From Campylobacter canadensis (GTDB lineage: Bacteria > Campylobacterota > Campylobacteria > Campylobacterales > Campylobacteraceae): a stretch of DNA of 64,000 nt. The notes under the pieces are model-generated. The model saw only the letters and a list, made by a program, of their open reading frames with translations. It made no database searches and was not told the DNA's origin. Numbering within the stretch: position 1 is the stretch's first letter; each line of letters begins with the position of its first letter. Shown here piece after piece: positions 1 to 64,000 of the stretch. Both the position numbers and the translations under genes were made by a program. The stretch lies in assembly GCF_013177655.1 (NCBI RefSeq), contig NZ_CP035946.1, forward strand, positions 620,001-684,000, written 5' to 3'.

Positions 1-882
1 TCAATTGCAAAATATATTGTAAATGCAAGTGAAATTGAGACTAAGGCAGGAGATGATGCTAACTCGGTTGTGGTTTTATTTAAGTTAAGTGCTAATGATT
101 TAAATAAGCCTTATGATAATATGTTAAATGACATTGCAAAAGATAAAACAACATATTATTTAATAAATCACAATGAATTAAAACCTTATGCAAGAATAGA
201 AAAATATGCAAATGTTATTAGTTTAGAGGATTTTATTCCTTATGCAGCAGCTAATGAAAATTCTTATGAAATTCCATTAGCAATAAATTACAAAGAAACT
301 CAAGCAAAGCCATTTATTTTAGAAAATGCTAAATTAGAACTTTTTAATGAAGATGGCAGTGAAGTGAAATTTGATAATGTTGCTTTAGAAAGTTCAAAAA
401 ATATTACCTTAAATACAATGTTTGCACAAGCAACACCTGTTTTTAAAGACCAAAAATCGTTAGGAAATACTATTTTTGTGCAAACAGGCGATGTAAAATT
501 AAGATGGCTTGATGGTGTTTATAAAGATTTTTTATATATTATAAACAACGATAAGGATTTTAACTTTGTAAGTTACGCTAAGTGCATTGGTGCTAAAAAT
601 ATGGTAGCTACACCTTGCTTTAGAGTTGTAAATGGAGAATATCCAGGTTTATCTTATGATACAGAGTTTATTTCTGATTATGGTATGAAAATAACAAAAT
701 GCAAAAGCTTAGCAGGAAGTAATTGTGTAAAGGCTAGCAAGGGTGATAATTTAGAAGGTATAAAGCTAGAGCTTGTAAATTCTAATACAAAAGATGCTGC
801 TTATGTAAAAGATACAGTACATTGCTATGGCGGCGAGTATAATTGTAATACTAATTTTACAATTGAAAGAATTAAAAACTAA
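1..882 (+). CDS. 3' part of a large secreted-type protein of unknown function
   Basis: The reading frame is open from the first base of the window, so the gene begins upstream and only its C-terminal 293 or so codons are seen. A GTG at 70 is in frame but nothing marks it as a real start. The C-terminus resembles that of the 1196-residue protein at 42016-45606: both have an EIPLA block, a PCxRxxN stretch, and a nearly identical ending (YVKDT, V or I, HCYGG, then a paired NC). The function is not recognised. The full paralogue has a signal peptide, so this protein is probably exported as well. Several cysteines could form disulfides. A hairpin terminator follows the stop. Confident as a real gene, low confidence on role. 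Confidence 0.75.
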   Translation, partial: SIAKYIVNASEIETKAGDDANSVVVLFKLSANDLNKPYDNMLNDIAKDKTTYYLINHNELKPYARIEKYANVISLEDFIPYAAANENSYEIPLAINYKETQAKPFILENAKLELFNEDGSEVKFDNVALESSKNITLNTMFAQATPVFKDQKSLGNTIFVQTGDVKLRWLDGVYKDFLYIINNDKDFNFVSYAKCIGAKNMVATPCFRVVNGEYPGLSYDTEFISDYGMKITKCKSLAGSNCVKASKGDNLEGIKLELVNSNTKDAAYVKDTVHCYGGEYNCNTNFTIERIKN

Positions 883-888
883 CAATTA

Positions 889-922
889 TTAAAAGAAAGT
901 TATTATTATGACTTTCTTTTAA
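889..922 (+). terminator. Rho-independent terminator
   Basis: A 12-bp perfect stem (889-900 with 911-922) around a 10-nt loop starts 7 bases after the stop of the preceding gene. The right arm is T-rich. It separates that gene from the sialyltransferase. Confidence 0.7.
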
Positions 923-946
923 TTAATAAAATTAAAAAGGCTTATT

Positions 947-1852
947 TTGAAAACAGTAATAATAGCAGGCAACGCTCCAAGTTTAAAAAATATAGATTAT
1001 GCTAAATTACCAAAAGAATATGATGTTTTTAGATGTAATCAATTTTATTTTGAAGAAAAATATTATTTAGGTAAAAATATAAAGGCGGCGTTTTTTAACC
1101 CCTTTGTATTTTTTGAACAATATTATACCTGTTATCATTTAAAGCAAAGACAAGAATATAATATTGAAAATATATTTTGCACCTTATTTAATTTGATTAA
1201 TATTGAAAATGAGCATTTTATAAATAATTTTTATTCTTGTTTTCCTGATGCGATAAATGCTTATGATTATTTTAAAAAACTAAAGAATTTTGATGCTTTT
1301 TGCAAATTTAACGAACTTTATTTAAACAATAGAATAACACAGGGGATTTATATGTGTGCTATTGCTATTGCTTTAGGATATAGTGAAATTTATCTAGCAG
1401 GAATTGACTTATATGCAAATGGGGGGGGGTATGCTTTTAATACAAAAAAAGATAATTTATTAAAACTCGCTCCTAGTTTTAATGATGAAAATTCTTTATA
1501 TCTATCTCATAATGCTAATTTTGATATTTTAGCTTTAGAATTTTTAAAAAAAGAATATAATGTTAATTTTTATTCTATATGTAATGACAGTCCTATTAAC
1601 GATTTTGTAATAAAAGCTAGTGTTAATAATAATAGTTTTAATTTAGAAAACAAAAAAGAAGCTTATATAAATGATATTATTTTGCCAAGTAAAGAAGCTT
1701 ATGATAATTTTTATGTGATATTAAAGAAAAATAAAGAAGAAGTCGTAAGTAATATTAAGTTAAAAGATAATATTTATTACAAAATATTTAATGATTTTTT
1801 TAGATTACCAAGCGATATTAAGCACTACATAAAAAGCAAGAAAATTAAGTAA
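947..1852 (+). CDS. cstII-like: CstII-like sialyltransferase (GT42), G9 tract in frame
   Basis: Transfers sialic acid from CMP-Neu5Ac to galactose, or to sialic acid, on the LOS outer core at the inner membrane. The 301-residue product aligns without gaps, as far as I can recall the family sequence, with C. jejuni CstII: start region KTVIIAGNAPSLK, then DVFRCNQFYFE. The catalytic and substrate residues known for CstII fall at the same numbers here: N31, N51, R129, Y156, Y162 and H188. N51 is the variant linked in CstII to combined alpha-2,3 and alpha-2,8 activity. A G9 tract (1421-1429) encodes G159-G161, between the two key tyrosines. The start is TTG at 947, with AAAAAGG 6 bases upstream. 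Downstream neuB/neuC/neuA, usual after cstII in C. jejuni, are absent here. Family assignment is confident; linkage is inferred. Confidence 0.9.
   Translation: MKTVIIAGNAPSLKNIDYAKLPKEYDVFRCNQFYFEEKYYLGKNIKAAFFNPFVFFEQYYTCYHLKQRQEYNIENIFCTLFNLINIENEHFINNFYSCFPDAINAYDYFKKLKNFDAFCKFNELYLNNRITQGIYMCAIAIALGYSEIYLAGIDLYANGGGYAFNTKKDNLLKLAPSFNDENSLYLSHNANFDILALEFLKKEYNVNFYSICNDSPINDFVIKASVNNNSFNLENKKEAYINDIILPSKEAYDNFYVILKKNKEEVVSNIKLKDNIYYKIFNDFFRLPSDIKHYIKSKKIK
1421..1429 (+). repeat. G9 phase-variation tract in the sialyltransferase
   Basis: Nine consecutive G in the middle of the coding region, in a genome where G runs are otherwise very rare. A change of one or two units would cut the protein before Y162 and H188. 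At length 9 the gene is ON. Confidence 0.9.
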
Positions 1853-1900
1853 ATAAAAAGCTTGTTTTTTATATACTTCTTTGCTTAAAGGAGTTTTGAT

Positions 1901-1942
1901 ATGAAAAATCATATTTACTATTTTGGACTAGCTTATGCCTAA
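1901..1942 (+). other. 13-codon mini-ORF with strong RBS, overlaps next gene start
   Basis: An ATG preceded by AAAGGAG at optimal spacing opens a 13-residue frame ([13 protein letters not shown], stop) whose end overlaps the ATG of the following GT2 gene at 1935. The GT2 start itself has no clear ribosome site. It could be a coupling leader peptide, or the stump of an earlier gene that was replaced when the GT2 module recombined in. The second reading fits the module duplications in this locus better. Confidence 0.4.
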
Positions 1943-2774
1943 AATATCAATAATTATGCCAACTTTTAATGTAGAAAAATATATAGCAAGAGCTATAAAA
2001 AGCTGCATTAATCAGACTTTTAAAGATATAGAAATAATAATAGTAGATGACTTAGTAAGTGATAATAGTATAAACATAGCTAAAGAATATGCCAAAAAAG
2101 ATGAAAGAATAAAAATAATTCATAATGAAAAAAACTTAGGCACCTTTGCAGCAAGAAATGCTGGAGTAAAAGCCGCTGGGGGGGGGTATTTACTATTTTT
2201 AGATCCTGATGATTATTTAGAGCTTGATATTTGTAAAATCGCCTTAGAAAATATTTGTGATTGTAATTTGTTATCTTTTTCTTATGTAAAAATTGATAAT
2301 AATAATTACGAAATATTTTCAGCTAAATGGAAAGATTATAATTCTTATTTAAAACTTATAAAAAAGAAAAAATTTACACCTTGGAATTTATGCAATTTAA
2401 TTGTAAAAAAAGATTTTTATATACAAAAAATAAACTCTTTTAGCAGTGAAAGATTACTATTAGCTGAAGATATGCTTGTGTTTTCATTTTTAGTTGATTG
2501 CAAGATGAAGGCAATTGAATATGTAGGTTATTATTATGTGATTAATTCAAATTCAATTACTTGCCTTAATAAAATAGAAGATAATCTTAAGCAGTATGAA
2601 AAAATTTTAGAGCTTATTAATAATTCTAATATTGAGCAAAAAATTAAAAAATACTATTCTTATTTTCTAAATAACTCAATTTTAGATTGTAAATATAAGC
2701 TAAATTTAATAAATATAATACATTATAAGCTAGTTAAATTTGTATTTTATTTACAAAAAAAATTAAGATTTTAA
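1935..2774 (+). CDS. CgtB/WlaN-like GT2 glycosyltransferase, copy 1, G9 tract
   Basis: A GT-A fold LOS glycosyltransferase, probably a hexosyltransferase of the CgtB/WlaN beta-1,3-galactosyltransferase group. The N-terminus ([29 protein letters not shown]) follows that group closely. The nucleotide-binding D38-D39 and the DXD motif D90-P91-D92 are present. The G9 tract at 2178-2186 encodes G82-G84 just before the DXD, so an OFF frame would lose the whole acceptor domain. The first 291 nt are identical to the gene at 6328, while the rest differs. That points to one donor-binding module joined to different acceptor domains. The last 12 bases overlap tail-to-tail with the cgtA-like gene on the other strand. 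Acceptor and sugar are not known. Confidence 0.85.
2178..2186 (+). repeat. G9 phase-variation tract in GT2 copy 1
   Basis: Nine G encoding three glycines directly upstream of the DXD motif; the same tract and flanks recur at 6571. Confidence 0.9.
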
Positions 2775-3806
2775 ATTAGCAAAATTAAAGAGTTTGTATT
2801 TATTTAAAATCTCTTCTTCATTTAGCATTCTTTCATCAATCTTTGTACCTAAAAGCTCTTTATGCCTTTCTTTAAATTCATCTAGGCTAAGCCAAGTATC
2901 ATCTTTTTGTATTTGTCTTGATTTTTTTATAAATGGAAAATGTAAATTAGTTAATTCGCTTGAGAAGATGCGTTTATCCTTTAAACGCAAAATTTCATAA
3001 GAATAAATATTTTCATACTTATCTTTATCGCTAGGATTAATTTCTGTCCAATTACCAACATTACTAAGCATTGCTTCTTCCCATTCTAAGTTATTGTTTT
3101 TTATAAGCCAGTGATCAAGCACATCAATGTAATAATTAGGCACCACATAAACTTTATTTTCATAAACAGCCACATTTAGCCTTGCAATACTTACAAGGTC
3201 GTTATCTTTTTTAGCTAAATAAAAAGAAGAAAAAAGCTTTTTAGCATCATAAATATGATCTACATCAATCTTAACAAGCCACTGCCCTTTAGGAATAAAA
3301 GAAGCCGCCCAGTTATAATAAGAATAAAGTTTGTTTTCTTCATTTTTAGGGTTTTGTATTTGTACATTGTAAGGATATTTTTTAGGAATAAAGCTTGGAT
3401 ATTGTTTGCAAAATTCTAAGATTATTTCTTCGCTTTTATCATCACAATCGTTGTAGGCTATAATGCCCCTTTGAATGGCAGGTAAAATACTTTCAAGCGA
3501 CGCTCTTAGCGTAATATCTTCGTTTTTAACCCTAATATACGCCCAAGGATTTAAGGCTGAATTTTCATTTTTAGCCTTTTTATCATAATCAAAATATCCT
3601 TTATGCCCCCCCCCATAGATATTTTTATTAATATTTATAAAATATTCGTTACTTAAGTCTTTTATAAAATTATGTACATATTTTGGTAGATATTTATTAA
3701 CTTCATCGCAAGTGATTTGAATAGAGAAAATTTTTTCTCTAACTTTTCTTCTTATTTTTTTTGAAGGTATAAAACAACAAAAAAATTTAACAATATAAGT
3801 TTTCAA
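2763..3806 (-). CDS. cgtA-like: CgtA-like beta-1,4-N-acetylgalactosaminyltransferase, G9 tract
   Basis: Adds GalNAc to sialylated lactose-type acceptors on C. jejuni LOS, making GM2-like epitopes. The 347-residue product matches C. jejuni CgtA in its recognisable blocks: [50 protein letters not shown], and a DVDH metal-binding motif after PKGQWLVKI. The C-terminal third diverges, as is common among CgtA alleles, so acceptor preference may differ. A C9 run on the plus strand (3606-3614) is a G9 tract encoding G65-G67, the same place as the variable tract known in C. jejuni cgtA. The gene is inverted relative to its neighbours and overlaps the GT2 gene end by 12 bp, so the two transcripts converge. 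Confidence 0.88.
3606..3614 (-). repeat. G9 phase-variation tract in cgtA-like gene
   Basis: Nine C on the plus strand, read as G9 encoding the glycines before HKGYF. The frame is intact (ON). Confidence 0.9.
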
Positions 3807-3878
3807 TTTTAATCCTAAGATATTTTTATAAAAATTATATCTTGTTTATTTTAAATAAATAATATATAGAGGAAAAAA

Positions 3879-4100
3879 ATGCCTAAAATATCAATAATTA
3901 TGCCAATTTTTAATGTAGAAAAATATATAGCAAGAGCTATAAAAGCTGTAAAGATATAGAAATAATAATAGTATAAACATAGCTAAAGAATATGCCAAAA
4001 AAGATGAAAGAATAAAAATAATTCATAATGAAAAAACTTAGGCACCTTTGCAGCAAGAAATGCCGTAATAAAAGCCACTAGGGTATATATTTAACAGTAT
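3879..4100 (+). pseudogene. Decayed copy 3 of the CgtB-like GT2 N-terminal module
   Basis: From the ATG at 3879 the sequence follows the 5' module of the GT2 genes at 1935 and 6328 nearly base for base. It has several internal deletions: the part encoding the SCINQTF and VDD regions is lost and stops appear. The G-tract position is reduced to CTAGGG. A ribosome site (GAGG then AAAAAA) still precedes the ATG, as at the 6328 copy. The similarity fades by about 4100. The next gene is the DXD-type transferase at 4241, so this is the dead first gene of a duplicated two-gene unit. Confidence 0.85.
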
Positions 4101-4210
4101 TTATAAAATATTTTTTAATAAAATTAGACAAAAATTATTTAAATTTAGATTAAAGATAATTGAGTTTCAAAGATTTTTTTATTTAAAGTTATAAATTAAT
4201 ACTTATAAAA

Positions 4211-4216
4211 TATAAT
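4211..4216 (+). promoter_or_regulatory. -10 element for the glycosyltransferase operon
   Basis: TATAAT lies 25 bases before the ATG at 4241, followed by AAAGGAAA as ribosome site. Campylobacter sigma-70 promoters typically lack a clear -35, which is also the case here. Confidence 0.55.
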
Positions 4217-4240
4217 TTTCTTATTTTTGAAAGGAAAATA

Positions 4241-5134
4241 ATGCAAACTGAAATTTCAAGTTTTTGGTACACCCCTAAAGGTTATAAAGGTGTAGGTTTA
4301 ATGGAAATTCTTACTATTAAATCTTGGCTTGATAATGGCTATAAATTTTATTTATACACTTATAATTTAGATGATAAAATTTTTTTAAAATTACAAGAAT
4401 TATTTAGCAATTTTATACTAAAAGATGCAAATGAGATTGTGCCTTTTAGCGAATATTTTAGCGACGATAGAGGAGCTGGGGTGGCTGGTTTTTCTGATTA
4501 TTTTAGATATATATTACTGTATAAAAAAGATGCTCTTTGGGTGGATTTGGATATGGTGTGTTTAAAATATTTTAACTATGATGAAAAAGGATATATTTTT
4601 TCAAAAGAAATTGATGATAATCCTAATATTTCAAGAGTAACAACTTCTTTATTAAAAGTACCAAAACAAAGTGCTTTTGCAAAACTGCTTATTGATGAAG
4701 CAAAAAAGATTATTGCTGATAAAAAAATCATTCCTTGGGGAATAATAGGACCTAATTTTTTAGCGCAATTAGTAAAAGAAAATAAATTAGAAGATTATGC
4801 AATTGATTATAAAGAAAGCTGCCAAATTCCTTGGTACAAAGCAGCTGATTTTGTAAAAAATAATATAAGTTTTGATGAAAATAGATTATGTTTACACTTA
4901 TTTTCTGAAATGTGGAGAACAAATAATATAAACAAAAACTGTTTTTATAAACACGGTATTTATGCTGATTTGTTAAAAAAACATAATATAAAAGAGTTTT
5001 TAAAAAAACTAGATTATAAAATAAGTTTTTACGATAAAAATTATATTTTTATATCTTTATTAATTAATATAAAAAATAAAATTAGATTTTATTTTCGTCA
5101 TCCAAAAAAGATTTTTAGGATTAATAATGAGTAA
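4241..5134 (+). CDS. DXD sugar-binding glycosyltransferase (A4GALT/GT32-like), copy 1
   Basis: Likely transfers a hexose to LOS using a nucleotide sugar and metal. The 297-residue product has the layout of the glycosyltransferase sugar-binding DXD family (related to alpha-1,4-galactosyltransferases): an SDYFRY helix, then LWVDLDMVCL with D102-L103-D104, and a later HLFSEMW block. It is a mosaic paralogue of the gene at 7250. The first 368 nt differ at one base (G4487, giving Gly instead of Ser), a short divergent patch follows, another roughly 157-nt block is identical, and the 3' end differs. The C-terminal tail RFYFRHPKK is shared with the next gene, whose ATG overlaps by 8 nt. It heads a five-gene overlapping operon. 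Confidence 0.8.
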   Translation: MQTEISSFWYTPKGYKGVGLMEILTIKSWLDNGYKFYLYTYNLDDKIFLKLQELFSNFILKDANEIVPFSEYFSDDRGAGVAGFSDYFRYILLYKKDALWVDLDMVCLKYFNYDEKGYIFSKEIDDNPNISRVTTSLLKVPKQSAFAKLLIDEAKKIIADKKIIPWGIIGPNFLAQLVKENKLEDYAIDYKESCQIPWYKAADFVKNNISFDENRLCLHLFSEMWRTNNINKNCFYKHGIYADLLKKHNIKEFLKKLDYKISFYDKNYIFISLLINIKNKIRFYFRHPKKIFRINNE

Positions 5135-6335
5135 AGTATCTATCATAATCCCAATTTATAATGTAGAAAAATATTTAGATGAATGCTTAAAAAGTGTTAT
5201 AAATCAAAGTTATAAAGATTTAGATATTATCTTAGTAGATGATGGAAGTAGCGATAATAGCTTAAATATTGCTAAAGAATATGCTAAAAAAGATGAAAGA
5301 ATTTTCCTTATTACAAAAGAAAACGGTGGTTTAAGTTCAGCAAGAAATGCTGGTTTAGAATTTATAAAAGGCACTAAATTAAGAGAATTTTTTGAAAATG
5401 AAAGTAATATTACAAGCTATGAAAATATAAATACTTTTAATACAGCTTCTAAGGAGCTTGCAAAAGAAGATATTAATAAAAATTTTACAAAGCTTAGTAA
5501 AAATATAATCCAAACAAAGCTTAAAAATCTTAATGATTTTATCATTCAGGATTTGCCTGATAATATAATTCACTTTTTAGATTCTGATGATTATTTAGAG
5601 CTTGATTGCATTGAAAAATGCGTAAATGAGATAGAAGAAAGTAATGCAGATATTTGTGTGCATAATATTAAAGAATTTCTTGAGCAAGAACAAGCTTTTA
5701 GACAAAAAGCAGAATGTGATATTTATTTACATTGTAAATACACTAAAAATATCAGTGGAGTTGAATTTTTTAAAAAAAATGATATTTGTGAGTTTTATTT
5801 TGCTTGGCAAGGAGCTTTTAGAGCAAAGTTATTAAATGCTTACAAACTTCGTTTTACTTATGCTATTTATCATGAAGACCACGATTTTGGAACTATTTTA
5901 TTTTTAAATGCTAAAAAGATAACTTGCATTAAAGAAGAGTTATTAATTTATAGAATTAGAGCTAATTCTATAATAAAAAGCGAAAAAGAAAAAATAATTC
6001 CAAAAATTATGCCTTTTTATTTAGAGCCTTTAAGACATTATTTTGATGATTATTCTAAACTAAGAGCTTATTTTAAAGCTTATTGTATGTGTGTAATTGG
6101 GCTTAATATTTATCGTTTTTGCAAAGAAGCTAAGTTTATAGATGAAAAACTACAAAATACTTTATTTTTGTATTATATTAATTACTACCTTGAGCGATAC
6201 TATCCTTTAGATTATTTAAACATAAAAACTTTATTTGCCTTAGTAGGCATTAATTTGAAGTTTTTTAGACTTAAACTAATGTTAAGATTTTATTTTCGTC
6301 ATCCAAAAAAGCTTTTTAGGAAAAAAAATGCCTAA
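5127..6335 (+). CDS. GT2 glycosyltransferase with a ~64-residue insert before the DXD
   Basis: A GT-A fold LOS glycosyltransferase. The N-terminus (VSIIIPIYNVEKYLDECLKS), VDDGSSD (D38-D39) and the DSDD motif (D152-D154) are normal for GT2. Between SARNAGLEFIKG and IIHFLDSDD, where most GT2 enzymes run on directly, there is a polar, partly helical insert of about 64 residues (about 83-146). The frame continues cleanly through it. Similar inserts occur, to my knowledge, in other Campylobacter LOS transferases. The gene ends in the RFYFRHPKK tail shared with the previous gene and overlaps both neighbours by 8 nt. It has no G-tract. Sugar and acceptor are unknown. Confidence 0.82.
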   Translation: MSKVSIIIPIYNVEKYLDECLKSVINQSYKDLDIILVDDGSSDNSLNIAKEYAKKDERIFLITKENGGLSSARNAGLEFIKGTKLREFFENESNITSYENINTFNTASKELAKEDINKNFTKLSKNIIQTKLKNLNDFIIQDLPDNIIHFLDSDDYLELDCIEKCVNEIEESNADICVHNIKEFLEQEQAFRQKAECDIYLHCKYTKNISGVEFFKKNDICEFYFAWQGAFRAKLLNAYKLRFTYAIYHEDHDFGTILFLNAKKITCIKEELLIYRIRANSIIKSEKEKIIPKIMPFYLEPLRHYFDDYSKLRAYFKAYCMCVIGLNIYRFCKEAKFIDEKLQNTLFLYYINYYLERYYPLDYLNIKTLFALVGINLKFFRLKLMLRFYFRHPKKLFRKKNA

Positions 6336-7260
6336 AATATCAATAATTATGCCAACTTTTAATGTAGAAAAATATATAGCAAGAGCTATAAAAAGCTGCA
6401 TTAATCAGACTTTTAAAGATATAGAAATAATAATAGTAGATGACTTAGTAAGTGATAATAGTATAAACATAGCTAAAGAATATGCCAAAAAAGATGAAAG
6501 AATAAAAATAATTCATAATGAAAAAAACTTAGGCACCTTTGCAGCAAGAAATGCTGGAGTAAAAGCCGCTGGGGGGGGGTATTTACTATTTTTAGATCCT
6601 GATGATTATTTAGAGCTTAATGCTTGCGAACTTGTTATAAATGAAATTCAAGATTATGATTTGCTATGTTTTAATGCGATTATTATAAATAATGAAGATA
6701 AAAATTATAAAAAAAATTATGATAATGCAATTTTTAATTTAAGAGATTTTTGTTCTTTTTTAGACAATAAAAACCTTGCATTATTTGTATGTAATAAAAT
6801 TTATAAAAAAAGCCTTTTAATAGATAAAATAAAGGAGATTGATTTTAAAGAAAGATTGATATATGCAGAAGACCATTTGTTTAATGCTTTTTATTTATCC
6901 CAATGCAAAAAAATAAAATGTATAGATAATTTTTTATATAATTATTACCAGCACTCGCAGAGTATAACAAATAATTTTGCTAATAATCACAAAAATATTT
7001 TTTTACAATTAGATTTATTGTTATTAAAATTACAAAGCATTTTAATAGATGATTATGTAAAAGAATTTATATTAAAAAGAACAAAAAAATTATATTATAA
7101 TATCTCTTTAGAACTTTATTTATTAGACATAAAAAATAAATATAATTTAATTGATAAAAAATATTTTTTTCTTAGATTTTTATATAGATTAAAAATGAGT
7201 ATAAAGAAAAAAATTTTTAGTTTAAAATATAAAAAAGGAAAAACTAATAATGCAAACTGA
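6328..7260 (+). CDS. CgtB/WlaN-like GT2 glycosyltransferase, copy 2, G9 tract
   Basis: Same family and same first 97 residues as the gene at 1935; the first 291 nt are identical, including the G9 tract at 6571-6579 (G82-G84). After DPDDYLEL the C-terminal two-thirds differ, beginning with NACELVINEIQ, which is closer to the classic CgtB/WlaN continuation. The different acceptor half suggests a different linkage or acceptor. The gene starts inside the end of the preceding one (8-nt overlap) and its end overlaps the next by 11 nt, so it is translationally coupled. OFF switching by the tract may therefore also lower the genes behind it. The product ends in a lysine-rich tail typical of membrane-associated LOS transferases. 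Confidence 0.85.
   Translation: MPKISIIMPTFNVEKYIARAIKSCINQTFKDIEIIIVDDLVSDNSINIAKEYAKKDERIKIIHNEKNLGTFAARNAGVKAAGGGYLLFLDPDDYLELNACELVINEIQDYDLLCFNAIIINNEDKNYKKNYDNAIFNLRDFCSFLDNKNLALFVCNKIYKKSLLIDKIKEIDFKERLIYAEDHLFNAFYLSQCKKIKCIDNFLYNYYQHSQSITNNFANNHKNIFLQLDLLLLKLQSILIDDYVKEFILKRTKKLYYNISLELYLLDIKNKYNLIDKKYFFLRFLYRLKMSIKKKIFSLKYKKGKTNNAN
6571..6579 (+). repeat. G9 phase-variation tract in GT2 copy 2
   Basis: Nine G with flanks identical to those at 2178; currently in frame. Confidence 0.9.
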
Positions 7261-8116
7261 AATTTCAAGTTTTTGGTACACCCCTAAAGGTTATAAAGGT
7301 GTAGGTTTAATGGAAATTCTTACTATTAAATCTTGGCTTGATAATGGCTATAAATTTTATTTATACACTTATAATTTAGATGATAAAATTTTTTTAAAAT
7401 TACAAGAATTATTTAGCAATTTTATACTAAAAGATGCAAATGAGATTGTGCCTTTTAGCGAATATTTTAGCGACGATAGAGGAGCTGGGGTGGCTAGTTT
7501 TTCTGATTATTTTAGATATATATTACTGTATAAAAAAGATGCTCTTTGGGTGGATTTGGATATGGTGTGTTTAAAATATTTTAACTATGATGAAAAAGGA
7601 TATATTTTTTCAAAAGAGCTAGATAATAATACAAAAGAATCTAGAATTACTAATTCTTTGCTTAAAATTCCAAAAAAAAGTGCTTTTGCAAAACTGCTTA
7701 TTGATGAAGCAAAAAAGATTATTGCTGATAAAAAAATCATTCCTTGGGGAATAATAGGACCTAATTTTTTAGCGCAATTAGTAAAAGAAAATAAATTAGA
7801 AGATTATGCAATTGATTATAAAGAAAGCTGCCAAGTGCCTTATTATGAAGTTTTTAATTTTATTAATAAAGATAAAAATATTGATGAAAATAGATTATGT
7901 TTGCACTTATTTTCTGAAATGTGGAAAAAAGAGTATTTAAACAAAAATTATTTTTATAAAAGTGGTATTTATGCTAGTCTTTTACAAAAACATAATATTA
8001 AGAATTTAAGTATTGAATTAGGCTTTAAAAATAGTTTTTTTGATATGTTTTATACAAGAATGCTATTTATAAAATATTATCTTCGCTGCTTAAAGAGAAA
8101 AATAAAAAAGAAATAA
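7250..8116 (+). CDS. DXD sugar-binding glycosyltransferase (A4GALT/GT32-like), copy 2
   Basis: Paralogue of the gene at 4241, with the same DLD motif at residues 102-104 and the HLFSEMW block. The nucleotide sequence alternates between blocks identical to copy 1 (7250-7617 apart from A7496, and about 7678-7834) and blocks that differ. This is the pattern left by gene conversion or repeated recombination. The C-terminal basic tail differs from copy 1 and lacks the RFYFRHPKK ending. It follows the CgtB-like copy 2 with an 11-nt overlap, reproducing the order of pseudogene and copy 1 at 3879-5134. Substrate is not determined by sequence alone. Confidence 0.8.
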   Translation: MQTEISSFWYTPKGYKGVGLMEILTIKSWLDNGYKFYLYTYNLDDKIFLKLQELFSNFILKDANEIVPFSEYFSDDRGAGVASFSDYFRYILLYKKDALWVDLDMVCLKYFNYDEKGYIFSKELDNNTKESRITNSLLKIPKKSAFAKLLIDEAKKIIADKKIIPWGIIGPNFLAQLVKENKLEDYAIDYKESCQVPYYEVFNFINKDKNIDENRLCLHLFSEMWKKEYLNKNYFYKSGIYASLLQKHNIKNLSIELGFKNSFFDMFYTRMLFIKYYLRCLKRKIKKK

Positions 8117-8133
8117 AAGATTTTGGAGTGTTT

Positions 8134-8913
8134 ATGAAGGTTTTTGTTATCAATTTAGCGCAAGCAGAAGAAAGAAGAAATTATATTAGCAATTTGTGTC
8201 AAAAATATGAACTTGATTATGAAATTATCCAAGCAGTAGAAGGAAAGGCTATAAGCAAACAAGAATATTTAAATATAGTTGATTATGACAAAATGATACA
8301 ATTTCATAAAAGAGAATTAGGGCTTGGAGAGCTTGGTTGTTCTTTATCTCATAAAAAATGTTATGAGAAAATATTAGAAGAAAATTTAAAATATGCTGTT
8401 ATTTTAGAAGACGATGCGTATTTTGATGAAAATTTGCTTGAATTTTTACAATATCTTAATGAATTTCCTAAGGATTTAGAACTTTTATTATTAGGTCATC
8501 AAAGACAGGTTTATAATGATGATGGTTTTAGGATAGAAAGTCCTTACTCAAGAAGATTTGCAAAAAAAATCTTAAATTATAAAATTCGTCGTTTGATAGC
8601 TAGAGGCAATGGTACTTATGGCTATTTTATAAGTAAAAACGGAGCTTTAAAACTACTTTCTCATTTAGAAAAAATTTATTTACCAATAGATGCTCTTACT
8701 TGTAATGAAAAAGTTTTAAACACTTATGCTTTATTTCCTGTACTTATTCATACTCACGAAAATTTTATGCTTGAAAGTTCGACTCAAGATGATAAAAAAT
8801 TTCTTAAAAAGAAAAGTAAAATAAGTAAGTATATGAAAAAAATTCATATTTTTATAAAATATTTTTTACCTAGCTTAAAAAAGCTTGAGCCTTATGAAAA
8901 TACTAATTATTAA
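8134..8913 (+). CDS. Glycosyltransferase family 25 LOS transferase
   Basis: GT25 family (Lex1/LgtB/LgtE type, usually galactosyltransferases of LOS). Typical motifs are the start KVFVINLAQAEERR, then LGELGCSLSHKKCYEKI, YAVILEDDA with the metal-site EDD, and a C-terminal basic tail. I take ATG 8134, which sits 5 bases after GGAG, in preference to the in-frame GTG at 8128. It is the last gene of the plus-strand run, 17 nt after the previous stop, and has no G-tract. The 259-residue length is normal for the family. The exact sugar and acceptor cannot be read from the sequence. Confidence 0.85.
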   Translation: MKVFVINLAQAEERRNYISNLCQKYELDYEIIQAVEGKAISKQEYLNIVDYDKMIQFHKRELGLGELGCSLSHKKCYEKILEENLKYAVILEDDAYFDENLLEFLQYLNEFPKDLELLLLGHQRQVYNDDGFRIESPYSRRFAKKILNYKIRRLIARGNGTYGYFISKNGALKLLSHLEKIYLPIDALTCNEKVLNTYALFPVLIHTHENFMLESSTQDDKKFLKKKSKISKYMKKIHIFIKYFLPSLKKLEPYENTNY

Positions 8914-9337
8914 TAAGAATTTTAGCAAAGGAAATTTATTAGTATTAAACTTTAACACTAATTTGTTTTTAAGTTTTTGCAGCTTATATAAAAGATTTAT
9001 AATACAAGATGAAAGCTTAAGATAAAAAAAATTGTAAAAATAACAAAAAAACTAAGTTAAGCAAAGTATATAACTTGAAATTTGTAAGTGTTAATGGTCT
9101 TTTTAGATAAAAGTTTTGAAATCTTATTTAAATTTTAAAGATTTACTTTTTAACACCGTATGGATACTTATTAGTTTATTAAAAATAAAAATTAAAATTA
9201 GATCATGCAAAATTAATTCAATATTATTTTTCTTATGTAACAAATTCAAGAAAAAAATACGCAAAAACAAATAATATCTAAAATTTATAAACTCACAAAT
9301 GCTTGATAGAAATTCACAATAAAAGAATAAAGTAAAA
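8914..9337 (+). other. AT-rich gap between convergent LOS genes; no gene seen
   Basis: About 420 bases with stops in all frames apart from one low-complexity Phe/Leu/Ile-rich minus frame (9124-9393) that runs into the 3' end of waaV. I see no convincing terminator, RNA or recognisable gene remnant. Confidence 0.6.
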
Positions 9338-10048
9338 TTAAATTTCAGATTTAATATATTTCCAAAAAGTATATTGAGCATAAAGCTTTGCAATGATAAA
9401 ACCTTTTTTACCTTCTAAAAAGCCCAATTTAATAAAATACAGCTTAAAAAAAGTCCAATAAGGATTTATTAAAGCCTTTAAAAGATTGTTTTTTTTAGGA
9501 TTTAGGCTTGAATATTTGTTTTGTTTATCTATGAATTGCTCAATATTTTCATAAGCATAATGTAAAAAATGATGCTTTAATTTTCCTATTTTTTCTTGGC
9601 AAATTATAGCTTCATGTACTTCTCTATCATCAAATTTAGCATAATTTTTGTTAAAAAGCCTTATGTTGTAATCAGGATAAAGCCCCATTCTTTTAATAGC
9701 TTTACCAAAGAAAAAATTTAATCTTGCTACTTTGTAAGCTTTATATTCTGCTTTAATTAAAGTATTTTTAATTTCTTCTTCAAGCTCTTTTGTAATAATC
9801 TCATCACTATCAAGAACAAAAACCCATTCGTTTTTAGCTTGATTTACCCCAAATTGTTTTTGTTTTCCAAATCCAAGCCAAGCTTGATGAAAAAGTTTTA
9901 CATTTTTAAAAGTACTAGCTATTTTTATGCTATTATCTTTACTACCGCTATCAACTACTATAACTTCATCGGCAAAAGCAGCACTTTGTAAAACTTCTTT
10001 TAAATATTTTTCGCTGTTAAATGTAAGAATTATTATTGAAATATTCAT
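9338..10048 (-). CDS. waaV: WaaV/KdtX-like LOS inner-core GT2 glycosyltransferase
   Basis: GT2 enzyme of the WaaE/KdtX type, as found beside heptosyltransferase genes in Campylobacter LOS loci (WaaV), where it adds glucose to inner-core heptose. Motifs are the start NISIIILTFNSEKYLKEVL, VDSGSKDNS, and VLDSDE for nucleotide-sugar binding. The middle FFFGKAIKRMGLYPDYNIRLFNK and REVHE are typical of this subgroup. It lies 14 nt downstream of waaC in the same direction, so the two are probably one operon. The 236-residue length is a little short but normal for the subgroup. Confident on family, moderate on the exact sugar. Confidence 0.82.
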   Translation of the reverse strand: MNISIIILTFNSEKYLKEVLQSAAFADEVIVVDSGSKDNSIKIASTFKNVKLFHQAWLGFGKQKQFGVNQAKNEWVFVLDSDEIITKELEEEIKNTLIKAEYKAYKVARLNFFFGKAIKRMGLYPDYNIRLFNKNYAKFDDREVHEAIICQEKIGKLKHHFLHYAYENIEQFIDKQNKYSSLNPKKNNLLKALINPYWTFFKLYFIKLGFLEGKKGFIIAKLYAQYTFWKYIKSEI

Positions 10049-10062
10049 AATATTTACTTCCT

Positions 10063-11055
10063 TTATTGCAAAAGCTCTTTAACTATTTTAAAGATATCAT
10101 TTTCATCAATATTTGTTATACAAAAATCATTTTTGTCTAGTCTTTTTGCATTGTTTATTTGTATATTTGCATCTATTGTTTTATTTATCTTAGTTGTAAG
10201 TGCGTTTCTCTTACTTGGAGTTGCTCCAAATATTGTAATTGAAGCTATATTTTGAGCAAAGGCTAAATGTGTTGTGCCGCTATCGTTTCCTATAATTAAA
10301 TTCATAGTATTGCTAAGCTGTATTAAATCTTGTAAAGATAGCTTGTCTAAAATATACATTCTTTTGCTTTGAATATTTGAGCAGATATATTGTGCATTTT
10401 GCCTTTCATCTTCACTACCCCAAGCAAAAAATATATTTATTTTTTCATAAGTGCTTAAGATTAGTTTGCATAATTTTAAAATTTTTTCTTTTGGATAATT
10501 TTTATTTGCTTGGCTAGAGCCAGTATAAAATAAAATATTTTTTTCGTTTAATTTTAGATATTCTAATTTTTTATTATCAAAAATAGCTTCTTTTTGATAA
10601 ATTAAAGTGAAATCTAAATTAAGATTTAAAGCAAAATTCATAAGCGAAAAATATCTTTTAAATACATTTTCATCATAAGAACAATTTAGTTTATGTTTAT
10701 AAAAAATACTTGCAAAATCTTCTTTTAGGCTATTTTTATCAAAACCAAAATTATTTTTTGAAAGCATTTTACTAACGAAGGCAGATTTAATTAAGCCTTG
10801 AAAGTCAATTACTAAATCATAATTATTTTTTTTAGCATTTTTTAATATATTAAAACATTCTTTGTATTTTTTATCTTTTAAGGGCAGTGCATAAAGATTA
10901 TCTATGTAATGATGTTTTTCTAAGATATTTTTAAATCTTACATCAACAAACCAGTCAATACTAGCATTATTTACATATTTTTTTATAAACTGCAGCACCA
11001 CAGCAGTTTGAATAATATCGCCTAGTGCTGAAAGTCTAATAATAGCAATCTTCAT
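10063..11055 (-). CDS. waaC: Lipooligosaccharide heptosyltransferase I
   Basis: GT9 family; transfers the first L-glycero-D-manno-heptose from ADP-heptose to Kdo of the LOS inner core, on the cytoplasmic face of the inner membrane. The N-terminal KIAIIRLSALGDIIQT is the family signature. NYDLVIDFQGLIKSA follows, and the C-terminal ADP-heptose site reads IIGNDSGTTHLAFAQNI. 330 residues is the usual length. The gene is unaffected by the G-tract switching of the outer-core genes, as expected for an essential core step. It precedes waaV by 14 nt. A weak AAAAGCC/GGCTTTT hairpin (11056-11080) sits between it and the end of fumC. Confidence 0.92.
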   Translation of the reverse strand: MKIAIIRLSALGDIIQTAVVLQFIKKYVNNASIDWFVDVRFKNILEKHHYIDNLYALPLKDKKYKECFNILKNAKKNNYDLVIDFQGLIKSAFVSKMLSKNNFGFDKNSLKEDFASIFYKHKLNCSYDENVFKRYFSLMNFALNLNLDFTLIYQKEAIFDNKKLEYLKLNEKNILFYTGSSQANKNYPKEKILKLCKLILSTYEKINIFFAWGSEDERQNAQYICSNIQSKRMYILDKLSLQDLIQLSNTMNLIIGNDSGTTHLAFAQNIASITIFGATPSKRNALTTKINKTIDANIQINNAKRLDKNDFCITNIDENDIFKIVKELLQ

Positions 11056-11079
11056 AAAAGCCCTTAAAATAAAGGCTTT

Positions 11080-12471
11080 TTACGCTTTAGGCGTAATCAT
11101 TTTGCTAGGAACGACAAATTTATCAAAATCCTCTTCACTAACTAAACCAAGCTCCATAGCACTTTGTTTTAATGATAAACCTTTTTTGTGTGCATTTTTT
11201 GCAACCTTTGCAGCGTTTTCATAACCAATATGTGGATTTAAAGCTGTTACAAGCATTAATGAATTATTTAAGTTATGCTCAATTCTTTCTTTATTAGCTT
11301 CTATTCCAACTGCACAATGAATATCAAAACTAATCATTGCATCAGCAAGCAATCTTAAACTTTGTAAAAAATTATAAATAATTACAGGTTTAAATACATT
11401 TAATTCAAAATTACCTTGAGATGCAGCTATTTTAATAGCGCTATCATTTCCAAAAACTTGCACACAAACCATAGTTAAAGCTTCGCATTGAGTAGGATTT
11501 ACCTTGCCTGGCATAATTGAGCTACCTGGTTCATTTTCTGGGATATTTATCTCTGCAAGACCGCATCTAGGACCTGATGCTAACCATCTAATATCATTTG
11601 CAATTTTCATTAAATTTGCTGCTAATGCACTTAAAGCACCGTGTAAAAAGCATAAAGCATCATGGCTTGTTAAACCGTGGAATTTATTTGGGCTAGAAAC
11701 AAAGCTTGTATTTAGCATTGAGCTTAGTTTTTCGCTAACTCTTTGCCCTAATTCAGGATGAGCGTTAATTCCAGTACCAACAGCAGTTCCACCTATTGTA
11801 AGCTCTCTTGTGCTATTTAAAGCTAATTTTATATGATTTAATGAGCTTTCAAGCATATAAGCGTAGCCTGAAAATTCTTGACCTAAGGTAAGCGGAGTTG
11901 CATCTTGTAAATGCGTTCTACCTATTTTAATAATTTGCATAAATTCATTTGCTTTTTTTTCTAAGGTATTTTTAAGTTGTGTTAGTGCAGGAATTAGGGT
12001 TTTTTCTACTTCTAGCACAGCAACTATGTGCATTGCAGTTGGAAAGGTATCATTTGAGCTTTGAGACATATTTACATCATCATTAGGATGTACTACTTTT
12101 TCTTTTGTAAAATCTTTATTGCTTAGTTTAGTTGCAAGATTAGCAATAACTTCATTCACATTCATATTTGATTGAGTGCCAGAGCCTGTTTGCCAAATTG
12201 CAAGTGGAAATTCATCATCATATTTATGAGTTAAAATTTCATCGCAGGCTTTTACAATAGCATCTTTTTTCTCATCGCTTAATTTTTTTAAATCATTATT
12301 TACTAAAGCAAGCGCCTTTTTTAAATATACAAAAGAATGTATTAATTCAACTGGCATTTTTTCAGTGCCGATTTTAAAATTCTCAAAACTTCTTTGAGTT
12401 TGTGCTGCCCACAATTTGTCTGCAGGAACTTTTACTTCGCCCATTGTGTCGTGTTCTATACGATAATTCAT
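11080..12471 (-). CDS. fumC: Class II fumarate hydratase
   Basis: Interconverts fumarate and malate in the TCA cycle; soluble homotetramer without an iron-sulfur cluster. Family motifs are clear: [28 protein letters not shown], the [16 protein letters not shown] region, and the [15 protein letters not shown] signature with the catalytic-loop serine. The 463-residue length is standard. The start is 1 base after the pepD stop, so the two genes are co-transcribed and coupled. Confidence 0.97.
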
Positions 12472-12472
12472 T

Positions 12473-13738
12473 TTATTCTCCTTTATAAGATTTAATTAGA
12501 TTAAATACACAATTAGTTATTTTTTCAATACTTTTAATCTCACATCTTTCATAAATACTATGTGGATTAAGTATATTTGGACCAATGCTTGCGCATTTTA
12601 ATTTAGGATTTTTTTGCATTAAAACTCCGCATTCAAGACCAGCGTGAATGCTTGTCATTTTTGCATTAGGTACAAATTCTTGCAAATGCTTTAACACATC
12701 TTTTGTAAAATCATTTGCTATTGGCTGCCAAGGCTCATCTTTGCTTAGAAGTTTAACTTCGTAATTTAAAAAATGTGCCTTTGTTTTATAAAAAATTTCA
12801 TCTAATTCTTTATCATCTTCGCTTCTTGCAAATATTTCTATATGAAATTCATCGCCTTCTTGCTTTACTATAGCTAGATTAACGCTTGTTTTTACTATTT
12901 GTAACTCTTGATTGTAAGATAAAACACCTTGTTTAAAACTAGCAAGTTTTGCTAAAAAATCATCATCAAAACATTTATAATCTTTATATTCAAGCTTGTT
13001 AATTATAAAATTTTCATTTGAATGCAATTCTTCATCACAATAAAATAAAGCTTTTGCATTTACACTAATGCTATTTGTTCTTTCTCCACCATTAAATGAG
13101 ATTAATCTTGCATTGTGTTTAAATAAAAATAAGGCTAAATCGCTAATAGCACTAGGTATGTTTTTTATGATATCAATGCCGCTATGTCCGCCCTTATAAC
13201 CCTTTGTTTGTATTTCATAAAGGAATTTTTTCTTTTCTTTATTTTCTTTAACTTTGCAGCTAACTTTTAGCATTAAAGATGCTGCACAGCCTATTATTAC
13301 ATAGTTTTCATTTTCGCTATCAATATTTAAAAGATTTGTAGAGCTAATATCTAAATTTAAATTGTTTGCTCCAAGTAATCCTACTTCTTCATTTGCAGTA
13401 AATAAACATTCTATATTATTAAATTTGTTTAATGCTTCAAGCATAATACAAAGTCCAATACCGTTATCAGCCCCTAAGGTTGAATTATCAGCCTTAATAA
13501 AACCATCTTCATTAATTATTTTAATATCAGGTGCATTGCCAACGCAAACCATATCATAATGGCTTTGCAAGCATAAATTAGGCTTTCCTTTTTTGCATAA
13601 AATATTTTCAGCCTCATCGCATAAAACTTCACAACCTTGTTCTTTTGCATAATTTATTATGTAGTCTTTTAATTTTTGCGCTTCAAAAGAACAGTGTGGG
13701 ATTTTTGTGATATTTTCAAAATGCTTTAAAACTTGCAT
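12473..13738 (-). CDS. pepD: Aminoacyl-histidine dipeptidase-like M20 peptidase
   Basis: Cytosolic zinc metallopeptidase of the PepD branch of family M20, cleaving dipeptides such as Xaa-His. Metal-site blocks are visible: [21 protein letters not shown], and [11 protein letters not shown] with the Glu-Glu general base. The GHSGIDI block marks the lid domain, and HAGLECG near the C-terminus is typical. 421 residues is shorter than the ~485 of enteric PepD but complete in all motifs. Campylobacter lives on peptides and amino acids, so the role fits. It is the first gene of pepD-fumC. A possible -10 lies in the 110-nt gap upstream, but I could not place it with confidence. Confidence 0.9.
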
Positions 13739-13848
13739 TTTATCTCCTTTTTTATTGTTTTCTTAGCTTATAATTACTTTTTAAACACTTGTAAAAAATT
13801 TGTATAAAAAATAATTTTTTGTTACTTTTTGATACAAATTTTATATTT

Positions 13849-14832
13849 TTATGTAAATTTTATATCTAAATCAAAACCGCTTAATGCTTTTAGTTGTGTT
13901 TGATTATTGCTTAAAAGAGAAAAGCTTTTTACTCCTAAGTATTTTAAAATTTGAGCGCCTATGCCATAGTTTTTATCATCGCTTTTTTCGCCTTGCATTA
14001 AGATTAAAATCCCACCATTTTTGCAAAGTTCATTTATTGCATTTATGCTATCTTCAAATTTAATTGCATCTTGAGAACTTTTATAAAATTTAACCAAAGA
14101 ATTTTTATATTTACCATCAAAGATAAAAACAAAATGACTTCTATTTAAAAAATCACTAAATTCTAATTTTAAAACCGCCTTATCTAGTATATTTGTATTT
14201 TCTTTACTTACAAGATTTATTAAAGTTTGAGTTTTTAGTCTAAATTTAATTAAATCTTCTATTGTTACTAATTTTATATTGTGTTTTTCTCCGAATTTAA
14301 TTAAATCATCTTGTCTTGCCATTGTGCCATCTTCATTCATAATTTCACAAATAACACAAGCAGGGGTTAGATTTGCTAATTTACACATATCCACAGTACC
14401 TTCAGTATGTCCAGTGCGAACTAAAACACCACCATCTTTTGCAATAAGAGGATTAATATGACCAGGTCTTACAAAATCACTCTCACTGGCATTTTTATCA
14501 GCAAAAATTTTAATAGTATCACACCTTTCTTGTGCGCTAACACCAGTAGTTGCGGTCTTTGCATCAACAGTTATTGTAAATGCAGTTTCGTGATTTGAAG
14601 TATTTTTTGGAACCATCAAAGGTAGGTTAAACTTATTTGTAAGATTGCTATCAAGTGCAACGCATACAACGCCTCTTGCCTTTGAAAGAGTAAAATTTAT
14701 TTTTTCTGCAGTGCAAAATTGTGCTGCAAAGATTAAGTCTCCTTCGTTTTCTCTATCAGGGGCATCAAGCATAATTAGCATTTGACCATTTTGTAATTGT
14801 TTTATACCTTCTTCTATACTTATAAATGACAT
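13849..14832 (-). CDS. ribB: 3,4-dihydroxy-2-butanone-4-phosphate synthase with degenerate GCHII tail
   Basis: Makes the four-carbon riboflavin precursor from ribulose 5-phosphate. The N-terminal ~200 residues are a complete RibB domain: DAPDRENEGDLIFAAQF, RPGHINPL, and RTGHTEGTVDM. The remaining ~125 residues match the place of GTP cyclohydrolase II in RibBA, since they keep the ending YGIGAQILKYLGVKSFSLLSNN. They lack the cysteine zinc-binding motif and most of the catalytic core of RibA. The second activity is therefore probably lost, and a separate ribA would be needed elsewhere. The gene is alone between the ppa terminator and the pepD region. Confidence 0.92.
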   Translation of the reverse strand: MSFISIEEGIKQLQNGQMLIMLDAPDRENEGDLIFAAQFCTAEKINFTLSKARGVVCVALDSNLTNKFNLPLMVPKNTSNHETAFTITVDAKTATTGVSAQERCDTIKIFADKNASESDFVRPGHINPLIAKDGGVLVRTGHTEGTVDMCKLANLTPACVICEIMNEDGTMARQDDLIKFGEKHNIKLVTIEDLIKFRLKTQTLINLVSKENTNILDKAVLKLEFSDFLNRSHFVFIFDGKYKNSLVKFYKSSQDAIKFEDSINAINELCKNGGILILMQGEKSDDKNYGIGAQILKYLGVKSFSLLSNNQTQLKALSGFDLDIKFT

Positions 14833-14890
14833 TTGTTTTCCTTGAATATTTTTTAAGTATTATTTTCAAGCTAAATTAATACTTAAAAAA

Positions 14891-14913
14891 TAAAGAGCAA
14901 AAAATGCTCTTTA
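14891..14913 (-). terminator. Terminator of the adk-lipoprotein-ppa operon
   Basis: A 9-bp perfect stem (14891-14899 with 14905-14913) and 5-nt loop lies 2 bases beyond the ppa stop, followed on the minus strand by a T6 run. Confidence 0.85.
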
Positions 14914-14915
14914 TA

Positions 14916-15431
14916 TTATTTATAATTTTTAATTGCAGCGTGTAAGATAGCGCTTGCTTCTTGTTTATCTTTGTATTCTTTTACCTTTACCCACTTGTTT
15001 GGTTCAAGCATTTTGTAAGTTTCAAAGAAATTTTTAATTTTATCAAGCTTGTGTTTTGCTAAATCATCAAGACTATTTATATTATCATAGCTTGGGTCAA
15101 GCTTGCTAACAGGCACAGCTAGTAATTTTTCATCCATTCCGCTTTCATCTTCCATAATTAAAACTCCGATTAAACGGCATTTAATCACACTACCAGCTAC
15201 TAATGGATACTCGTTTAATACAAGTACATCAACAGGATCCCCGTCATCAGCTAAAGTATTTGGCACAAAACCATAATTTGCAGGGTAGAACATAGCAGAA
15301 TACATTACTCTATCAACAAATAAAGCACCACTTTGTTTATCTACTTCATATTTTACATTTGAGCCATAAGGTATTTCTATTACAACATTTAAAGCATTTT
15401 CATCGCCACATTTAATCTTACTTAAATCCAT
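14916..15431 (-). CDS. ppa: Inorganic pyrophosphatase
   Basis: Soluble family I pyrophosphatase; hydrolyses PPi to drive biosynthetic reactions. The signature is [11 protein letters not shown] with the metal-binding aspartates. [15 protein letters not shown] and the [12 protein letters not shown] block are also standard. 171 residues is the usual bacterial length. Last gene of a minus-strand operon, 8 nt after the lipoprotein gene and directly before a strong terminator. adk and ppa neighbour each other in C. jejuni as well; here a lipoprotein gene lies between them. Confidence 0.97.
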
Positions 15432-15439
15432 TTTCTCTC

Positions 15440-15910
15440 CTATTTTATATAATGTTCTCTTATATATTTATATATTTTTTCAATTGCATCTTGAAGCATT
15501 ACTTTAGCATCACCTCCAAAGGCACCACCAGTTAATTTAGCATTTACTTCAAAACTTTGCACTTCATTGTTATTGCTATCAATTAAAGCAACTTTAATAA
15601 TAGCACTTGCCGTTCCTGCTCCAAATGGCCCTGCCATATATCTAGCAAAACGGTCGCCTTCATCATAGTCTAAAATCGCACAAGATATTTTTAAATCTTT
15701 ACCTAAAATATTTTGTTGTCTTAGCTTGTCATTTAAGCCTTTTTCTAAATACTCACCGAAATTTTCTTTTTTGCAATCTGCATAAGCGCTTAAATAATCT
15801 CTTTTTGTTTCATTGTAATTTACCTTAGTTATGTTTGCACTAGAAAAATTACATCCTGTAAGTAATACCCCCCCCATAGCCATCGCTACGATTAATTTTG
15901 TTGTTTTCAT
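15440..15910 (-). CDS. DUF4410-like lipoprotein with a G8 tract in the signal peptide
   Basis: The 156-residue product starts with a lipoprotein signal: a basic N-terminus, a hydrophobic stretch, and the lipobox LTGC with the lipidated Cys at position 20. The C-terminal half ([24 protein letters not shown], then a GGAFGGDAK block) resembles the DUF4410 family of small envelope proteins of unknown function. The ATG codon of Met12 runs into a G8 tract (15868-15875 as C on the plus strand) encoding Gly13, Gly14 and the start of Val15. A length change would abolish export and the mature protein. It sits between adk and ppa with short gaps, so it is co-transcribed. Confidence 0.85.
15868..15875 (-). 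repeat. G8 tract inside a lipoprotein signal peptide
   Basis: Eight C on the plus strand, read as G8 upstream of the lipobox cysteine. It is the only long G-tract of the window outside the LOS locus. Confidence 0.85.
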
Positions 15911-15929
15911 TTTGTCTCCTTATTAAAAA

Positions 15930-16496
15930 TTAAATTCTATTTTTTATTTCTCTATTCATATCGGCTACTATTTGCTCTATTGTTCTTTCGCCGTTTATTT
16001 TAATATGTAGATTTTTTTCTTTATAAAAAGTTGTGATTTGCTCTAGTGGTTCTGTATAAACCTTCATTCTATTATTAAATACTTCTTCGTTATCATCAGC
16101 TCCTCTAGCTCTGCCTAAAACTCTTTCTTTAGCAGTATTTTCTCCTACATAAACTTCAATAACTGCTGCTAATTTTACTAAATTTTGTTTTTTTAGCTCT
16201 TCATCTAAAGCTTTCATTTGCTCTACACTTCTTGGGTAGCCATCAATTAAAATAACATCATTTTCGCATTTTGCTATAGCACTTAAAATAGTATTAACAA
16301 CTATTTTTAATGGAACTAAATTCCCTTTAGAAATAAGTGCATCAATTTCTTTTCCAAGCTCACTACCACTTGCTACTTCTTCTCTTAGCAAATCTCCTGT
16401 TGAGTAGTGTGTGTAGTTTTCTTCTTTTGCAATAATGCTTGCATCGGTGGTTTTACCACTTCCTGGAGCACCGATTATTAAAAATAATTTTTTCAT
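15930..16496 (-). CDS. adk: Adenylate kinase
   Basis: Catalyses ATP + AMP to 2 ADP. The P-loop GAPGSGKT is at residues 9-16. The AMP-binding part contains [17 protein letters not shown] and the DGYPRS block. 188 residues and the missing zinc-type LID insert make it the short form usual in Campylobacter. First gene of an adk-lipoprotein-ppa unit; 30 nt separate it from the sugar-phosphate mutase upstream, so read-through is likely. Confidence 0.96.
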
Positions 16497-16526
16497 ATTT
16501 TTCCTTTCAAAAAATGTTAATTTTAA

Positions 16527-17888
16527 CTAAAAAGTTAAATCTAAAGATAATTTTTTTAATTCTTTTTGTAAAAAGATTTGAAATTCTTTTAATCTTTCTT
16601 TACTTTTTGCTTCTAATCTTGTTATTAAATAAGGGCTTGTATTGCTTGCTCTTAGCAAGATAAAACCATCATCATAATTAATTCTAACTCCATCAATAAG
16701 AATAATACTAGCATTAAGATTAAGACTGTTTATATTATTTATAAAATCTTGCATTAGTTTAAATTTATTATTTTCATCTACTTTTATTTTTATTTCATCG
16801 CTCTTAAATGATTTAGGTAAATTATCTAAAAGTTCGTTGAAATTTGGGTTTTTGTTATAAATCCTTAAAATTCTAAGCATTGCATAAATTGCATCATCGT
16901 AGCCAAAATAAATATCGTTAAAGAAAATATGTCCGCTAAGTTCGGCTGCTAGATTAAAATTATGCTCTTTTATTGCTTTTTTTATATTTGAATGCCCAGT
17001 TTTACACATTTTGCACTCACCAAGCTTATTTATTTCATCATATATAATTTTTGAGCATTTAACCTCGCATAAAATCTTAGGATTTTGCATATTTTTAGCA
17101 AAAATATAGCAAAGTTCATCACCTTTTATAATTTTATCTTTTAATAAGCACACAACCCTATCAGCATCGCCATCAAATGCAAAGGCTATGCTTGAATTAT
17201 CCTTTTGCATTTGTGTTTTTAGCATTTGTAGATTTTCTTCTTCAGTTGGGTCAGGTTCGTGAGTTTTAAATTCTCCATCAAATTCATCTAAAATGCAAGT
17301 ATTTTTAATATTTAATCTATTTAAAATTTCTTTTGCAACATATGAAGCTGCACCATTTGCTAAATCACAACTTATATTAAAATTAAGATTTTTTAAATCT
17401 TTGAATTCTTCTTGTAAAAATTGCAAATACTCTTCTTTAGCATCTAAAAATTCATATTCAACATCTTCAATTTTATTATCAAAATTATCCATTTGAGCTT
17501 TTACTTCATTATAAATATTAGCAAGCTCATCTCCAAAAAAACTTTCTTTATTGATTGTGATTTTAAAGCCGTTGTATTCTTTTGGATTATGCGATGCGCT
17601 TATTATTATATTTGCATCAATATTGCATTTATAAGTGCTAAAATATCCAACAGGAGTCGGAACAAGCCCTAGTGAATAAACCTTTATTTTGCTTTTATTT
17701 AAGCCATAAATTAAGGCATTATGCAAGATATTATTAGATAATCTTGCATCATAGCCAACACTTACGCTTTTTGCATTTTTACTAAGCATAATTTTACCTA
17801 AAACATAGCCTAAAGCCTTTGTAAATTGCGCAGTTATTTCACTAGCATAAATGCCTCTTATATCGTATTCTCTAAAAATATGTTTCAT
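16527..17888 (-). CDS. manB: Phosphomannomutase/phosphoglucomutase
   Basis: Alpha-D-phosphohexomutase that moves phosphate between C6 and C1 of mannose or glucose, feeding nucleotide sugars for surface glycans. The phosphoserine loop ISASHNPKEYNG, the metal loop AFDGDADRV, and a C-terminal phosphate-binding RASNTSP are all present. 453 residues is normal for the PMM/PGM group. It resembles C. jejuni Cj1407c, and the next gene downstream of its promoter side matches that neighbourhood. Substrate preference cannot be decided by eye. Confidence 0.92.
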   Translation of the reverse strand: MKHIFREYDIRGIYASEITAQFTKALGYVLGKIMLSKNAKSVSVGYDARLSNNILHNALIYGLNKSKIKVYSLGLVPTPVGYFSTYKCNIDANIIISASHNPKEYNGFKITINKESFFGDELANIYNEVKAQMDNFDNKIEDVEYEFLDAKEEYLQFLQEEFKDLKNLNFNISCDLANGAASYVAKEILNRLNIKNTCILDEFDGEFKTHEPDPTEEENLQMLKTQMQKDNSSIAFAFDGDADRVVCLLKDKIIKGDELCYIFAKNMQNPKILCEVKCSKIIYDEINKLGECKMCKTGHSNIKKAIKEHNFNLAAELSGHIFFNDIYFGYDDAIYAMLRILRIYNKNPNFNELLDNLPKSFKSDEIKIKVDENNKFKLMQDFINNINSLNLNASIILIDGVRINYDDGFILLRASNTSPYLITRLEAKSKERLKEFQIFLQKELKKLSLDLTF

Positions 17889-17898
17889 CTTTTCTCCT

Positions 17899-18270
17899 TT
17901 ATTTGCATGTATTTTTTATAAATTCTTTTAGCTCTTCACTATTTATTGAACTTTTTAATTCTAAGATTAAAATTTCATCAATATTTATGGAGTATTTTTT
18001 AGCTAAATATTTTATTAATGTTTTTTTAAAATTTGCTTTACCAAGCTCTGTAAATAAATCCTCATAAAAATAACTTGCTATAACACTATTTAAAGAATCT
18101 AGCAAGTAAGAATTTTTTTCATTTAAGTCATCAGCAATAAATTCTAAGCTTAATTTTATTTGTTTTAGTGAATTATCTTTTGAATAAACATCGCTTATAA
18201 AATCACTTATTTTAACACTATTAGCATATAAATTACAAAATAATAATAAAAAAATTATAAGTTTTTTCAT
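17899..18270 (-). CDS. Small periplasmic protein, unknown function
   Basis: 123 residues with a clear signal peptide (KKLIIFLLLFCNLYA, cleavage after Ala15) and a mostly helical, charged remainder. I recognise no domain. Its place directly before the phosphomannomutase gene is like that of Cj1406c, also a predicted periplasmic protein, so I treat it as its probable counterpart. The start overlaps the stop of the helicase gene upstream by 4 nt, so translation is coupled. Confidence 0.75.
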   Translation of the reverse strand: MKKLIIFLLLFCNLYANSVKISDFISDVYSKDNSLKQIKLSLEFIADDLNEKNSYLLDSLNSVIASYFYEDLFTELGKANFKKTLIKYLAKKYSINIDEILILELKSSINSEELKEFIKNTCK

Positions 18271-19520
18271 TCAACATAACCTTTTAAAGTAGAATAAAAA
18301 TCATCCACTGCCTTATTGGCCTTTGCCTTTGTTTTTAGCATTAAAGCAAAGAAATTATATGAACTGTTAAAAGAAATTTTAAATGTATTTGGATTTTTAG
18401 CCCTTGAAAAAGCTACATATAATTGACCTTTTGCAAAAATATTATCGCATTTACATAAAAGCTTTTCAATGCTCATTCCTTGTGATTTGTGTATGGTGAT
18501 TGCATAAGCTAATTTTAAAGCATAAGCTTTTATTATTGCATCTGCTTCAATATTGCTTGTGTTGTACTCTTCGTAATATTCAAAAGTAGTTTTTTCTACA
18601 CTAAAAATAAGATTATTTGATTTTACACAAATTACTTCTTGCTCTTCATTATAAGATATGATTTCTCCTTGCATTCCGTTGTAAAAACCGTGTGCATTGT
18701 AGGTAAAAATCACTTTTGCTCCTATTTTAAATTCAAAATCTTCTTCAATAGGCAAGGTTTTAATCCATTGTTCAATTTTATTGCTTGGAGAAAATTTATT
18801 TTTAATTATGTCTATTTTTGCCTTGTAGCTTTTTGCTTCTATCTTTGCAAGTTTATTTTGATTTATAAATTTTGCTTCTTTATTGGTACCGCAAATTATT
18901 GTATAATCATCAAATTCATTAGAATTTAAATCTTGGTCTGTAATGTAGTTGTAAAAATAATCAACACAACAATCATCAACATTAGCAAGGCGGATTTTTA
19001 ATAAATTTTTATAAAATTCTTCATCATTCATTCTATGTTGTTTATTTAAAATTACAGAATAAAAATCAAATTCCTTCCAAAATTGTGATAAAAAAGCATA
19101 TTTTCCATCGCTTAATACTGGTTCTAATTGATAAAAATCTCCTACTACTAATAATTTGATATTGTAATTTTGAATTCTATGATGAATCATATCAAATAAA
19201 TCAGCACTTACCATTGATATTTCATCAATTAAAACCACATCAATATTTTTTAGAATTTTGTTTAATTCAAGCAAGTCTTCTTTGCTAGTTTTAAGTTCTG
19301 ATATGTTTTTTGCTATTTTGAATTTAAAAAATTTATGTATTGTTAGTGCTTTAATGTTTATTGCTGCTAGAGCAGTACTTGCTAATGGTATGATTTTTAA
19401 TTCTTTATTTTCTAAGATTTTTTTGATGGTGTAGGATTTACCAACCCCAGCACCACCTGTTAAAAAAACATTTCTTCCTTCTTTTAGTTTTTGTATTATT
19501 AAACTTGCATTATCTTTCAT
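18267..19520 (-). CDS. PIF1/RecD-like superfamily 1B DNA helicase
   Basis: A 5'-3' DNA helicase of the PIF1/Dda type. Walker A GGAGVGKSYT is at about 21-30. A STALAAINIKALTIHKFF block follows, then Walker B VLIDEISMVS, GDFYQLEPV (motif III), and a C-terminal AITIHKSQGMS plus VAFSRAK, which form motifs V and VI. 417 residues is compact, with helicase core only and no extra nuclease or RPA-binding domain. It shares 1 base with the hypothetical gene upstream and overlaps the periplasmic-protein gene by 4 nt. Role in replication restart or repair is inferred from family. Confidence 0.88.
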   Translation of the reverse strand: MKDNASLIIQKLKEGRNVFLTGGAGVGKSYTIKKILENKELKIIPLASTALAAINIKALTIHKFFKFKIAKNISELKTSKEDLLELNKILKNIDVVLIDEISMVSADLFDMIHHRIQNYNIKLLVVGDFYQLEPVLSDGKYAFLSQFWKEFDFYSVILNKQHRMNDEEFYKNLLKIRLANVDDCCVDYFYNYITDQDLNSNEFDDYTIICGTNKEAKFINQNKLAKIEAKSYKAKIDIIKNKFSPSNKIEQWIKTLPIEEDFEFKIGAKVIFTYNAHGFYNGMQGEIISYNEEQEVICVKSNNLIFSVEKTTFEYYEEYNTSNIEADAIIKAYALKLAYAITIHKSQGMSIEKLLCKCDNIFAKGQLYVAFSRAKNPNTFKISFNSSYNFFALMLKTKAKANKAVDDFYSTLKGYVE

Positions 19521-19897
19521 TACAAAATCTTAAAATTATAATTTTTAAGCGTTAGCTCATTTAACCTATCTCTTAATTCTTCATAACTTCTTCCATCGTA
19601 TGGATAATATGCTATAATTTGAGTTTTCTTTTCATTTAAAAAATCATTAATTTCATTTAAAAGTGTTTCAGTATTTGAAGAATCAGTTCCTGATAATAAT
19701 AAAATAACGCCCCTTTCAAAGGTGAAATAACAATCAGTATTTCTTAACATTTCCCCAATTGTTTTTTGATGCTCAATATTGTGCGTATTTACATAAGCTA
19801 GACAAAACTCAAAATTATCATTTTGTAAATGTCTTTTAATATTTGCTATAAAAAAATTCATAGCAACTTGAAAATGTTCTTTGTTAAAAGCTTTCAT
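19520..19897 (-). CDS. Small protein with a degenerate GGDEF-like fold
   Basis: 125 residues, no signal or membrane segment. The order of elements resembles the second half of a diguanylate cyclase domain: IGEMLRNTDCYFTFERGVILLLSG corresponds to the region around the active loop (family: lgellRxtDxxxRyGGDEFxilL), followed by a helix and then YYPYDGRSYEELRDRLNE, like the family's YPxDGxxxxeLlxxAD. The GGDEF signature is replaced by TFERG, so it should not make c-di-GMP. This is my fold inference by eye, not a secure match. It overlaps both neighbours by 1 base, in one operon with the permease and the helicase. Confidence 0.6.
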   Translation of the reverse strand: MKAFNKEHFQVAMNFFIANIKRHLQNDNFEFCLAYVNTHNIEHQKTIGEMLRNTDCYFTFERGVILLLSGTDSSNTETLLNEINDFLNEKKTQIIAYYPYDGRSYEELRDRLNELTLKNYNFKIL

Positions 19898-21057
19898 TAC
19901 TCGTTCCTTAAAGTAGTTAAAATATCTATTTTACTAGCTTTATAAGCAGGATAAAGTGCTGATAAAAATACTATTAAAATAGAGCCAAACACAATGCTAA
20001 GAAAATCAAAAATACTTAAATCAATCGGTAGCTTTGATGTTCCATAAACATCAGCTGGAAGTGTTATTATATCAAAGCTATTTAAAATAAACATAGAACA
20101 AAAACCTAACAATATCCCAAAAATTATTCCACAAAAACCTATAAAAAAGCCTAGCATAAAAAATGAATTTCTTACTTCTTTTTTACTTGCGCCTAAGGCT
20201 AAAAGTAGGGCGATTTCATTTTTTCTATTTAAAACTATCATAAATAAAGAACTTATGATATTTAAGCTTGCAATGATTATTATCATTAATAAAATAAAAA
20301 ATAAGGCTTTTTTTTCTAATTCAAGTGCGTTTAAAAAGTTACCATTTTGTTCCCACCAGCCTATTATAAAATAATCATCTTTGTATTTTTCTTTTAGTAT
20401 TTTAATATCGTCTTGAGCGTTTTTTGAATAAAGATGAATTCCTGTGTAGTTTTGGTTTTTAAGCACTTTTTTTAAATCATTAATATCAACATAAGCATAA
20501 GATTCATCATAAGCCTTTAAACCAGATGAAAAAGAGCTTTGATAATTAAATCTTTTTATGGTTGGGCTAAAGGCTAAGGCGTTAGGACTTAGATTAGTAA
20601 AAATTAAATTAATTTTAAAATCATCAATTAAAAAGCCAGAACCTAAAATAATAGGAAAACTTTCTTGAATATTTGTATTTTTATAAGCTTTGTTAAAAAT
20701 TTCATTTATCTTTGCTTCTTGTTTAAAATCAACTCCGAAAATCACAGCTGCTTGAAGAGAATTTGCACTTTTAATTACTGCTTGAGATTGGATAAAAGGA
20801 GAGATTAAATAAGTTTTTTGCAGCTCTTGAATTAATTTTTCATTAATTATTTTATTTTTTGAATAAATAGAAATTGGGTAATTCATAACTAATAATTTAT
20901 CTAAAAAATTTTTATTCATACCATTCATAACAGCCATAGATACAATAAGAACGCAAACTCCTAAAGCAACACCAATAAAAGCAAGTAGCTTTGTAATCAT
21001 AATAAAAGGCATTGATTTATCAAAGCGTAAATATTTAAAGAGTAAATATTTAATCAT
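19897..21057 (-). CDS. LolC/LolE-type ABC transporter permease
   Basis: Inner-membrane permease of the MacB/LolCE group, probably part of the machine that releases lipoproteins from the inner membrane. One N-terminal membrane segment (FIGVALGVCVLIVSMAVMNGMN) is followed by a large periplasmic domain (about 45-240), then three C-terminal membrane segments with the family stretch NEIALLLALGASKKEV. 386 residues fits. No ATPase gene is adjacent; in Campylobacter it is encoded elsewhere. The start overlaps the upstream gene by 4 nt. Confidence 0.85.
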   Translation of the reverse strand: MIKYLLFKYLRFDKSMPFIMITKLLAFIGVALGVCVLIVSMAVMNGMNKNFLDKLLVMNYPISIYSKNKIINEKLIQELQKTYLISPFIQSQAVIKSANSLQAAVIFGVDFKQEAKINEIFNKAYKNTNIQESFPIILGSGFLIDDFKINLIFTNLSPNALAFSPTIKRFNYQSSFSSGLKAYDESYAYVDINDLKKVLKNQNYTGIHLYSKNAQDDIKILKEKYKDDYFIIGWWEQNGNFLNALELEKKALFFILLMIIIIASLNIISSLFMIVLNRKNEIALLLALGASKKEVRNSFFMLGFFIGFCGIIFGILLGFCSMFILNSFDIITLPADVYGTSKLPIDLSIFDFLSIVFGSILIVFLSALYPAYKASKIDILTTLRNE

Positions 21058-22265
21058 AAATGTTTTTTTATCACTTCAATTAATTGTGGTTGGGTTGCAT
21101 CTTTTATAATCAAGTCTGCAAAATCAACATTTCTTTTTATGCTATCAGGGCTAAAAATTATTATAAAGGTATTTGGTTCTTTAAGTTTTATATTATTTAA
21201 AACATTTTTTATATTATCAAAATCATATAAAATTGATAAATACCCAACAATAATTATTTTATAATTATTTTTTACTTCTTCTAAAAAAGCACTAATGCTA
21301 TTTACTTTCGCACAAATACTTGCACTTTTATTTACAATGTGTAATAAGTGTGAGCTTTGAATATCATTATCTAAAAATATCAAAACATCATTTTTAATAT
21401 TTTCTTTATTTGCTTTTATTGTTTTATCTTTTAAAATATTATCTAATAAATTTTTTAGCATTAATCTATCAAAAGGTCTTTTTAGGTAGTTATCATTATT
21501 TTTATTTCCTAAAATAATATAATTTTCCTTTGCATTAGTTAGCATACTTTCATCAACAATCACACAATCATAAGTACTAAAATCAGTCGCATTAGAGCAA
21601 ATAAAAGATTTTATATTATATTGATTTAAATAATTGCTTAAAATAAAATTCTCTAAAGAATCGTTATTTAAAATAGCAACTTTTGCATTATCAAATTGCA
21701 AGCCTTCATCTTGAGCATAATCATTGTAGTGAGTTTTATAATAATGAGTATATTTGCATAATTCCGCTAGTGTTTGAATGTATGAGCTATTGTATTGCTT
21801 GATTAAACTTGCAATTTCAGTAGTATTGTTAGGGTTTAAAAAAGAAAGTACTTTATCAATATTTTTAAGAGTAAAAATAACTTTAAAAAATTCATTATTT
21901 AAGTATTGATTGTGCGTGTGGGTTGATATATTTTTTTGTTTTATTTTTTGAATTTCTTCTATTAGTGCTTTGTAATTTTCAATTTTTGTTGGTTGGATAG
22001 TGTTTATATTTAGTGTTTTTAACAAATCATATAAAACTTCATTTTCTAAATTCATTTTGCGTTTTTTTATAAAATAAGCAAAAAAAGCAAAAATATTTAT
22101 TAGCAAAATAAGTGCTAAAACTATTAATACAGGAATATTTTGCGTATTAATATAATCCATATAATAAGCAAAGTAAGAAACAAAAATTATAAAAATAAGA
22201 TTTAAAACACTAACAATCACAAAAATCCTTTTTTTCTTTGTATTATCTTTTTTAAGATTTAACAT
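21054..22265 (-). CDS. Membrane protein with two receiver-like domains
   Basis: 403 residues. Two membrane segments (about 13-33 and 43-65) are followed by a helical linker and two tandem alpha/beta domains shaped like response-regulator receivers: NAKVAILNNDSLENFILSNYL, and later DVLIFLDNDIQSSHLLHIV with IIIVGYLS and TFIIIFSP. The first keeps DCVIVDES but then reads as a degenerate receiver. In the second the usual phospho-aspartate strand carries GYLS instead. Both look like pseudo-receivers. It has the position of C. jejuni Cj1245c, a membrane protein next to uvrC. It overlaps uvrC by 14 nt. Function unknown. Confidence 0.7.
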   Translation of the reverse strand: MLNLKKDNTKKKRIFVIVSVLNLIFIIFVSYFAYYMDYINTQNIPVLIVLALILLINIFAFFAYFIKKRKMNLENEVLYDLLKTLNINTIQPTKIENYKALIEEIQKIKQKNISTHTHNQYLNNEFFKVIFTLKNIDKVLSFLNPNNTTEIASLIKQYNSSYIQTLAELCKYTHYYKTHYNDYAQDEGLQFDNAKVAILNNDSLENFILSNYLNQYNIKSFICSNATDFSTYDCVIVDESMLTNAKENYIILGNKNNDNYLKRPFDRLMLKNLLDNILKDKTIKANKENIKNDVLIFLDNDIQSSHLLHIVNKSASICAKVNSISAFLEEVKNNYKIIIVGYLSILYDFDNIKNVLNNIKLKEPNTFIIIFSPDSIKRNVDFADLIIKDATQPQLIEVIKKHL

Positions 22266-24042
22266 TTGTTAAATTAAATATTTTATCAGCCACACTTTTA
22301 TTGCTTACTTTTTTTATTTCATCATAGCTTGCTTTATAAATTGCTTCATAAGTACCAAAATATCTAAGTAGCTTATTTATACTAGCAGAGCTTATATTTA
22401 GCTGTTCTAGCTTGCTTGATTGCATTGCTTTTTTTGTTCTTTGTTTTTTATGCGTTGAGATTGCAAAACGATGTGCTTCATCTCTTAATTTTTGAAAAAA
22501 TAATAAAATTTCATCGTTTGCTTTTAAAATATATTCTTTATCTTTGTAATATAATTTATCTTTAGCATTACCTTTTGCTCTATGTGCTAGGTGGTTTATT
22601 TTTTCTTTTGCAATTGCTATAACTTCAATATTTAAGCCATTTTCTTCTAGTAAAGAATTAGCTAAATCAAGCAAGGCTTTGCCTCCATCAATTAGCCATA
22701 AATCAGGTGCGTTTATCTTATCAAAAGATAAAATTCTCCTACTTAACACCTCTTTCATTTGTTCATAATCGTTGTTAGCATTTAGATTGTAGGTTCTATA
22801 TAATTCTTTTTGAAATTCTTCACTCATTGCATCATAGCTTATCATAGCACCAATGCAGCTATCAGCTTGAAAGTGAGAATTATCAAAAGCTTCAATCTTA
22901 GCACAAAGACTAGAAAGATTAAATAAATTTTGTATTTTTAGTAATATTTCTTCGTTTTTATTTTCTTTTAAATTAAACTGAGCATTTTTGATTGCTAAAT
23001 CAAGTAATTTCTTTTTTTGTCCTATTTTTACTGAATGTATATTTACACTTTTTTTTGCCTTATTACTTAGATATTCTTTTAGAATTTCTATATTATCAAT
23101 ATCATCTTGAATTATTATTTCATTTATATCAATACTATCTTTATAAGTTAGCATAATAAGCTGGGTTAGAAATTCATTAGCATTAAAATATTTTGTAGCT
23201 ATTTTTTTATTTATAACGCTTATTAATTTACCGCCTTTTATAATAAATCTTACATAAGAGCAAAAATTTTCATTATTAGCATAGGCAAAAAGGTCAAAAT
23301 CTATATCCTTTGCTAAATCTGTTTGAATATCTAAGGTTATATTATTAATACCCTTTATAATATCTCTTATACTTGCTGCTTGTTCATATTCTTCATTTTC
23401 TGCATAAAAAGACATTTTTTCATTTAAAGCGGTTAATAAAATACTTGGTTTTAAAATAGCCTTAATTACTTGCTCTAATTGTTTATTATATTCGTCTTTT
23501 ACATCAAATTCGCAAGGTGCTAAACATTTTTTTAAATCATAAAACAAACATCTACTTTTACAAGATTTTTTTTGTCTAATTTGAAACAATAAATATATAG
23601 CCTTTAAAAGTTCGTTTGCCCCCTTTGCAAAAGGACCATAATATTTAATTTTGCTATTGTTTATAATTCTTCTACTTAAAAGAACTTGCGGAAATTCTTC
23701 ATTGTAGTCAATGTATAAATATGGATATGTCTTATCATCTCTTAATAAGATATTATATTTTGGTTTTAGTTGTTTTATTAAAGAATTTTCAAGTATTAAA
23801 GCATCTAACTCGCTTTTAGTTTGAGTAAATTTTATATTAGTTGTTTGCTCTAATAATATCTTAATTCTTTGCGAATTTTTAGGATTTGGAGCAAGTTTTG
23901 GCGTAAAGGTAAAATAAGAACGCACTCTTTTTTTTAAATTTTTAGCCTTACCAACATAAAGCAATTTTGCATTGTCAAAATACATATAAATTCCTGCAGA
24001 ATCAGGCAATGTTTTAATAGTTTTTAATAAGCTCTCTTGCAT
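22252..24042 (-). CDS. uvrC: UvrABC excinuclease subunit C
   Basis: Makes both incisions around bulky DNA lesions after UvrA/UvrB recognition. The N-terminal GIY-YIG nuclease domain reads SAGIYMYFDNAKLLYVGKAKNLKKRV. A UVR motif (EYEQAASIRDIIKGI) lies near residues 215-230. The RNase H-like C-terminal nuclease includes EAFDNSHFQADSCIGAMIS and WLIDGGKALLDLA, and a helix-hairpin-helix end (LNISSASINKLLRYFGTYEAI) follows. 596 residues is full length. It overlaps the small gene upstream by 29 nt and the membrane-protein gene downstream by 14 nt. Confidence 0.97.
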   Translation of the reverse strand: MQESLLKTIKTLPDSAGIYMYFDNAKLLYVGKAKNLKKRVRSYFTFTPKLAPNPKNSQRIKILLEQTTNIKFTQTKSELDALILENSLIKQLKPKYNILLRDDKTYPYLYIDYNEEFPQVLLSRRIINNSKIKYYGPFAKGANELLKAIYLLFQIRQKKSCKSRCLFYDLKKCLAPCEFDVKDEYNKQLEQVIKAILKPSILLTALNEKMSFYAENEEYEQAASIRDIIKGINNITLDIQTDLAKDIDFDLFAYANNENFCSYVRFIIKGGKLISVINKKIATKYFNANEFLTQLIMLTYKDSIDINEIIIQDDIDNIEILKEYLSNKAKKSVNIHSVKIGQKKKLLDLAIKNAQFNLKENKNEEILLKIQNLFNLSSLCAKIEAFDNSHFQADSCIGAMISYDAMSEEFQKELYRTYNLNANNDYEQMKEVLSRRILSFDKINAPDLWLIDGGKALLDLANSLLEENGLNIEVIAIAKEKINHLAHRAKGNAKDKLYYKDKEYILKANDEILLFFQKLRDEAHRFAISTHKKQRTKKAMQSSKLEQLNISSASINKLLRYFGTYEAIYKASYDEIKKVSNKSVADKIFNLTNVKS

Positions 24043-24532
24043 AAATATTTCTCTTTTTTATATTTTTTTTAATTTTATCAACTAAAAGTGCGTGTTCTGA
24101 TTTTGTAGCTATGTTTTTAAATTCACCTTCGCTTTTAATAGGACTTATTATCACTTGATGGCTAATTTTATCATAGCTTTTTTTTAGTGTTAATGAAGTT
24201 TGAATTATAAGCTCTTCATCGCTAATTTCTTTTATATATTTATCTTGTCCATATTTTTTATATATTTTAAGCACTTGTAATATTTGCTTTTTATTAGAAT
24301 CTAATTTTAGTTGCTGTGTTATTGCAGGGTGTTTTGTTCTAATTCTTAAAATTTTTTTATTATTTTTAAAAAAAATATCACAAACAACACCACTTTGAGT
24401 TAATAATGATTTAATATCAATAGGCATAATCTTGATTAAATCTTGCAAACGCTGATTAAATTTTAAAAATAGGAATTTTTTATTATGCTCACAAAGAATA
24501 TTTGTAATATTTTTAATTTCTTTAAATTTCAT
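24014..24532 (-). CDS. Conserved hypothetical protein, possible DUF721/DciA-like fold
   Basis: 172 basic residues, soluble, upstream of uvrC with a 29-nt overlap. It corresponds in position to C. jejuni Cj1247c. The stretch with IFFKNNKKILRIRTKHPAITQQL followed by KKQILQVLKIY resembles the core of DUF721 proteins (replicative helicase loader DciA), a strand followed by a leucine-rich helix and a short linker. The match is weak and by eye. The C-terminus is very lysine-rich, which would suit DNA or RNA binding. The first 48 nt lie opposite the start of a plus-strand lipoprotein gene. Confidence 0.6.
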   Translation of the reverse strand: MKFKEIKNITNILCEHNKKFLFLKFNQRLQDLIKIMPIDIKSLLTQSGVVCDIFFKNNKKILRIRTKHPAITQQLKLDSNKKQILQVLKIYKKYGQDKYIKEISDEELIIQTSLTLKKSYDKISHQVIISPIKSEGEFKNIATKSEHALLVDKIKKNIKKRNIYARELIKNY

Positions 24533-24670
24533 TTTTTTTTAATACTTTCTACAATAATTTTTACATCTTGTGGATACAAAACAGACCCAAGCTTTTATAA
24601 TACAGAGCAAAAGCAAACACAACAAATACCATTTATTGATAATAATTTAAGTGATTTAAAGGAGAACTAA
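24485..24670 (+). CDS. Small lipoprotein, LptM-like
   Basis: 61 residues with a hydrophobic signal (FFLILSTIIFTSC) and lipidated Cys29. The mature part begins CGYKTDPSFY, a short pattern (CG, K, aromatic end) like that of LptM/YifL lipoproteins that assist the LPS transporter LptD. The start at ATG 24485 gives an unusually long N-region before the hydrophobic core, and its first 48 nt are antisense to the 5' end of the minus-strand gene. A shorter start at a non-ATG codon (for example ATA near 24541) cannot be excluded. The stop base is shared with the nhaD ATG, so the two genes are coupled. Confidence 0.6.
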   Translation: MLTKNICNIFNFFKFHFFLILSTIIFTSCGYKTDPSFYNTEQKQTQQIPFIDNNLSDLKEN

Positions 24671-25965
24671 TGCAGCTTACTTTTACTTGGGCAGGGATTG
24701 CTTGTTTAATAATATTCATTATTGGATATTATTTTATTGCAGCTGAAGATAAGTACCATTTAAATAAGACAAAACCAGCTATTTTTATCGGTACGCTAAT
24801 GTTTATAATCTTAGGTGCTTATTTATTTTTAAATAATCAAGATTTAAAGCTATTAGAAGAAGAGGTAAAGTCTTTAATTGAAGAAATAGCAGAAATAATA
24901 TTTTTCTTAATGGTTGCTATGACTTATATTGAAGCATTAATAGAAAGAAATGTGTTTAATGCTTTAAAATATAAATTAGTAAGTAAAGGTTATACCTATC
25001 GTAAATTATTTTGGCTTACAGGGCTTTTAGCGTTTTTTATTTCTCCGGTTGCAGACAATCTAACAACGGCTTTAATACTTTCAACAGTGCTTTTAACGAT
25101 TGATAATAAAACTCCAAATTTTTTAGTTCCAGGTGCAATAAATATAGTAGTAGCAGCTAATGCAGGTGGTGCTTTTTCTCCTTTTGGAGATATTACAACT
25201 CTTATGGTATGGACGGCTAATAAAAGCCCATTTATAGACTTTTTTGCATTATTCCCTGCAGCTTTTTTAGGTTGGCTTGTAAATGCTTATTTATTAAGTC
25301 GTTTTGTGCCTAATATAGCTCCTAGTTTTGATGCAAGCAAGCAAAAAGAAGAAAAAATTTATGAAGGTGGAAAATTAGTAATATTTTTAGGAATTTTTAC
25401 AATTTTTTGTGCTGTAATAATGCATTCTTTATTTGAATTACCAGCTATGTGGGGTATGATTTTTGGCTTATCTTTACTTAGTTTATGGACATATTTTTAT
25501 AATAGAAAAAAAGGAAAAAAAGATATAAATGTGTTTTTTTATATGAGTAAAATAGAAATGGATACATTATTATTTTTCTTTGGAATTTTAGCTGCGGTTG
25601 GGGCTTTACATTTTGCAGGTTGGTTAAATTATGCTGCAAAATTATACGATATTGCAGGTGCTAGTGTAAGCAATATTGGGGTAGGCTTTTTAAGTGCTAT
25701 TGTTGATAATGTGCCTGTTATGAGTGCTGTTTTAAAGGCTAATCCTAATATGAATATGGATGAATGGTTGCTTGTAACATTAACTGCAGGAATAGGTGGC
25801 TCATTAATATCATTTGGTTCTGCAGCAGGAGTTGGAGTAATGGGAAAAATGCGTGGAATTTACACTTTTAGCTCACATATGAAATATGCTTGGACAATTT
25901 TAGTTGGTTATATTATATCCGTTATTGTTTGGTGGTTACAATTTGAATATTTTGATTTTTATTGA
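24670..25965 (+). CDS. nhaD: NhaD-type sodium/proton antiporter
   Basis: Exports Na+ in exchange for H+ across the inner membrane. 431 residues with about a dozen hydrophobic segments. Family blocks are [58 protein letters not shown], and [17 protein letters not shown], which carry the conserved polar residues of the ion-transporter superfamily. The start ATG 24670 follows GGAGAAC. It precedes guaA by a few bases and is absent from the uvrC-guaA junction of C. jejuni, as far as I recall. Confidence 0.92.
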
Positions 25966-25979
25966 AAGGATTTAATTTT

Positions 25980-27515
25980 ATGGAAAAAGCCGATATTTTA
26001 GTGCTTGACTTTGGCTCTCAATATACACAGCTTATCGCAAGACGCTTAAGAGAGCAAGGCGTTTATGCTCTTATTTTACCATTTAATATAAGTGCAAAAG
26101 AGATTAAAAATTATGATGCAAAGGGGATTATTTTAAGTGGTGGTCCTGCAAGCGTTTATGCAAACGACGCTTATTTTTGTGATAAAGAAATATTTAATTT
26201 AGGTTTGCCTATTTTAGGAATTTGTTATGGTATGCAGCTAATTGCTCATCATTTTGGAGCTAGTGTTGTTGCAGCTTCGCATAAAGAATATGGAAAAGCA
26301 AAAATTAATGTTAAATACGATTGTGCTTTATTTAATAATTTACCTAAATCTCAAGTTGTTTGGATGAGCCATTCTGATAGAGTTGAGAATTTACCAGAAG
26401 GTTTTATAACAACAGCAATTAGCGAAAATAGCCCATTTTGTGCCATTGCAAACGAAGAAAAAAAGATTTATGCACTACAATTTCATCCAGAAGTTCAACA
26501 TAGTGAGTTTGGAAAAAATATCTTAAAGAATTTTGCAAAATTTGCTTGCAATTGTGAAAGTGTATGGAATATGGGTTCTTTTGCAAAAACTCAAATCGCA
26601 AAAATTAAAGAACAAGTAGGAGATAAAAAGGTTTTATGTGCTATTAGCGGTGGAGTTGATAGCTCTGTGGTAGCTGCTTTACTTGCTAGCTCTATTAAAG
26701 AGCAAACTATTTTAGTCTTTGTTGATACAGGATTATTAAGAAAGAATGAAAAAGAGCAAGTAGAAAATGCTTTAAAATTAAAATTTGGTATAGAATTAAA
26801 TACGATTGATGCAAGAGAAATCTTTTTAACTAAGTTAAAAGGTGTAATTGACCCTGAACAAAAAAGAAAGATTATTGGTAATACTTTCATAGAAATCTTT
26901 GAAGAATTTGCAAAAAAACAAAGTGGTGTTGAGTTTTTAGCACAAGGAACTTTATATACTGACATTATTGAAAGTAGTGTAGCAGGAAGTTCTAAGACAA
27001 TTAAATCTCATCATAATGTTGGCGGTTTGCCTGAAAAAATGAATTTAAAATTAGTTGAACCTTTAAAAGAAATTTTTAAAGATGAGGTAAGATTATTAGG
27101 TCTTGAACTTGGACTTAGTAAAGATTTAGTGTATCGTCATCCATTCCCTGGTCCAGGACTTGCGATTAGAATTATGGGCGAAGTAAATGAAGAAAGCTTA
27201 AATATCTTAAAAGAAGCGGATGATATCTTTATTCAAGAACTTAAAGCAAATGGATATTATGATAAAACTTGGCAAGCATTTTGTGTATTATTAAATGTAA
27301 AAAGCGTTGGAGTTATGGGAGATAATAGAACTTACGATAATGCAATCGCTCTTCGTGCTGTTGATGCTAGTGATGGTATGACAGCAACATTTTCACACTT
27401 GCCTTATGAATTGCTTGAAAATGTAAGCCGCAGAATAATAAATGAAGTACAAGGTATTAACCGTGTGGTTTATGATATTTCAAGTAAGCCACCTGCAACT
27501 ATTGAATGGGAGTAA
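25980..27515 (+). CDS. guaA: GMP synthase (glutamine-hydrolysing)
   Basis: Converts XMP to GMP with ATP and glutamine. The N-terminal class I glutaminase has the nucleophile Cys82 in LGICYGMQL and [13 protein letters not shown]. The ATP-pyrophosphatase domain starts with the PP-loop [14 protein letters not shown]. The dimerisation domain ends in KPPATIEWE, the universal GuaA terminus. I use ATG 25980, with AAAGGA 9 bases upstream, rather than the in-frame TTG at 25962, which gives the standard 511 residues. A strong terminator follows. Confidence 0.98.
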
Positions 27516-27521
27516 TATTTT

Positions 27522-27552
27522 AAAGAATGGTTAAAATACCATTCTTTATTTT
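27522..27552 (+). terminator. Terminator after guaA
   Basis: 10-bp perfect stem (27522-27531 with 27538-27547), 6-nt loop, then ATTTTT, starting 6 bases after the guaA stop. Confidence 0.9.
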
Positions 27553-27564
27553 TGGAGATTAAAA

Positions 27565-28194
27565 ATGGCATTTGATTTTAAGAAAGCTTATAAAGAATTC
27601 TATCAAGCAAAAAAAATACAAATTTTAAATATCCCACCTATAAATTATGTAGCCGTTCGTGGTAAAGGCGACCCAAATGAGCCTAACGGAGCTTATCAAA
27701 AAGCAATTTCTAAGTTATATGCTATATCTTATACGCTTAAAATGAGCTACAAGAGTGATTATAAAATTAAAAACTTTTTTGAATATGTTGTTCCTCCACT
27801 TGAAGGATTTTGGTGGCAAGATAATTTAAGTGATGTTGATTATTCTAAAAAGTATGAGTTTAATTTTATTAGCCTTATTAGATTGCCAGATTTTATAAGC
27901 GAAGATGATTTTAAGTGGGCTGTTAAAACTGCGTCGCAAAAGAAAAAGATTGATTGTTCATTGGTGGAGTTTTTAAATATCAATGAAGGGCTTTGCGTTC
28001 AAACGATGCACATTGGTTCATACGATGAAGAGCCGCAAACAATTTTAAAGATGAAAGAATTTACTAATATTAATGGCTATGAGTTTGATGTAAATAATGT
28101 TAGAAAACACCATGAAATTTATTTAAGCGACCCTAGAAAAGTAGCAAAAGAAAAGCTAAAAACAATTATTAGAATTCCTATAAAAGCTAAATGA
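27565..28194 (+). CDS. GyrI-like small-molecule-binding domain protein
   Basis: 209 residues of the stand-alone GyrI-like (SHS2-fold) family: the start AFDFKKAYKEFYQAKKIQI, IPPINYVAVRGKGDPNEPNGAYQ, and VVPPLEGFWW are typical, as is the HHEIYLSDPRK ending. Relatives bind small hydrophobic molecules or act on them; no DNA-binding domain is present. It has its own ribosome site (TTTTTGGAG) after the guaA terminator. Exact role unknown. Confidence 0.85.
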   Translation: MAFDFKKAYKEFYQAKKIQILNIPPINYVAVRGKGDPNEPNGAYQKAISKLYAISYTLKMSYKSDYKIKNFFEYVVPPLEGFWWQDNLSDVDYSKKYEFNFISLIRLPDFISEDDFKWAVKTASQKKKIDCSLVEFLNINEGLCVQTMHIGSYDEEPQTILKMKEFTNINGYEFDVNNVRKHHEIYLSDPRKVAKEKLKTIIRIPIKAK

Positions 28195-28223
28195 TTTTAA
28201 ATCAGTAAATTTCTAGGAATTTT
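28171..28223 (+). terminator. Long-loop terminator overlapping the gene end
   Basis: A 10-bp stem (28171-28180 with 28214-28223, one G-T pair) encloses an inner small palindrome (28193-28203) over the stop codon. The right arm runs into TTATTTTATTT. Confidence 0.55.
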
Positions 28224-29258
28224 TTATTTTATTTGAATATTTTGTAAAAAATGTAAAGATAATAAGTAAAAAAATAAAAATATATTTGTATGTTATACTC
28301 TAAAAATTATAAAACTTATTCTAACAATTTTTACTTAGTTATGAATTTTTAGCTTTATTGCAGCCTTAATTTTTAGATAAATTACAAACAATAGAATATT
28401 TATGCTAAATAATATTATTTTATAAACACTTTATAAAACTTTTAAAAGAATTTTAAAAGCTAAAGAATGCTCTTTTAAAATACTCAATAATACATCATAA
28501 TATTTTAAAATTTCACTTTCTAAATTAATGTTTTATTCGTGAAGGCATTTTACTTTATGTTGTGTTAGCTTCTTTTATTTCATCTTGCTTGGTTAAAAGA
28601 TAGTGTTTTTAGGAAGTGTTTAAAATGTAAATAGCCTTGATTAAAACACAAATCTTTAGAAAGTATCATAATTTAAACATTATTTTAAATATTTGCTTTT
28701 GTATTTTCAAAAAAACATATATTATCATTTAAGTTTTTTAACTTAGAGGCATTTATAAAATAACTTAAATTAATATCTAAAATTTTTGTAATGAAAGGCA
28801 AAATATGTTTTAAGCTTTTAAAAATAGCTAAAAACAAAATCTAAAAGTAATTTTACCAATAACTAGTACTCTTATTTTTAAATTTATTTGTAAATTTAGA
28901 TATTTATAAGAAGTTGGTGTTTAATGCAAGTTTTAAACCTTAGTAAGAAAAGTTTAAGAACATTAAATAAAGCAAAGAAAATTAACTAAAAATAACATAA
29001 GTAAAATAAAGCTAGATTTAAACAAATAAGATTTTTTAAAAATAGCAAAAAGTTTATAATTTGAAAAATAGCTTTTAACTACTTCATTTATTTAAAATAA
29101 TATTATTAAGATTAATGTTTTATTTTTGAGTGATTTTGGTAAAAGTTTTTAAGCCTTTAATTATATTTAAGTTTAACATCTACAAAGCTAAGCTATATTT
29201 ATTGATTTTGATTTATGTAAATAATTAATTTGCAAAATAAATTAGCCAATTTATAATT
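28224..29258 (+). other. 1-kb AT-rich region without a recognisable gene
   Basis: No frame longer than a few dozen codons and no protein similarity that I can see on either strand. A TATACT -10-like box at 28294-28299 and a 21-codon basic frame at 28924 (MQVLNLSKKSLRTL...) are the only marked elements, both unsupported. Composition suggests old, decayed sequence or an untranslated locus. Confidence 0.5.
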
Positions 29259-29645
29259 TTATTGAGGTGAAGTTTGGCTAAATGTTTTTAATTTTTCTTT
29301 TAAAATATTGCAAAATTCATCAATATTTTTAGTGTAATCTTTTAAAATATCACTTTGCTTTTTTCCCCACATACATTCAGGATAAAAGCCATCATCACTA
29401 AATCTAGCCATTATATGCCAGTGTGCTTGTGTTAAGTAGTTTGCAAATGAAGCGTGATTAATCTTAGTAGGTTTAAAAAAATCAATCATTTCTTTTTCAA
29501 TAAAAATAGCAAGATTAAAAATATGCTTGCTTACTTGTATATTATCGCTAAGTTCTTTTTGTTTTTCTTTTGCATAAATAATTAGCCAAGGAATATTAGA
29601 ATCATTAAGTTTAATATAGCAAAAATTATCTTCATAAATATTCAT
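29259..29645 (-). CDS. HIT-family nucleotide hydrolase/transferase
   Basis: 128 residues of the histidine-triad superfamily. The active-site region reads LTQAHWHIMARFSDDGFYPE, close to the epsilonproteobacterial HIT consensus with H-x-H spacing, and FCYIKLNDSNIPWLII is the typical first strand pair. Likely acts on adenosine phosphoramidates or dinucleoside polyphosphates in the cytosol. Downstream of the phosphoribosyltransferase gene in the same direction, separated by a hairpin. Family is clear; substrate is not. Confidence 0.82.
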   Translation of the reverse strand: MNIYEDNFCYIKLNDSNIPWLIIYAKEKQKELSDNIQVSKHIFNLAIFIEKEMIDFFKPTKINHASFANYLTQAHWHIMARFSDDGFYPECMWGKKQSDILKDYTKNIDEFCNILKEKLKTFSQTSPQ

Positions 29646-29659
29646 TATTTTCCTTTAAT

Positions 29660-29686
29660 AAGTATTAAGCAAAAAGCTTAATACTT
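29660..29686 (-). terminator. Intercistronic hairpin between phosphoribosyltransferase and HIT genes
   Basis: 11-bp perfect stem (29660-29670 with 29676-29686) with a 5-nt loop. On the minus strand no T run follows, and the HIT ribosome site comes directly after, so it may be a processing or attenuation element rather than a full stop. Confidence 0.45.
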
Positions 29687-29694
29687 GTGGTGTT

Positions 29695-30135
29695 TTATAC
29701 TTCGTAATCCCAAAAGAATTCAATCCATTCTTTTGCTTCTTTTATATAAAAATCAGGTTGAATAATAGCTGTTTTTTTATTAAAAATTACAGCCATTTTT
29801 ACTTCTAGTGATGGATAAAGTCTTTTTATTTCCTTACTTATTGCATCAAGACTTTCTCCGCTATCAACGATATCATCAATTAATAAAACTTTTTTGTGTT
29901 TGCTTAAATCTGGGATATTGCTTATTAAAATTGTATCAAGCTTTGTTTGCCCATCATAATGAATACTATTTAAACTATAAGCAGCACGGCTTTTTAAAGC
30001 AGTTGCTAAAGCGTGAGTTAGTGTTAATCCACCTCTTGCAATGCCTACGAAAGCATCAGGGTTAAATTCTTCTTTGATTTTTTTTGCAAATGGCAAAATA
30101 TCATCGTTAAATTCACTAAAAGTATATTTATACAT
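29695..30135 (-). CDS. Purine phosphoribosyltransferase (XGPRT-like)
   Basis: 146 residues; salvages a purine base (xanthine, guanine or hypoxanthine) with PRPP. The PRPP-binding motif is KVLLIDDIVDSGES and the N-terminal VGIARGGLTLTHAL loop is also typical. Short length and the ending EWIEFFWDYEV match the xanthine-guanine type. It lies 15 nt downstream of a purine permease gene in the same direction, so uptake and activation of a base are likely co-expressed. Confidence 0.85.
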   Translation of the reverse strand: MYKYTFSEFNDDILPFAKKIKEEFNPDAFVGIARGGLTLTHALATALKSRAAYSLNSIHYDGQTKLDTILISNIPDLSKHKKVLLIDDIVDSGESLDAISKEIKRLYPSLEVKMAVIFNKKTAIIQPDFYIKEAKEWIEFFWDYEV

Positions 30136-30150
30136 ATTTTTCCTTTAATT

Positions 30151-31482
30151 TTAAAATTTAATAAATTGTAATAAAAACACAGCAAGGCAAATTATAGTAA
30201 TTACAATTATACCTTTGTTTAATTTGTCAAATTCTTTGCGTAAAAGTCTTACTAATACATAAGAAATAAAACCAAAAGCAATACCAGTTGTAATAGAATA
30301 TGTAAATGGCATCATAATTACAACAAAAAATGTTGCAACACAGTTTGCAGGGTCTTTAAAATCTACTCTGCTAACTTCCATAAACATTAAAATACCAACC
30401 ATAATTAAAATAGGGTATATTGCATTTGCAGGTATAGCTTTAAAAAATGGAACAAAGAAAATACATAAGCAAAATAATAAAGCCACAAAAATACTTGTAA
30501 GCCCAGTTCTACCACCAGCTTCAATACCAGCAGTACTCTCAACAAAGGCAGTAGCAGTGCTAGTACCAATAACAGCTCCAACGCAAGTTCCAGCAGCATC
30601 AGCTATCATTGTTTTACCTAGTTTTTTATCTCCTTCTTTTTCTTCGCTTTTATTTTCAAATAAATTCCCACGAAGACCAGCACCGGTAATAGTACCAATG
30701 CTATCAAATAATTGAGTTACAAAAAGTGTCATAATAGCAGGTAAAATAGCAATTTTTAATGCAGCAAATATATCTAGTTTTGCAAAAATACTCATTAAAC
30801 CATGCTCACTTGAAAAATCAGGTAGAGCTATAAAATTTTCAGGTAATTTAGCATCGTTAATTCCAAAAGCCCAAGCAATCACAGAGCCTATTAAAACTGC
30901 TAAAATAAAACCAGCACGCACATTCCAAGCCCAAAAGCAAACTATTAAAAACAATACAAATAAAGCAAATTGAACATTTGCATCAGCAAAATTTCCAATT
31001 TTTATCAATGTTACAGGGTCAGCTTGAATAATATGCGCTTGATTCATACCCATAAATGCTAAAAAACAACCAATACCAGCAGAAATTGCCTTCCTAAAAT
31101 CTTCAGGTATGCTTTTTAGTATAAAAACACGAAAATTCGTAAAAGATAATACTAAAAAGATGAAACCACTAATAAATACAGCACCCAAAGCAGTTGGCCA
31201 AGGAATGTTTTGTCCTAAGCACATTGAATATGTGAAAAATACATTAAGCCCCATACCAGTACTCATAGCAATCGGAGTATTGGCAAATAAGCCAACCATA
31301 GCAGTTGTAATAATGGTTACAAGTGTTGTAGCAATAATTAATGCATCATAGCTCATTCCAGTAGCGCTTAAAATGCTTGCGTTAGTTGGAACGATATAAA
31401 GCATTGATAAAAAAATCGCCATTGCGGCGTTAAACTCGGTTTTTACATTTGTTTTGTTTTCTTTTAATTTAAAAAAATCCAT
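30151..31482 (-). CDS. NCS2 purine permease (AzgA/PbuG type)
   Basis: 443 residues, 12 or more hydrophobic segments; proton-coupled uptake of adenine, guanine or hypoxanthine. Family marks are AAMAIFLSMLYIVPTNASILS, MSTGMGLNVFFTYSM, the FVTQLFDSIGTITGAGLRGN segment with the conserved acidic residue, and GTSTATAFVESTAGIEAGGRTGLTS. It precedes a purine phosphoribosyltransferase. A second permease of the same family lies at 40643. Base specificity is inferred from family only. Confidence 0.9.
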   Translation of the reverse strand: MDFFKLKENKTNVKTEFNAAMAIFLSMLYIVPTNASILSATGMSYDALIIATTLVTIITTAMVGLFANTPIAMSTGMGLNVFFTYSMCLGQNIPWPTALGAVFISGFIFLVLSFTNFRVFILKSIPEDFRKAISAGIGCFLAFMGMNQAHIIQADPVTLIKIGNFADANVQFALFVLFLIVCFWAWNVRAGFILAVLIGSVIAWAFGINDAKLPENFIALPDFSSEHGLMSIFAKLDIFAALKIAILPAIMTLFVTQLFDSIGTITGAGLRGNLFENKSEEKEGDKKLGKTMIADAAGTCVGAVIGTSTATAFVESTAGIEAGGRTGLTSIFVALLFCLCIFFVPFFKAIPANAIYPILIMVGILMFMEVSRVDFKDPANCVATFFVVIMMPFTYSITTGIAFGFISYVLVRLLRKEFDKLNKGIIVITIICLAVFLLQFIKF

Positions 31483-31590
31483 AAATTTCCTTTAAAACAT
31501 CAATCCCGCTTAAAGCAACTAAAAACTAAAAAATCAAATGCCAAATAATATTTATTTTTAAACCATATATTTTCCTTGTGTTGAGATGAA

Positions 31591-32649
31591 TTAATATTCT
31601 TTAATTTCATTGTATAAGCTATCTCTTTCAATTGCTCTTAAATTAGAGCTTTTAATATTTTCAACAAAATCATTTAAGCTTAAGCCATTTTTAGATGCTG
31701 CTCCACCAGCACTTTGAATGCTTTCTTTTTCTATTGTTCCATCTAAATCGTTTGCTCCATATTCTTGAGCAACCATAGCAAGATTTAATCCTAATGTCGC
31801 CCAATAAGCTTTAATATTTGCAACATTATCTAAAATTATTCTAGCTATTGCTATTGTTTTTAAAATTTCCACACTTCCAAGTGGTGCTAAATTTTTTAAA
31901 AAAGAATTATCTTTTTGCCAAAGAAGAGGTATAAAAGCATTAAATCCACCACTAATATCTTGTTGTTTTCTAATTCTTAGCATATGTTCAATTCTGTGTT
32001 CTTGTTTTTCAATATGCCCAAAAAGCATTGTGGCGTTAGATTTTTTTCCTTTTTTATGCCAAAGTCCGTGAATGTGTAGCCATTCATCACTTTTAACCTT
32101 ATCTTTGCAAAGTTTATTTCTAATTTCTTCATTAAAAATTTCAGCCCCACCACCAGGCATAGAATCAACTTTATATTCAAGCATTTTATCAATTACAGCG
32201 TTAAAATCTCCGTTAAAATATGTTTTTGCAATAAAATTAATTTCTGCTGCAGTCATTGCTTTTATATGTATTTGTGGGTATTTATCTTTAATCTTTTTAA
32301 AAATTTCAAAATACCATTGCCAACCACCTTTTTTATTGTGAGCTGAAACAATGTGAATTTCTTTTGTACCATTTTTTACAGTATTATCAACAATTTGCAT
32401 AATTTCTTCATGTGTTAAATGATAAGGGTTAGGATTAAATTTATTAGCGCTAAAAGCACAAAATGCACAAGAATCAACGCACATATTAGTTGGATTTATA
32501 TGGCGGTTACAATTAAAATAAACCTTATTTGAGTGTAATTTTTGTCTAATTTTATTTGCGTAAAAACCTAAAGTATGTAAATCTAAATCGTATAATTTAT
32601 AACAATCTTCATCACTTAGGCGTTCATTGTTGTTTAATTTTTCTAACAT
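31591..32649 (-). CDS. mqnE: Aminofutalosine synthase
   Basis: Radical SAM enzyme of the futalosine route to menaquinone; joins SAM and 3-[(1-carboxyvinyl)oxy]benzoate to give aminofutalosine. The cluster motif is CVDSCAFCAF (C-x3-C-x2-C) after NRHINPTNM. The PGGGAEIF and TMLFGHIEKQEHRIEHM blocks are typical of MqnE/MqnC, and 352 residues is standard. Its partner mqnC is at 50614. Campylobacter lacks the classic men pathway, so this fits. The -10 box lies about 22 nt upstream. Confidence 0.95.
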   Translation of the reverse strand: MLEKLNNNERLSDEDCYKLYDLDLHTLGFYANKIRQKLHSNKVYFNCNRHINPTNMCVDSCAFCAFSANKFNPNPYHLTHEEIMQIVDNTVKNGTKEIHIVSAHNKKGGWQWYFEIFKKIKDKYPQIHIKAMTAAEINFIAKTYFNGDFNAVIDKMLEYKVDSMPGGGAEIFNEEIRNKLCKDKVKSDEWLHIHGLWHKKGKKSNATMLFGHIEKQEHRIEHMLRIRKQQDISGGFNAFIPLLWQKDNSFLKNLAPLGSVEILKTIAIARIILDNVANIKAYWATLGLNLAMVAQEYGANDLDGTIEKESIQSAGGAASKNGLSLNDFVENIKSSNLRAIERDSLYNEIKEY

Positions 32650-32670
32650 CTTTCTTCCTTAAAGTGTGCA

Positions 32671-32676
32671 ATTATA
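32671..32676 (-). promoter_or_regulatory. -10 element for mqnE
   Basis: TATAAT on the minus strand, with an AT-rich upstream stretch and a TAAGGAAG ribosome site closer to the mqnE ATG. Confidence 0.5.
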
Positions 32677-32772
32677 TTTACATTTTTGTAACAAATTGTA
32701 AAACAAAAAATATAAATTAATTTTAAGATATCAATAAAATATTTTTTTTAAACTTTGTTTAAAAATTGCTAG

Positions 32773-32778
32773 TATATT
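32773..32778 (+). promoter_or_regulatory. -10 element for glmS
   Basis: TATATT preceded by GCTAG, 34 bases before the glmS ATG, in an AT-rich divergent promoter region shared with mqnE. Confidence 0.4.
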
Positions 32779-32811
32779 TTAATTTTATTTATTTTAATAA
32801 AAAGGTTTATA

Positions 32812-34584
32812 ATGTGCGGAATAGTAGGATATTTAGGAAATAAAGAAAAAAAAGAAATAATATTAAATGGTTTAAAAGAGTTAGAATATAGAGGTTATGA
32901 TAGTGCAGGAATGGCAATTTTATGCAATGACGAATTAAAATTTTATAAAAAAGCAGGAAAATTGCAAAATCTAAGTGATTTTATGAATGATTTAAGTTTT
33001 AAAGAGCTTGGCGTTGCAATAGGTCATACAAGATGGGCAACTCACGGCAAACCAGATGATATCAATTCGCATCCACATTATGGCGAATTTTCTTGTGTTA
33101 TTCATAATGGTATTATAGAAAATTATAAAGAATTAAAAGAAGAATTAAAAAATGTTAATTTTAATAGCCAAACAGATACAGAAGTAATAGTTCATCTATT
33201 TGAAGAATATACAAAAAAATTTGATGTTTATACAGCCTTTAGTGAGGTTGTAAAAAAATTACAAGGAGCTTATGCTATTTTATTAATTACAAAAAAAGCT
33301 AAAAATACTATATTTTTTGCAAAAAATAATGCACCTTTAATAATCGCTAAAGGGGATAACGATAAAGAATTTTATCTTGCTTCTTGTGATGCACCTTTAG
33401 TTGGAATTAGTAAAGAAGTAGCCTATTTAAACGATGGTGATTACGGTTATATCAGTGAAGATAAAATTACTTTATTAAATGGAAAAATTGAATTTAAACA
33501 GCTTTCATCAGATAGACAAAGCGCACAAAAAGATGGTTTTTCTACCTTTATGGAAAAAGAAATTTATGAGCAAGCTCAAATAGTAAAAAATGTGATTTTA
33601 GGAAGAATTAAAAATGATAAAATATGTTTTGATGAATTAAGCAGCTTGGAAAATAATTTTTCAAAAATCATTATTTGTGCGTGTGGTACTAGCTATCACG
33701 CTGCTTTAGCTAGTGCTTATTTATTTGAAAGAGAAGCAAAGATTGAAGTTAGAATTGAAATTGCTAGTGAATTTAGATACAAAGATGCTTATTTAGATAA
33801 AAATGCCTTATTTATTTGTATATCTCAAAGTGGGGAAACAGCTGATACTCTTGAAGCTTTAAAGATTGCTAAAGAAAATAATCTTAAAACCTTAGCCTTA
33901 TGCAATGTTGATAATTCTAGCATTGCAAGACTTGCTGATTATTGTGTTTTAATTCGTGCTGGTATTGAAAAAAGCGTAGCAAGTACGAAGGCTTTTTGTG
34001 CTCAAATGGTTAATTTATGGCTTTTATCTTTATATTTTAATAAAAATGAAAAAAGAGCTTTAAAAGACGAAATTTTTGTTTTAAAAAATCTTGATTTAAG
34101 TGTAAATAAAACTCAACACGAAAAAATAAAAAGACTTAGTAAAAGATATTTACATGGGCATGGGTTTTTCTTTATTTCAAGAGATATTTTTTATCCACTA
34201 GCTCTTGAAGCTTCACTAAAATTAAAAGAAATTTCATATTTACACGCAGAAGGCTATGCAGCAGGAGAGATGAAACACGGACCAATCGCTTTAGCTGATA
34301 GCGAATTATTTTGTGTTGCATTTATGCCAAAAAATATGCTTTATGAAAAAACAAAGAGTAATGTTTTAGAATTAAGCGCTAGGGATGCAAATATTTTAGT
34401 TATTTCACCTATTGAATTTGATATGGCAGATGATTTCATAAAAACAAAAGATTGCAATCATTATATGATTGAATTTTTTGAAATGATGGTAATTATGCAG
34501 CTTTTTGCATTAGAAATTGCAAATAAAGTGGGTGCAAATGTAGATATGCCAAGAAATTTAGCAAAAAGTGTTACTGTTGAGTAA
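32812..34584 (+). CDS. glmS: Glutamine-fructose-6-phosphate aminotransferase
   Basis: Makes glucosamine 6-phosphate, the first step to UDP-GlcNAc for peptidoglycan, LOS and protein glycans. The mature N-terminal nucleophile is Cys2 (CGIVGYLGN). The glutaminase domain has GHTRWATHG and HNGIIENY. Two SIS isomerase domains follow ([20 protein letters not shown], and [24 protein letters not shown]-like segment), ending in NLAKSVTVE. 590 residues is normal. Single gene with divergent mqnE upstream. Confidence 0.97.
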   Translation: [590 protein letters not shown]

Positions 34585-34643
34585 AATTGTAACAAAATAA
34601 AAAAATAAATTCTTTTTTAATTTTTATTTAATAAATTAAGTCT

Positions 34644-34649
34644 TATATT
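34644..34649 (+). promoter_or_regulatory. -10 element for the TsdA-like cytochrome gene
   Basis: TATATT 28 bases before the ATG at 34678, followed by the ribosome site AAAAAGGAG. Confidence 0.4.
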
Positions 34650-34677
34650 AAAAAATATTTATTAAAAAGGAGAAAAT

Positions 34678-35679
34678 ATGAAAAAGAATTTACTCGTTTT
34701 GTGCCTAGCAAGCACCTGTTTATTTGCAATTCAACCGCAAGTAAATAAAATTAAAAGTCAAACAGGTATTAAGCCTTTAGAAGTTGATTGGTTTGTGCCA
34801 GAGGCGATTGAGGATGATGGGTATATTGATGAAAGTAAATTACCAAAAGATTCAAAATATATTCAAGCAGTTGTTTATGGTAACAAAATTATGAATGAAA
34901 CAGCTTATATTATAGGACCACAAGCAAAAGATGAAAAAATGCGTTATGCAGGAAATAATCTTTCTTGTAGTTCTTGCCATGCAAAAGGCGGAACTATTCC
35001 ATACGAAGCAGGTTATGTTGGAATACATGCAAGATTTCCACAATATTTAGCAAGGGGCGATGTTGTCGCTACTATTGAAAATAGAATTAATGGTTGTATG
35101 GAGCGTAGTATGAACGGTAAGCCTTTACCGATTAATTCTAAAGAAATGAAGGCTATGGTTACTTATTTTCACTTTTTATCTCAAGGAGTGCCAGTTGGAG
35201 CAAATGTTAAAGGGCAGGGCTTGGGTAAAGTTGCAACACTAACAAGAAAAGCAGATATCAATAAAGGTAAGGTAATTTATGAAGAGCAATGTGTTGCTTG
35301 TCATGGAGAAAATGGAGAAGGCTTAAAAAATGATGAGCAAAAAGGTGGATATTATATTTATCCTGCATTATGGGGAAATGATAGCTACAATACAGGTGCT
35401 GGGATGTATCGCTTAATAAAAGCAGCTCAATATATAAAACATAATATGCCAAAAGATGCAGCAAATTTAAGCGATGAAGAAGCGTATGATGTAGCAGCTT
35501 ACATTAATTCTCAACCTCGTCCAATCAAAAAAGATAGACAAAAAGATTTTCCAGATAGAAGAACAAAACCGCTTGATATGGATGTAGGGCCTTATGATGA
35601 TGATTTTAGCACAGACCAACACAGATACGGACCTTATGATATTATGAAAAATGTTAGTAAAGAGCCTATTGTAAAATAA
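34678..35679 (+). CDS. Periplasmic diheme cytochrome c, TsdA-like
   Basis: 333 residues with a signal peptide (KKNLLVLCLASTCLFA). Two heme c sites: C97-S-S-C100-H and C205-V-A-C208-H. The first domain has the pattern of thiosulfate dehydrogenases/tetrathionate reductases (TsdA): SCSSCHAKGGTIPY, FPQYLARG, and RINGCMERSMNGKPLP. C140 in the RINGC stretch is at the place of the cysteine that ligates the active-site heme in TsdA. The second domain (HGENGEG, PALWGNDSYNTG) is an ordinary electron-transfer cytochrome c. C. jejuni also has a related cytochrome, Cj0037c, so activity is not certain. Terminator directly after the stop. Confidence 0.85.
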   Translation: MKKNLLVLCLASTCLFAIQPQVNKIKSQTGIKPLEVDWFVPEAIEDDGYIDESKLPKDSKYIQAVVYGNKIMNETAYIIGPQAKDEKMRYAGNNLSCSSCHAKGGTIPYEAGYVGIHARFPQYLARGDVVATIENRINGCMERSMNGKPLPINSKEMKAMVTYFHFLSQGVPVGANVKGQGLGKVATLTRKADINKGKVIYEEQCVACHGENGEGLKNDEQKGGYYIYPALWGNDSYNTGAGMYRLIKAAQYIKHNMPKDAANLSDEEAYDVAAYINSQPRPIKKDRQKDFPDRRTKPLDMDVGPYDDDFSTDQHRYGPYDIMKNVSKEPIVK

Positions 35680-35681
35680 AG

Positions 35682-35707
35682 AAAATCCTACTTTTTAGTA
35701 GGATTTT
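35682..35707 (+). terminator. Terminator after the cytochrome gene
   Basis: 10-bp perfect stem (35682-35691 with 35698-35707), 6-nt loop, TTTT at the end of the right arm. Confidence 0.9.
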
Positions 35708-35730
35708 ATTGCTTTGAAACATATTTTTTT

Positions 35731-35736
35731 TATACT
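35731..35736 (+). promoter_or_regulatory. -10 element for dnaG
   Basis: TATACT after a T-rich run, 27 bases before the TTG start; the preceding terminator implies a promoter here. Confidence 0.5.
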
Positions 35737-35763
35737 ATTTGTAATTTATTGTAAGGATTTGTT

Positions 35764-37476
35764 TTGAGCAATATTAATAAATTAAAAGAAATTATCAATA
35801 TAAAAGATGTAATAAGTAATTATATTCAAGTTATTAGCAAAGGTCATAATAGTGTTTGTGTATGCCCTTTTCATGCTGATAAAAACCCTAGTATGCAAAT
35901 TAGCGAAGAAAAAGGATTATTTCATTGTTTTGGCTGCGGTGCTAGTGGAGATGCTTTTAGCTTTGTGCAAAAATATAAAAATGTAGATTTTTTAGAAGCT
36001 TTAAAAGAAATTGCTGCTATGTATAATTTTAATCTTGATATGAATAAAAATACCCCTAGAATTCAAAATGAAGCCTTAGTAGTTTTAAACGAATATTATG
36101 TAAATGAGCTTAATGTAAGAACTCAAATGCTAAATTATTTAACTTCTCGTAAAATTAATAGAGATTTAAGGGTTAAATTTTGTTTAGGTTATGCACCAAG
36201 CACTAAAGACACAAAAAGAATTTTACAAAAAGCAAATATAAGCGAAGAACAAGCTTTTAAACAAGGGGTTTTAAAAAAATCAGAACATGGTTATTTTGCG
36301 TCTTTTATTGAAAGAATAACCTTTCCAATTTATGATGCAAACGGTGTTTTAATAGCATTTGGAGCAAGGACGCTAAATGCAGACAATCCTGCAAAATATG
36401 TAAATTCTCCTGCTTCAAAATTATTTAATAAAAAAGAAATCTTTTACGCTTATCATCTTGCAAAAAGTAGTATAAATAAAGAAAAAAAGATAATAATTTG
36501 CGAAGGATATATGGATGTAATTAGCTTACACGCAGCAGGATTTACTTATGCTGTAGCGGTTTTAGGTACAGCGCTTACAGCTTATCATTTAAGATTAATT
36601 AAAAAAGATTGCTTTGTTCAGCTTTGCTTTGATAAAGATAACGCAGGGCAAAATGCTGCTTTTAAATCAGCATTATTATTTACTCAAAATAATTATAACG
36701 GCGAGGTAATTACCTTAAAAGAGTTTAAAGACCCAGCAGAATTTGTTGAAAATGATAAAATCCTATCTTTGCATAAAGAGTTTAAAACAGGGCAAAATTT
36801 AATTAGTTTTTGTATTGAATATATTTTTAAAAATTCTTTAAAACTTGCATCAATGCAAGATTTTGCCTTAATGAAATTTGAACCATTTGCTATAAAAGAA
36901 GCTTATGCTTTAGTGCTAGATTACACAAAAAAATTAGAACCTTATTTAGCAAGCGAGCATTTAAGTATGTTTTGTAAAAAATATAATTTAAATTATGAAT
37001 TGTTAAATAACATAAAAATTCCAAAAGTACTTGCAAAAGCAAATACAAAGTTAAGTTCAGTTGAAGCTTGTGTTTTGTATTTTTTAGCAATTTCAAAAAC
37101 AGATTTAAATGAATTAATTATAAAGGATAATTTCACTCAAAAAAATTTAATTGAGAAAATATGCAATTTAGAATTTTCAGACCCTATGCTTTTAGATTTT
37201 GTAAATAATGCACATTATAGTTGGAAAATTAATGATATGTGTGCTTTTTTATGTAATTTAGCAGTTTTATATAAAAATAATAGCGACCTAGTAAAACAAA
37301 TATTATTTAAAGAATTTATAAATGCTTTAAACATCAATACAAGCATAATTTACAGTAAAGAAAAATTATTTACTGCTTATAAAATATTTTTAGATATTTT
37401 GCATTTTTCAAATAGCTATGAAGATGAAAAAAATATAATAAGAATGCAAATAAAAAAATTAGGAGAAGATAAATAA
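35764..37476 (+). CDS. dnaG: DNA primase
   Basis: Synthesises RNA primers for replication. The N-terminal zinc-binding domain is CPFHADKNPSMQIS with HCFGCGASGDAF. The TOPRIM core contains IICEGYMDVISLHAAG and CFDKDNAGQNAAF with the metal-binding acidic residues. A C-terminal helicase-binding region follows. 570 residues is normal. The start is TTG at 35764, with AAGGA 6 bases upstream; no ATG fits the conserved N-terminus. The stop base pair overlaps the ATG of the next gene by 1 nt. Confidence 0.95.
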   Translation: MSNINKLKEIINIKDVISNYIQVISKGHNSVCVCPFHADKNPSMQISEEKGLFHCFGCGASGDAFSFVQKYKNVDFLEALKEIAAMYNFNLDMNKNTPRIQNEALVVLNEYYVNELNVRTQMLNYLTSRKINRDLRVKFCLGYAPSTKDTKRILQKANISEEQAFKQGVLKKSEHGYFASFIERITFPIYDANGVLIAFGARTLNADNPAKYVNSPASKLFNKKEIFYAYHLAKSSINKEKKIIICEGYMDVISLHAAGFTYAVAVLGTALTAYHLRLIKKDCFVQLCFDKDNAGQNAAFKSALLFTQNNYNGEVITLKEFKDPAEFVENDKILSLHKEFKTGQNLISFCIEYIFKNSLKLASMQDFALMKFEPFAIKEAYALVLDYTKKLEPYLASEHLSMFCKKYNLNYELLNNIKIPKVLAKANTKLSSVEACVLYFLAISKTDLNELIIKDNFTQKNLIEKICNLEFSDPMLLDFVNNAHYSWKINDMCAFLCNLAVLYKNNSDLVKQILFKEFINALNINTSIIYSKEKLFTAYKIFLDILHFSNSYEDEKNIIRMQIKKLGEDK

Positions 37477-38444
37477 TGAAAGCCTTAGCCTTATTTAGTG
37501 GCGGACTTGATAGTATGCTTTCTATTGCAACTATCGTAAAGCAAAATATAGAAGTAGAAGCCTTATTTTTTTACACAGGTTTTGGACCTAGCAATTTTGA
37601 ATTATTAGAAAAAAGAGCAAAAATGGCTGGAGCTAGTTTTAGTGTAGTAGATATTACAAATTCATATTTGCAAGAAGTGCTTTTTAATCCAAAATACGGT
37701 TATGGCAAGGCTATAAATCCTTGTATTGATTGCCATGCTTTTATGTTTAAGTGTGCTTTGATGATGCTTAAAGAAAAAAATGCTTCTTTTGTGATAAGCG
37801 GAGAAGTTTTAGGGCAAAGACCAATGAGTCAAAGAAGCAGTGCTTTAAAGAGTGTAAAGAATTTAAGTGGAGATGAAAATAATCTTATTTTAAGACCACT
37901 TAGCGCTAAATTACTTGAAGAGAGCATACCAGAAAGCAAAGGCTGGGTTGATAGAAACAAATTATTAGATTTTAGCGGTAGAAGTAGAACAAGGCAAATG
38001 CAACTTGCAAAAGAGTATGGCTTTAACGATTATGAAAGCCCTGCAGGTGGGTGTTTATTAACCTTACAAGCTTACAAAAATAAAATTCTTGATTTTAATA
38101 AATACGATAGCTTAAAAGCAAGTGATATTGCTATGCTTAAACTAGGTAGGCATTTAAGATTGCCTAATGGAGCTAAGATGGTTATTTCTCGTAATGAAGA
38201 AGAAGGTAATAAAATGCTTGAAGCAAAAAAAGATACTAATTTAATAGAAATTTTTACAAATAAATTAGGAGCTATTTCTTTGCTTAGTAAAGATGCTTGC
38301 AAGGAAGATATTTTACTTGCTTGTTCTTTAGCCTTAGCATATTCAAAAAATACTGATATAGAAAATGAGTGTTTGTTTAACGAACAAAAATATATTTGCA
38401 AAGCAGCAAATAAAGAAGAAGCTAGTAAATATTTTATAGTTTAA
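37476..38444 (+). CDS. PP-loop ATPase, MnmA/ThiI-like family
   Basis: 322 residues. The N-terminal PP-loop ALFSGGLDSMLS marks an N-type ATP pyrophosphatase as in tRNA thiolases and QueC. CIDCHAFMF (two Cys and His) and RRPMSQRS-like segment (GQRPMSQRSS) plus SPAGGCLLT follow the pattern of an epsilonproteobacterial family often labelled tRNA 2-thiouridylase-like. Possible role in tRNA sulfur modification; the catalytic cysteine pair would be C-x2-C near 87-90 and the C in AGGC. Coupled to dnaG. Function not proven for this branch. Confidence 0.75.
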   Translation: MKALALFSGGLDSMLSIATIVKQNIEVEALFFYTGFGPSNFELLEKRAKMAGASFSVVDITNSYLQEVLFNPKYGYGKAINPCIDCHAFMFKCALMMLKEKNASFVISGEVLGQRPMSQRSSALKSVKNLSGDENNLILRPLSAKLLEESIPESKGWVDRNKLLDFSGRSRTRQMQLAKEYGFNDYESPAGGCLLTLQAYKNKILDFNKYDSLKASDIAMLKLGRHLRLPNGAKMVISRNEEEGNKMLEAKKDTNLIEIFTNKLGAISLLSKDACKEDILLACSLALAYSKNTDIENECLFNEQKYICKAANKEEASKYFIV

Positions 38445-38450
38445 GAAAAA

Positions 38451-38467
38451 TTGGAACACATTTTGCT
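38451..38467 (+). promoter_or_regulatory. Sigma-54 promoter of flgG2-flgG
   Basis: TTGGAACACATTTTGCT matches the -24/-12 consensus: GG at 38453-38454 and GC at 38465-38466 with the required 10-base spacing. It lies 37 bases before the flgG2 ATG and 7 bases after the preceding stop. In C. jejuni RpoN with FlgSR drives this rod operon. Confidence 0.9.
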
Positions 38468-38503
38468 ATTTTATTCTTATAAAATATTTTTTTAGGAAGT
38501 AAA

Positions 38504-39313
38504 ATGCAAAATGGTTATTATCAAGCAACCGCAGGTATGGTTACACAGCTTAATCGTTTAAATGTAATTTCAAACAATTTAGCAAATTTAAATACAGCTG
38601 GTTTTAAAAGTGATGATGTTGTAATTGCTGATTATAAACGCTTATTTGAAGAGCATATGAAGCAAACTCCAATAAAAGATAACACAAAAGATGCAGCAAA
38701 ATACATAAATCAAACCCTAACTCGTATGCCAAATATTGATATTACTTATTCTGATTTTTCACAAGGCGCTTTAAAATATACAAATAATTCATTAGATTTA
38801 GCATTACAAAAAAGTGATTTGTTTTTTATGGTTCAAGCTAGTGATGGCAGTGTGAAATTTACTAAAAATGGTTCTTTTTCTATTGATGATGAAGGTTTTT
38901 TAGTTACAAAAAACGGAGAAAGAATTTTATCAAATTCTTATTTTGATGACCCAGCAAATTCAGCAATTGCAATTGATGATAATGCCTTAATTACAGTTGA
39001 TAGTAATGGAAATATTTATCAAGACGGACAATTAGCTAATTCTTTATTTATCGCAAAGGTAGATGATGTTAGAGCCTTAAGAAAGGTTGGAGATAATTTA
39101 TATAAATTAGATGATTTAACCACAATGCAAAATACAAATGAATCAAATAGTGTAAGAAGCGGATATTTAGAAATGAGTAATGTAAATGCAGTTACTCAAA
39201 TGAGTGAATTAATTGAAACTCATCGTTTAGTAGAAGCGTATCAAAAGGTTATGACATCTCATATGGATGATTTAAATCAAGAAGCAATTAATAAATTAGC
39301 AAGTACAAAATAA
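38504..39313 (+). CDS. flgG2: Flagellar proximal/distal rod protein FlgF/FlgG2
   Basis: Rod component of the flagellar basal body, exported by the flagellar type III system without a cleaved signal. The N-terminal rod motif reads ATAGMVTQLNRLNVISNNLANLNTAGFKSD in two parts, and the C-terminal part (RSGYLEMSNVNAVTQMSELIETHRLVEAYQ) is the paired helix of axial proteins. 269 residues corresponds to C. jejuni FlgG2 (Cj0697), which serves as FlgF. Transcribed from the sigma-54 promoter together with flgG, 12 nt downstream. Confidence 0.92.
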   Translation: MQNGYYQATAGMVTQLNRLNVISNNLANLNTAGFKSDDVVIADYKRLFEEHMKQTPIKDNTKDAAKYINQTLTRMPNIDITYSDFSQGALKYTNNSLDLALQKSDLFFMVQASDGSVKFTKNGSFSIDDEGFLVTKNGERILSNSYFDDPANSAIAIDDNALITVDSNGNIYQDGQLANSLFIAKVDDVRALRKVGDNLYKLDDLTTMQNTNESNSVRSGYLEMSNVNAVTQMSELIETHRLVEAYQKVMTSHMDDLNQEAINKLASTK

Positions 39314-39325
39314 TAGGAGTAAATA

Positions 39326-40114
39326 ATGTTAAGAAGTCTTTATACAGCAGCAACAGGAATGATAGCACAGCAAACTCAAATAGATACAACATCTCATAAT
39401 ATTGCCAATGTTAATACAATGGGATATAAAAAAAATAGGGCAGAATTTGCTGATTTAATGTATCAAGTAATGGACTATGCAGGAACAAGCACAAGTACAA
39501 CCACAAAAAGCCCAACAGGTATAGAAGTTGGTTTAGGTGCAAGACCAAATGCAATTACAAAAATATTTACTCAAGGTTATTTTAAAGAAACAGGCAATGA
39601 TTTAGATATGGTTATTGCAGGTAATGGTTTTTTTCAAGTTCAGCTTCCTGATGGAACAACAGCTTATACTAGAAATGGAGCTTTTAAGCTAGATAGTGAT
39701 GGGGCTATTGTAAATAGTGATGGATATAGGCTTTTACCAGAAATGAATGTACCAGAAGATGCGCTTAGTATTTCAGTTGGTGTTGATGGAACGGTAAGCG
39801 TTATTCAAGCAGGAAATACAGAAGCAACTCAAATAGGTCAAATTGAATTAGTAAATTTTATAAACCCTAGTGGCTTACACGCTTTAGGAGATAATAACTT
39901 TTTAGAAACAGGCTCAAGTGGAGCTCCTATTGCAGGAGTTGCAGGGCAAAATGGTTTAGGGCAAATTAAACAGCATTTTGTTGAGATGAGTAATGTTCAA
40001 TTAGTTGAAGAAATGACAGATTTAATCACAGGTCAGCGTGCTTATGAGGCAAATTCAAAGGCGATTACAACAAGTGATGAAATGTTAAGCATTGTAAATG
40101 GGTTAAAACGCTAA
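39326..40114 (+). CDS. flgG: Flagellar distal rod protein FlgG
   Basis: Distal rod of the flagellum. N-terminal LRSLYTAATGMIAQQTQIDTTS followed by HNIANVNTMGYKKNRAEF is the FlgG signature. The middle has GVEVGLGARP-like segment (GIEVGLGARPNAI), and the C-terminal MSNVQLVEEMTDLITGQRAYEANSKAI closes the axial helix pair. 262 residues is the standard length. The stop shares a base with the ATG of the following small gene, so three genes form one sigma-54 unit. Confidence 0.96.
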   Translation: MLRSLYTAATGMIAQQTQIDTTSHNIANVNTMGYKKNRAEFADLMYQVMDYAGTSTSTTTKSPTGIEVGLGARPNAITKIFTQGYFKETGNDLDMVIAGNGFFQVQLPDGTTAYTRNGAFKLDSDGAIVNSDGYRLLPEMNVPEDALSISVGVDGTVSVIQAGNTEATQIGQIELVNFINPSGLHALGDNNFLETGSSGAPIAGVAGQNGLGQIKQHFVEMSNVQLVEEMTDLITGQRAYEANSKAITTSDEMLSIVNGLKR

Positions 40115-40521
40115 TGAAAAAAATTATATTTATTTTTAGCTCTTGCCTTGCTTTGATTATGATTGCAAGGTGTGCTTTAGCTTATGATTTAGATTATCCA
40201 GGAGATAGCATTCCACTTAGTGAGCAAGAAAATTGGAGCGACCCAACTGTACCTGATGATTTATTAGGCGTAAAACAAAGATTAGAAGAATTACAAAAAC
40301 AACTAAATATTAATGAAGAAAATATGCAAAAAGCACCAATAGAGCAAAAAAAACAAAATAATTCTAATATTAATAATACAAATAAAAAGGGTGTTTTTGA
40401 AATTAATGTTTATGATGAAAAAGGCAGAGCTATAAAAGAAAATAAAGAAAAAAATCCTAAGCAAGAAAAAAAAGAAAAAGAAGAAAAACAAAATAAAGCT
40501 TTTGAAATAAAAATTTACTAG
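40114..40521 (+). CDS. Exported low-complexity Lys/Glu/Asn-rich protein linked to flgG
   Basis: 135 residues with a signal peptide (KKIIFIFSSCLALIMIARCALA). The mature part has a short conserved-looking head (YDLDYPGDSIPLSEQENWSDPTVPDDLLGVKQRLEELQKQL), a coiled-coil-prone stretch, then a disordered K/E/N-rich tail ending in FEIKIY, which repeats FEINVY about 40 residues earlier. I do not recognise the family. Coupling to flgG by a 1-base overlap suggests a role in rod or basal-body assembly in the periplasm. The Cys in the signal does not form a good lipobox. Confidence 0.65.
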   Translation: MKKIIFIFSSCLALIMIARCALAYDLDYPGDSIPLSEQENWSDPTVPDDLLGVKQRLEELQKQLNINEENMQKAPIEQKKQNNSNINNTNKKGVFEINVYDEKGRAIKENKEKNPKQEKKEKEEKQNKAFEIKIY

Positions 40522-40540
40522 TTTAAATACTAGTAAATTT
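40511..40540 (+). terminator. Hairpin terminating the flgG operon
   Basis: 11-bp perfect stem (40511-40521 with 40530-40540) overlapping the stop codon, 8-nt loop. The right arm ends in ATTT but no long T run follows. Confidence 0.55.
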
Positions 40541-40642
40541 CATAAAATTAAATTATTAATTAATTTTTAATGTGAAGTTTAAATTCAATTTTTTTATTTA
40601 TAATCCCTAATTTTTAAGCAAAAAATAAAAAAAAGGGAAAAT

Positions 40643-41944
40643 ATGCAAGAATTTTTTAAATTTAAAGAATTAAATACAAATTATAAAACAGAAATAATAG
40701 GTGGTCTTACAACCTTTGTTACTATGGCTTATGTTTTAGCAGTTGTGCCTAAAATGCTTACTAATGCTGGTTTTGATATACATACAGCCTTAGTTTTAGT
40801 TAGTATTAGCATAATTATTAGTACTCTTGCTATGGGTATTTTTACAAACCGTCCTTTTGCAATAGCGCCTGGTCTTGGGTCGGTTGCAGTTGCGGTATCT
40901 ATGGTGAGCGAAAATTCTTTTAGTACTGGAGTTATGGCAGGGGCTATTTTTTTAAGTGGGATTATTTTTATGCTTGTAACTTTTTTAGGTTTAAGACAGC
41001 TTTTAATTAATGCAATTCCACCTGCTTTAAAATATGCAATAAGTGCTAGTGTTGGTTTATATATTGCTTTTATTGGCGCTAGAAGTGCTGGACTTATTGT
41101 AGCGGGCAAAAAATCTTTAGTTTGGGGAGATTTAGCGAGTAAGGGAGTGTTAGTTTGTGTTTTTGGTTTTATAATCTTACTTATTTTGCAAGCAAAAAAA
41201 GTGCCTGCAAGTATAATAATTAGCATTATTTTATCTACTATTTTATCTATTTTAATAGGTCATAGTCAAATGCCAAGTTCATTTTTTGCTTTACCGATGA
41301 ATCCAATTAGTGCTATTTCACAAAGAATATCTGAATTTGATTTTTTAAATTCTTTATCTTTTAGCATTATTCCTTTTGTTATTGCACTTTTTATTCCTGA
41401 TTTTTTTAGCACCTTTGGGACAATTTTAGGTGTTGGAACTAAGGCAGGATTTTTTGACAAAAATGCAAATATGCAAGGTATTGATAAATGTTTTAAAATT
41501 GATGCAAGTGCTACTGCTGCAGCTGGAGTTGTTGGGGTGCCTTGTTTATGTACTTATCTTGAAAGTAGTGCAGGGGTGGTTGCTGGGGCAAGAAGCGGCT
41601 TTTCAATGCTTGTTGTTAGTTTTTGTTTTTTACTTGCTATGTTTTTTACACCTTTAGCTATTATGGTGCCAAGTGCTGCTAGTGCACCTGCTATTATTTA
41701 TATTGGCATTTGTATGTTTATGGGTATTAATAAGATAAATAATGATGATTTTACAGAGATGTTTCCTGTTTTTGTTTGCGTTGTTTTTACTATTCTTGCT
41801 AGTAATATTGCTAATGGAATTTGTGTTGCAATACCTGTTTATGTATTGCTTAAAATTGCTAAAAAAGATTTTTCTTTTTCACCACTTTTATATGTGATGT
41901 GTTTTATTAGTTTTATGTATTTTTATACATTGATAGCAAGATAA
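40643..41944 (+). CDS. NCS2 purine permease (AzgA/PbuG type), second copy
   Basis: 433 residues with the same family blocks as the permease at 30151: LTTFVTMAYVLAVVPKML, FAIAPGLGSVAVA, FIPDFFSTFGTILGVGTKAG, and YLESSAGVVAGARSGFS. The overall identity between the two is moderate, so they are old paralogues with probably different base preference. The typical DSIGT of the family is replaced by DFFST. Single gene with a GGGAAA ribosome site. Likely imports adenine, hypoxanthine, guanine or xanthine. Confidence 0.88.
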   Translation: MQEFFKFKELNTNYKTEIIGGLTTFVTMAYVLAVVPKMLTNAGFDIHTALVLVSISIIISTLAMGIFTNRPFAIAPGLGSVAVAVSMVSENSFSTGVMAGAIFLSGIIFMLVTFLGLRQLLINAIPPALKYAISASVGLYIAFIGARSAGLIVAGKKSLVWGDLASKGVLVCVFGFIILLILQAKKVPASIIISIILSTILSILIGHSQMPSSFFALPMNPISAISQRISEFDFLNSLSFSIIPFVIALFIPDFFSTFGTILGVGTKAGFFDKNANMQGIDKCFKIDASATAAAGVVGVPCLCTYLESSAGVVAGARSGFSMLVVSFCFLLAMFFTPLAIMVPSAASAPAIIYIGICMFMGINKINNDDFTEMFPVFVCVVFTILASNIANGICVAIPVYVLLKIAKKDFSFSPLLYVMCFISFMYFYTLIAR

Positions 41945-41984
41945 AATTAAAAAATAATTAATTTTACTTTAATTTTATTTTAAA

Positions 41985-41990
41985 TATAAT
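41985..41990 (+). promoter_or_regulatory. -10 element for the 1196-residue secreted protein gene
   Basis: TATAAT followed by GTAGCAT, 25 bases before the ATG at 42016; AAAGGAT is the ribosome site. Confidence 0.6.
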
Positions 41991-42015
41991 GTAGCATTTT
42001 AAAAAAAGGATAAGA

Positions 42016-45000
42016 ATGAAGAAGGTTTTTTATTCAAAAATTGCTTTATTGTTTTTAAGCACTTATTTATATGCAGCAAGTTGTGTTAATGGAAATCCTG
42101 TTAAAGGCGGAACTGATGATTATTTATCAGGAACTTGTGCTTTTGGAGAATTTATAGATATTAAAGAAGTTGCAGGCTATAAAAATGGGCAGATTAATTT
42201 AATTTATGATGTTTCAGCTTGGAATTCTTCTAAGGCTATGAATAATGTTTGGGGTGGTATTATTCCTTATAATAATTTAGATATAAGAAATATTATAAAA
42301 GACAATAGAGAGTATGACGATATTTGGCTTAATAATAAAAAATATATACAAAAAGGTGGTATAGGATATATACAAACAAGCAACGATATAATTTCATCAG
42401 GTCTAATTGGTAAAAAATTAGCTATTGCTAATGATGAAGATATTTTATTTTCTTTAATTCCTTATAGGGATAGGTCACAGCCAAGAAATGAATTTCATTG
42501 TACAGGCGACAAGTCAAAAAAATGTATGATGGTGGATAAGTGGGACGTTTCAAATATTTATTATCAAACCGCTAAGGTTACTCCTGTTGTAGGAGTGATA
42601 GGAGAAACTGGTGGAATTGCAACAGCTTTTGGACTTTATCCTTATGCTTTAGAATTTAAAAATAAATGGGATTCTCCAACCAAAAGAGCCTATAAGTTAA
42701 TAGATGCTATTCATGATAGTGCAATTAGTGTTTATGTGCAAACTTCTAGTGGTAGATATGTAAGTTTAAACAAAACACTAATAGATAATAATGGAAATAC
42801 TATTTTACCTTATGATTACACAAACAATCATACTTATGATACCATTAGAATGCTTGATACTAGAAATAAGGTTGCGGATATTCCATACAATAATGCTTAC
42901 TATTTTGGCTATATAAGAAATGAAGTAAATAGTGTTTCTCATCCACATGAAATTATTATCCCATCATTATTCGCACTTGAAAATTCGAGAACACTTTTAA
43001 ATTATGGTGTTAGAACATTTAAAAAATGTAAGCAAAATTTACTTTATAAAATACAAATTCACTCAGCAAAAATAAATGGAAAATATGGACAATATAATAT
43101 TTATAACGATGGACATGCACATGATAGTTTTAAAGCACAAACATTATATTTACCAACAAATTGTACTAATGGTGATAAATCAGATGGCAGTCCTACAGGT
43201 TGTGGTACTTATGAATTTGCTATTAATAGTGAATCAGAACCAGCAATCTTTTTCGTATTACAAGATGGTTCAAAAGATGCTGATGCAATTGATTGCTTAT
43301 CAGCTCCAAATGTAAAAATAAACACAGCTTGGATAGATAATAACTCAACTGATAATTTTAAATTTGGCAAAGAAAACACATCAGCAGGTAAGGGTGTTTA
43401 TACTATTTTAAATGGTGATACTACTTATGTTCGTTTAGATTTTTCTTCTTTAAACAATAATGATGAAACCAATGAGCTTGATAAGGTTTTAGACCCTAAT
43501 GATACATTCAGTGAAAGAGAAGCAAGATATATTTCTATTGATGTTGGTAATATAAAAAGCAATCAAGAAATGCAAGAGCATTGTAAACGATATGGAATTT
43601 CTTGTGATAATAACACTACATATTTTACTTATTCTTATGCACAAGCACCAAATGGTACTTTAGCAAATTATGATTTAGGAGCTTATATTGGTGATGAAGA
43701 AATTGCTAAAGGTTTACACGGTTATACATATAAGGCGATGTGTGAGTATGTAAATAGAAAAAATAAAGGCAAAGATGGTTATACACCTTGTAACAGCGAA
43801 CAACATTCAAATGAGATTTTTTATAAATATACAGATGCTACAATAAGATTTAATGCTTTAACTACAGCAGAAAGCGATTTAGCAAGAAGAGAATTTAAAA
43901 TTAAATTTTATAGAGATATTAATAATCTTGCTGATGGTGGGAAGATAATTAAGCATATTCCAATTACTGTTAGACCAAAAAGTATGAATATAAAAGACAT
44001 TCACTCTTGTGCTATTTTTACAAATTGTTTTCCAAACGAAAATATTGGCTCTCAAACAGAACAATTATCAAGCAATAATACAATTTATCATGATGGTGTG
44101 AGTTATGTTTTTGTAATCGGTGAATATAAATTAAAAGTCTTTGATAGCAAGGGTAATCCTTATTATTTTAACATAGCTCAAGGCTCAAAAAATGCTAATG
44201 CGATTTCTTATCCAAATAATACAAGAAATATTCCAGCAACAGGCCGTTCTCATAATTTAACTATCATTAATCCTTTTGCTACAACCAATGCTAATGTTAT
44301 TGTTAAAGAAGAGCATATTAGAAAATTTTTAGATGAATTTAAAGCTAAAAATAATGAATTTAAAGATTATAAATATACTGATTCTTGCATTGATAATAAC
44401 GAGTATGTAGATAAAATTACAGCAAATACAGCAATAGAGCATAAAATTTATTGTCAAACTCCGCTAGAAAGAGAAATAAGCCCAAAAATAACAGGTGTTA
44501 CAAATAAATTTATTATTAAAGATAATATTGATAAAGATGCAAGAGCTAATGTATTTATTACAAGTAATCCTGAAGAATTTAAGTATAGAATTTATCCTCA
44601 AATACAAAGCTTAGCAGCAAATGATATTAATGTTTCAAGATATTTTCCAAAAGCATTAAATATTGAGTTAAAATTAAATTTTAACGATAGTGTTAAAGAT
44701 GAGAATAAATTAAATTTAGATTTTGATAACGAAACTTTTATTGGAAACGAATATAGAGCATTTAGCACATCAAGCAAGGTAGAAAAAAATAATTTTTCTT
44801 TTAATGTAGAGCTTGATAGCGAAGCATTAAATCAAAATTATGATACAGCTTTAAAAGAAGCTAGTGATATTTGTAAAGATGACTGCACTACAAGTTGGTT
44901 AATAGATAAAACAACAAATAAAAAATATGCTCATATTGAAAAAAATAAAGCTATTACAGAAGAGCTTAGATATAACGCAAGATTGGCTCAAGCAAATGAT

Positions 45001-45606
45001 AATGCAGTTGAAATTCCACTTGCATTAACTTATACAAAAAAGCAAAATGCGCTTAGGTTAGATTCGCTAGATTTTATAATTGATGAAACAAAGAATAATA
45101 ATTCAAGTTTTACATCAACAAAAATTAAAGAAAACATTCCTGTTAATACTCTTTTTGTTAGCGCAGTTGCAATGTTTAAAGATAAAAAAGCTGATACAGG
45201 TGCAAAAAAAGCAAATATGAATACAAATGATGTGTGGTTGCATTATATTGATAAGGGCGGTATATTTAGACCTTTTGCCTACTTAAAGACTGATAATAAA
45301 AGTGATGATTGGAAAATAACTAAAGCAGAACTTGATAATAAAAAGCAGGTTGATTGCGATGATAATACGCCTTGTTATAGAATTTTAAATTCTAGTAATG
45401 AGGTTCCAGGACTTGAAGATAAAATTAAATATAGTTCAGATTATCAATCTAGTGTTAAATTATTAAAAGTTGGCGCAAAGGTTAGCGGCTTGGAGATTGA
45501 GCTAAATAACGATATGAAAAAATTACAATATGTAAAAGATACAATTCACTGCTATGGTGGTTTATTTAACTGCGATTCAAGATGGACTGTTGAATTTGTA
45601 AAATAA
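42016..45606 (+). CDS. Very large secreted-type protein, unknown function
   Basis: 1196 residues. An N-terminal signal (KKVFYSKIALLFLSTYLYA) is followed by a cysteine; cleavage after Ala is likely, though a weak lipobox (YAASC) is possible. The mature part is rich in Asn, Asp and Tyr and has about 25 cysteines, often in close pairs (CTGDKSKKC, CKDDC, CDDNTPC). This suggests a disulfide-linked extracellular or outer-membrane protein. I recognise no known domain. The C-terminal ~270 residues match the fragment at 1-882. Monocistronic: own promoter, long palindromic terminator after it. No G-tract. Base composition equals the rest of the window, so no sign of recent transfer. Confidence 0.8.
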   Translation: MKKVFYSKIALLFLSTYLYAASCVNGNPVKGGTDDYLSGTCAFGEFIDIKEVAGYKNGQINLIYDVSAWNSSKAMNNVWGGIIPYNNLDIRNIIKDNREYDDIWLNNKKYIQKGGIGYIQTSNDIISSGLIGKKLAIANDEDILFSLIPYRDRSQPRNEFHCTGDKSKKCMMVDKWDVSNIYYQTAKVTPVVGVIGETGGIATAFGLYPYALEFKNKWDSPTKRAYKLIDAIHDSAISVYVQTSSGRYVSLNKTLIDNNGNTILPYDYTNNHTYDTIRMLDTRNKVADIPYNNAYYFGYIRNEVNSVSHPHEIIIPSLFALENSRTLLNYGVRTFKKCKQNLLYKIQIHSAKINGKYGQYNIYNDGHAHDSFKAQTLYLPTNCTNGDKSDGSPTGCGTYEFAINSESEPAIFFVLQDGSKDADAIDCLSAPNVKINTAWIDNNSTDNFKFGKENTSAGKGVYTILNGDTTYVRLDFSSLNNNDETNELDKVLDPNDTFSEREARYISIDVGNIKSNQEMQEHCKRYGISCDNNTTYFTYSYAQAPNGTLANYDLGAYIGDEEIAKGLHGYTYKAMCEYVNRKNKGKDGYTPCNSEQHSNEIFYKYTDATIRFNALTTAESDLARREFKIKFYRDINNLADGGKIIKHIPITVRPKSMNIKDIHSCAIFTNCFPNENIGSQTEQLSSNNTIYHDGVSYVFVIGEYKLKVFDSKGNPYYFNIAQGSKNANAISYPNNTRNIPATGRSHNLTIINPFATTNANVIVKEEHIRKFLDEFKAKNNEFKDYKYTDSCIDNNEYVDKITANTAIEHKIYCQTPLEREISPKITGVTNKFIIKDNIDKDARANVFITSNPEEFKYRIYPQIQSLAANDINVSRYFPKALNIELKLNFNDSVKDENKLNLDFDNETFIGNEYRAFSTSSKVEKNNFSFNVELDSEALNQNYDTALKEASDICKDDCTTSWLIDKTTNKKYAHIEKNKAITEELRYNARLAQANDNAVEIPLALTYTKKQNALRLDSLDFIIDETKNNNSSFTSTKIKENIPVNTLFVSAVAMFKDKKADTGAKKANMNTNDVWLHYIDKGGIFRPFAYLKTDNKSDDWKITKAELDNKKQVDCDDNTPCYRILNSSNEVPGLEDKIKYSSDYQSSVKLLKVGAKVSGLEIELNNDMKKLQYVKDTIHCYGGLFNCDSRWTVEFVK

Positions 45607-45637
45607 GTTTAGAGCATTAAAGCTTTAGGCTTATTTT

Positions 45638-45668
45638 TTAGCTTAAATATAAATTATATTTAAGCTAA
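45638..45668 (+). terminator. Long AT-rich terminator hairpin
   Basis: 15-bp perfect inverted repeat (45638-45652 with 45654-45668) 31 bases after the stop, followed by T-rich sequence. Confidence 0.65.
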
Positions 45669-46063
45669 TTTATTTATTCTTAACTTTAAAAGTAAAATAA
45701 TAATTCATTCTTTATTGTTTAACTAAACAAAGATTTTTTGTAACTTAAAGCCAATTTATAAATCAAATTTATATTTTTGTGTATTTTATTAGTGTATTTA
45801 TTCTTAAGAATAATAGTGTTTTTTAAATCTTTAATTTTGATTATTTAAATTCTTGCATTTGTTTTAAAACCTATCATTTATAATCTTTAAAAGGTTAAAT
45901 TAATTTCTATTTTAAAAATATTTTTTTAAGTAAATTAAGTTTTTTTACTGTAAAAAGATAAAAATTTAAAACTAGCAAATCGTTGTAAATTAGAAGAAAG
46001 GATTTATATTAGCTATTGTATAAAGACAAATAATTTTATTTAAGTATGTAAAAATGAAGTTAT
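45669..46063 (+). other. AT-rich gap between convergent genes; no gene seen
   Basis: About 395 bases between the terminators of the large secreted-protein gene and aroK. Stops are frequent in all frames and I see no repeat, RNA or gene remnant. Confidence 0.6.
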
Positions 46064-46097
46064 TTTAAATGTACTTTATAAATAAAGCACATTTAAA
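46064..46097 (-). terminator. Terminator of aroG-aroK
   Basis: A near-perfect stem (46064-46079 with 46082-46097, one mismatch at 46073/46088) lies 6 bases beyond the aroK stop on the minus strand. Confidence 0.7.
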
Positions 46098-46103
46098 TAT
46101 ATC

Positions 46104-46631
46104 TTATTTATTTTTTAGCAAATCAATACTTATTTTTGTATTATGCAAATTAAGATTTAAGAAAAATTCGCATATTTTTGCAAATTCTTTAAATTTTAAC
46201 TTTGAATTATCAATTTTAATATCAGCGTTTTTTTCATATAAAGCTAATCTTTTATTATAAAGTTTTTTTGCTTTGTCATCAAAAAGTGGTCTTTTGCCAT
46301 TATTTTTTACTCTTTTTTTAATTATAAAAAATGGCAAGTAAATATAAACTACAAAGCCCATTGTTTTTATATTTTCTAAGTTAGCAAAGCCACCACCACA
46401 AGAAATAATCAAATTGTTTTTTAAGCTTAATTCATCTTTTAACTCACATTCAAGTTTTCTAAAATATTCTTCTCCATAAGTTGCAAAGATATCTTTAATA
46501 CTCATTTGCATTCTTTCTTCAATCAAAATATCAGTATCAACAAGTTGTCTTTTAAAAATCTTTGCTAATTTTCTAGCTATTGTGCTTTTACCACAACCCA
46601 TAAAACCTATTAAAACTATATTTTTATTCAT
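46104..46631 (-). CDS. aroK: Shikimate kinase
   Basis: Phosphorylates shikimate at O3 in aromatic amino-acid synthesis. P-loop GFMGCGKST at about 8-16. The shikimate site includes VDTDILIEERMQMSI and the FRKLECELKDEL block with the binding Arg. GGGFAN corresponds to the usual CGGG motif (SCGGGFA). The lid has NGKRPLFDD. 175 residues is standard. The ATG overlaps the aroG stop by 4 nt, so the first and fifth steps of the shikimate pathway are co-expressed. Confidence 0.95.
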   Translation of the reverse strand: MNKNIVLIGFMGCGKSTIARKLAKIFKRQLVDTDILIEERMQMSIKDIFATYGEEYFRKLECELKDELSLKNNLIISCGGGFANLENIKTMGFVVYIYLPFFIIKKRVKNNGKRPLFDDKAKKLYNKRLALYEKNADIKIDNSKLKFKEFAKICEFFLNLNLHNTKISIDLLKNK

Positions 46632-47959
46632 TTTTCATTCATTAATTCAGCTATTAAGAATGCTAATTCTAAAGCTTGGTCAGCATTTAATCTTGGGTCG
46701 CATTGAGTTTCATAGCGTTTTTGTAAATCAGTACTTTTAATATTTACACTACCGCCAAGACATTCAGTAACATTTTGTCCTGTCATTTCAAAATGCACCC
46801 CACCTGGAATGATATTATTTACTTTTGCAATATGCCAAAAGCTTTTTACTTCTTGTAAAATATCATCAAATTTTCTTGTTTTGTACCCATCAATGCTTTG
46901 TGTATTACCGTGCATTGGGTCTATGCTATAAACTAGATTTAAGCCTTCTTTTGATAAATCTTTTAAGATATGTTCTAAATTAGAAATTTTATTTGCGCCC
47001 ATTCTAAAGATTATATTTAATCTTCCTGCTTCATTGTTTGGATTTAACACTTCGCATAATTTTAAAATATCACTAGAATTTGCATTTGCACCAATTTTTA
47101 CTCCAATAGGATTGCAAACCCTGCTTAGCATTTGCACATGAGCATCATTTACATTTCTTGTTCTTTCTCCAATCCAAAGCATATGAGCGCTGCAGTTGTA
47201 ATAATTATCGCTTAAACTATCCTTTCTTGTAAGAGCTGTTTCATAAGGCAATAATAAAGCTTCGTGGCTTGTATAAATTTTAGTTTCGTGTAATCTTGAA
47301 TCATTTTTAGAACTAATGCCATAACTTTCAAAAAATTTAATAGCTTCATTTACTTTATGGCATAAACTTTCATATTTGCTATCAATATCATCTCTTCTAA
47401 CAAAACCAAGATTTAATTTGTTAATTAAAGCTAAATCAGCAAGACCGCCAACACTAAAGGCTCTTAAAAGATTAAGCGTTGCTGCACTTTGCAAATAAGC
47501 TTTTAGCATTCTTTTTGCATCAGCCTTTCTTGCAAAGTCGTTAAATTCACAGGAATTTATAATATCTCCACGATAGCTAGGTAATTTTATATTATTTTTT
47601 TCTTCATAATCGCTTGAGCGAGGTTTTGCAAATTGCCCTGCCATTCTTGCAATTTTTACAACTTGCTTTCCACTGCCAAAACTTAAAACAAGTGCCATTT
47701 GTAAAAATAGCTTAAACATATCTCTTATATTATTTGCGTTAAAATCATTAAAGCTTTCAGCACAATCTCCACCTTGTAATAAAAAAGCTTCGCCTTTGCA
47801 AACTTTAGCTAAATCTTTTTTAAGTTCATTTGCTTCCATTGCAAAAATTAGTGGTGGATATGAGCTTAATTCTTTTATAACTTCTTGTAATTCTTCTTTG
47901 TTTTCATATTCTGGCTGTTGCGCAGCATTGTACTTAGTATAATCAAAAAACATTTTCAC
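46628..47959 (-). CDS. aroG: Class II (plant-type) DAHP synthase
   Basis: Condenses PEP with erythrose 4-phosphate, the entry step of aromatic synthesis. The class II signature blocks are LLQGGDCAESFNDF with the metal cysteine, RMAGQFAKPRS, KIGANANS, and IDPMHGNTQSIDGYKTRKFDD, followed by PGGVHFEMTGQNVTECLGG. 443 residues is typical for Campylobacter and Helicobacter. Feedback control cannot be read from the sequence. Overlaps aroK by 4 nt. Confidence 0.96.
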   Translation of the reverse strand: MKMFFDYTKYNAAQQPEYENKEELQEVIKELSSYPPLIFAMEANELKKDLAKVCKGEAFLLQGGDCAESFNDFNANNIRDMFKLFLQMALVLSFGSGKQVVKIARMAGQFAKPRSSDYEEKNNIKLPSYRGDIINSCEFNDFARKADAKRMLKAYLQSAATLNLLRAFSVGGLADLALINKLNLGFVRRDDIDSKYESLCHKVNEAIKFFESYGISSKNDSRLHETKIYTSHEALLLPYETALTRKDSLSDNYYNCSAHMLWIGERTRNVNDAHVQMLSRVCNPIGVKIGANANSSDILKLCEVLNPNNEAGRLNIIFRMGANKISNLEHILKDLSKEGLNLVYSIDPMHGNTQSIDGYKTRKFDDILQEVKSFWHIAKVNNIIPGGVHFEMTGQNVTECLGGSVNIKSTDLQKRYETQCDPRLNADQALELAFLIAELMNEK

Positions 47960-48033
47960 TCCTTTTTTAGTTGAATAATAATAATAAAATACTAATATTC
48001 GTTATAAAAATTTATTTTTTAAAGGTTTTTAAA

Positions 48034-48888
48034 GTGCATATTTTATTAGCTGCTTTTGTTTTTGCTTTTTGGGGCTTAGTGCCTATTTATTACAAACAAC
48101 TTTCTTTGGTAAGTGCTGAGGTGGTTATGGCGCATCGTATTATTTGGTCTGTTGTTTTGCTTGGAATTTTTTTATTTACAATTAAAAAATTAAGCCTAGC
48201 TTTAAAAGAACTAAAATCATTTAAAATGATGTTTATTTTATTTATATGCGGAGCTTTAATTAGTGCTGATTGGGGACTTTATATTTATATGATAGAATCT
48301 AATTTAATCTTAGAAACATCGCTAGGATATTTTATAGCACCTTTAATTGGTATTGTATTTTCAAGAATTTTTTTAAAAGAAAAGATGAGTTTTTTAGCTT
48401 GTATTAGTGTTTTATTAGTAGCAATAGCTTGTTTTATTGAAATTCTTTATTTTAAAAAGCTTCCTATTTTATCGGTAACTTTAGCCTTGTTAGTTAATTT
48501 TTATACTTTAATTAGAAAAAAAGTTTTTGTTAGTGCTATTTATGGATTTTTTTTAGAAACATTATTAATTTGTCCTTTTGCTATTGCATTTTTATTGTTT
48601 TTACCTAGTGCTAATAGACATTTTTCTTTTGATTATACTTTTATTTTACTTATTTTAAGTGGTTTGGTAACGCTGCTGCCTATGTTAGGATTTAATTATG
48701 CTACAAATAAATTAAAATTATCTTTACTTTCTTATTTGCAATATATTTGCCCGATAATTTCTTTTTTAGTTGCTATTTTTATATACAATGAAAGTTTAGA
48801 ATTTCATAAAATAATTTCATTTTCAATAATATTAATAGCTGTTGTGCTAAGTATAATTGATAGTTTAAGGGGTAAAAATAATGAATAG
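48034..48888 (+). CDS. rarD: RarD/EamA-family transporter
   Basis: 284 residues with ten hydrophobic segments, an inner-membrane drug/metabolite exporter of the RarD branch. Family marks are LLAAFVFAFWGLVPIYYKQL, AHRIIWSV, SADWGLYIYMIESNLILETSLGYFIAPL, and LKLSLLSYLQYICPIISFLVAIFIYNE. The frame is open back to 47971, but GTG 48034 with AAAGG 8 bases upstream fits the family N-terminus and I choose it. Divergent from aroG. The end overlaps the next gene by 8 nt. Substrate unknown. Confidence 0.88.
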   Translation: MHILLAAFVFAFWGLVPIYYKQLSLVSAEVVMAHRIIWSVVLLGIFLFTIKKLSLALKELKSFKMMFILFICGALISADWGLYIYMIESNLILETSLGYFIAPLIGIVFSRIFLKEKMSFLACISVLLVAIACFIEILYFKKLPILSVTLALLVNFYTLIRKKVFVSAIYGFFLETLLICPFAIAFLLFLPSANRHFSFDYTFILLILSGLVTLLPMLGFNYATNKLKLSLLSYLQYICPIISFLVAIFIYNESLEFHKIISFSIILIAVVLSIIDSLRGKNNE

Positions 48889-49315
48889 TGAAACTACTTT
48901 TTACATATTTGCTACAATAGTTGTAGTTTTGATATTTTTTAATATTTTAAAAAAAGTTTTTGCCGAGCTTGATAGAGCAAATTCTTTTAAGACGCAAGAT
49001 AATGTTGAAGACAAAAATTCTACCTTAACTAGGCTAGAAGTAATAGCAAAGCAAAATGAGCAAGCCTTAGGCTTTGTAAATGAATTAAAAGAATTATTTA
49101 ATTTTTACATACAAGAATTTAATAATAAAGAAAAAGCTAATGCTTTATTTAGTGTTTTATGTACATTTGAAAACAAAGACAGTGCAGAAATAACTGAAAA
49201 ACTAGGCGAACTTTTAGAAGAATTTGAAGAAGAAATAAGAAAGAATTTAAGTGAAGAAAAAGCAATTGAATTTAAAGAAAAAGCATATCAAAAATATCAG
49301 GAATATTTTCAATGA
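48881..49315 (+). CDS. Single-span membrane protein with helical tail, unknown
   Basis: 144 residues: one N-terminal membrane segment (FYIFATIVVVLIFFNIL) and a charged, strongly helical cytoplasmic part with coiled-coil character (ELGELLEEFEEEIRKNLSEEKAIEFKEKAYQKY region). I do not recognise a domain. It overlaps rarD by 8 nt and the next gene by 4 nt, so it belongs to a seven-gene run up to recG. Confidence 0.7.
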   Translation: MNSETTFYIFATIVVVLIFFNILKKVFAELDRANSFKTQDNVEDKNSTLTRLEVIAKQNEQALGFVNELKELFNFYIQEFNNKEKANALFSVLCTFENKDSAEITEKLGELLEEFEEEIRKNLSEEKAIEFKEKAYQKYQEYFQ

Positions 49316-49797
49316 GAGAATTTTTAATTAATAAATTATTTAAGTTTTCAAATGAGCCAATTAAATTTTTAGATTTAATTGAAGCAAATGCCTTATTTAA
49401 TGAAGGAATGTTAATTGACCCTGCAAAATTACATTTTAAGTTTAAGAATTTTAATACTTATTTTATTTATTTTTGCCTTTGTTTTTGCGTTTTAATGCCG
49501 CTTTTAGCTTTAAGTCATTTTATTTTTGAAAAGATTGATTTTCATATTAGCATTTTATCTAGTGTGTTTGTAACTTCTGCTGTGTTCATTTGTTTTGATA
49601 TTTTTAAAATAAATATAAGAAAAGTCGCATCAAAAAGACAAATTCTTTGTGCTTGGAAAATACATTTTGCTTATTTTGAATACGAAAAATATAATTTAAA
49701 AGTAAATGAGATTTATTCAAAAGCAAAACAGCTTCAAATTCCAAACTCAAAATTAGAGCAATTTATTTTAGAAAATCTTGTAAAGGAGAGTGTATGA
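49312..49797 (+). CDS. Two-span membrane protein, unknown
   Basis: 161 residues with two membrane segments (about 49-71 and 77-97) and a helical, lysine-rich C-terminal part. The N-terminal 45 residues are soluble and acidic. No family recognised. It is coupled by 4-nt overlaps to the single-span protein upstream and the FAH-family enzyme downstream. Confidence 0.7.
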   Translation: MREFLINKLFKFSNEPIKFLDLIEANALFNEGMLIDPAKLHFKFKNFNTYFIYFCLCFCVLMPLLALSHFIFEKIDFHISILSSVFVTSAVFICFDIFKINIRKVASKRQILCAWKIHFAYFEYEKYNLKVNEIYSKAKQLQIPNSKLEQFILENLVKESV

Positions 49798-50633
49798 AAA
49801 TAATTAGATTTATGCACGAAAATAAGTGTTTTTATGGAAAATTAAATGAAGATTTAAGCATTGATAGGATTTTAATTAATGATTATTTAGAGCTTTTTTC
49901 AGATTTTAAGTGCGAAAAAACTAAGTTTAGTTTAAATGATGTTAAGCTTTTAAGCCCTATTGATGCACCTAAACAAGATGTAATTTGCTTAGGAATTAAT
50001 TATTTAGAACACGCAAAAGAAAGTTATAAATTCAAAGGCATTGATTTTGATGGGCAAAGGCAAGATGCGGTGTATTTTGCAAAAAGAGTAAATGAATTTA
50101 AAAATCCTAATGATGAATTAGTATTAAATGGACTTAAGCTTGATTATGAATGTGAATTAGCTTTGATTTTAAAAAAAGATGCTTATAAAATTAGTGCTAA
50201 TTTTGATGATTATATTTTTGGTTATACGATTTTAAATGATGTTAGCGAAAGAGCTATTCAAAATAAACACAAACAATGGTATATGGGAAAAAGCTTAGAA
50301 AATTCTTGCCCTTTTGGACCTTTTATAAATACAGATTTAACTATAAAACAAGCAAGTAATTTAGAAATTAAATGTTATGTAAATGATGAATTAAGGCAAA
50401 ATTCAAATACAAATTTATTAATTTTTGATATTGAATATATCTTAAAAGAATTAAGCTCATACACAAAATTAAAAGCAGGAACGATAATTAGTACAGGAAC
50501 TCCAAGCGGAGTTGCAATGGGCTTTACTCCGCCAAAATTCTTAAAATCACAAGATAAGATTGAATGCAAAATAGAGAATTTAGGTTCTTTAATTAATTAT
50601 ATAAAGGTAGAAAATGAATGCAGCATTAATTAG
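49794..50633 (+). CDS. Fumarylacetoacetate hydrolase (FAH) family enzyme
   Basis: 279 residues. The catalytic domain starts at KQDVICLGINYLEHAKES. DGQRQDAVYFAKRVN and YECELALILKK carry the metal-binding acidic residues of the family, FGYTILNDVSERAIQ and GKSLENSCPFGP follow, and ISTGTPSGVAMGF closes the site. Members hydrolyse, decarboxylate or tautomerise 2-keto acids and oxaloacetate; oxaloacetate tautomerase or decarboxylase activity is the common housekeeping role. Overlaps mqnC by 20 nt, but no direct link to menaquinone synthesis is known to me. Confidence 0.88.
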   Translation: MKIIRFMHENKCFYGKLNEDLSIDRILINDYLELFSDFKCEKTKFSLNDVKLLSPIDAPKQDVICLGINYLEHAKESYKFKGIDFDGQRQDAVYFAKRVNEFKNPNDELVLNGLKLDYECELALILKKDAYKISANFDDYIFGYTILNDVSERAIQNKHKQWYMGKSLENSCPFGPFINTDLTIKQASNLEIKCYVNDELRQNSNTNLLIFDIEYILKELSSYTKLKAGTIISTGTPSGVAMGFTPPKFLKSQDKIECKIENLGSLINYIKVENECSIN

Positions 50634-51768
50634 TAAAAAAATTAATACAAATTACATAAAAGACGCTTTTAGTGTTCATAAAGATTGGCAAAATCCTTAC
50701 GCACCTAAAGGGCTTTTAAAACGCATTAGCAAAGAACAAGCATTAGATTTATTAAAAAATGAAAGCTTAGCAAAATTAGGAGAACTTGCCTTTGAAGCTA
50801 AATTAAAACTACACCCAGAAAAAATTACAAGCTTTGTTGTTGATAGAAATATAAATTACACTAATGTTTGCTTAGTTGATTGTAAATTTTGTGCTTTTTA
50901 CCGCCATGCAAAAGATAGTGATTCTTATGTTTTAAGCTTTGAAGAAATAGGAAAAAAAATAGAAGAATTAATAGCAATAGGCGGAACTCAGATATTATTT
51001 CAAGGTGGAGTGCATCCTAAACTTGATATTACTTGGTATGAAGAATTACTTAGTTATATTAGCACTAATTATCCAAGTATTACAATTCATGGTTTTAGCG
51101 CAGTAGAGATTTATTACATTGCTAAAATTAGTAAAATTAGCACTCAAGAAGTTTTGCAAAGAATGAGTGCAAAGGGGCTTTATTCTATTCCAGGAGCTGG
51201 TGCTGAAATATTAAGCGATAGGGTAAGAGATATAGTTGCACCAAGTAAATGTGATAGCAAAACTTGGATAGATATTCATAGACAAGCACATAATTTAGGC
51301 TTACTTTCATCGGCTACAATGATGTTTGGACATATTGAAAGTGATGAAGAAATTATTGAGCATTTAGATTTATTAAGAAAGTTACAAGATGAAACAGGCG
51401 GATTTAGAGCCTTCATTTTATGGAGCTTTCAAGGAAAAAATACAAAATTAAAAGAGCAAAGACCAGATATCTTACACGCATCAAGTAATAGATATTTAAG
51501 ATTATTAGCTATTGCAAGATTGTATCTTGATAACTTTGCAAATATTCAAAGCTCTTGGGTTACTCAAGGCTCTTATGTAGGGCAATTAGCATTAAAATTT
51601 GGAGCAAATGACCTTGGTTCAACAATGATGGAAGAAAATGTAGTTGCTGCTGCAGGAGCAAAGTTTAGAATGAATGAAGAGCAAATGATACATTTAATAA
51701 AAGACATAGGCGAAAAAGCAGTAAAAAGAGATACAGCTTACAATATTTTGGAAGAATTTTATGAGTAA
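50614..51768 (+). CDS. mqnC: Cyclic dehypoxanthinyl futalosine synthase
   Basis: Radical SAM enzyme that cyclises dehypoxanthinyl futalosine in the futalosine menaquinone pathway. The cluster motif is CLVDCKFCAFYR (C-x3-C-x2-C) after DRNINYTNV. GGTQILFQGGVHP and SIPGAGAEILSDRVRDI are MqnC signatures. The 384 residues include about 30 N-terminal residues more than many family members; the ATG at 50614 has a usable ribosome site (AAAGGTAG) and overlaps the FAH gene by 20 nt, so I keep it. Works with mqnE at 31591. Confidence 0.95.
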   Translation: MNAALISKKINTNYIKDAFSVHKDWQNPYAPKGLLKRISKEQALDLLKNESLAKLGELAFEAKLKLHPEKITSFVVDRNINYTNVCLVDCKFCAFYRHAKDSDSYVLSFEEIGKKIEELIAIGGTQILFQGGVHPKLDITWYEELLSYISTNYPSITIHGFSAVEIYYIAKISKISTQEVLQRMSAKGLYSIPGAGAEILSDRVRDIVAPSKCDSKTWIDIHRQAHNLGLLSSATMMFGHIESDEEIIEHLDLLRKLQDETGGFRAFILWSFQGKNTKLKEQRPDILHASSNRYLRLLAIARLYLDNFANIQSSWVTQGSYVGQLALKFGANDLGSTMMEENVVAAAGAKFRMNEEQMIHLIKDIGEKAVKRDTAYNILEEFYE

Positions 51769-52891
51769 TTTTTATTATTTAGAAAATAAGCAAAATGATT
51801 TATGTTATATTAGTTTAAATTATGCTTTAGCAGGTAGAATTTATGCAAATGAAAATGCTATTTATGCTCAATATTTATACAATGAAGGCTTAAGCGATAG
51901 TTTTTTAAAAAAGTTACAAATTAGGGCTATTGAAATGTATGCTGATATTGGCTTTTTTGACTTTGGTATTAATATGCTTTGTTTAAAAAAGGAGCTTGAT
52001 TATGCCTTAAAAGCGTTAGAAGAAAGTTTAAATAATTTAAATTATGATAATTTAGATTTAGTTGCTTTTAAAATAAAATCAGATTTTGCCTTAGAAAACG
52101 ATAATAATAATTCATTATCAGCTATGAATTTAATGCAAAATTATTTTAAAAATGGTTTTAAAAATGGTTATTTTGCTGATTATCAAAATTATAAGCTAAA
52201 TGATATAAAAAATTATTTTGATAGTTTAAAAACTAAGCCTTTAAGAATAGTAGCTAGTGCGAATTTAAATGCAGTGCAAGAAGAAAAATTAAAGAATTTA
52301 AGTAAAGAAATTAGTTTTGATTATGAAAAATTAGAAATTAATGCAAGTTTTGATTATGGCTTAAATAAGGATATTTCTCAAAGTTTTATTACCTTTGTTT
52401 GCCCTTTAATAATGCATACTTTAAAAGACAGTGCTTGTGCTAAGATTTTAAGTTTTATTTTAGGCGGTGGTTTTGGCTCTTTACTTATGGAAGAAATTAG
52501 AGTAAAAAAAGGTCTAGCCTATAGTGTTTATGCGCATACTCTTTCTTATAAAAACAACCATACTTTAAAAGGTGCAGTTCAAACAAAAAATGAGAGTAAA
52601 GAAGAAGTAAAAAAAATAATTTTAGATATCTTAAATAATAATGAATTAATTACAAAAGAGCATTTTTTAAAAGCCAAAGAATATATTATTGGAAGCGAAG
52701 TTTTACAGTATCAAACAATAGCAAAACGCCATACAATAGCACAAAGTGAGATTTTTTCAAATAAAAAGCTTTCATACAACAAAGAGCTTTTAGAATGTAT
52801 TAAAAATACTGATTTTGATGATTTTAAAGAAAATATTAAAAAACAAGATTTAAGTAAAGTTTGTTTTTTTACAGTTGGTAAAAATGGATGA
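51761..52891 (+). CDS. M16-family peptidase-like protein lacking the zinc motif
   Basis: 376 residues shaped like the M16 (pitrilysin/processing peptidase) fold. The second-half R/Y region is well conserved: LGGGFGSLLMEEIRVKKGLAYSVYA. The HxxEH zinc motif expected in the first ~70 residues is missing; that part reads AQYLYNEGLSDSFLKK. The protein resembles C. jejuni Cj0805 in neighbourhood with recG-like genes, but I cannot confirm that. As it stands it should be proteolytically inactive, or the partner half of a two-subunit M16 enzyme whose HxxEH subunit lies elsewhere. Overlaps mqnC and recG by 8 nt each. Confidence 0.75.
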   Translation: MSNFYYLENKQNDLCYISLNYALAGRIYANENAIYAQYLYNEGLSDSFLKKLQIRAIEMYADIGFFDFGINMLCLKKELDYALKALEESLNNLNYDNLDLVAFKIKSDFALENDNNNSLSAMNLMQNYFKNGFKNGYFADYQNYKLNDIKNYFDSLKTKPLRIVASANLNAVQEEKLKNLSKEISFDYEKLEINASFDYGLNKDISQSFITFVCPLIMHTLKDSACAKILSFILGGGFGSLLMEEIRVKKGLAYSVYAHTLSYKNNHTLKGAVQTKNESKEEVKKIILDILNNNELITKEHFLKAKEYIIGSEVLQYQTIAKRHTIAQSEIFSNKKLSYNKELLECIKNTDFDDFKENIKKQDLSKVCFFTVGKNG

Positions 52892-54665
52892 AATATTAGC
52901 TCAGCTATCTTGTAAAAATATTGTTGATTTAGCACTTTTAATGCCTAAAAGGATTGAGAATTTAAATTTCGCATCAACATATACTTTAAATGCAAATAAT
53001 TGTGCCTTAGTTGAGATTTTAGAGCAAAAATTTGCCTTTAATAAACTTTATTGCAATTGTTATTGTAAAAACTGGGATTTACCATGCCAAATAACTATTT
53101 TTAACGCAAAACCCTTTCACAAGGCATTATTTGCAAAAGGCAAGGAAGTTATTGTTTATTCAAAGGTAAGTGAATATGCAGGAATAGCCCAATTTATAAA
53201 TCCAAAAATTTTAAAAAATAGCGGAAATATTAATTTTATTTACTCAATTAAGGGCGTAAAAGATGAGGTAATTACAAAGGCAAAAAAAGAATTTATAAAT
53301 GAAAATATCTTAAAAGAATATAAAATTCCAAAAAGATATATTGATATTTTACTTGCTATGTGTGATGAAGAAAGTGCTTTAAAATATTTTGAAAGTGAAG
53401 AATTAAAACATTGTTTAAAATATGTAGAATTGCTTGTTCATTTGCAAGAATTAAGCAAGGTTTATCAAAATAAAAATTTAAATGAGAAAATCAAAACTCA
53501 AAATATTGATTCTTGGATAAAAACTTTACCATTTAAACCAACTAACGACCAAATAAATGCAATAAATGATATAAAGCAAGACCTAGCAAAAACAAGCACA
53601 AAAACAAGAATAGTAATGGGCGATGTTGGTTCTGGAAAAAGTTTAGTAATGTTTGCAGCAGCTTTAATGTGCTATCCAAAAAAAGTTTTACTTATGGCTC
53701 CAACTTCAATACTAGCTACTCAACTTTACAATGAGGCTAAAAGGTTATTGCCAGGTTATGTAAAAATTATGCTTTTGCAAAAAAGCCCCAGTAAAAGTAT
53801 GATAAAACAAGCATTGGAGTGTAATTTTATTATAGGAACTCATTCTTTGCTTTATCAAGATTTTGATGATATTGCCCTTGTTATGGTTGATGAGCAACAA
53901 AGATTTAGCACAAAACAAAGAGAAAAATTAAGTAAGGCAAATTATGAAAATATTCAACCGCATTACATTGAATTTAGTGCAACTCCTATTCCAAGAACAA
54001 CAGCTTTAATTCATAAAAATATCTTTTCTTATTCTTTTATAAAACAAATGCCTTTTAAAAAAGACATTCAAACAATCTTAATGAATGTAAAAGATAGTAA
54101 TAATTTATTTTTACATATGGATGAAGAGATTAAAAAAAATAATCAAATAATTATAGTCTATCCACTTATTGAAGAAAGCAAAAATAGTATTTATAAACCA
54201 CTTGAGAGCGTGCAAGAATTTTATATTAATAGATTTAGCAATGTTTATTCAACGCACGGAAAAGATAAAAATAAAGAAGAAATTATGAAAGAATTTTCTC
54301 AAAATGGCTCTGTGCTGCTTAGTACAACTATAGTTGAGGTTGGTATTTCTTTACCAAGACTTAGCATTATTGTAATAGTTGCACCTGAAAGATACGGGCT
54401 TTCAACCCTGCACCAGTTAAGGGGTAGGATAGGAAGAAATGGGGTTAAATCATATTGTTACTTACTTAGCAAAAATGAATTTTCTAATAGGCTTTGTGAA
54501 TTTGCTAATACTCTTGATGGTTTTGAGATTGCACAAATTGATTTAAAAAATAGAAAAAGCGGAGATTTAATAGAAGGGCAAAATCAACACGGAGAACAGT
54601 TTAAGTATTTTGATGAATATAGCGATAGAGCGATAATTGAAGAAGTTTTAGCTAATAAATTATAA
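52884..54665 (+). CDS. recG: ATP-dependent DNA helicase RecG
   Basis: Remodels stalled forks and branched DNA. Walker A is GDVGSGKSLV. The Walker B/DEAH position reads MVDEQQRFSTKQRE, where most RecG have DEQH. FSATPIPRT and the C-terminal VEVGISLPRLSIIVIVAPERYGLSTLHQLRGRIGR region (motifs V-VI) are clear. 593 residues is about 100 fewer than E. coli RecG, the difference lying in the N-terminal wedge domain, as in other Campylobacter. I choose ATG 52884 over the in-frame TTG 52875. The last gene of the run starting with rarD. Confidence 0.94.
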   Translation: MDEILAQLSCKNIVDLALLMPKRIENLNFASTYTLNANNCALVEILEQKFAFNKLYCNCYCKNWDLPCQITIFNAKPFHKALFAKGKEVIVYSKVSEYAGIAQFINPKILKNSGNINFIYSIKGVKDEVITKAKKEFINENILKEYKIPKRYIDILLAMCDEESALKYFESEELKHCLKYVELLVHLQELSKVYQNKNLNEKIKTQNIDSWIKTLPFKPTNDQINAINDIKQDLAKTSTKTRIVMGDVGSGKSLVMFAAALMCYPKKVLLMAPTSILATQLYNEAKRLLPGYVKIMLLQKSPSKSMIKQALECNFIIGTHSLLYQDFDDIALVMVDEQQRFSTKQREKLSKANYENIQPHYIEFSATPIPRTTALIHKNIFSYSFIKQMPFKKDIQTILMNVKDSNNLFLHMDEEIKKNNQIIIVYPLIEESKNSIYKPLESVQEFYINRFSNVYSTHGKDKNKEEIMKEFSQNGSVLLSTTIVEVGISLPRLSIIVIVAPERYGLSTLHQLRGRIGRNGVKSYCYLLSKNEFSNRLCEFANTLDGFEIAQIDLKNRKSGDLIEGQNQHGEQFKYFDEYSDRAIIEEVLANKL

Positions 54666-55063
54666 TAAAAAAATATAAAAATATGCAGCTTTAATAATAT
54701 TTATAAAGGTGATTATAAAAAATAAAAAAATTTTTATAAGGAGTAATAAGTATACGGGTTTTATATATTATAAAAGGAGACTAAAAATAAAAAATCAAGC
54801 TTCGTTGTAACATTTTTTAGTAATGATTTAGAAAGCTTTGCATATTTAAGTATAAAAACACTAATTATTAATGCTACAAGGATAATTCCTATACCTTATA
54901 AAAAATCAAGTGAATTATTTTTTTCATATTCATTATGAATTAGAATTATTTATAATGGCTTAAAAAATCTTGGTTTTAAACTATTTATGAGCTAAAACAT
55001 ACAAAAATAAATTCTAGAATTTATTTTTGTAATTTTAAAGGCATAATTAATCTATAAAAGCAA
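54666..55063 (+). other. Decayed sequence downstream of recG
   Basis: No intact gene. On the minus strand 54761-54898 still reads as a hydrophobic segment and basic tail (GIGIILVALIISVFILKYAKLSKS), with a stop directly upstream, so it may be the remnant of a small membrane protein. A 30-bp perfect palindrome lies at 55001-55030. Confidence 0.45.
55001..55030. terminator. 30-bp perfect palindrome, possible bidirectional terminator
   Basis: Positions 55001-55015 are the exact reverse complement of 55016-55030, centred on TCTAGA. Each strand ends in a T-rich arm. It lies between recG and a decayed minus-strand gene. Confidence 0.5.
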
Positions 55064-55542
55064 TTAAAAAGATTTATTATCTATATTTGTCATAAAATCA
55101 GTATAAAATTTAGGTAGCTTTTCTAAACTATTACAATTTTTAACATTGAAGTTATTGCTAAAACACTACTAGCATCAGAATCTAACTCTTGATTAAACTT
55201 TTCACACCCTGAAAACATAGTTTGCATTAATTACATTTTTTATATCAAAATTGCAAGTTTTATTAAATTTCTTGCAAGCTCTAAACATAAACGATATATC
55301 AACAACATTAGAAGTATCAAAACTAAGACTTTCATTAAAATCTTTACAATCCATAAACATACTACTCATACTAACAACATTTTTTGTATTCTATTCATTT
55401 ATATCCTTATAATCTTTCTACATACCATAAAAAAGCATATTCATATTTTTTATAAAGTAGTATCAATGTCGCCTAGATGAATACTCTTGCCAACTACAAG
55501 CTATTTTAACTCGGCTTTTGTAGTTGGTTTATATTTTTTCAT
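55064..55542 (-). pseudogene. BspA-like DUF285 repeat surface protein, decayed
   Basis: Read on the minus strand from ATG 55542, the sequence starts MKKYKPTTKAELK and then hits TAG; it continues with a region like LGDIDT, after which the repeats appear: MFMDCKDFNESLSFDTSNVVDISFMF, next a repeat with ACKKFN, a frame change, then MFSGCEKFNQELDSDASSV. This MFxxCxxFN...FDTSNV pattern is that of the 25-26-residue repeats of BspA/DUF285 surface proteins. The end reads LEKLPKFYTDFM before a stop at 55064. One early stop and at least two frameshifts make it non-functional, and it keeps only three or so repeats, fewer than intact relatives. Confidence 0.85.
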
Positions 55543-55705
55543 CTTTTATCCTTGAAATTTTTTGTAGTTATATCATAAGCAGGTGCCTGAACTTGTCCAT
55601 ATAAAAATATTTTGAAAAATATTTGGAATTTATATCCGTAATTTCGTTTTCAATTTGCTCTTGGAATTTTTACTTTCATTCTCGTAAAATTATCTAAATT
55701 AGATT

Positions 55706-55742
55706 AAAAATACACGAAATAAATTCTATCTCGTGTATTTTT
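55706..55742 (-). terminator. Terminator of the DUF262 operon
   Basis: 12-bp perfect stem (55706-55717 with 55731-55742) 4 bases beyond the stop of the DUF262-DUF1524 gene; T runs flank it on both strands. Confidence 0.85.
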
Positions 55743-55746
55743 AGCA

Positions 55747-57720
55747 TTAGTTATTTTTTACTTGCTCTTGTGAATTAAAAAAAGAATCTTTTAAGACTCC
55801 TAACATTGCATTTTGGTGTTTTTCAATTTGGGTTTTTTGCCAAATTTTGTTATTTAAGATGTTGCCTTTATCATCTTTTTGATATTCTTCATTTTTATAT
55901 ATATCTAAAAGTTTTAAGCTAATTACTAAGCCTTTTTTTAAGTAACTATCAAATTGTGATTGTTTCTCATTAAACGGCTTATTGCTAAATCCTGAATTTT
56001 CTCCATCAGTTATCAAAACTAGATTTCCAAAATTATCCAACACTTCTTGATTTTCTTCTTGCTTAGCCAAACCACTTACATCATTTTGCGCTAAAACATG
56101 TTCAACTGAATTAACATACCTAAAACGATATTTTTCAATATCATCTTTATGTTTTTTCTTAAAATTTTCATCAGTTAATAAGTAATATTCCAAGCGATAA
56201 AACCAATAATGTAGGGTATTTGTGCCTTTGTTTAAAAAATTAAAGCAATTATCTTTTAATTCATAGTTTTTATTTTCATTTTTAAAATTATCTGTAATAT
56301 CTAATAATGAGTTTGTGCTATCCTCTTCCAATGATTTATAAGCCAAAGCTGTATCAAGATTTTTTAGATAATTTTTAAGTTCTTCTGCTTTATTTTGCAA
56401 TGTTCCTAAATAAGTTTTACTTTCTAAAATTCGTTTTTTACAAAATTCTAAATAGTGCGTTAAAAAGTGGTGGTAGTTGGTGTTATCTCCACGCCTTGCT
56501 ACTCTTAGATAGTTTTGGATTAGTTTTAATTCAGTAGTATTATCAACTTCATGCCAATCATCGTTTTTGTTACTATTCTTACTAAATCTATTCCATAACT
56601 TATACACATTTTCATCATCATCAGCTTTTCTTTTTATCACAAAGGTATCAAAGATTATTCTATATTCTTTTAAAGCTTCTATGATTTTTTTTACTTGTTC
56701 TGCGTTCAAATTATCATTTAATTTATCCCAAGTATTTTCAAGGAATTTATCTTTTTTTATTGATATTTGTGTTCCTTCTTTGAAAATTTTTTCAGACGAT
56801 TTTGATAAAATCTTAAAAACATGTAAAATAAAAGTTGGAAAATCAATAATACTCTCAAACTCGGCTCGTTCTTTTTTCTTATCTTCTTTTTTACTTATTT
56901 TATGCCCTTGAATTATTTTTTCAATTTTTTGGCTCTCACCTATCATGTTGTTGTTCTCACTATTATTTACAAAACCAAAATCTGAAAAATAATTCATCTG
57001 CGAACATTCATCAAATATCCTAGCGTATTCTGTAACTTCGCTTTTATCATTATCGCTTATTAGCTTTAATAACCTTGCCTTTAAAATATCTGTGCCATTA
57101 AGCTGAACGCCTGTATTATTCATCCTTACGAAATATTTATTTAGCTCTACTTGATCGCCTAAAATCACTAGATTGAACCTAACATTAGTAAAGATAAAAT
57201 TGCAAAAACTTTTTAGCTCATTATCTTCAAAATACTCATCAAAATAATCAAAAGCTAATTTGATATTTGTATTTGTTCTGTCAAAATCATAATTCCAAAT
57301 GGCATTTTCATCATCTTCTCTAATAGGCATACGGATTCTGCATTTATGGTTATTAGAGTTTTTATCCTCACTATTTACAAAAGCAAATTTATAAGCTTTT
57401 TCAAATTCTCCTTTTGCTTCTTGCATTTTGTTATTTTTAAAGCACATATACACACATAAGAAAAATATCGTGCTAAGTCTTTGTTGCCCATCTACAAGCT
57501 CAAAATTATCTTCGTTGTTAGCCACTACAACATTTCCTATAAAATGAGTTTTGCTATTATCATTTATACAATTCTTAAAATCATCTAAAAGAATTTTTAT
57601 CTGTTCTTTATCCCAAGTATAAAGCCTTTGATAAGGTGGAATTATAAATATTTTATTAAATTCACTCTCTAAAATATCGCCCAATTTACAAATCTGTGAA
57701 ATTGTTTTAATTTGCTCCAT
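55747..57720 (-). CDS. DUF262-DUF1524 protein, GmrSD-like nuclease
   Basis: 657 residues. The N-terminal DUF262 (ParB-like NTPase) domain has IPPYQRLYTWDKEQIKIL and FELVDGQQRLSTIFFL with the family DGQQR motif. A long helical middle follows. The C-terminal DUF1524 (HNH-like) domain reads YVNSVEHVLAQND with the catalytic-type His at about 541, then NFGNLVLITDGENSGFSNKPF and a last W-Q-K-T-Q-I motif. DUF262 and DUF1524 are the S and D halves of the type IV modified-DNA restriction enzyme GmrSD, so restriction or defence is the likely role. The usual EHILPQ reads EHVLAQ. It overlaps the upstream DUF262 gene by 14 nt, and a strong terminator follows. Confidence 0.85.
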   Translation of the reverse strand: MEQIKTISQICKLGDILESEFNKIFIIPPYQRLYTWDKEQIKILLDDFKNCINDNSKTHFIGNVVVANNEDNFELVDGQQRLSTIFFLCVYMCFKNNKMQEAKGEFEKAYKFAFVNSEDKNSNNHKCRIRMPIREDDENAIWNYDFDRTNTNIKLAFDYFDEYFEDNELKSFCNFIFTNVRFNLVILGDQVELNKYFVRMNNTGVQLNGTDILKARLLKLISDNDKSEVTEYARIFDECSQMNYFSDFGFVNNSENNNMIGESQKIEKIIQGHKISKKEDKKKERAEFESIIDFPTFILHVFKILSKSSEKIFKEGTQISIKKDKFLENTWDKLNDNLNAEQVKKIIEALKEYRIIFDTFVIKRKADDDENVYKLWNRFSKNSNKNDDWHEVDNTTELKLIQNYLRVARRGDNTNYHHFLTHYLEFCKKRILESKTYLGTLQNKAEELKNYLKNLDTALAYKSLEEDSTNSLLDITDNFKNENKNYELKDNCFNFLNKGTNTLHYWFYRLEYYLLTDENFKKKHKDDIEKYRFRYVNSVEHVLAQNDVSGLAKQEENQEVLDNFGNLVLITDGENSGFSNKPFNEKQSQFDSYLKKGLVISLKLLDIYKNEEYQKDDKGNILNNKIWQKTQIEKHQNAMLGVLKDSFFNSQEQVKNN

Positions 57721-59041
57721 TTTGTTCTCCTAAAAAATGACCTAAAATTCCGTATTTTTTAAATTCTTCATTTAAATAATCTTTACATAGCTCTTTATAG
57801 TCTCCACGCTTTCCACCATCGATTGGATTTTTTGCAATCTCAATTTGCTCATACAAATAACATTCCCTAGCTATTTCATCTAATATCTCGTAAATTCTGC
57901 TCTCATAATTATTTAAAAATATAGTTTTTATGATTTTTTCACTACTACCCATAGTGCTTTCCCATCGCACACTTTGATAGGTAAGTCTATTTGCATAAAT
58001 AATCCTTGTAGCAAATCTCATCATCTTATCAAAATTACCACTCTTAAACCTATCCATAAATACCACCATACACATACATAAGGCTTTTTGTAAATACCCT
58101 GTCCCATCTAAATGATTTAGCTTTTGATAAAAATCTGTTTGCCTTATAATTTTCAGTATTTCATAAAATTTTCTAAAATAATCAAAAAACTCAACCCCAT
58201 TTGCAAAATCGCTAATAATTCCATAATCACACGAACTTTGTCCTAATAAATTCTCTTTACAAAACTCATCAAATATCAAATCATCACTCCGCCATTTAGT
58301 TCTTTCGTGCTCTTGTTTTATGATTTTTCTAGTAAAATTTAGTATTTTATTTAAAAAATCATTAATATTGTATTTATCGGCATTTATAACGCTCTCAAAA
58401 TATCTAGCATTAGCATTTTGCAAATCTTTATGACGCTCTTGCATGGCTTGTAAATGAAAGGCTTTTATAAGGTCATAATTTTCTATCTTTTTGCCTTTTG
58501 AGTTAGTGTTATCAAAAAAGATAAAAGCATCATCGGCATTTGTTGTAGCTACTATTATAAATTGAGTTTTTTCTAGCTTTTCTAAAAATTTACTAGCCTT
58601 ATCTTCATTGCTCAGATAGTTTTTAATATACTCGTAATTAGTCTTGATATTATCTTGAGAAATTTTATGAAAAAAGCTTACATCTTTTAAATAGTTATTA
58701 TATTTTTCTAAAAGTTCTTTTAAATTATTATGGTTGTTTAAAGAAGCCATTAAAATAAGCTTAATTGTAGTTAGTCTTTGCTGTCCGTCTATTACTTCAT
58801 AAATTGTTTTGCCATCATCTGCTTTATTTTCAGTTTTATGCAAAATAATAGAGCCTAACAAGGCTCCATCTTTAGTATTTTCAATATCTTTTAAAAGCAT
58901 TCTTGTTTGCTTTATCTCCCATACATAAGGGCGTTGATAATCAGGTATGCTAAGCTCTAATTCACTCGCTAAAGCACTAAAACTTGCGACATTAGAACTT
59001 ACTGGATTTTCATCACTTAAATCAAATTTAATCTCATTCAT
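57707..59041 (-). CDS. DUF262 protein, GmrS-like
   Basis: 444 residues. DUF262 domain at the N-terminus: ELSIPDYQRPYVWEIKQTRML and YEVIDGQQRLTTIKLI, with FIFFDNTNSKGKKIENYDLIKAFHL as the usual downstream helix (normally F-x-x-x-N-x-x-G). I see no clear DUF1524 EHxxPQ motif, so the protein seems to be the NTPase/sensor part alone. It is coupled to the DUF262-DUF1524 gene behind it by a 14-nt overlap, and it starts 2 nt after the small gene upstream with AAGGAG as ribosome site inside that gene's end. Two different DUF262 proteins in one operon suggest a two-subunit system. Confidence 0.85.
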   Translation of the reverse strand: MNEIKFDLSDENPVSSNVASFSALASELELSIPDYQRPYVWEIKQTRMLLKDIENTKDGALLGSIILHKTENKADDGKTIYEVIDGQQRLTTIKLILMASLNNHNNLKELLEKYNNYLKDVSFFHKISQDNIKTNYEYIKNYLSNEDKASKFLEKLEKTQFIIVATTNADDAFIFFDNTNSKGKKIENYDLIKAFHLQAMQERHKDLQNANARYFESVINADKYNINDFLNKILNFTRKIIKQEHERTKWRSDDLIFDEFCKENLLGQSSCDYGIISDFANGVEFFDYFRKFYEILKIIRQTDFYQKLNHLDGTGYLQKALCMCMVVFMDRFKSGNFDKMMRFATRIIYANRLTYQSVRWESTMGSSEKIIKTIFLNNYESRIYEILDEIARECYLYEQIEIAKNPIDGGKRGDYKELCKDYLNEEFKKYGILGHFLGEQNGAN

Positions 59042-59043
59042 CT

Positions 59044-59325
59044 TTACTCCTTACTAATCGCTATTATCTTTAAACCACTTTTAGGATTATAATGGGTATT
59101 GTAATACATTTTATCATCTTGCAACCTTTCTTGGAATTCTAAGAGTTCAAACATTCCCAAATCATCGTTATGTATGATATGTAATATCGTTTGGGTGCTA
59201 AAGCCTTGTATCTCATCAAAACTCTTATATATCCTAACCTTTCCACCATCTTTACATACCTTACAAATCTCATCTAAAAGGCTTATGATTTCATTTGTTG
59301 GTTGGCATTCTTCTTCAATAGTCAT
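59044..59325 (-). CDS. Small acidic protein of the DUF262 operon, possibly truncated
   Basis: 93 residues from ATG 59325, no signal or membrane segment, function unknown. The same frame is open upstream for another 20 or so codons (to a TAG near 59388) and there reads LGIGYNTARELVESIKDE, which resembles the winged-helix FtsK gamma domain (IGYNRAARxxxxLE). No ATG or good ribosome site precedes that part, so the gene may be a 5'-truncated remainder of a longer protein. The stop is 2 nt before the DUF262 gene, whose ribosome site lies within this gene, so the two are linked in one transcript. Confidence 0.5.
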   Translation of the reverse strand: MTIEEECQPTNEIISLLDEICKVCKDGGKVRIYKSFDEIQGFSTQTILHIIHNDDLGMFELLEFQERLQDDKMYYNTHYNPKSGLKIIAISKE

Positions 59326-59411
59326 TTCATCTTTTATGCTTTCTACTAGCTCTCGTGCAGTATTGTAACCTATGCCTAATTTTTTATATATACACTATAC
59401 TAGATATTTGC

Positions 59412-59765
59412 TTATAAAGTACTTTTGCTTTTTCTATCATTACTTTTAGCTCTAGTTTCATAGCTTATACTATAAGTTTTTTTAACCTCTAAAACCTTAG
59501 CCAAGATATAAAATGTAGTTAGCCTTTGTCGTGCATCTAACACTTCGTATTTATTATCGCCCTTATTTGCTAATATGATAGGTTGCATATAATAACAATT
59601 GCTACCTTTTAAGCTTTTGCTAAAAAACTCACTTAAATCATCTAGCGATGTCTTAGCCTCAAGCTCTTTTCATCTATGTCCACGCTGATAGTTTGGGATA
59701 TAAAAGTTATATTTGTTTTTTAAAAGTCTTTTATAATTTTTTAATTTGCTTATTTTTTCTTTTAA
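59412..59765 (-). pseudogene. Broken third DUF262 gene
   Basis: On the minus strand one frame of 118 codons, open from 59765, reads KNKYNFYIPNYQRGHR, then TGA, then KELEAKTSLDDLSEFFSKS, and YEVLDARQRLTTFYILAKVL. This is the N-terminal DUF262 pattern (IPxYQRxYxW ... LDGQQRLTT), with the DGQQR motif altered to DARQR, the W codon turned into TGA, no start codon and no C-terminal part. It stops at 59412, shortly before the FtsK-gamma-like stretch of the next gene. It is a dead relative of the two intact DUF262 genes downstream. Confidence 0.85.
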
Positions 59766-59800
59766 TTATTTTGAGAATTTTATTTGTATTTTTTAAATAT

Positions 59801-59830
59801 AAAAAAGCTCCGCAAAAGCAGAGCTTTAAT
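59801..59830 (-). terminator. Terminator of the suc-oor operon
   Basis: AAAGCTC/GAGCTTT stem (59804-59810 with 59821-59827) extended by an inner GC pair set around a TTTT loop, starting 4 bases past the oorC stop, then T6 on the minus strand. Confidence 0.85.
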
Positions 59831-59831
59831 T

Positions 59832-60386
59832 TTACTCGCCTAGTGCCTTTTTAGCATAAGCAATGCCTAAATCATAAGCTTTAGCATTTGCATCACGAGT
59901 TTTTGCAGGAACATGGCTTAACATAACTTCTTTTACATCATTAACATCCATACATTTACTCATATAAACAGCAATTGCAAGTGCTACAACTGATTGAGTA
60001 GCAACATTACCAACTTCATCTTTAGCAATACTAATAATAGGTATTTCAAAGATACGATATTTTTTATAATCTTCTTCACTAGGTGTTACAAGATTTGGTT
60101 CAACAACAATTATACCGCCATCGCACACCCCATCTTTAAAACCTTTATAACCTTTTTGTGCAGTTGAAAGCATAAAGCTAATTTCACCTTCAACCGCATA
60201 AGGAAATAAAATTTCGCTATCATCTAAAATAATATCAACCTTAGTTGGACCACCACGCACTTGTGAGGTATAAGTAGAAGCTTTTATAGCATAACCGCCT
60301 TTTTCAATCCAAGCAGCAGCTAAAATTTCTCCAGCGGTAATTACGCCTTGTCCGCCTTCTCCACCAAATCTTAATTGATGTTTCAT
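59832..60386 (-). CDS. oorC: 2-oxoglutarate:acceptor oxidoreductase, gamma subunit
   Basis: Subunit of the CoA-dependent OOR complex that turns 2-oxoglutarate into succinyl-CoA in the Campylobacter TCA cycle, passing electrons to flavodoxin or ferredoxin. 184 residues with the gamma-domain start QLRFGGEGGQGVITAGEILA and STYTSQVRGGPTKVDI. Last gene of the cluster; its ATG overlaps the oorB stop by 4 nt. Strong terminator behind it. Confidence 0.95.
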   Translation of the reverse strand: MKHQLRFGGEGGQGVITAGEILAAAWIEKGGYAIKASTYTSQVRGGPTKVDIILDDSEILFPYAVEGEISFMLSTAQKGYKGFKDGVCDGGIIVVEPNLVTPSEEDYKKYRIFEIPIISIAKDEVGNVATQSVVALAIAVYMSKCMDVNDVKEVMLSHVPAKTRDANAKAYDLGIAYAKKALGE

Positions 60387-61237
60387 TTTACACCTCCTAA
60401 AGATTGTAAATTTACCATTCTATTTTCTTGTGCTGCACGGCGAACTTCTTCGTAAGCTTTGCAGTATTCTGGCTTTGTTTTATCTTCGTGTAAAATTCCA
60501 AGCGGGAATTTATCTTGCTTTTCTTCATCGCTAAGTGTTTCAAATTTTGCTTTATCAACTACTCTATTTTGAATCCATTCTAGAGTTTGAACAGCTTCTC
60601 CCATTTTGTTTTTTCTACCTAGATTAATATGACAATTGCTAAAGCAATCAACAAAAGCATAACCTTCATGCTGCATAGCCTTATAAATCATATTTTCTAA
60701 TTTTACTGCATCAATTACATTTCCTCTAGCTATAAATGTAGCTCCAGCACCTTTTATTAACTCACAAGCGTCAAAATTTGGGTCAATATTTCCATATTGT
60801 GCTGTTACTGTATAAAAACCTTTTGGAGTTGTTGGCGAAGTTTGTGAATTTGTAAGACCATAAATAAAGTTATTAATCATAATATGAGTTAAATCAATAT
60901 TGCGTCTTGCAGCGTGTATAAAATGGTTTCCGCCAATTGCAGTTGTATCGCCATCTCCAGTTACAACTATTACATGTTTTGTAGGATTTGCTAATTTTAC
61001 ACCAGTTGCATAAGCTAAAGCACGACCGTGAGTTGTATGAACTGTATTGCAATTTACATAAGAACTCATTCTACCACTACAGCCAATACCGCTAATTAAA
61101 CATACATCATCCATATTCCAACCCATTTTTGCAATAGCACGGATAATACATTTTAATACAACACCATCACCACATCCCCAGCACCATTGAGTAGGCATTT
61201 TATCTACTCTTAGATATTCATCATAATTAAAAGCCAT
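60383..61237 (-). CDS. oorB: 2-oxoglutarate:acceptor oxidoreductase, beta subunit
   Basis: Carries thiamine diphosphate binding: PTQWCWGCGDGVVLKC with cluster-type cysteines, and the TPP motif VTGDGDTTAIGGNHFIHAARRN with INNFIYGLTNSQ. 284 residues is normal. Lies 1 nt after oorA and overlaps oorC by 4 nt. Confidence 0.96.
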   Translation of the reverse strand: MAFNYDEYLRVDKMPTQWCWGCGDGVVLKCIIRAIAKMGWNMDDVCLISGIGCSGRMSSYVNCNTVHTTHGRALAYATGVKLANPTKHVIVVTGDGDTTAIGGNHFIHAARRNIDLTHIMINNFIYGLTNSQTSPTTPKGFYTVTAQYGNIDPNFDACELIKGAGATFIARGNVIDAVKLENMIYKAMQHEGYAFVDCFSNCHINLGRKNKMGEAVQTLEWIQNRVVDKAKFETLSDEEKQDKFPLGILHEDKTKPEYCKAYEEVRRAAQENRMVNLQSLGGVK

Positions 61238-61238
61238 C

Positions 61239-62363
61239 TTAAAAATTCTCCTTTACTTTAGCTACTAACTCACTTGGAGTTATTGGTCTTCCGTTAGCTC
61301 TGTGTAAGCTAGCAAAATCATCTCTTTTACTTACTCTTTGAATTTCTTCTAAATATTGTCCCATATTTAATTCACTTACTAATACTTTTTTAAATTTAGC
61401 ACATACTTCTTTTATCTTAGTTTCATTTACAGGATATAAAGTTATTGGTCTAAATAAGCCTACTTTAATACCTTCATTTCTAAGTCTAGAAATTGCTTCT
61501 TTAGCAGCACGAGAAACGCTACCATAAGCAATAATGCAAATATCAGCATCATCAAGCATATATTCTTCATATAAAGATATTTCATCTACTTTATTTTTTA
61601 TTTTTCCAATTAAACGACGCATATTATAATCAACTATTTTACCATCTTCAGTAGGAAAGCCAATATCTCCATGATGAAGTCCAGTTATGTGATATCTATA
61701 ACCTTTAAAGAATGGATTTAATGTCGCAGGTTCGTTTATATCAGCTTTGTAAGGTTTATAATCTTTAGCATCTCCTGTAAATTCACGACGAGGTTCTATT
61801 TTTAAATCTTTTATTTCAGGTAAAACAGCCTTACCATTCATATGCCCAACAGTTTCATCCATTAATAAAAACACAGGAGTTGAATATTTATTAGCATAAT
61901 TAAAAGCAGTAACTGTTAAATTATAACTTTCTTCAAGACTTGCAGGGGCAATAGCAATACTTGCCATATCTCCATGTGAAGGGCTTTTTGCTTGAAATAA
62001 ATCACCTTGTGCTACACGAGTTGGAAGACCAGTTGAAGGACCACCTCTCATAACATTTACAATAACAAGTGGAATTTCTGCAATGTATCCTAAACCAATT
62101 TGTTCTGCCTTTAGTGAAATTCCAGGACCACTACTTGCAGTCATTGCCTTTGCACCACTCATTGCAGCACCAAGTGCAACACTAATACCGCTTATTTCAT
62201 CTTCCATTTGAATAAAAGTTCCACCAGCCTTTGGTAATAGATGGCTTAACTCGTGAGCTATCTCACTACTAGGTGTAATAGGATAACCACCAAAAAATGT
62301 ACAGCCACAATCAACTGCAGCCTGTGCTATTAGCATATTTCCTGTTGATATTACTTCTCTCAT
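61239..62363 (-). CDS. oorA: 2-oxoglutarate:acceptor oxidoreductase, alpha subunit
   Basis: 374 residues, pyrimidine-binding half of the thiamine enzyme plus the substrate domain: GCTFFGGYPITPSSEIAHEL, MEDEISGISVALGAAMSGAKAMTASSGPG, MRGGPSTGLPTRVAQGDLFQA. This is the KorA/OorA arrangement without a fused gamma domain. 10 nt after oorD. Confidence 0.96.
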   Translation of the reverse strand: MREVISTGNMLIAQAAVDCGCTFFGGYPITPSSEIAHELSHLLPKAGGTFIQMEDEISGISVALGAAMSGAKAMTASSGPGISLKAEQIGLGYIAEIPLVIVNVMRGGPSTGLPTRVAQGDLFQAKSPSHGDMASIAIAPASLEESYNLTVTAFNYANKYSTPVFLLMDETVGHMNGKAVLPEIKDLKIEPRREFTGDAKDYKPYKADINEPATLNPFFKGYRYHITGLHHGDIGFPTEDGKIVDYNMRRLIGKIKNKVDEISLYEEYMLDDADICIIAYGSVSRAAKEAISRLRNEGIKVGLFRPITLYPVNETKIKEVCAKFKKVLVSELNMGQYLEEIQRVSKRDDFASLHRANGRPITPSELVAKVKENF

Positions 62364-62373
62364 CGCAAATCCT

Positions 62374-62679
62374 TTAATTTATTTTTTGAAAATTATTAGC
62401 TTTAATTTTTTGTGCTAAAGCTTTAGATTCTTCGCTTAATTTAGCAAACTTAAATTCTTTTGGATTTGCCACAAAAATAGCAAAATCAGGGCAATGTAAT
62501 TCACAATCTCTACAACCAATGCAATATTCAGGATGAATTACTTCTATCATTTTTCCTAGCACTGCATGCGGCTCATCACGCATTGCAATAGCACCACTTG
62601 GGCAGTAACTTACGCATAAATTACAGGCCTTACATCTTTTCTCATCTACCCAAACTCCAACATCTGTTCTCATTTGCAT
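62374..62679 (-). CDS. oorD: 2-oxoglutarate:acceptor oxidoreductase, delta subunit (ferredoxin)
   Basis: 101 residues with two [4Fe-4S] sites: CKACNLCVSYCPSGAIAM and CIGCRDCELHCPDFAIFV. It relays electrons from the thiamine site to flavodoxin/ferredoxin. First of the oor genes, preceded by a hairpin after sucD and by the ribosome site AAAGGAAA. Confidence 0.96.
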   Translation of the reverse strand: MQMRTDVGVWVDEKRCKACNLCVSYCPSGAIAMRDEPHAVLGKMIEVIHPEYCIGCRDCELHCPDFAIFVANPKEFKFAKLSEESKALAQKIKANNFQKIN

Positions 62680-62696
62680 TTTGTTTTCCTTTCTTT

Positions 62697-62724
62697 AAAT
62701 TTAGGCTTTTATAAACCTAAATTT
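62697..62724 (-). other. Hairpin between sucD and oorD
   Basis: 9-bp perfect stem (62697-62705 with 62716-62724), 10-nt loop, 4 bases beyond the sucD stop. No T run follows on the minus strand; the oorD ribosome site does. Likely partial termination or an mRNA end that sets the suc to oor ratio. Confidence 0.45.
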
Positions 62725-62728
62725 GTGT

Positions 62729-63598
62729 TTATTTAAGTAATTTTTTAATTTCGTTTCCAATATCAGCTGGAGAATCTACAACATAAATTCCATAGCTTTT
62801 TAAAGCTTCTTTTTTAGCTGCAGCACTCTCATCAGCACTTCCAACGATAGCACCTGCATGTCCCATTCTTTTGCCTTTAGGAGCGGTTGCACCAGCAATA
62901 AATGCCACAACAGGTTTTTTAATATTTTCTTTAATAAATTTAGCCGCTTCTACTTCTAAACTACCGCCAATTTCTCCTATCATTACGATAGCTTTTGTGT
63001 CATTGTCTTTTTCAAATTCTGCTAATAATTCTTTATAAGCAAGACCGATAATAGGGTCTCCACCAATACCAACAGCAGTGGTAATTCCATACCCTGCTAA
63101 AACAACTTGATTTGCTGCTTCATAAGTTAAAGTACCGCTTTTTGAAATTACTCCTACATTACCTTTTTTAAAGATAAAACCAGGCATAATTCCTAATTTA
63201 CATTCTTCGGCTGTAATAATTCCAGGGCAGTTTGGACCAATAATTTTCATACCTTTTTTATTTGCATATTGCTTAGCAAACATCATATCTTTTACAGGAG
63301 TATGCTCTGTGATTACAACTGCAAGTTTAATCCCTGCATCAGCAGCTTCAATGATACTATCTCCAACTGCAAAAGGTGGAACAAAAATCAAACTCGTATC
63401 AGCACCAATTTTATTAACTGCATCTTTTACAGTATCAAATACAGGTCTATCAAGATGGGTTGTACCACCTTTAAAAGGAGTAACACCGCCAACTATATTT
63501 GTGCCATAAGCAATACATTGTTCAGCGTGAAAAGTCGCTTCTTTACCTGTAAAACCTTGAACTATTACTTTTGTATTTTTATTTACTAATATACTCAT
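62729..63598 (-). CDS. sucD: Succinyl-CoA synthetase, alpha subunit
   Basis: Converts succinyl-CoA to succinate with nucleotide triphosphate formation, next after OOR in the cycle. Nucleotide/CoA domain GFTGKEATFHAEQ; CoA site IIGPNCPGIITAEECKLGIMPG; active phosphohistidine in GHAGAIVG near residue 247. 289 residues is standard. 9 nt behind sucC. Confidence 0.97.
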   Translation of the reverse strand: MSILVNKNTKVIVQGFTGKEATFHAEQCIAYGTNIVGGVTPFKGGTTHLDRPVFDTVKDAVNKIGADTSLIFVPPFAVGDSIIEAADAGIKLAVVITEHTPVKDMMFAKQYANKKGMKIIGPNCPGIITAEECKLGIMPGFIFKKGNVGVISKSGTLTYEAANQVVLAGYGITTAVGIGGDPIIGLAYKELLAEFEKDNDTKAIVMIGEIGGSLEVEAAKFIKENIKKPVVAFIAGATAPKGKRMGHAGAIVGSADESAAAKKEALKSYGIYVVDSPADIGNEIKKLLK

Positions 63599-63607
63599 CG
63601 CTACTCC

Positions 63608-64000
63608 TTATTTAACCAAACTTTTTACAAGTCTTGCACCATCAGCAAAATCACTTGCTGCGTGGATATTTTTAATACCTGAATTATCTAAAATTTCTTT
63701 TGCTTCTTTTGCATTGGTTCCATCAAGTCTTACAACAACAGGAATATCAACTTTAGTTGTTTTAGTTGCTTCTAAAACCCCATTTGCAATTCTATCGCAG
63801 CGAACAATACCACCAAAGATATTAATAAAAATAACTTTTACATTTTTATCTCTTAAAATAATTTCAAAAGCTTTAGCAACAGTTTCAGCACTTGCTCCAC
63901 CACCAACATCTAAGAAGTTTGCAGGTTTGCAGCCGCTATAATTAATAATATCCATAGTTGCCATCGCTAAACCAGCACCATTTACCATACAAGCTACATC
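63608..64000 (-). CDS. sucC: Succinyl-CoA synthetase, beta subunit (C-terminal part)
   Basis: Only the last 131 codons are in the window; the frame stays open to the right edge, so the internal ATG at 63988 is not the start. The blocks [48 protein letters not shown] and [16 protein letters not shown] are typical of the beta-subunit CoA-ligase domain. Operon with sucD and the oor genes. Confidence 0.96.

What the first reader, a model, noticed from the sequence alone, without database searches (positions are those of the whole stretch)
55747..59765. Tandem DUF262 operon with a broken third DUF262 gene: candidate two-subunit anti-invader system
Seen: a minus-strand unit of a 93-residue unknown protein, a 444-residue DUF262 protein and a 657-residue DUF262-DUF1524 protein, with 2-nt and 14-nt junctions and a strong terminator. 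A dead third DUF262 gene lies directly upstream. Known: DUF262 plus DUF1524 make up GmrSD, a type IV enzyme against modified phage DNA, and related single-chain proteins also restrict. Inference: a DUF262-only protein paired with a DUF262-DUF1524 protein may divide recognition/NTPase and nuclease roles, which differs from classical GmrS+GmrD because both chains keep the DGQQR domain. The recG-flanking position and surrounding decay look like a gene-exchange hotspot.
Basis: partly seen in the sequence, partly recalled or inferred. Interest (0 to 1): 0.8.

Follow-up and report, generated by a model that had tools for sequence, protein, structure and literature searches.

The report
TgvAB-type two-gene type IV restriction pair
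The two neighbouring genes are an intact member of an already described family of two-protein bacterial enzymes that cut chemically modified phage DNA, and the 'small protein' and 'third gene' beside them are broken remnants, so the find is mostly ordinary.

Summary
A 444-aa DUF262 protein (57707-59041 -) and a 657-aa DUF262-DUF1524 protein (55747-57720 -) overlap by 14 nt and are followed by an AT-rich terminator. All catalytic motifs are intact. This composition, in this gene order, is already published: TgvAB (V. cholerae, 2024) and GmrS1/GmrSD2 (E. coli ECOR17, 2025); GrwAB is a relative in the opposite order. Both window proteins match an E. coli pair over nearly their full length; that pair's nuclease carries E582/H583, the residues mutated in ECOR17 GmrSD2. 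In a genome sample, 63 of 80 A-type hits are followed directly by a B-type gene. So the two-subunit idea is right but not new.

Corrections: the '93-residue protein' is the open tail of a frameshifted 132-aa FtsK-gamma-type HTH gene, intact in two sister species; the third DUF262 gene is a truncated fragment of another DUF262 lineage; the recG-oorC junction occurs only in this genome.

New here: both genes are recombination mosaics among four sister species, and in two relatives the pair lies behind a leucine-rich-repeat gene and the HTH gene. Restriction activity of this pair is inferred, not shown.

The parts
57707..59041 (-). tgvA-like gene (GmrS1 type), 444 aa: DUF262 + DUF7834, motifs Q36R37, D85GQQR89, F176xxxN180
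55747..57720 (-). tgvB-like gene (GmrSD2 type), 657 aa: DUF262 + DUF1524, motifs Q31R32, D77GQQR81, F197xxxN201, E540H541...N566...N575
57707..57720 (-). 14-nt overlap of the two reading frames (likely translational coupling; same -14 in L122, L104, L108, L144, L062, L063)
55705..55743 (-). terminator-like hairpin directly after the tgvB-like stop
59044..59325 (-). open C-terminal 93 codons of a frameshifted 132-aa FtsK_gamma-type HTH gene; its HTH half (about 59326-59440) is out of frame
59412..59765 (-). truncated, stop-ridden 5' fragment of another DUF262 gene (different DUF262 lineage)
54960..55545 (-). decayed BspA-type leucine-rich-repeat (DUF285) gene downstream of the pair
59804..59827 (-). 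terminator of the oor operon, upstream boundary of the islet

Best explanation
The pair is a two-subunit, modification-dependent (type IV) restriction enzyme of the TgvAB / GmrS1-GmrSD2 kind. Inferred mechanism: the A subunit (DUF262+DUF7834) and B subunit (DUF262+DUF1524) form a complex; both DUF262 domains bind and hydrolyse NTP and take part in sensing modified bases in invading DNA; the His-Me finger of B then cuts that DNA. Shown here: domain content, intact motifs, operon structure, near-full-length homology of both chains to published-type pairs, and travel of A with B across bacteria. Not shown: expression, activity, and which DNA modification is recognised. Discrete allele blocks in both chains, swapped between sister species, suggest that recognition or inhibitor-escape surfaces lie in the A C-terminal half and in the B segment between DGQQR and FxxxN (inference).
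For: Domains and motifs. Family-profile matches to an E. coli pair whose B has E582/H583, as in ECOR17 GmrSD2: A profile 7.7e-64 over residues 3-439 of 483; B profile 6e-96 over 19-675 of 680. hhalign against the clade holding type-I-RM-embedded pairs: A-A 100%, E 3e-41; B-B 100%, E 3e-71; cross comparisons align only about 180 N-terminal residues. L153 is an hsdM-hsdS-A-B-hsdR cluster, the published tgvAB layout. 63 of 80 sampled A-like hits are directly followed by B. A and B distance matrices correlate, r=0.935, best of 2000 shuffles 0.16. Published: both genes, both DGQQR motifs and the H/N residues are needed for TgvAB activity (PMC11411939); both genes and E582/H583 are needed in ECOR17 (PMC12373910). 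Nearest solved folds are DndI and SspE.
Against: No expression or phage data. One search lists no sigma-70-like site on the minus strand between 59325 and 59800, and the upstream gene is broken, so expression is unproven. The V. cholerae TgvAB sequences themselves could not be fetched; identity with ECOR17 GmrSD2 rests on residue numbers and gene layout, not on the strain's own sequence. The distance correlation is partly common descent of linked genes. The AlphaFold model of B is poor (pLDDT 60).
Confidence: 0.86

Rival explanations
1. B (657 aa) works alone as a single-chain GmrSD/BrxU-like enzyme and A is an accidental or dispensable neighbour.
For: Single-chain GmrSD and BrxU act alone (PMC4437046, PMC8565348, as cited in the abstracts and). 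B has all catalytic parts. 8 of the 80 sampled hits are single-chain proteins.
Against: A is kept intact with all DUF262 motifs and precedes B in 63 of 80 hits across many phyla. In TgvAB and ECOR17 neither gene protects alone.
Confidence: 0.07
2. The locus is decaying: the open frames of A and B survive only because they arrived recently, and the system is silent in this genome.
For: Neighbouring HTH, DUF262 and LRR genes are broken. Parts of A are 92-100% identical in DNA to sister species although conserved core DNA is only 83-84% identical, so the arrival is recent. No minus-strand promoter hit just upstream.
Against: Two overlapping ORFs, 444 and 657 aa, without a stop, with every motif intact, and an intact terminator.
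Confidence: 0.2
3. The pair is a phosphorothioate-sensing enzyme of the SspE/DndI kind rather than a modified-base sensor.
For: Best solved-structure matches are DndI (9jfl) and SspE. PADLOC SspE profiles hit both chains.
Against: The matches cover mainly the shared DUF262 domain. PADLOC Orf5 and HEC-06 profiles score higher than SspE. SspE and DndI are single chains working with ssp/dnd modification genes; no such genes are next to the pair, though the whole genome was not scanned for them.
Confidence: 0.05
4. The four-gene string LRR - HTH - A - B of relatives is one functional system in which the LRR protein or HTH protein is a sensor or regulator of the restriction pair.
For: In L062 and L063 the frames overlap (7 and 4 nt) in the order LRR, HTH132, A, B. 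LRR genes also precede the second pair of G130.
Against: In the window both extra genes are broken or absent while A and B are intact. The G129 pair and the second G128 pair lack them. HTH132 occurs in only 3 of 153 family genomes. LRR genes are scattered through these genomes.
Confidence: 0.12

Closest known systems
TgvAB of Vibrio cholerae VPI-2 (PMC11411939; Gomez and Waters in parallel)
   Same: Gene order A then B; A = DUF262 only, B = DUF262+DUF1524; QR, DGQQR, FxxxN in both; H/N His-Me residues in B.
   Different: The V. cholerae pair is embedded in a type I RM operon; the window pair is not. Sequence identity to the T1RM-embedded pair L153 is about 28%. Target specificity unknown here.
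GmrS1/GmrSD2 of E. coli ECOR17 (PMC12373910)
   Same: Same two-gene architecture; both window chains match the E. coli pair L175 (E582/H583) over nearly full length.
   Different: Remote sequences; flanking genes differ (type I RM genes and hhe in E. coli).
GrwAB of WASA V. cholerae (PMC12137116)
   Same: Two DUF262 chains, one with DUF1524, both needed.
   Different: Nuclease gene first; GrwB has a longer C-terminus of other domains, described as distinct from TgvA.
Single-chain GmrSD / BrxU / SspE / DndI
   Same: DUF262 and DUF1524 domains as in B.
   Different: One chain only; no A partner.
HEC-06 and Orf5 (PADLOC profiles)
   Same: Best PADLOC hits for both chains, mainly through the DUF262 domain.
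   Different: Single-protein profiles; PADLOC-DB 2.0.0 (2023) returned no two-gene DUF262 system.

Membership tests
TgvAB / GmrS1-GmrSD2 two-gene type IV restriction | Adjacent co-directional genes, A with DUF262 but no DUF1524, then B with DUF262+DUF1524 | tested here: met
TgvAB / GmrS1-GmrSD2 two-gene type IV restriction | QR, DGQQR and FxxxN in both DUF262 domains | tested here: met
TgvAB / GmrS1-GmrSD2 two-gene type IV restriction | H...N...N His-Me nuclease motif in B | tested here: met
   H541, N566, N575
TgvAB / GmrS1-GmrSD2 two-gene type IV restriction | Each chain homologous beyond DUF262 to its own counterpart (A to A including DUF7834, B to B) | tested here: met
   Tested against L153 (hsdM-hsdS-A-B-hsdR) and L175 (E582/H583), not against VC1767/VC1766 themselves
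TgvAB / GmrS1-GmrSD2 two-gene type IV restriction | Both genes needed for anti-phage activity | not testable with these tools
   needs phage assays
TgvAB / GmrS1-GmrSD2 two-gene type IV restriction | Restriction depends on DNA base modification | not testable with these tools
   needs phage assays
TgvAB (strict name: type I-embedded) | Embedded between hsdS and hsdR | tested here: not met
   window flanks are recG and oorC; not required of homologs: the paper counts 1,341 tgvAB against 79 five-gene clusters (PMC11411939)
GrwAB | Nuclease gene first, partner with long C-terminus distinct from TgvA | tested here: not met
   order is A then B; A C-terminus is DUF7834; GrwB itself was not compared
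Classical GmrS + GmrD | DUF262-only plus DUF1524-only proteins | tested here: not met
   B keeps DUF262
SspE / DndI phosphorothioate sensors | Single chain with adjacent ssp/dnd modification genes | tested here: not met
   no such genes recognised among the ORFs around the pair (read by eye); the rest of the genome was not searched

The most novel reading that the evidence does not exclude
Within this genus the pair is diversified by exchange of discrete allele blocks in both subunits, comparable to specificity-domain swapping in type I RM, so that the two DUF262 chains jointly set target or inhibitor specificity; and an LRR protein plus an FtsK-gamma HTH protein form an accessory sensor/regulator module in some copies.
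Probability: 0.22. Interest if true: 0.55.

Novelty: new member of a known kind. Interest (0 to 1): 0.27.

Why it matters
It extends the two-gene GmrSD family to a further Campylobacteraceae genus. Why the nuclease chain needs a DUF262-only partner is an open question in the TgvAB papers; the mosaic allele blocks here point to specific segments of both chains that could be swapped to test whether both set specificity.

Tried and rejected
A new system from composition alone: rejected after finding TgvAB, GrwAB and ECOR17 GmrS1/GmrSD2 in the literature. The 93-aa protein as a third subunit: rejected, it is a frameshifted remnant, found in only 3 of 153 family genomes. A recG-oorC junction survey: not meaningful, the junction is specific to this genome. 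Search of viral contigs for A and HTH132: no relatives. DNA search of E. coli genomes with the L153 pair: no match. Plasmid search with HTH132: no match. A Vibrionaceae-centred genome search to reach V. cholerae tgvAB was not possible with the tool. First attempts with a stop-containing translation failed. The B tree with the slow model did not finish; a faster one was used.

Full report
What is there. On the minus strand of the window two genes overlap by 14 nt: a 444-aa protein (57707-59041) and a 657-aa protein (55747-57720), followed by an 18-pair AT-rich hairpin (55743-55705). Pfam finds DUF262 (GmrSD_N) plus DUF7834 in the first and DUF262 plus DUF1524 (GmrSD_C) in the second. In alignments with relatives every signature motif is intact: YQR, DGQQR and FxxxN in both, EH...N...N in the nuclease domain.

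The neighbours are remnants. The 93-aa ORF corresponds to residues 40-132 of a 132-aa gene that is intact in two sister genomes (L062:9717-10115 -, L063:6605-7003 +). In the window the 5' part is present but out of frame because two bases are missing relative to the relatives. The intact version carries an FtsK-gamma-type helix-turn-helix (PF09397, 31.4 bits, cut-off 30.6). The third DUF262 gene is a truncated 5' fragment with five stops. No match to it was found in the sister species; its nearest match (51%) is in another genus, so it is a different DUF262 lineage. Downstream, 54.96-55.55 kb holds a decayed BspA-type LRR gene (DUF285).

What it is. The literature already holds this composition in this order. 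TgvAB of V. cholerae VPI-2 is a DUF262 protein followed by a DUF262-DUF1524 protein; both genes, both DGQQR motifs and the His/Asn residues are needed, and T-even phages with modified cytosines are restricted (PMC11411939). GmrS1/GmrSD2 of E. coli ECOR17 is the same arrangement and also needs both genes and E582/H583 (PMC12373910). GrwAB is related but has the nuclease gene first and a different partner (PMC12137116). An E. coli chromosomal pair fetched here (L175) has E582/H583 in a 680-aa B chain and is therefore very likely the ECOR17 type. The window family profiles match it over nearly full length (A: E 7.7e-64; B: E 6e-96). Another pair, L153, is hsdM-hsdS-A-B-hsdR, the published five-gene layout. 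Profile-profile comparison aligns A with A and B with B over most of their length, but A with B only over about 180 N-terminal residues.

How general it is. In a sample of 80 A-like hits from GTDB species genomes, 63 are followed directly by a B-like gene on the same strand. Of the other 17, nine are cut by contig ends or are start-codon artefacts and eight are single-chain proteins. Distances of A and B among 74 pairs correlate (r 0.935; highest of 2,000 label shuffles 0.16), though common descent of linked genes gives part of that. In the A tree the window falls with Campylobacteraceae pairs (7 rows, 100/100), next to a clade that holds type-I-RM-embedded pairs (81/83). The faster B tree gives the same Campylobacteraceae group but does not place it next to that clade.

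What is less ordinary. Among four sister species the genes are mosaics. A residues 1-200 are mostly 83-100% identical in DNA, except a short variable block near residues 97-125; the C-terminal half is about 77-96% identical between the window and G128 but mostly 40-75% in the other comparisons. In B, residues 41-200 group the window with G128, residues 241-280 with G130, and residues 441-560 with G129. Neighbouring informative sites disagree far less often than in 5,000 permutations (none as low). The conserved oor operon is only 83-84% identical in DNA and recG 58-61% in protein between these species, so the near-identical blocks reflect recent exchange. The pair sits at different sites in these genomes, three times just upstream of dnaE.

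In two sisters the order is LRR gene, HTH132, A, B, with overlapping frames. Since the window copy has no intact LRR or HTH gene while A and B remain open, these are at most accessory.

Mechanism, with status. Shown: domains, motifs, operon structure, homology, co-occurrence. From published work on relatives: NTP-dependent sensing by DUF262, cutting by the His-Me domain, need for both chains. Inferred: that this pair is expressed, forms a complex, and restricts DNA with modified bases; and that the exchanged blocks mark recognition or inhibitor-contact surfaces. The B-chain model is poor (pLDDT 60), and fold matches to DndI and SspE reflect mainly the shared DUF262 domain.

Verdict. A real, probably working, ordinary member of a recently described family; interest is in the mosaic pattern rather than in the pair as such.

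Noticed in passing
L062, L063, L064, window 55747-59041: Both genes of the pair are recombination mosaics between four sister species, with discrete allele blocks (A C-terminal half; B residues 82-190, 258-282, 441-560).
   Followed up: yes
L063:10573-14878 +; L180:8166-13535 -; L181:2632-5564 +; L182:7698-10306 -; L062:4081-6266 and 10109-11869: DUF285 leucine-rich-repeat proteins without an obvious signal peptide (by eye) are expanded in this genus and repeatedly sit beside immunity-like NTPases: MoxR-vWA (bpMoxR), IIGP/AIG1-like GTPases and the TgvAB-like pair.
   Followed up: partly
[quoted passage not shown] The profile search did not detect it.
   Followed up: partly
L062:10109-11869: By eye, the C-terminal part of the 586-aa LRR protein seems to hold a second FtsK-gamma-like helix-turn-helix; the Pfam scan did not report it.
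   Followed up: no
L064:7914-11315, L065:8276-10947, L063:15992-18735: TgvAB-like pairs recur directly upstream of dnaE in three sister genomes, a likely integration hotspot; the G130 copy of A there is frameshifted.
   Followed up: partly
G000:C1:1685.5-1689.4 kb (L177:7470-11382): Own-genome cluster of two large DUF285 LRR genes, one with DUF4116 repeats.
   Followed up: no
L175, L176 (E. coli): Relatives of the Serratia/ECOR17-type pair cover at least 80% of the query in 251 of 5,426 complete E. coli genomes; in the two loci read they lie near type I RM genes and hhe.
   Followed up: partly
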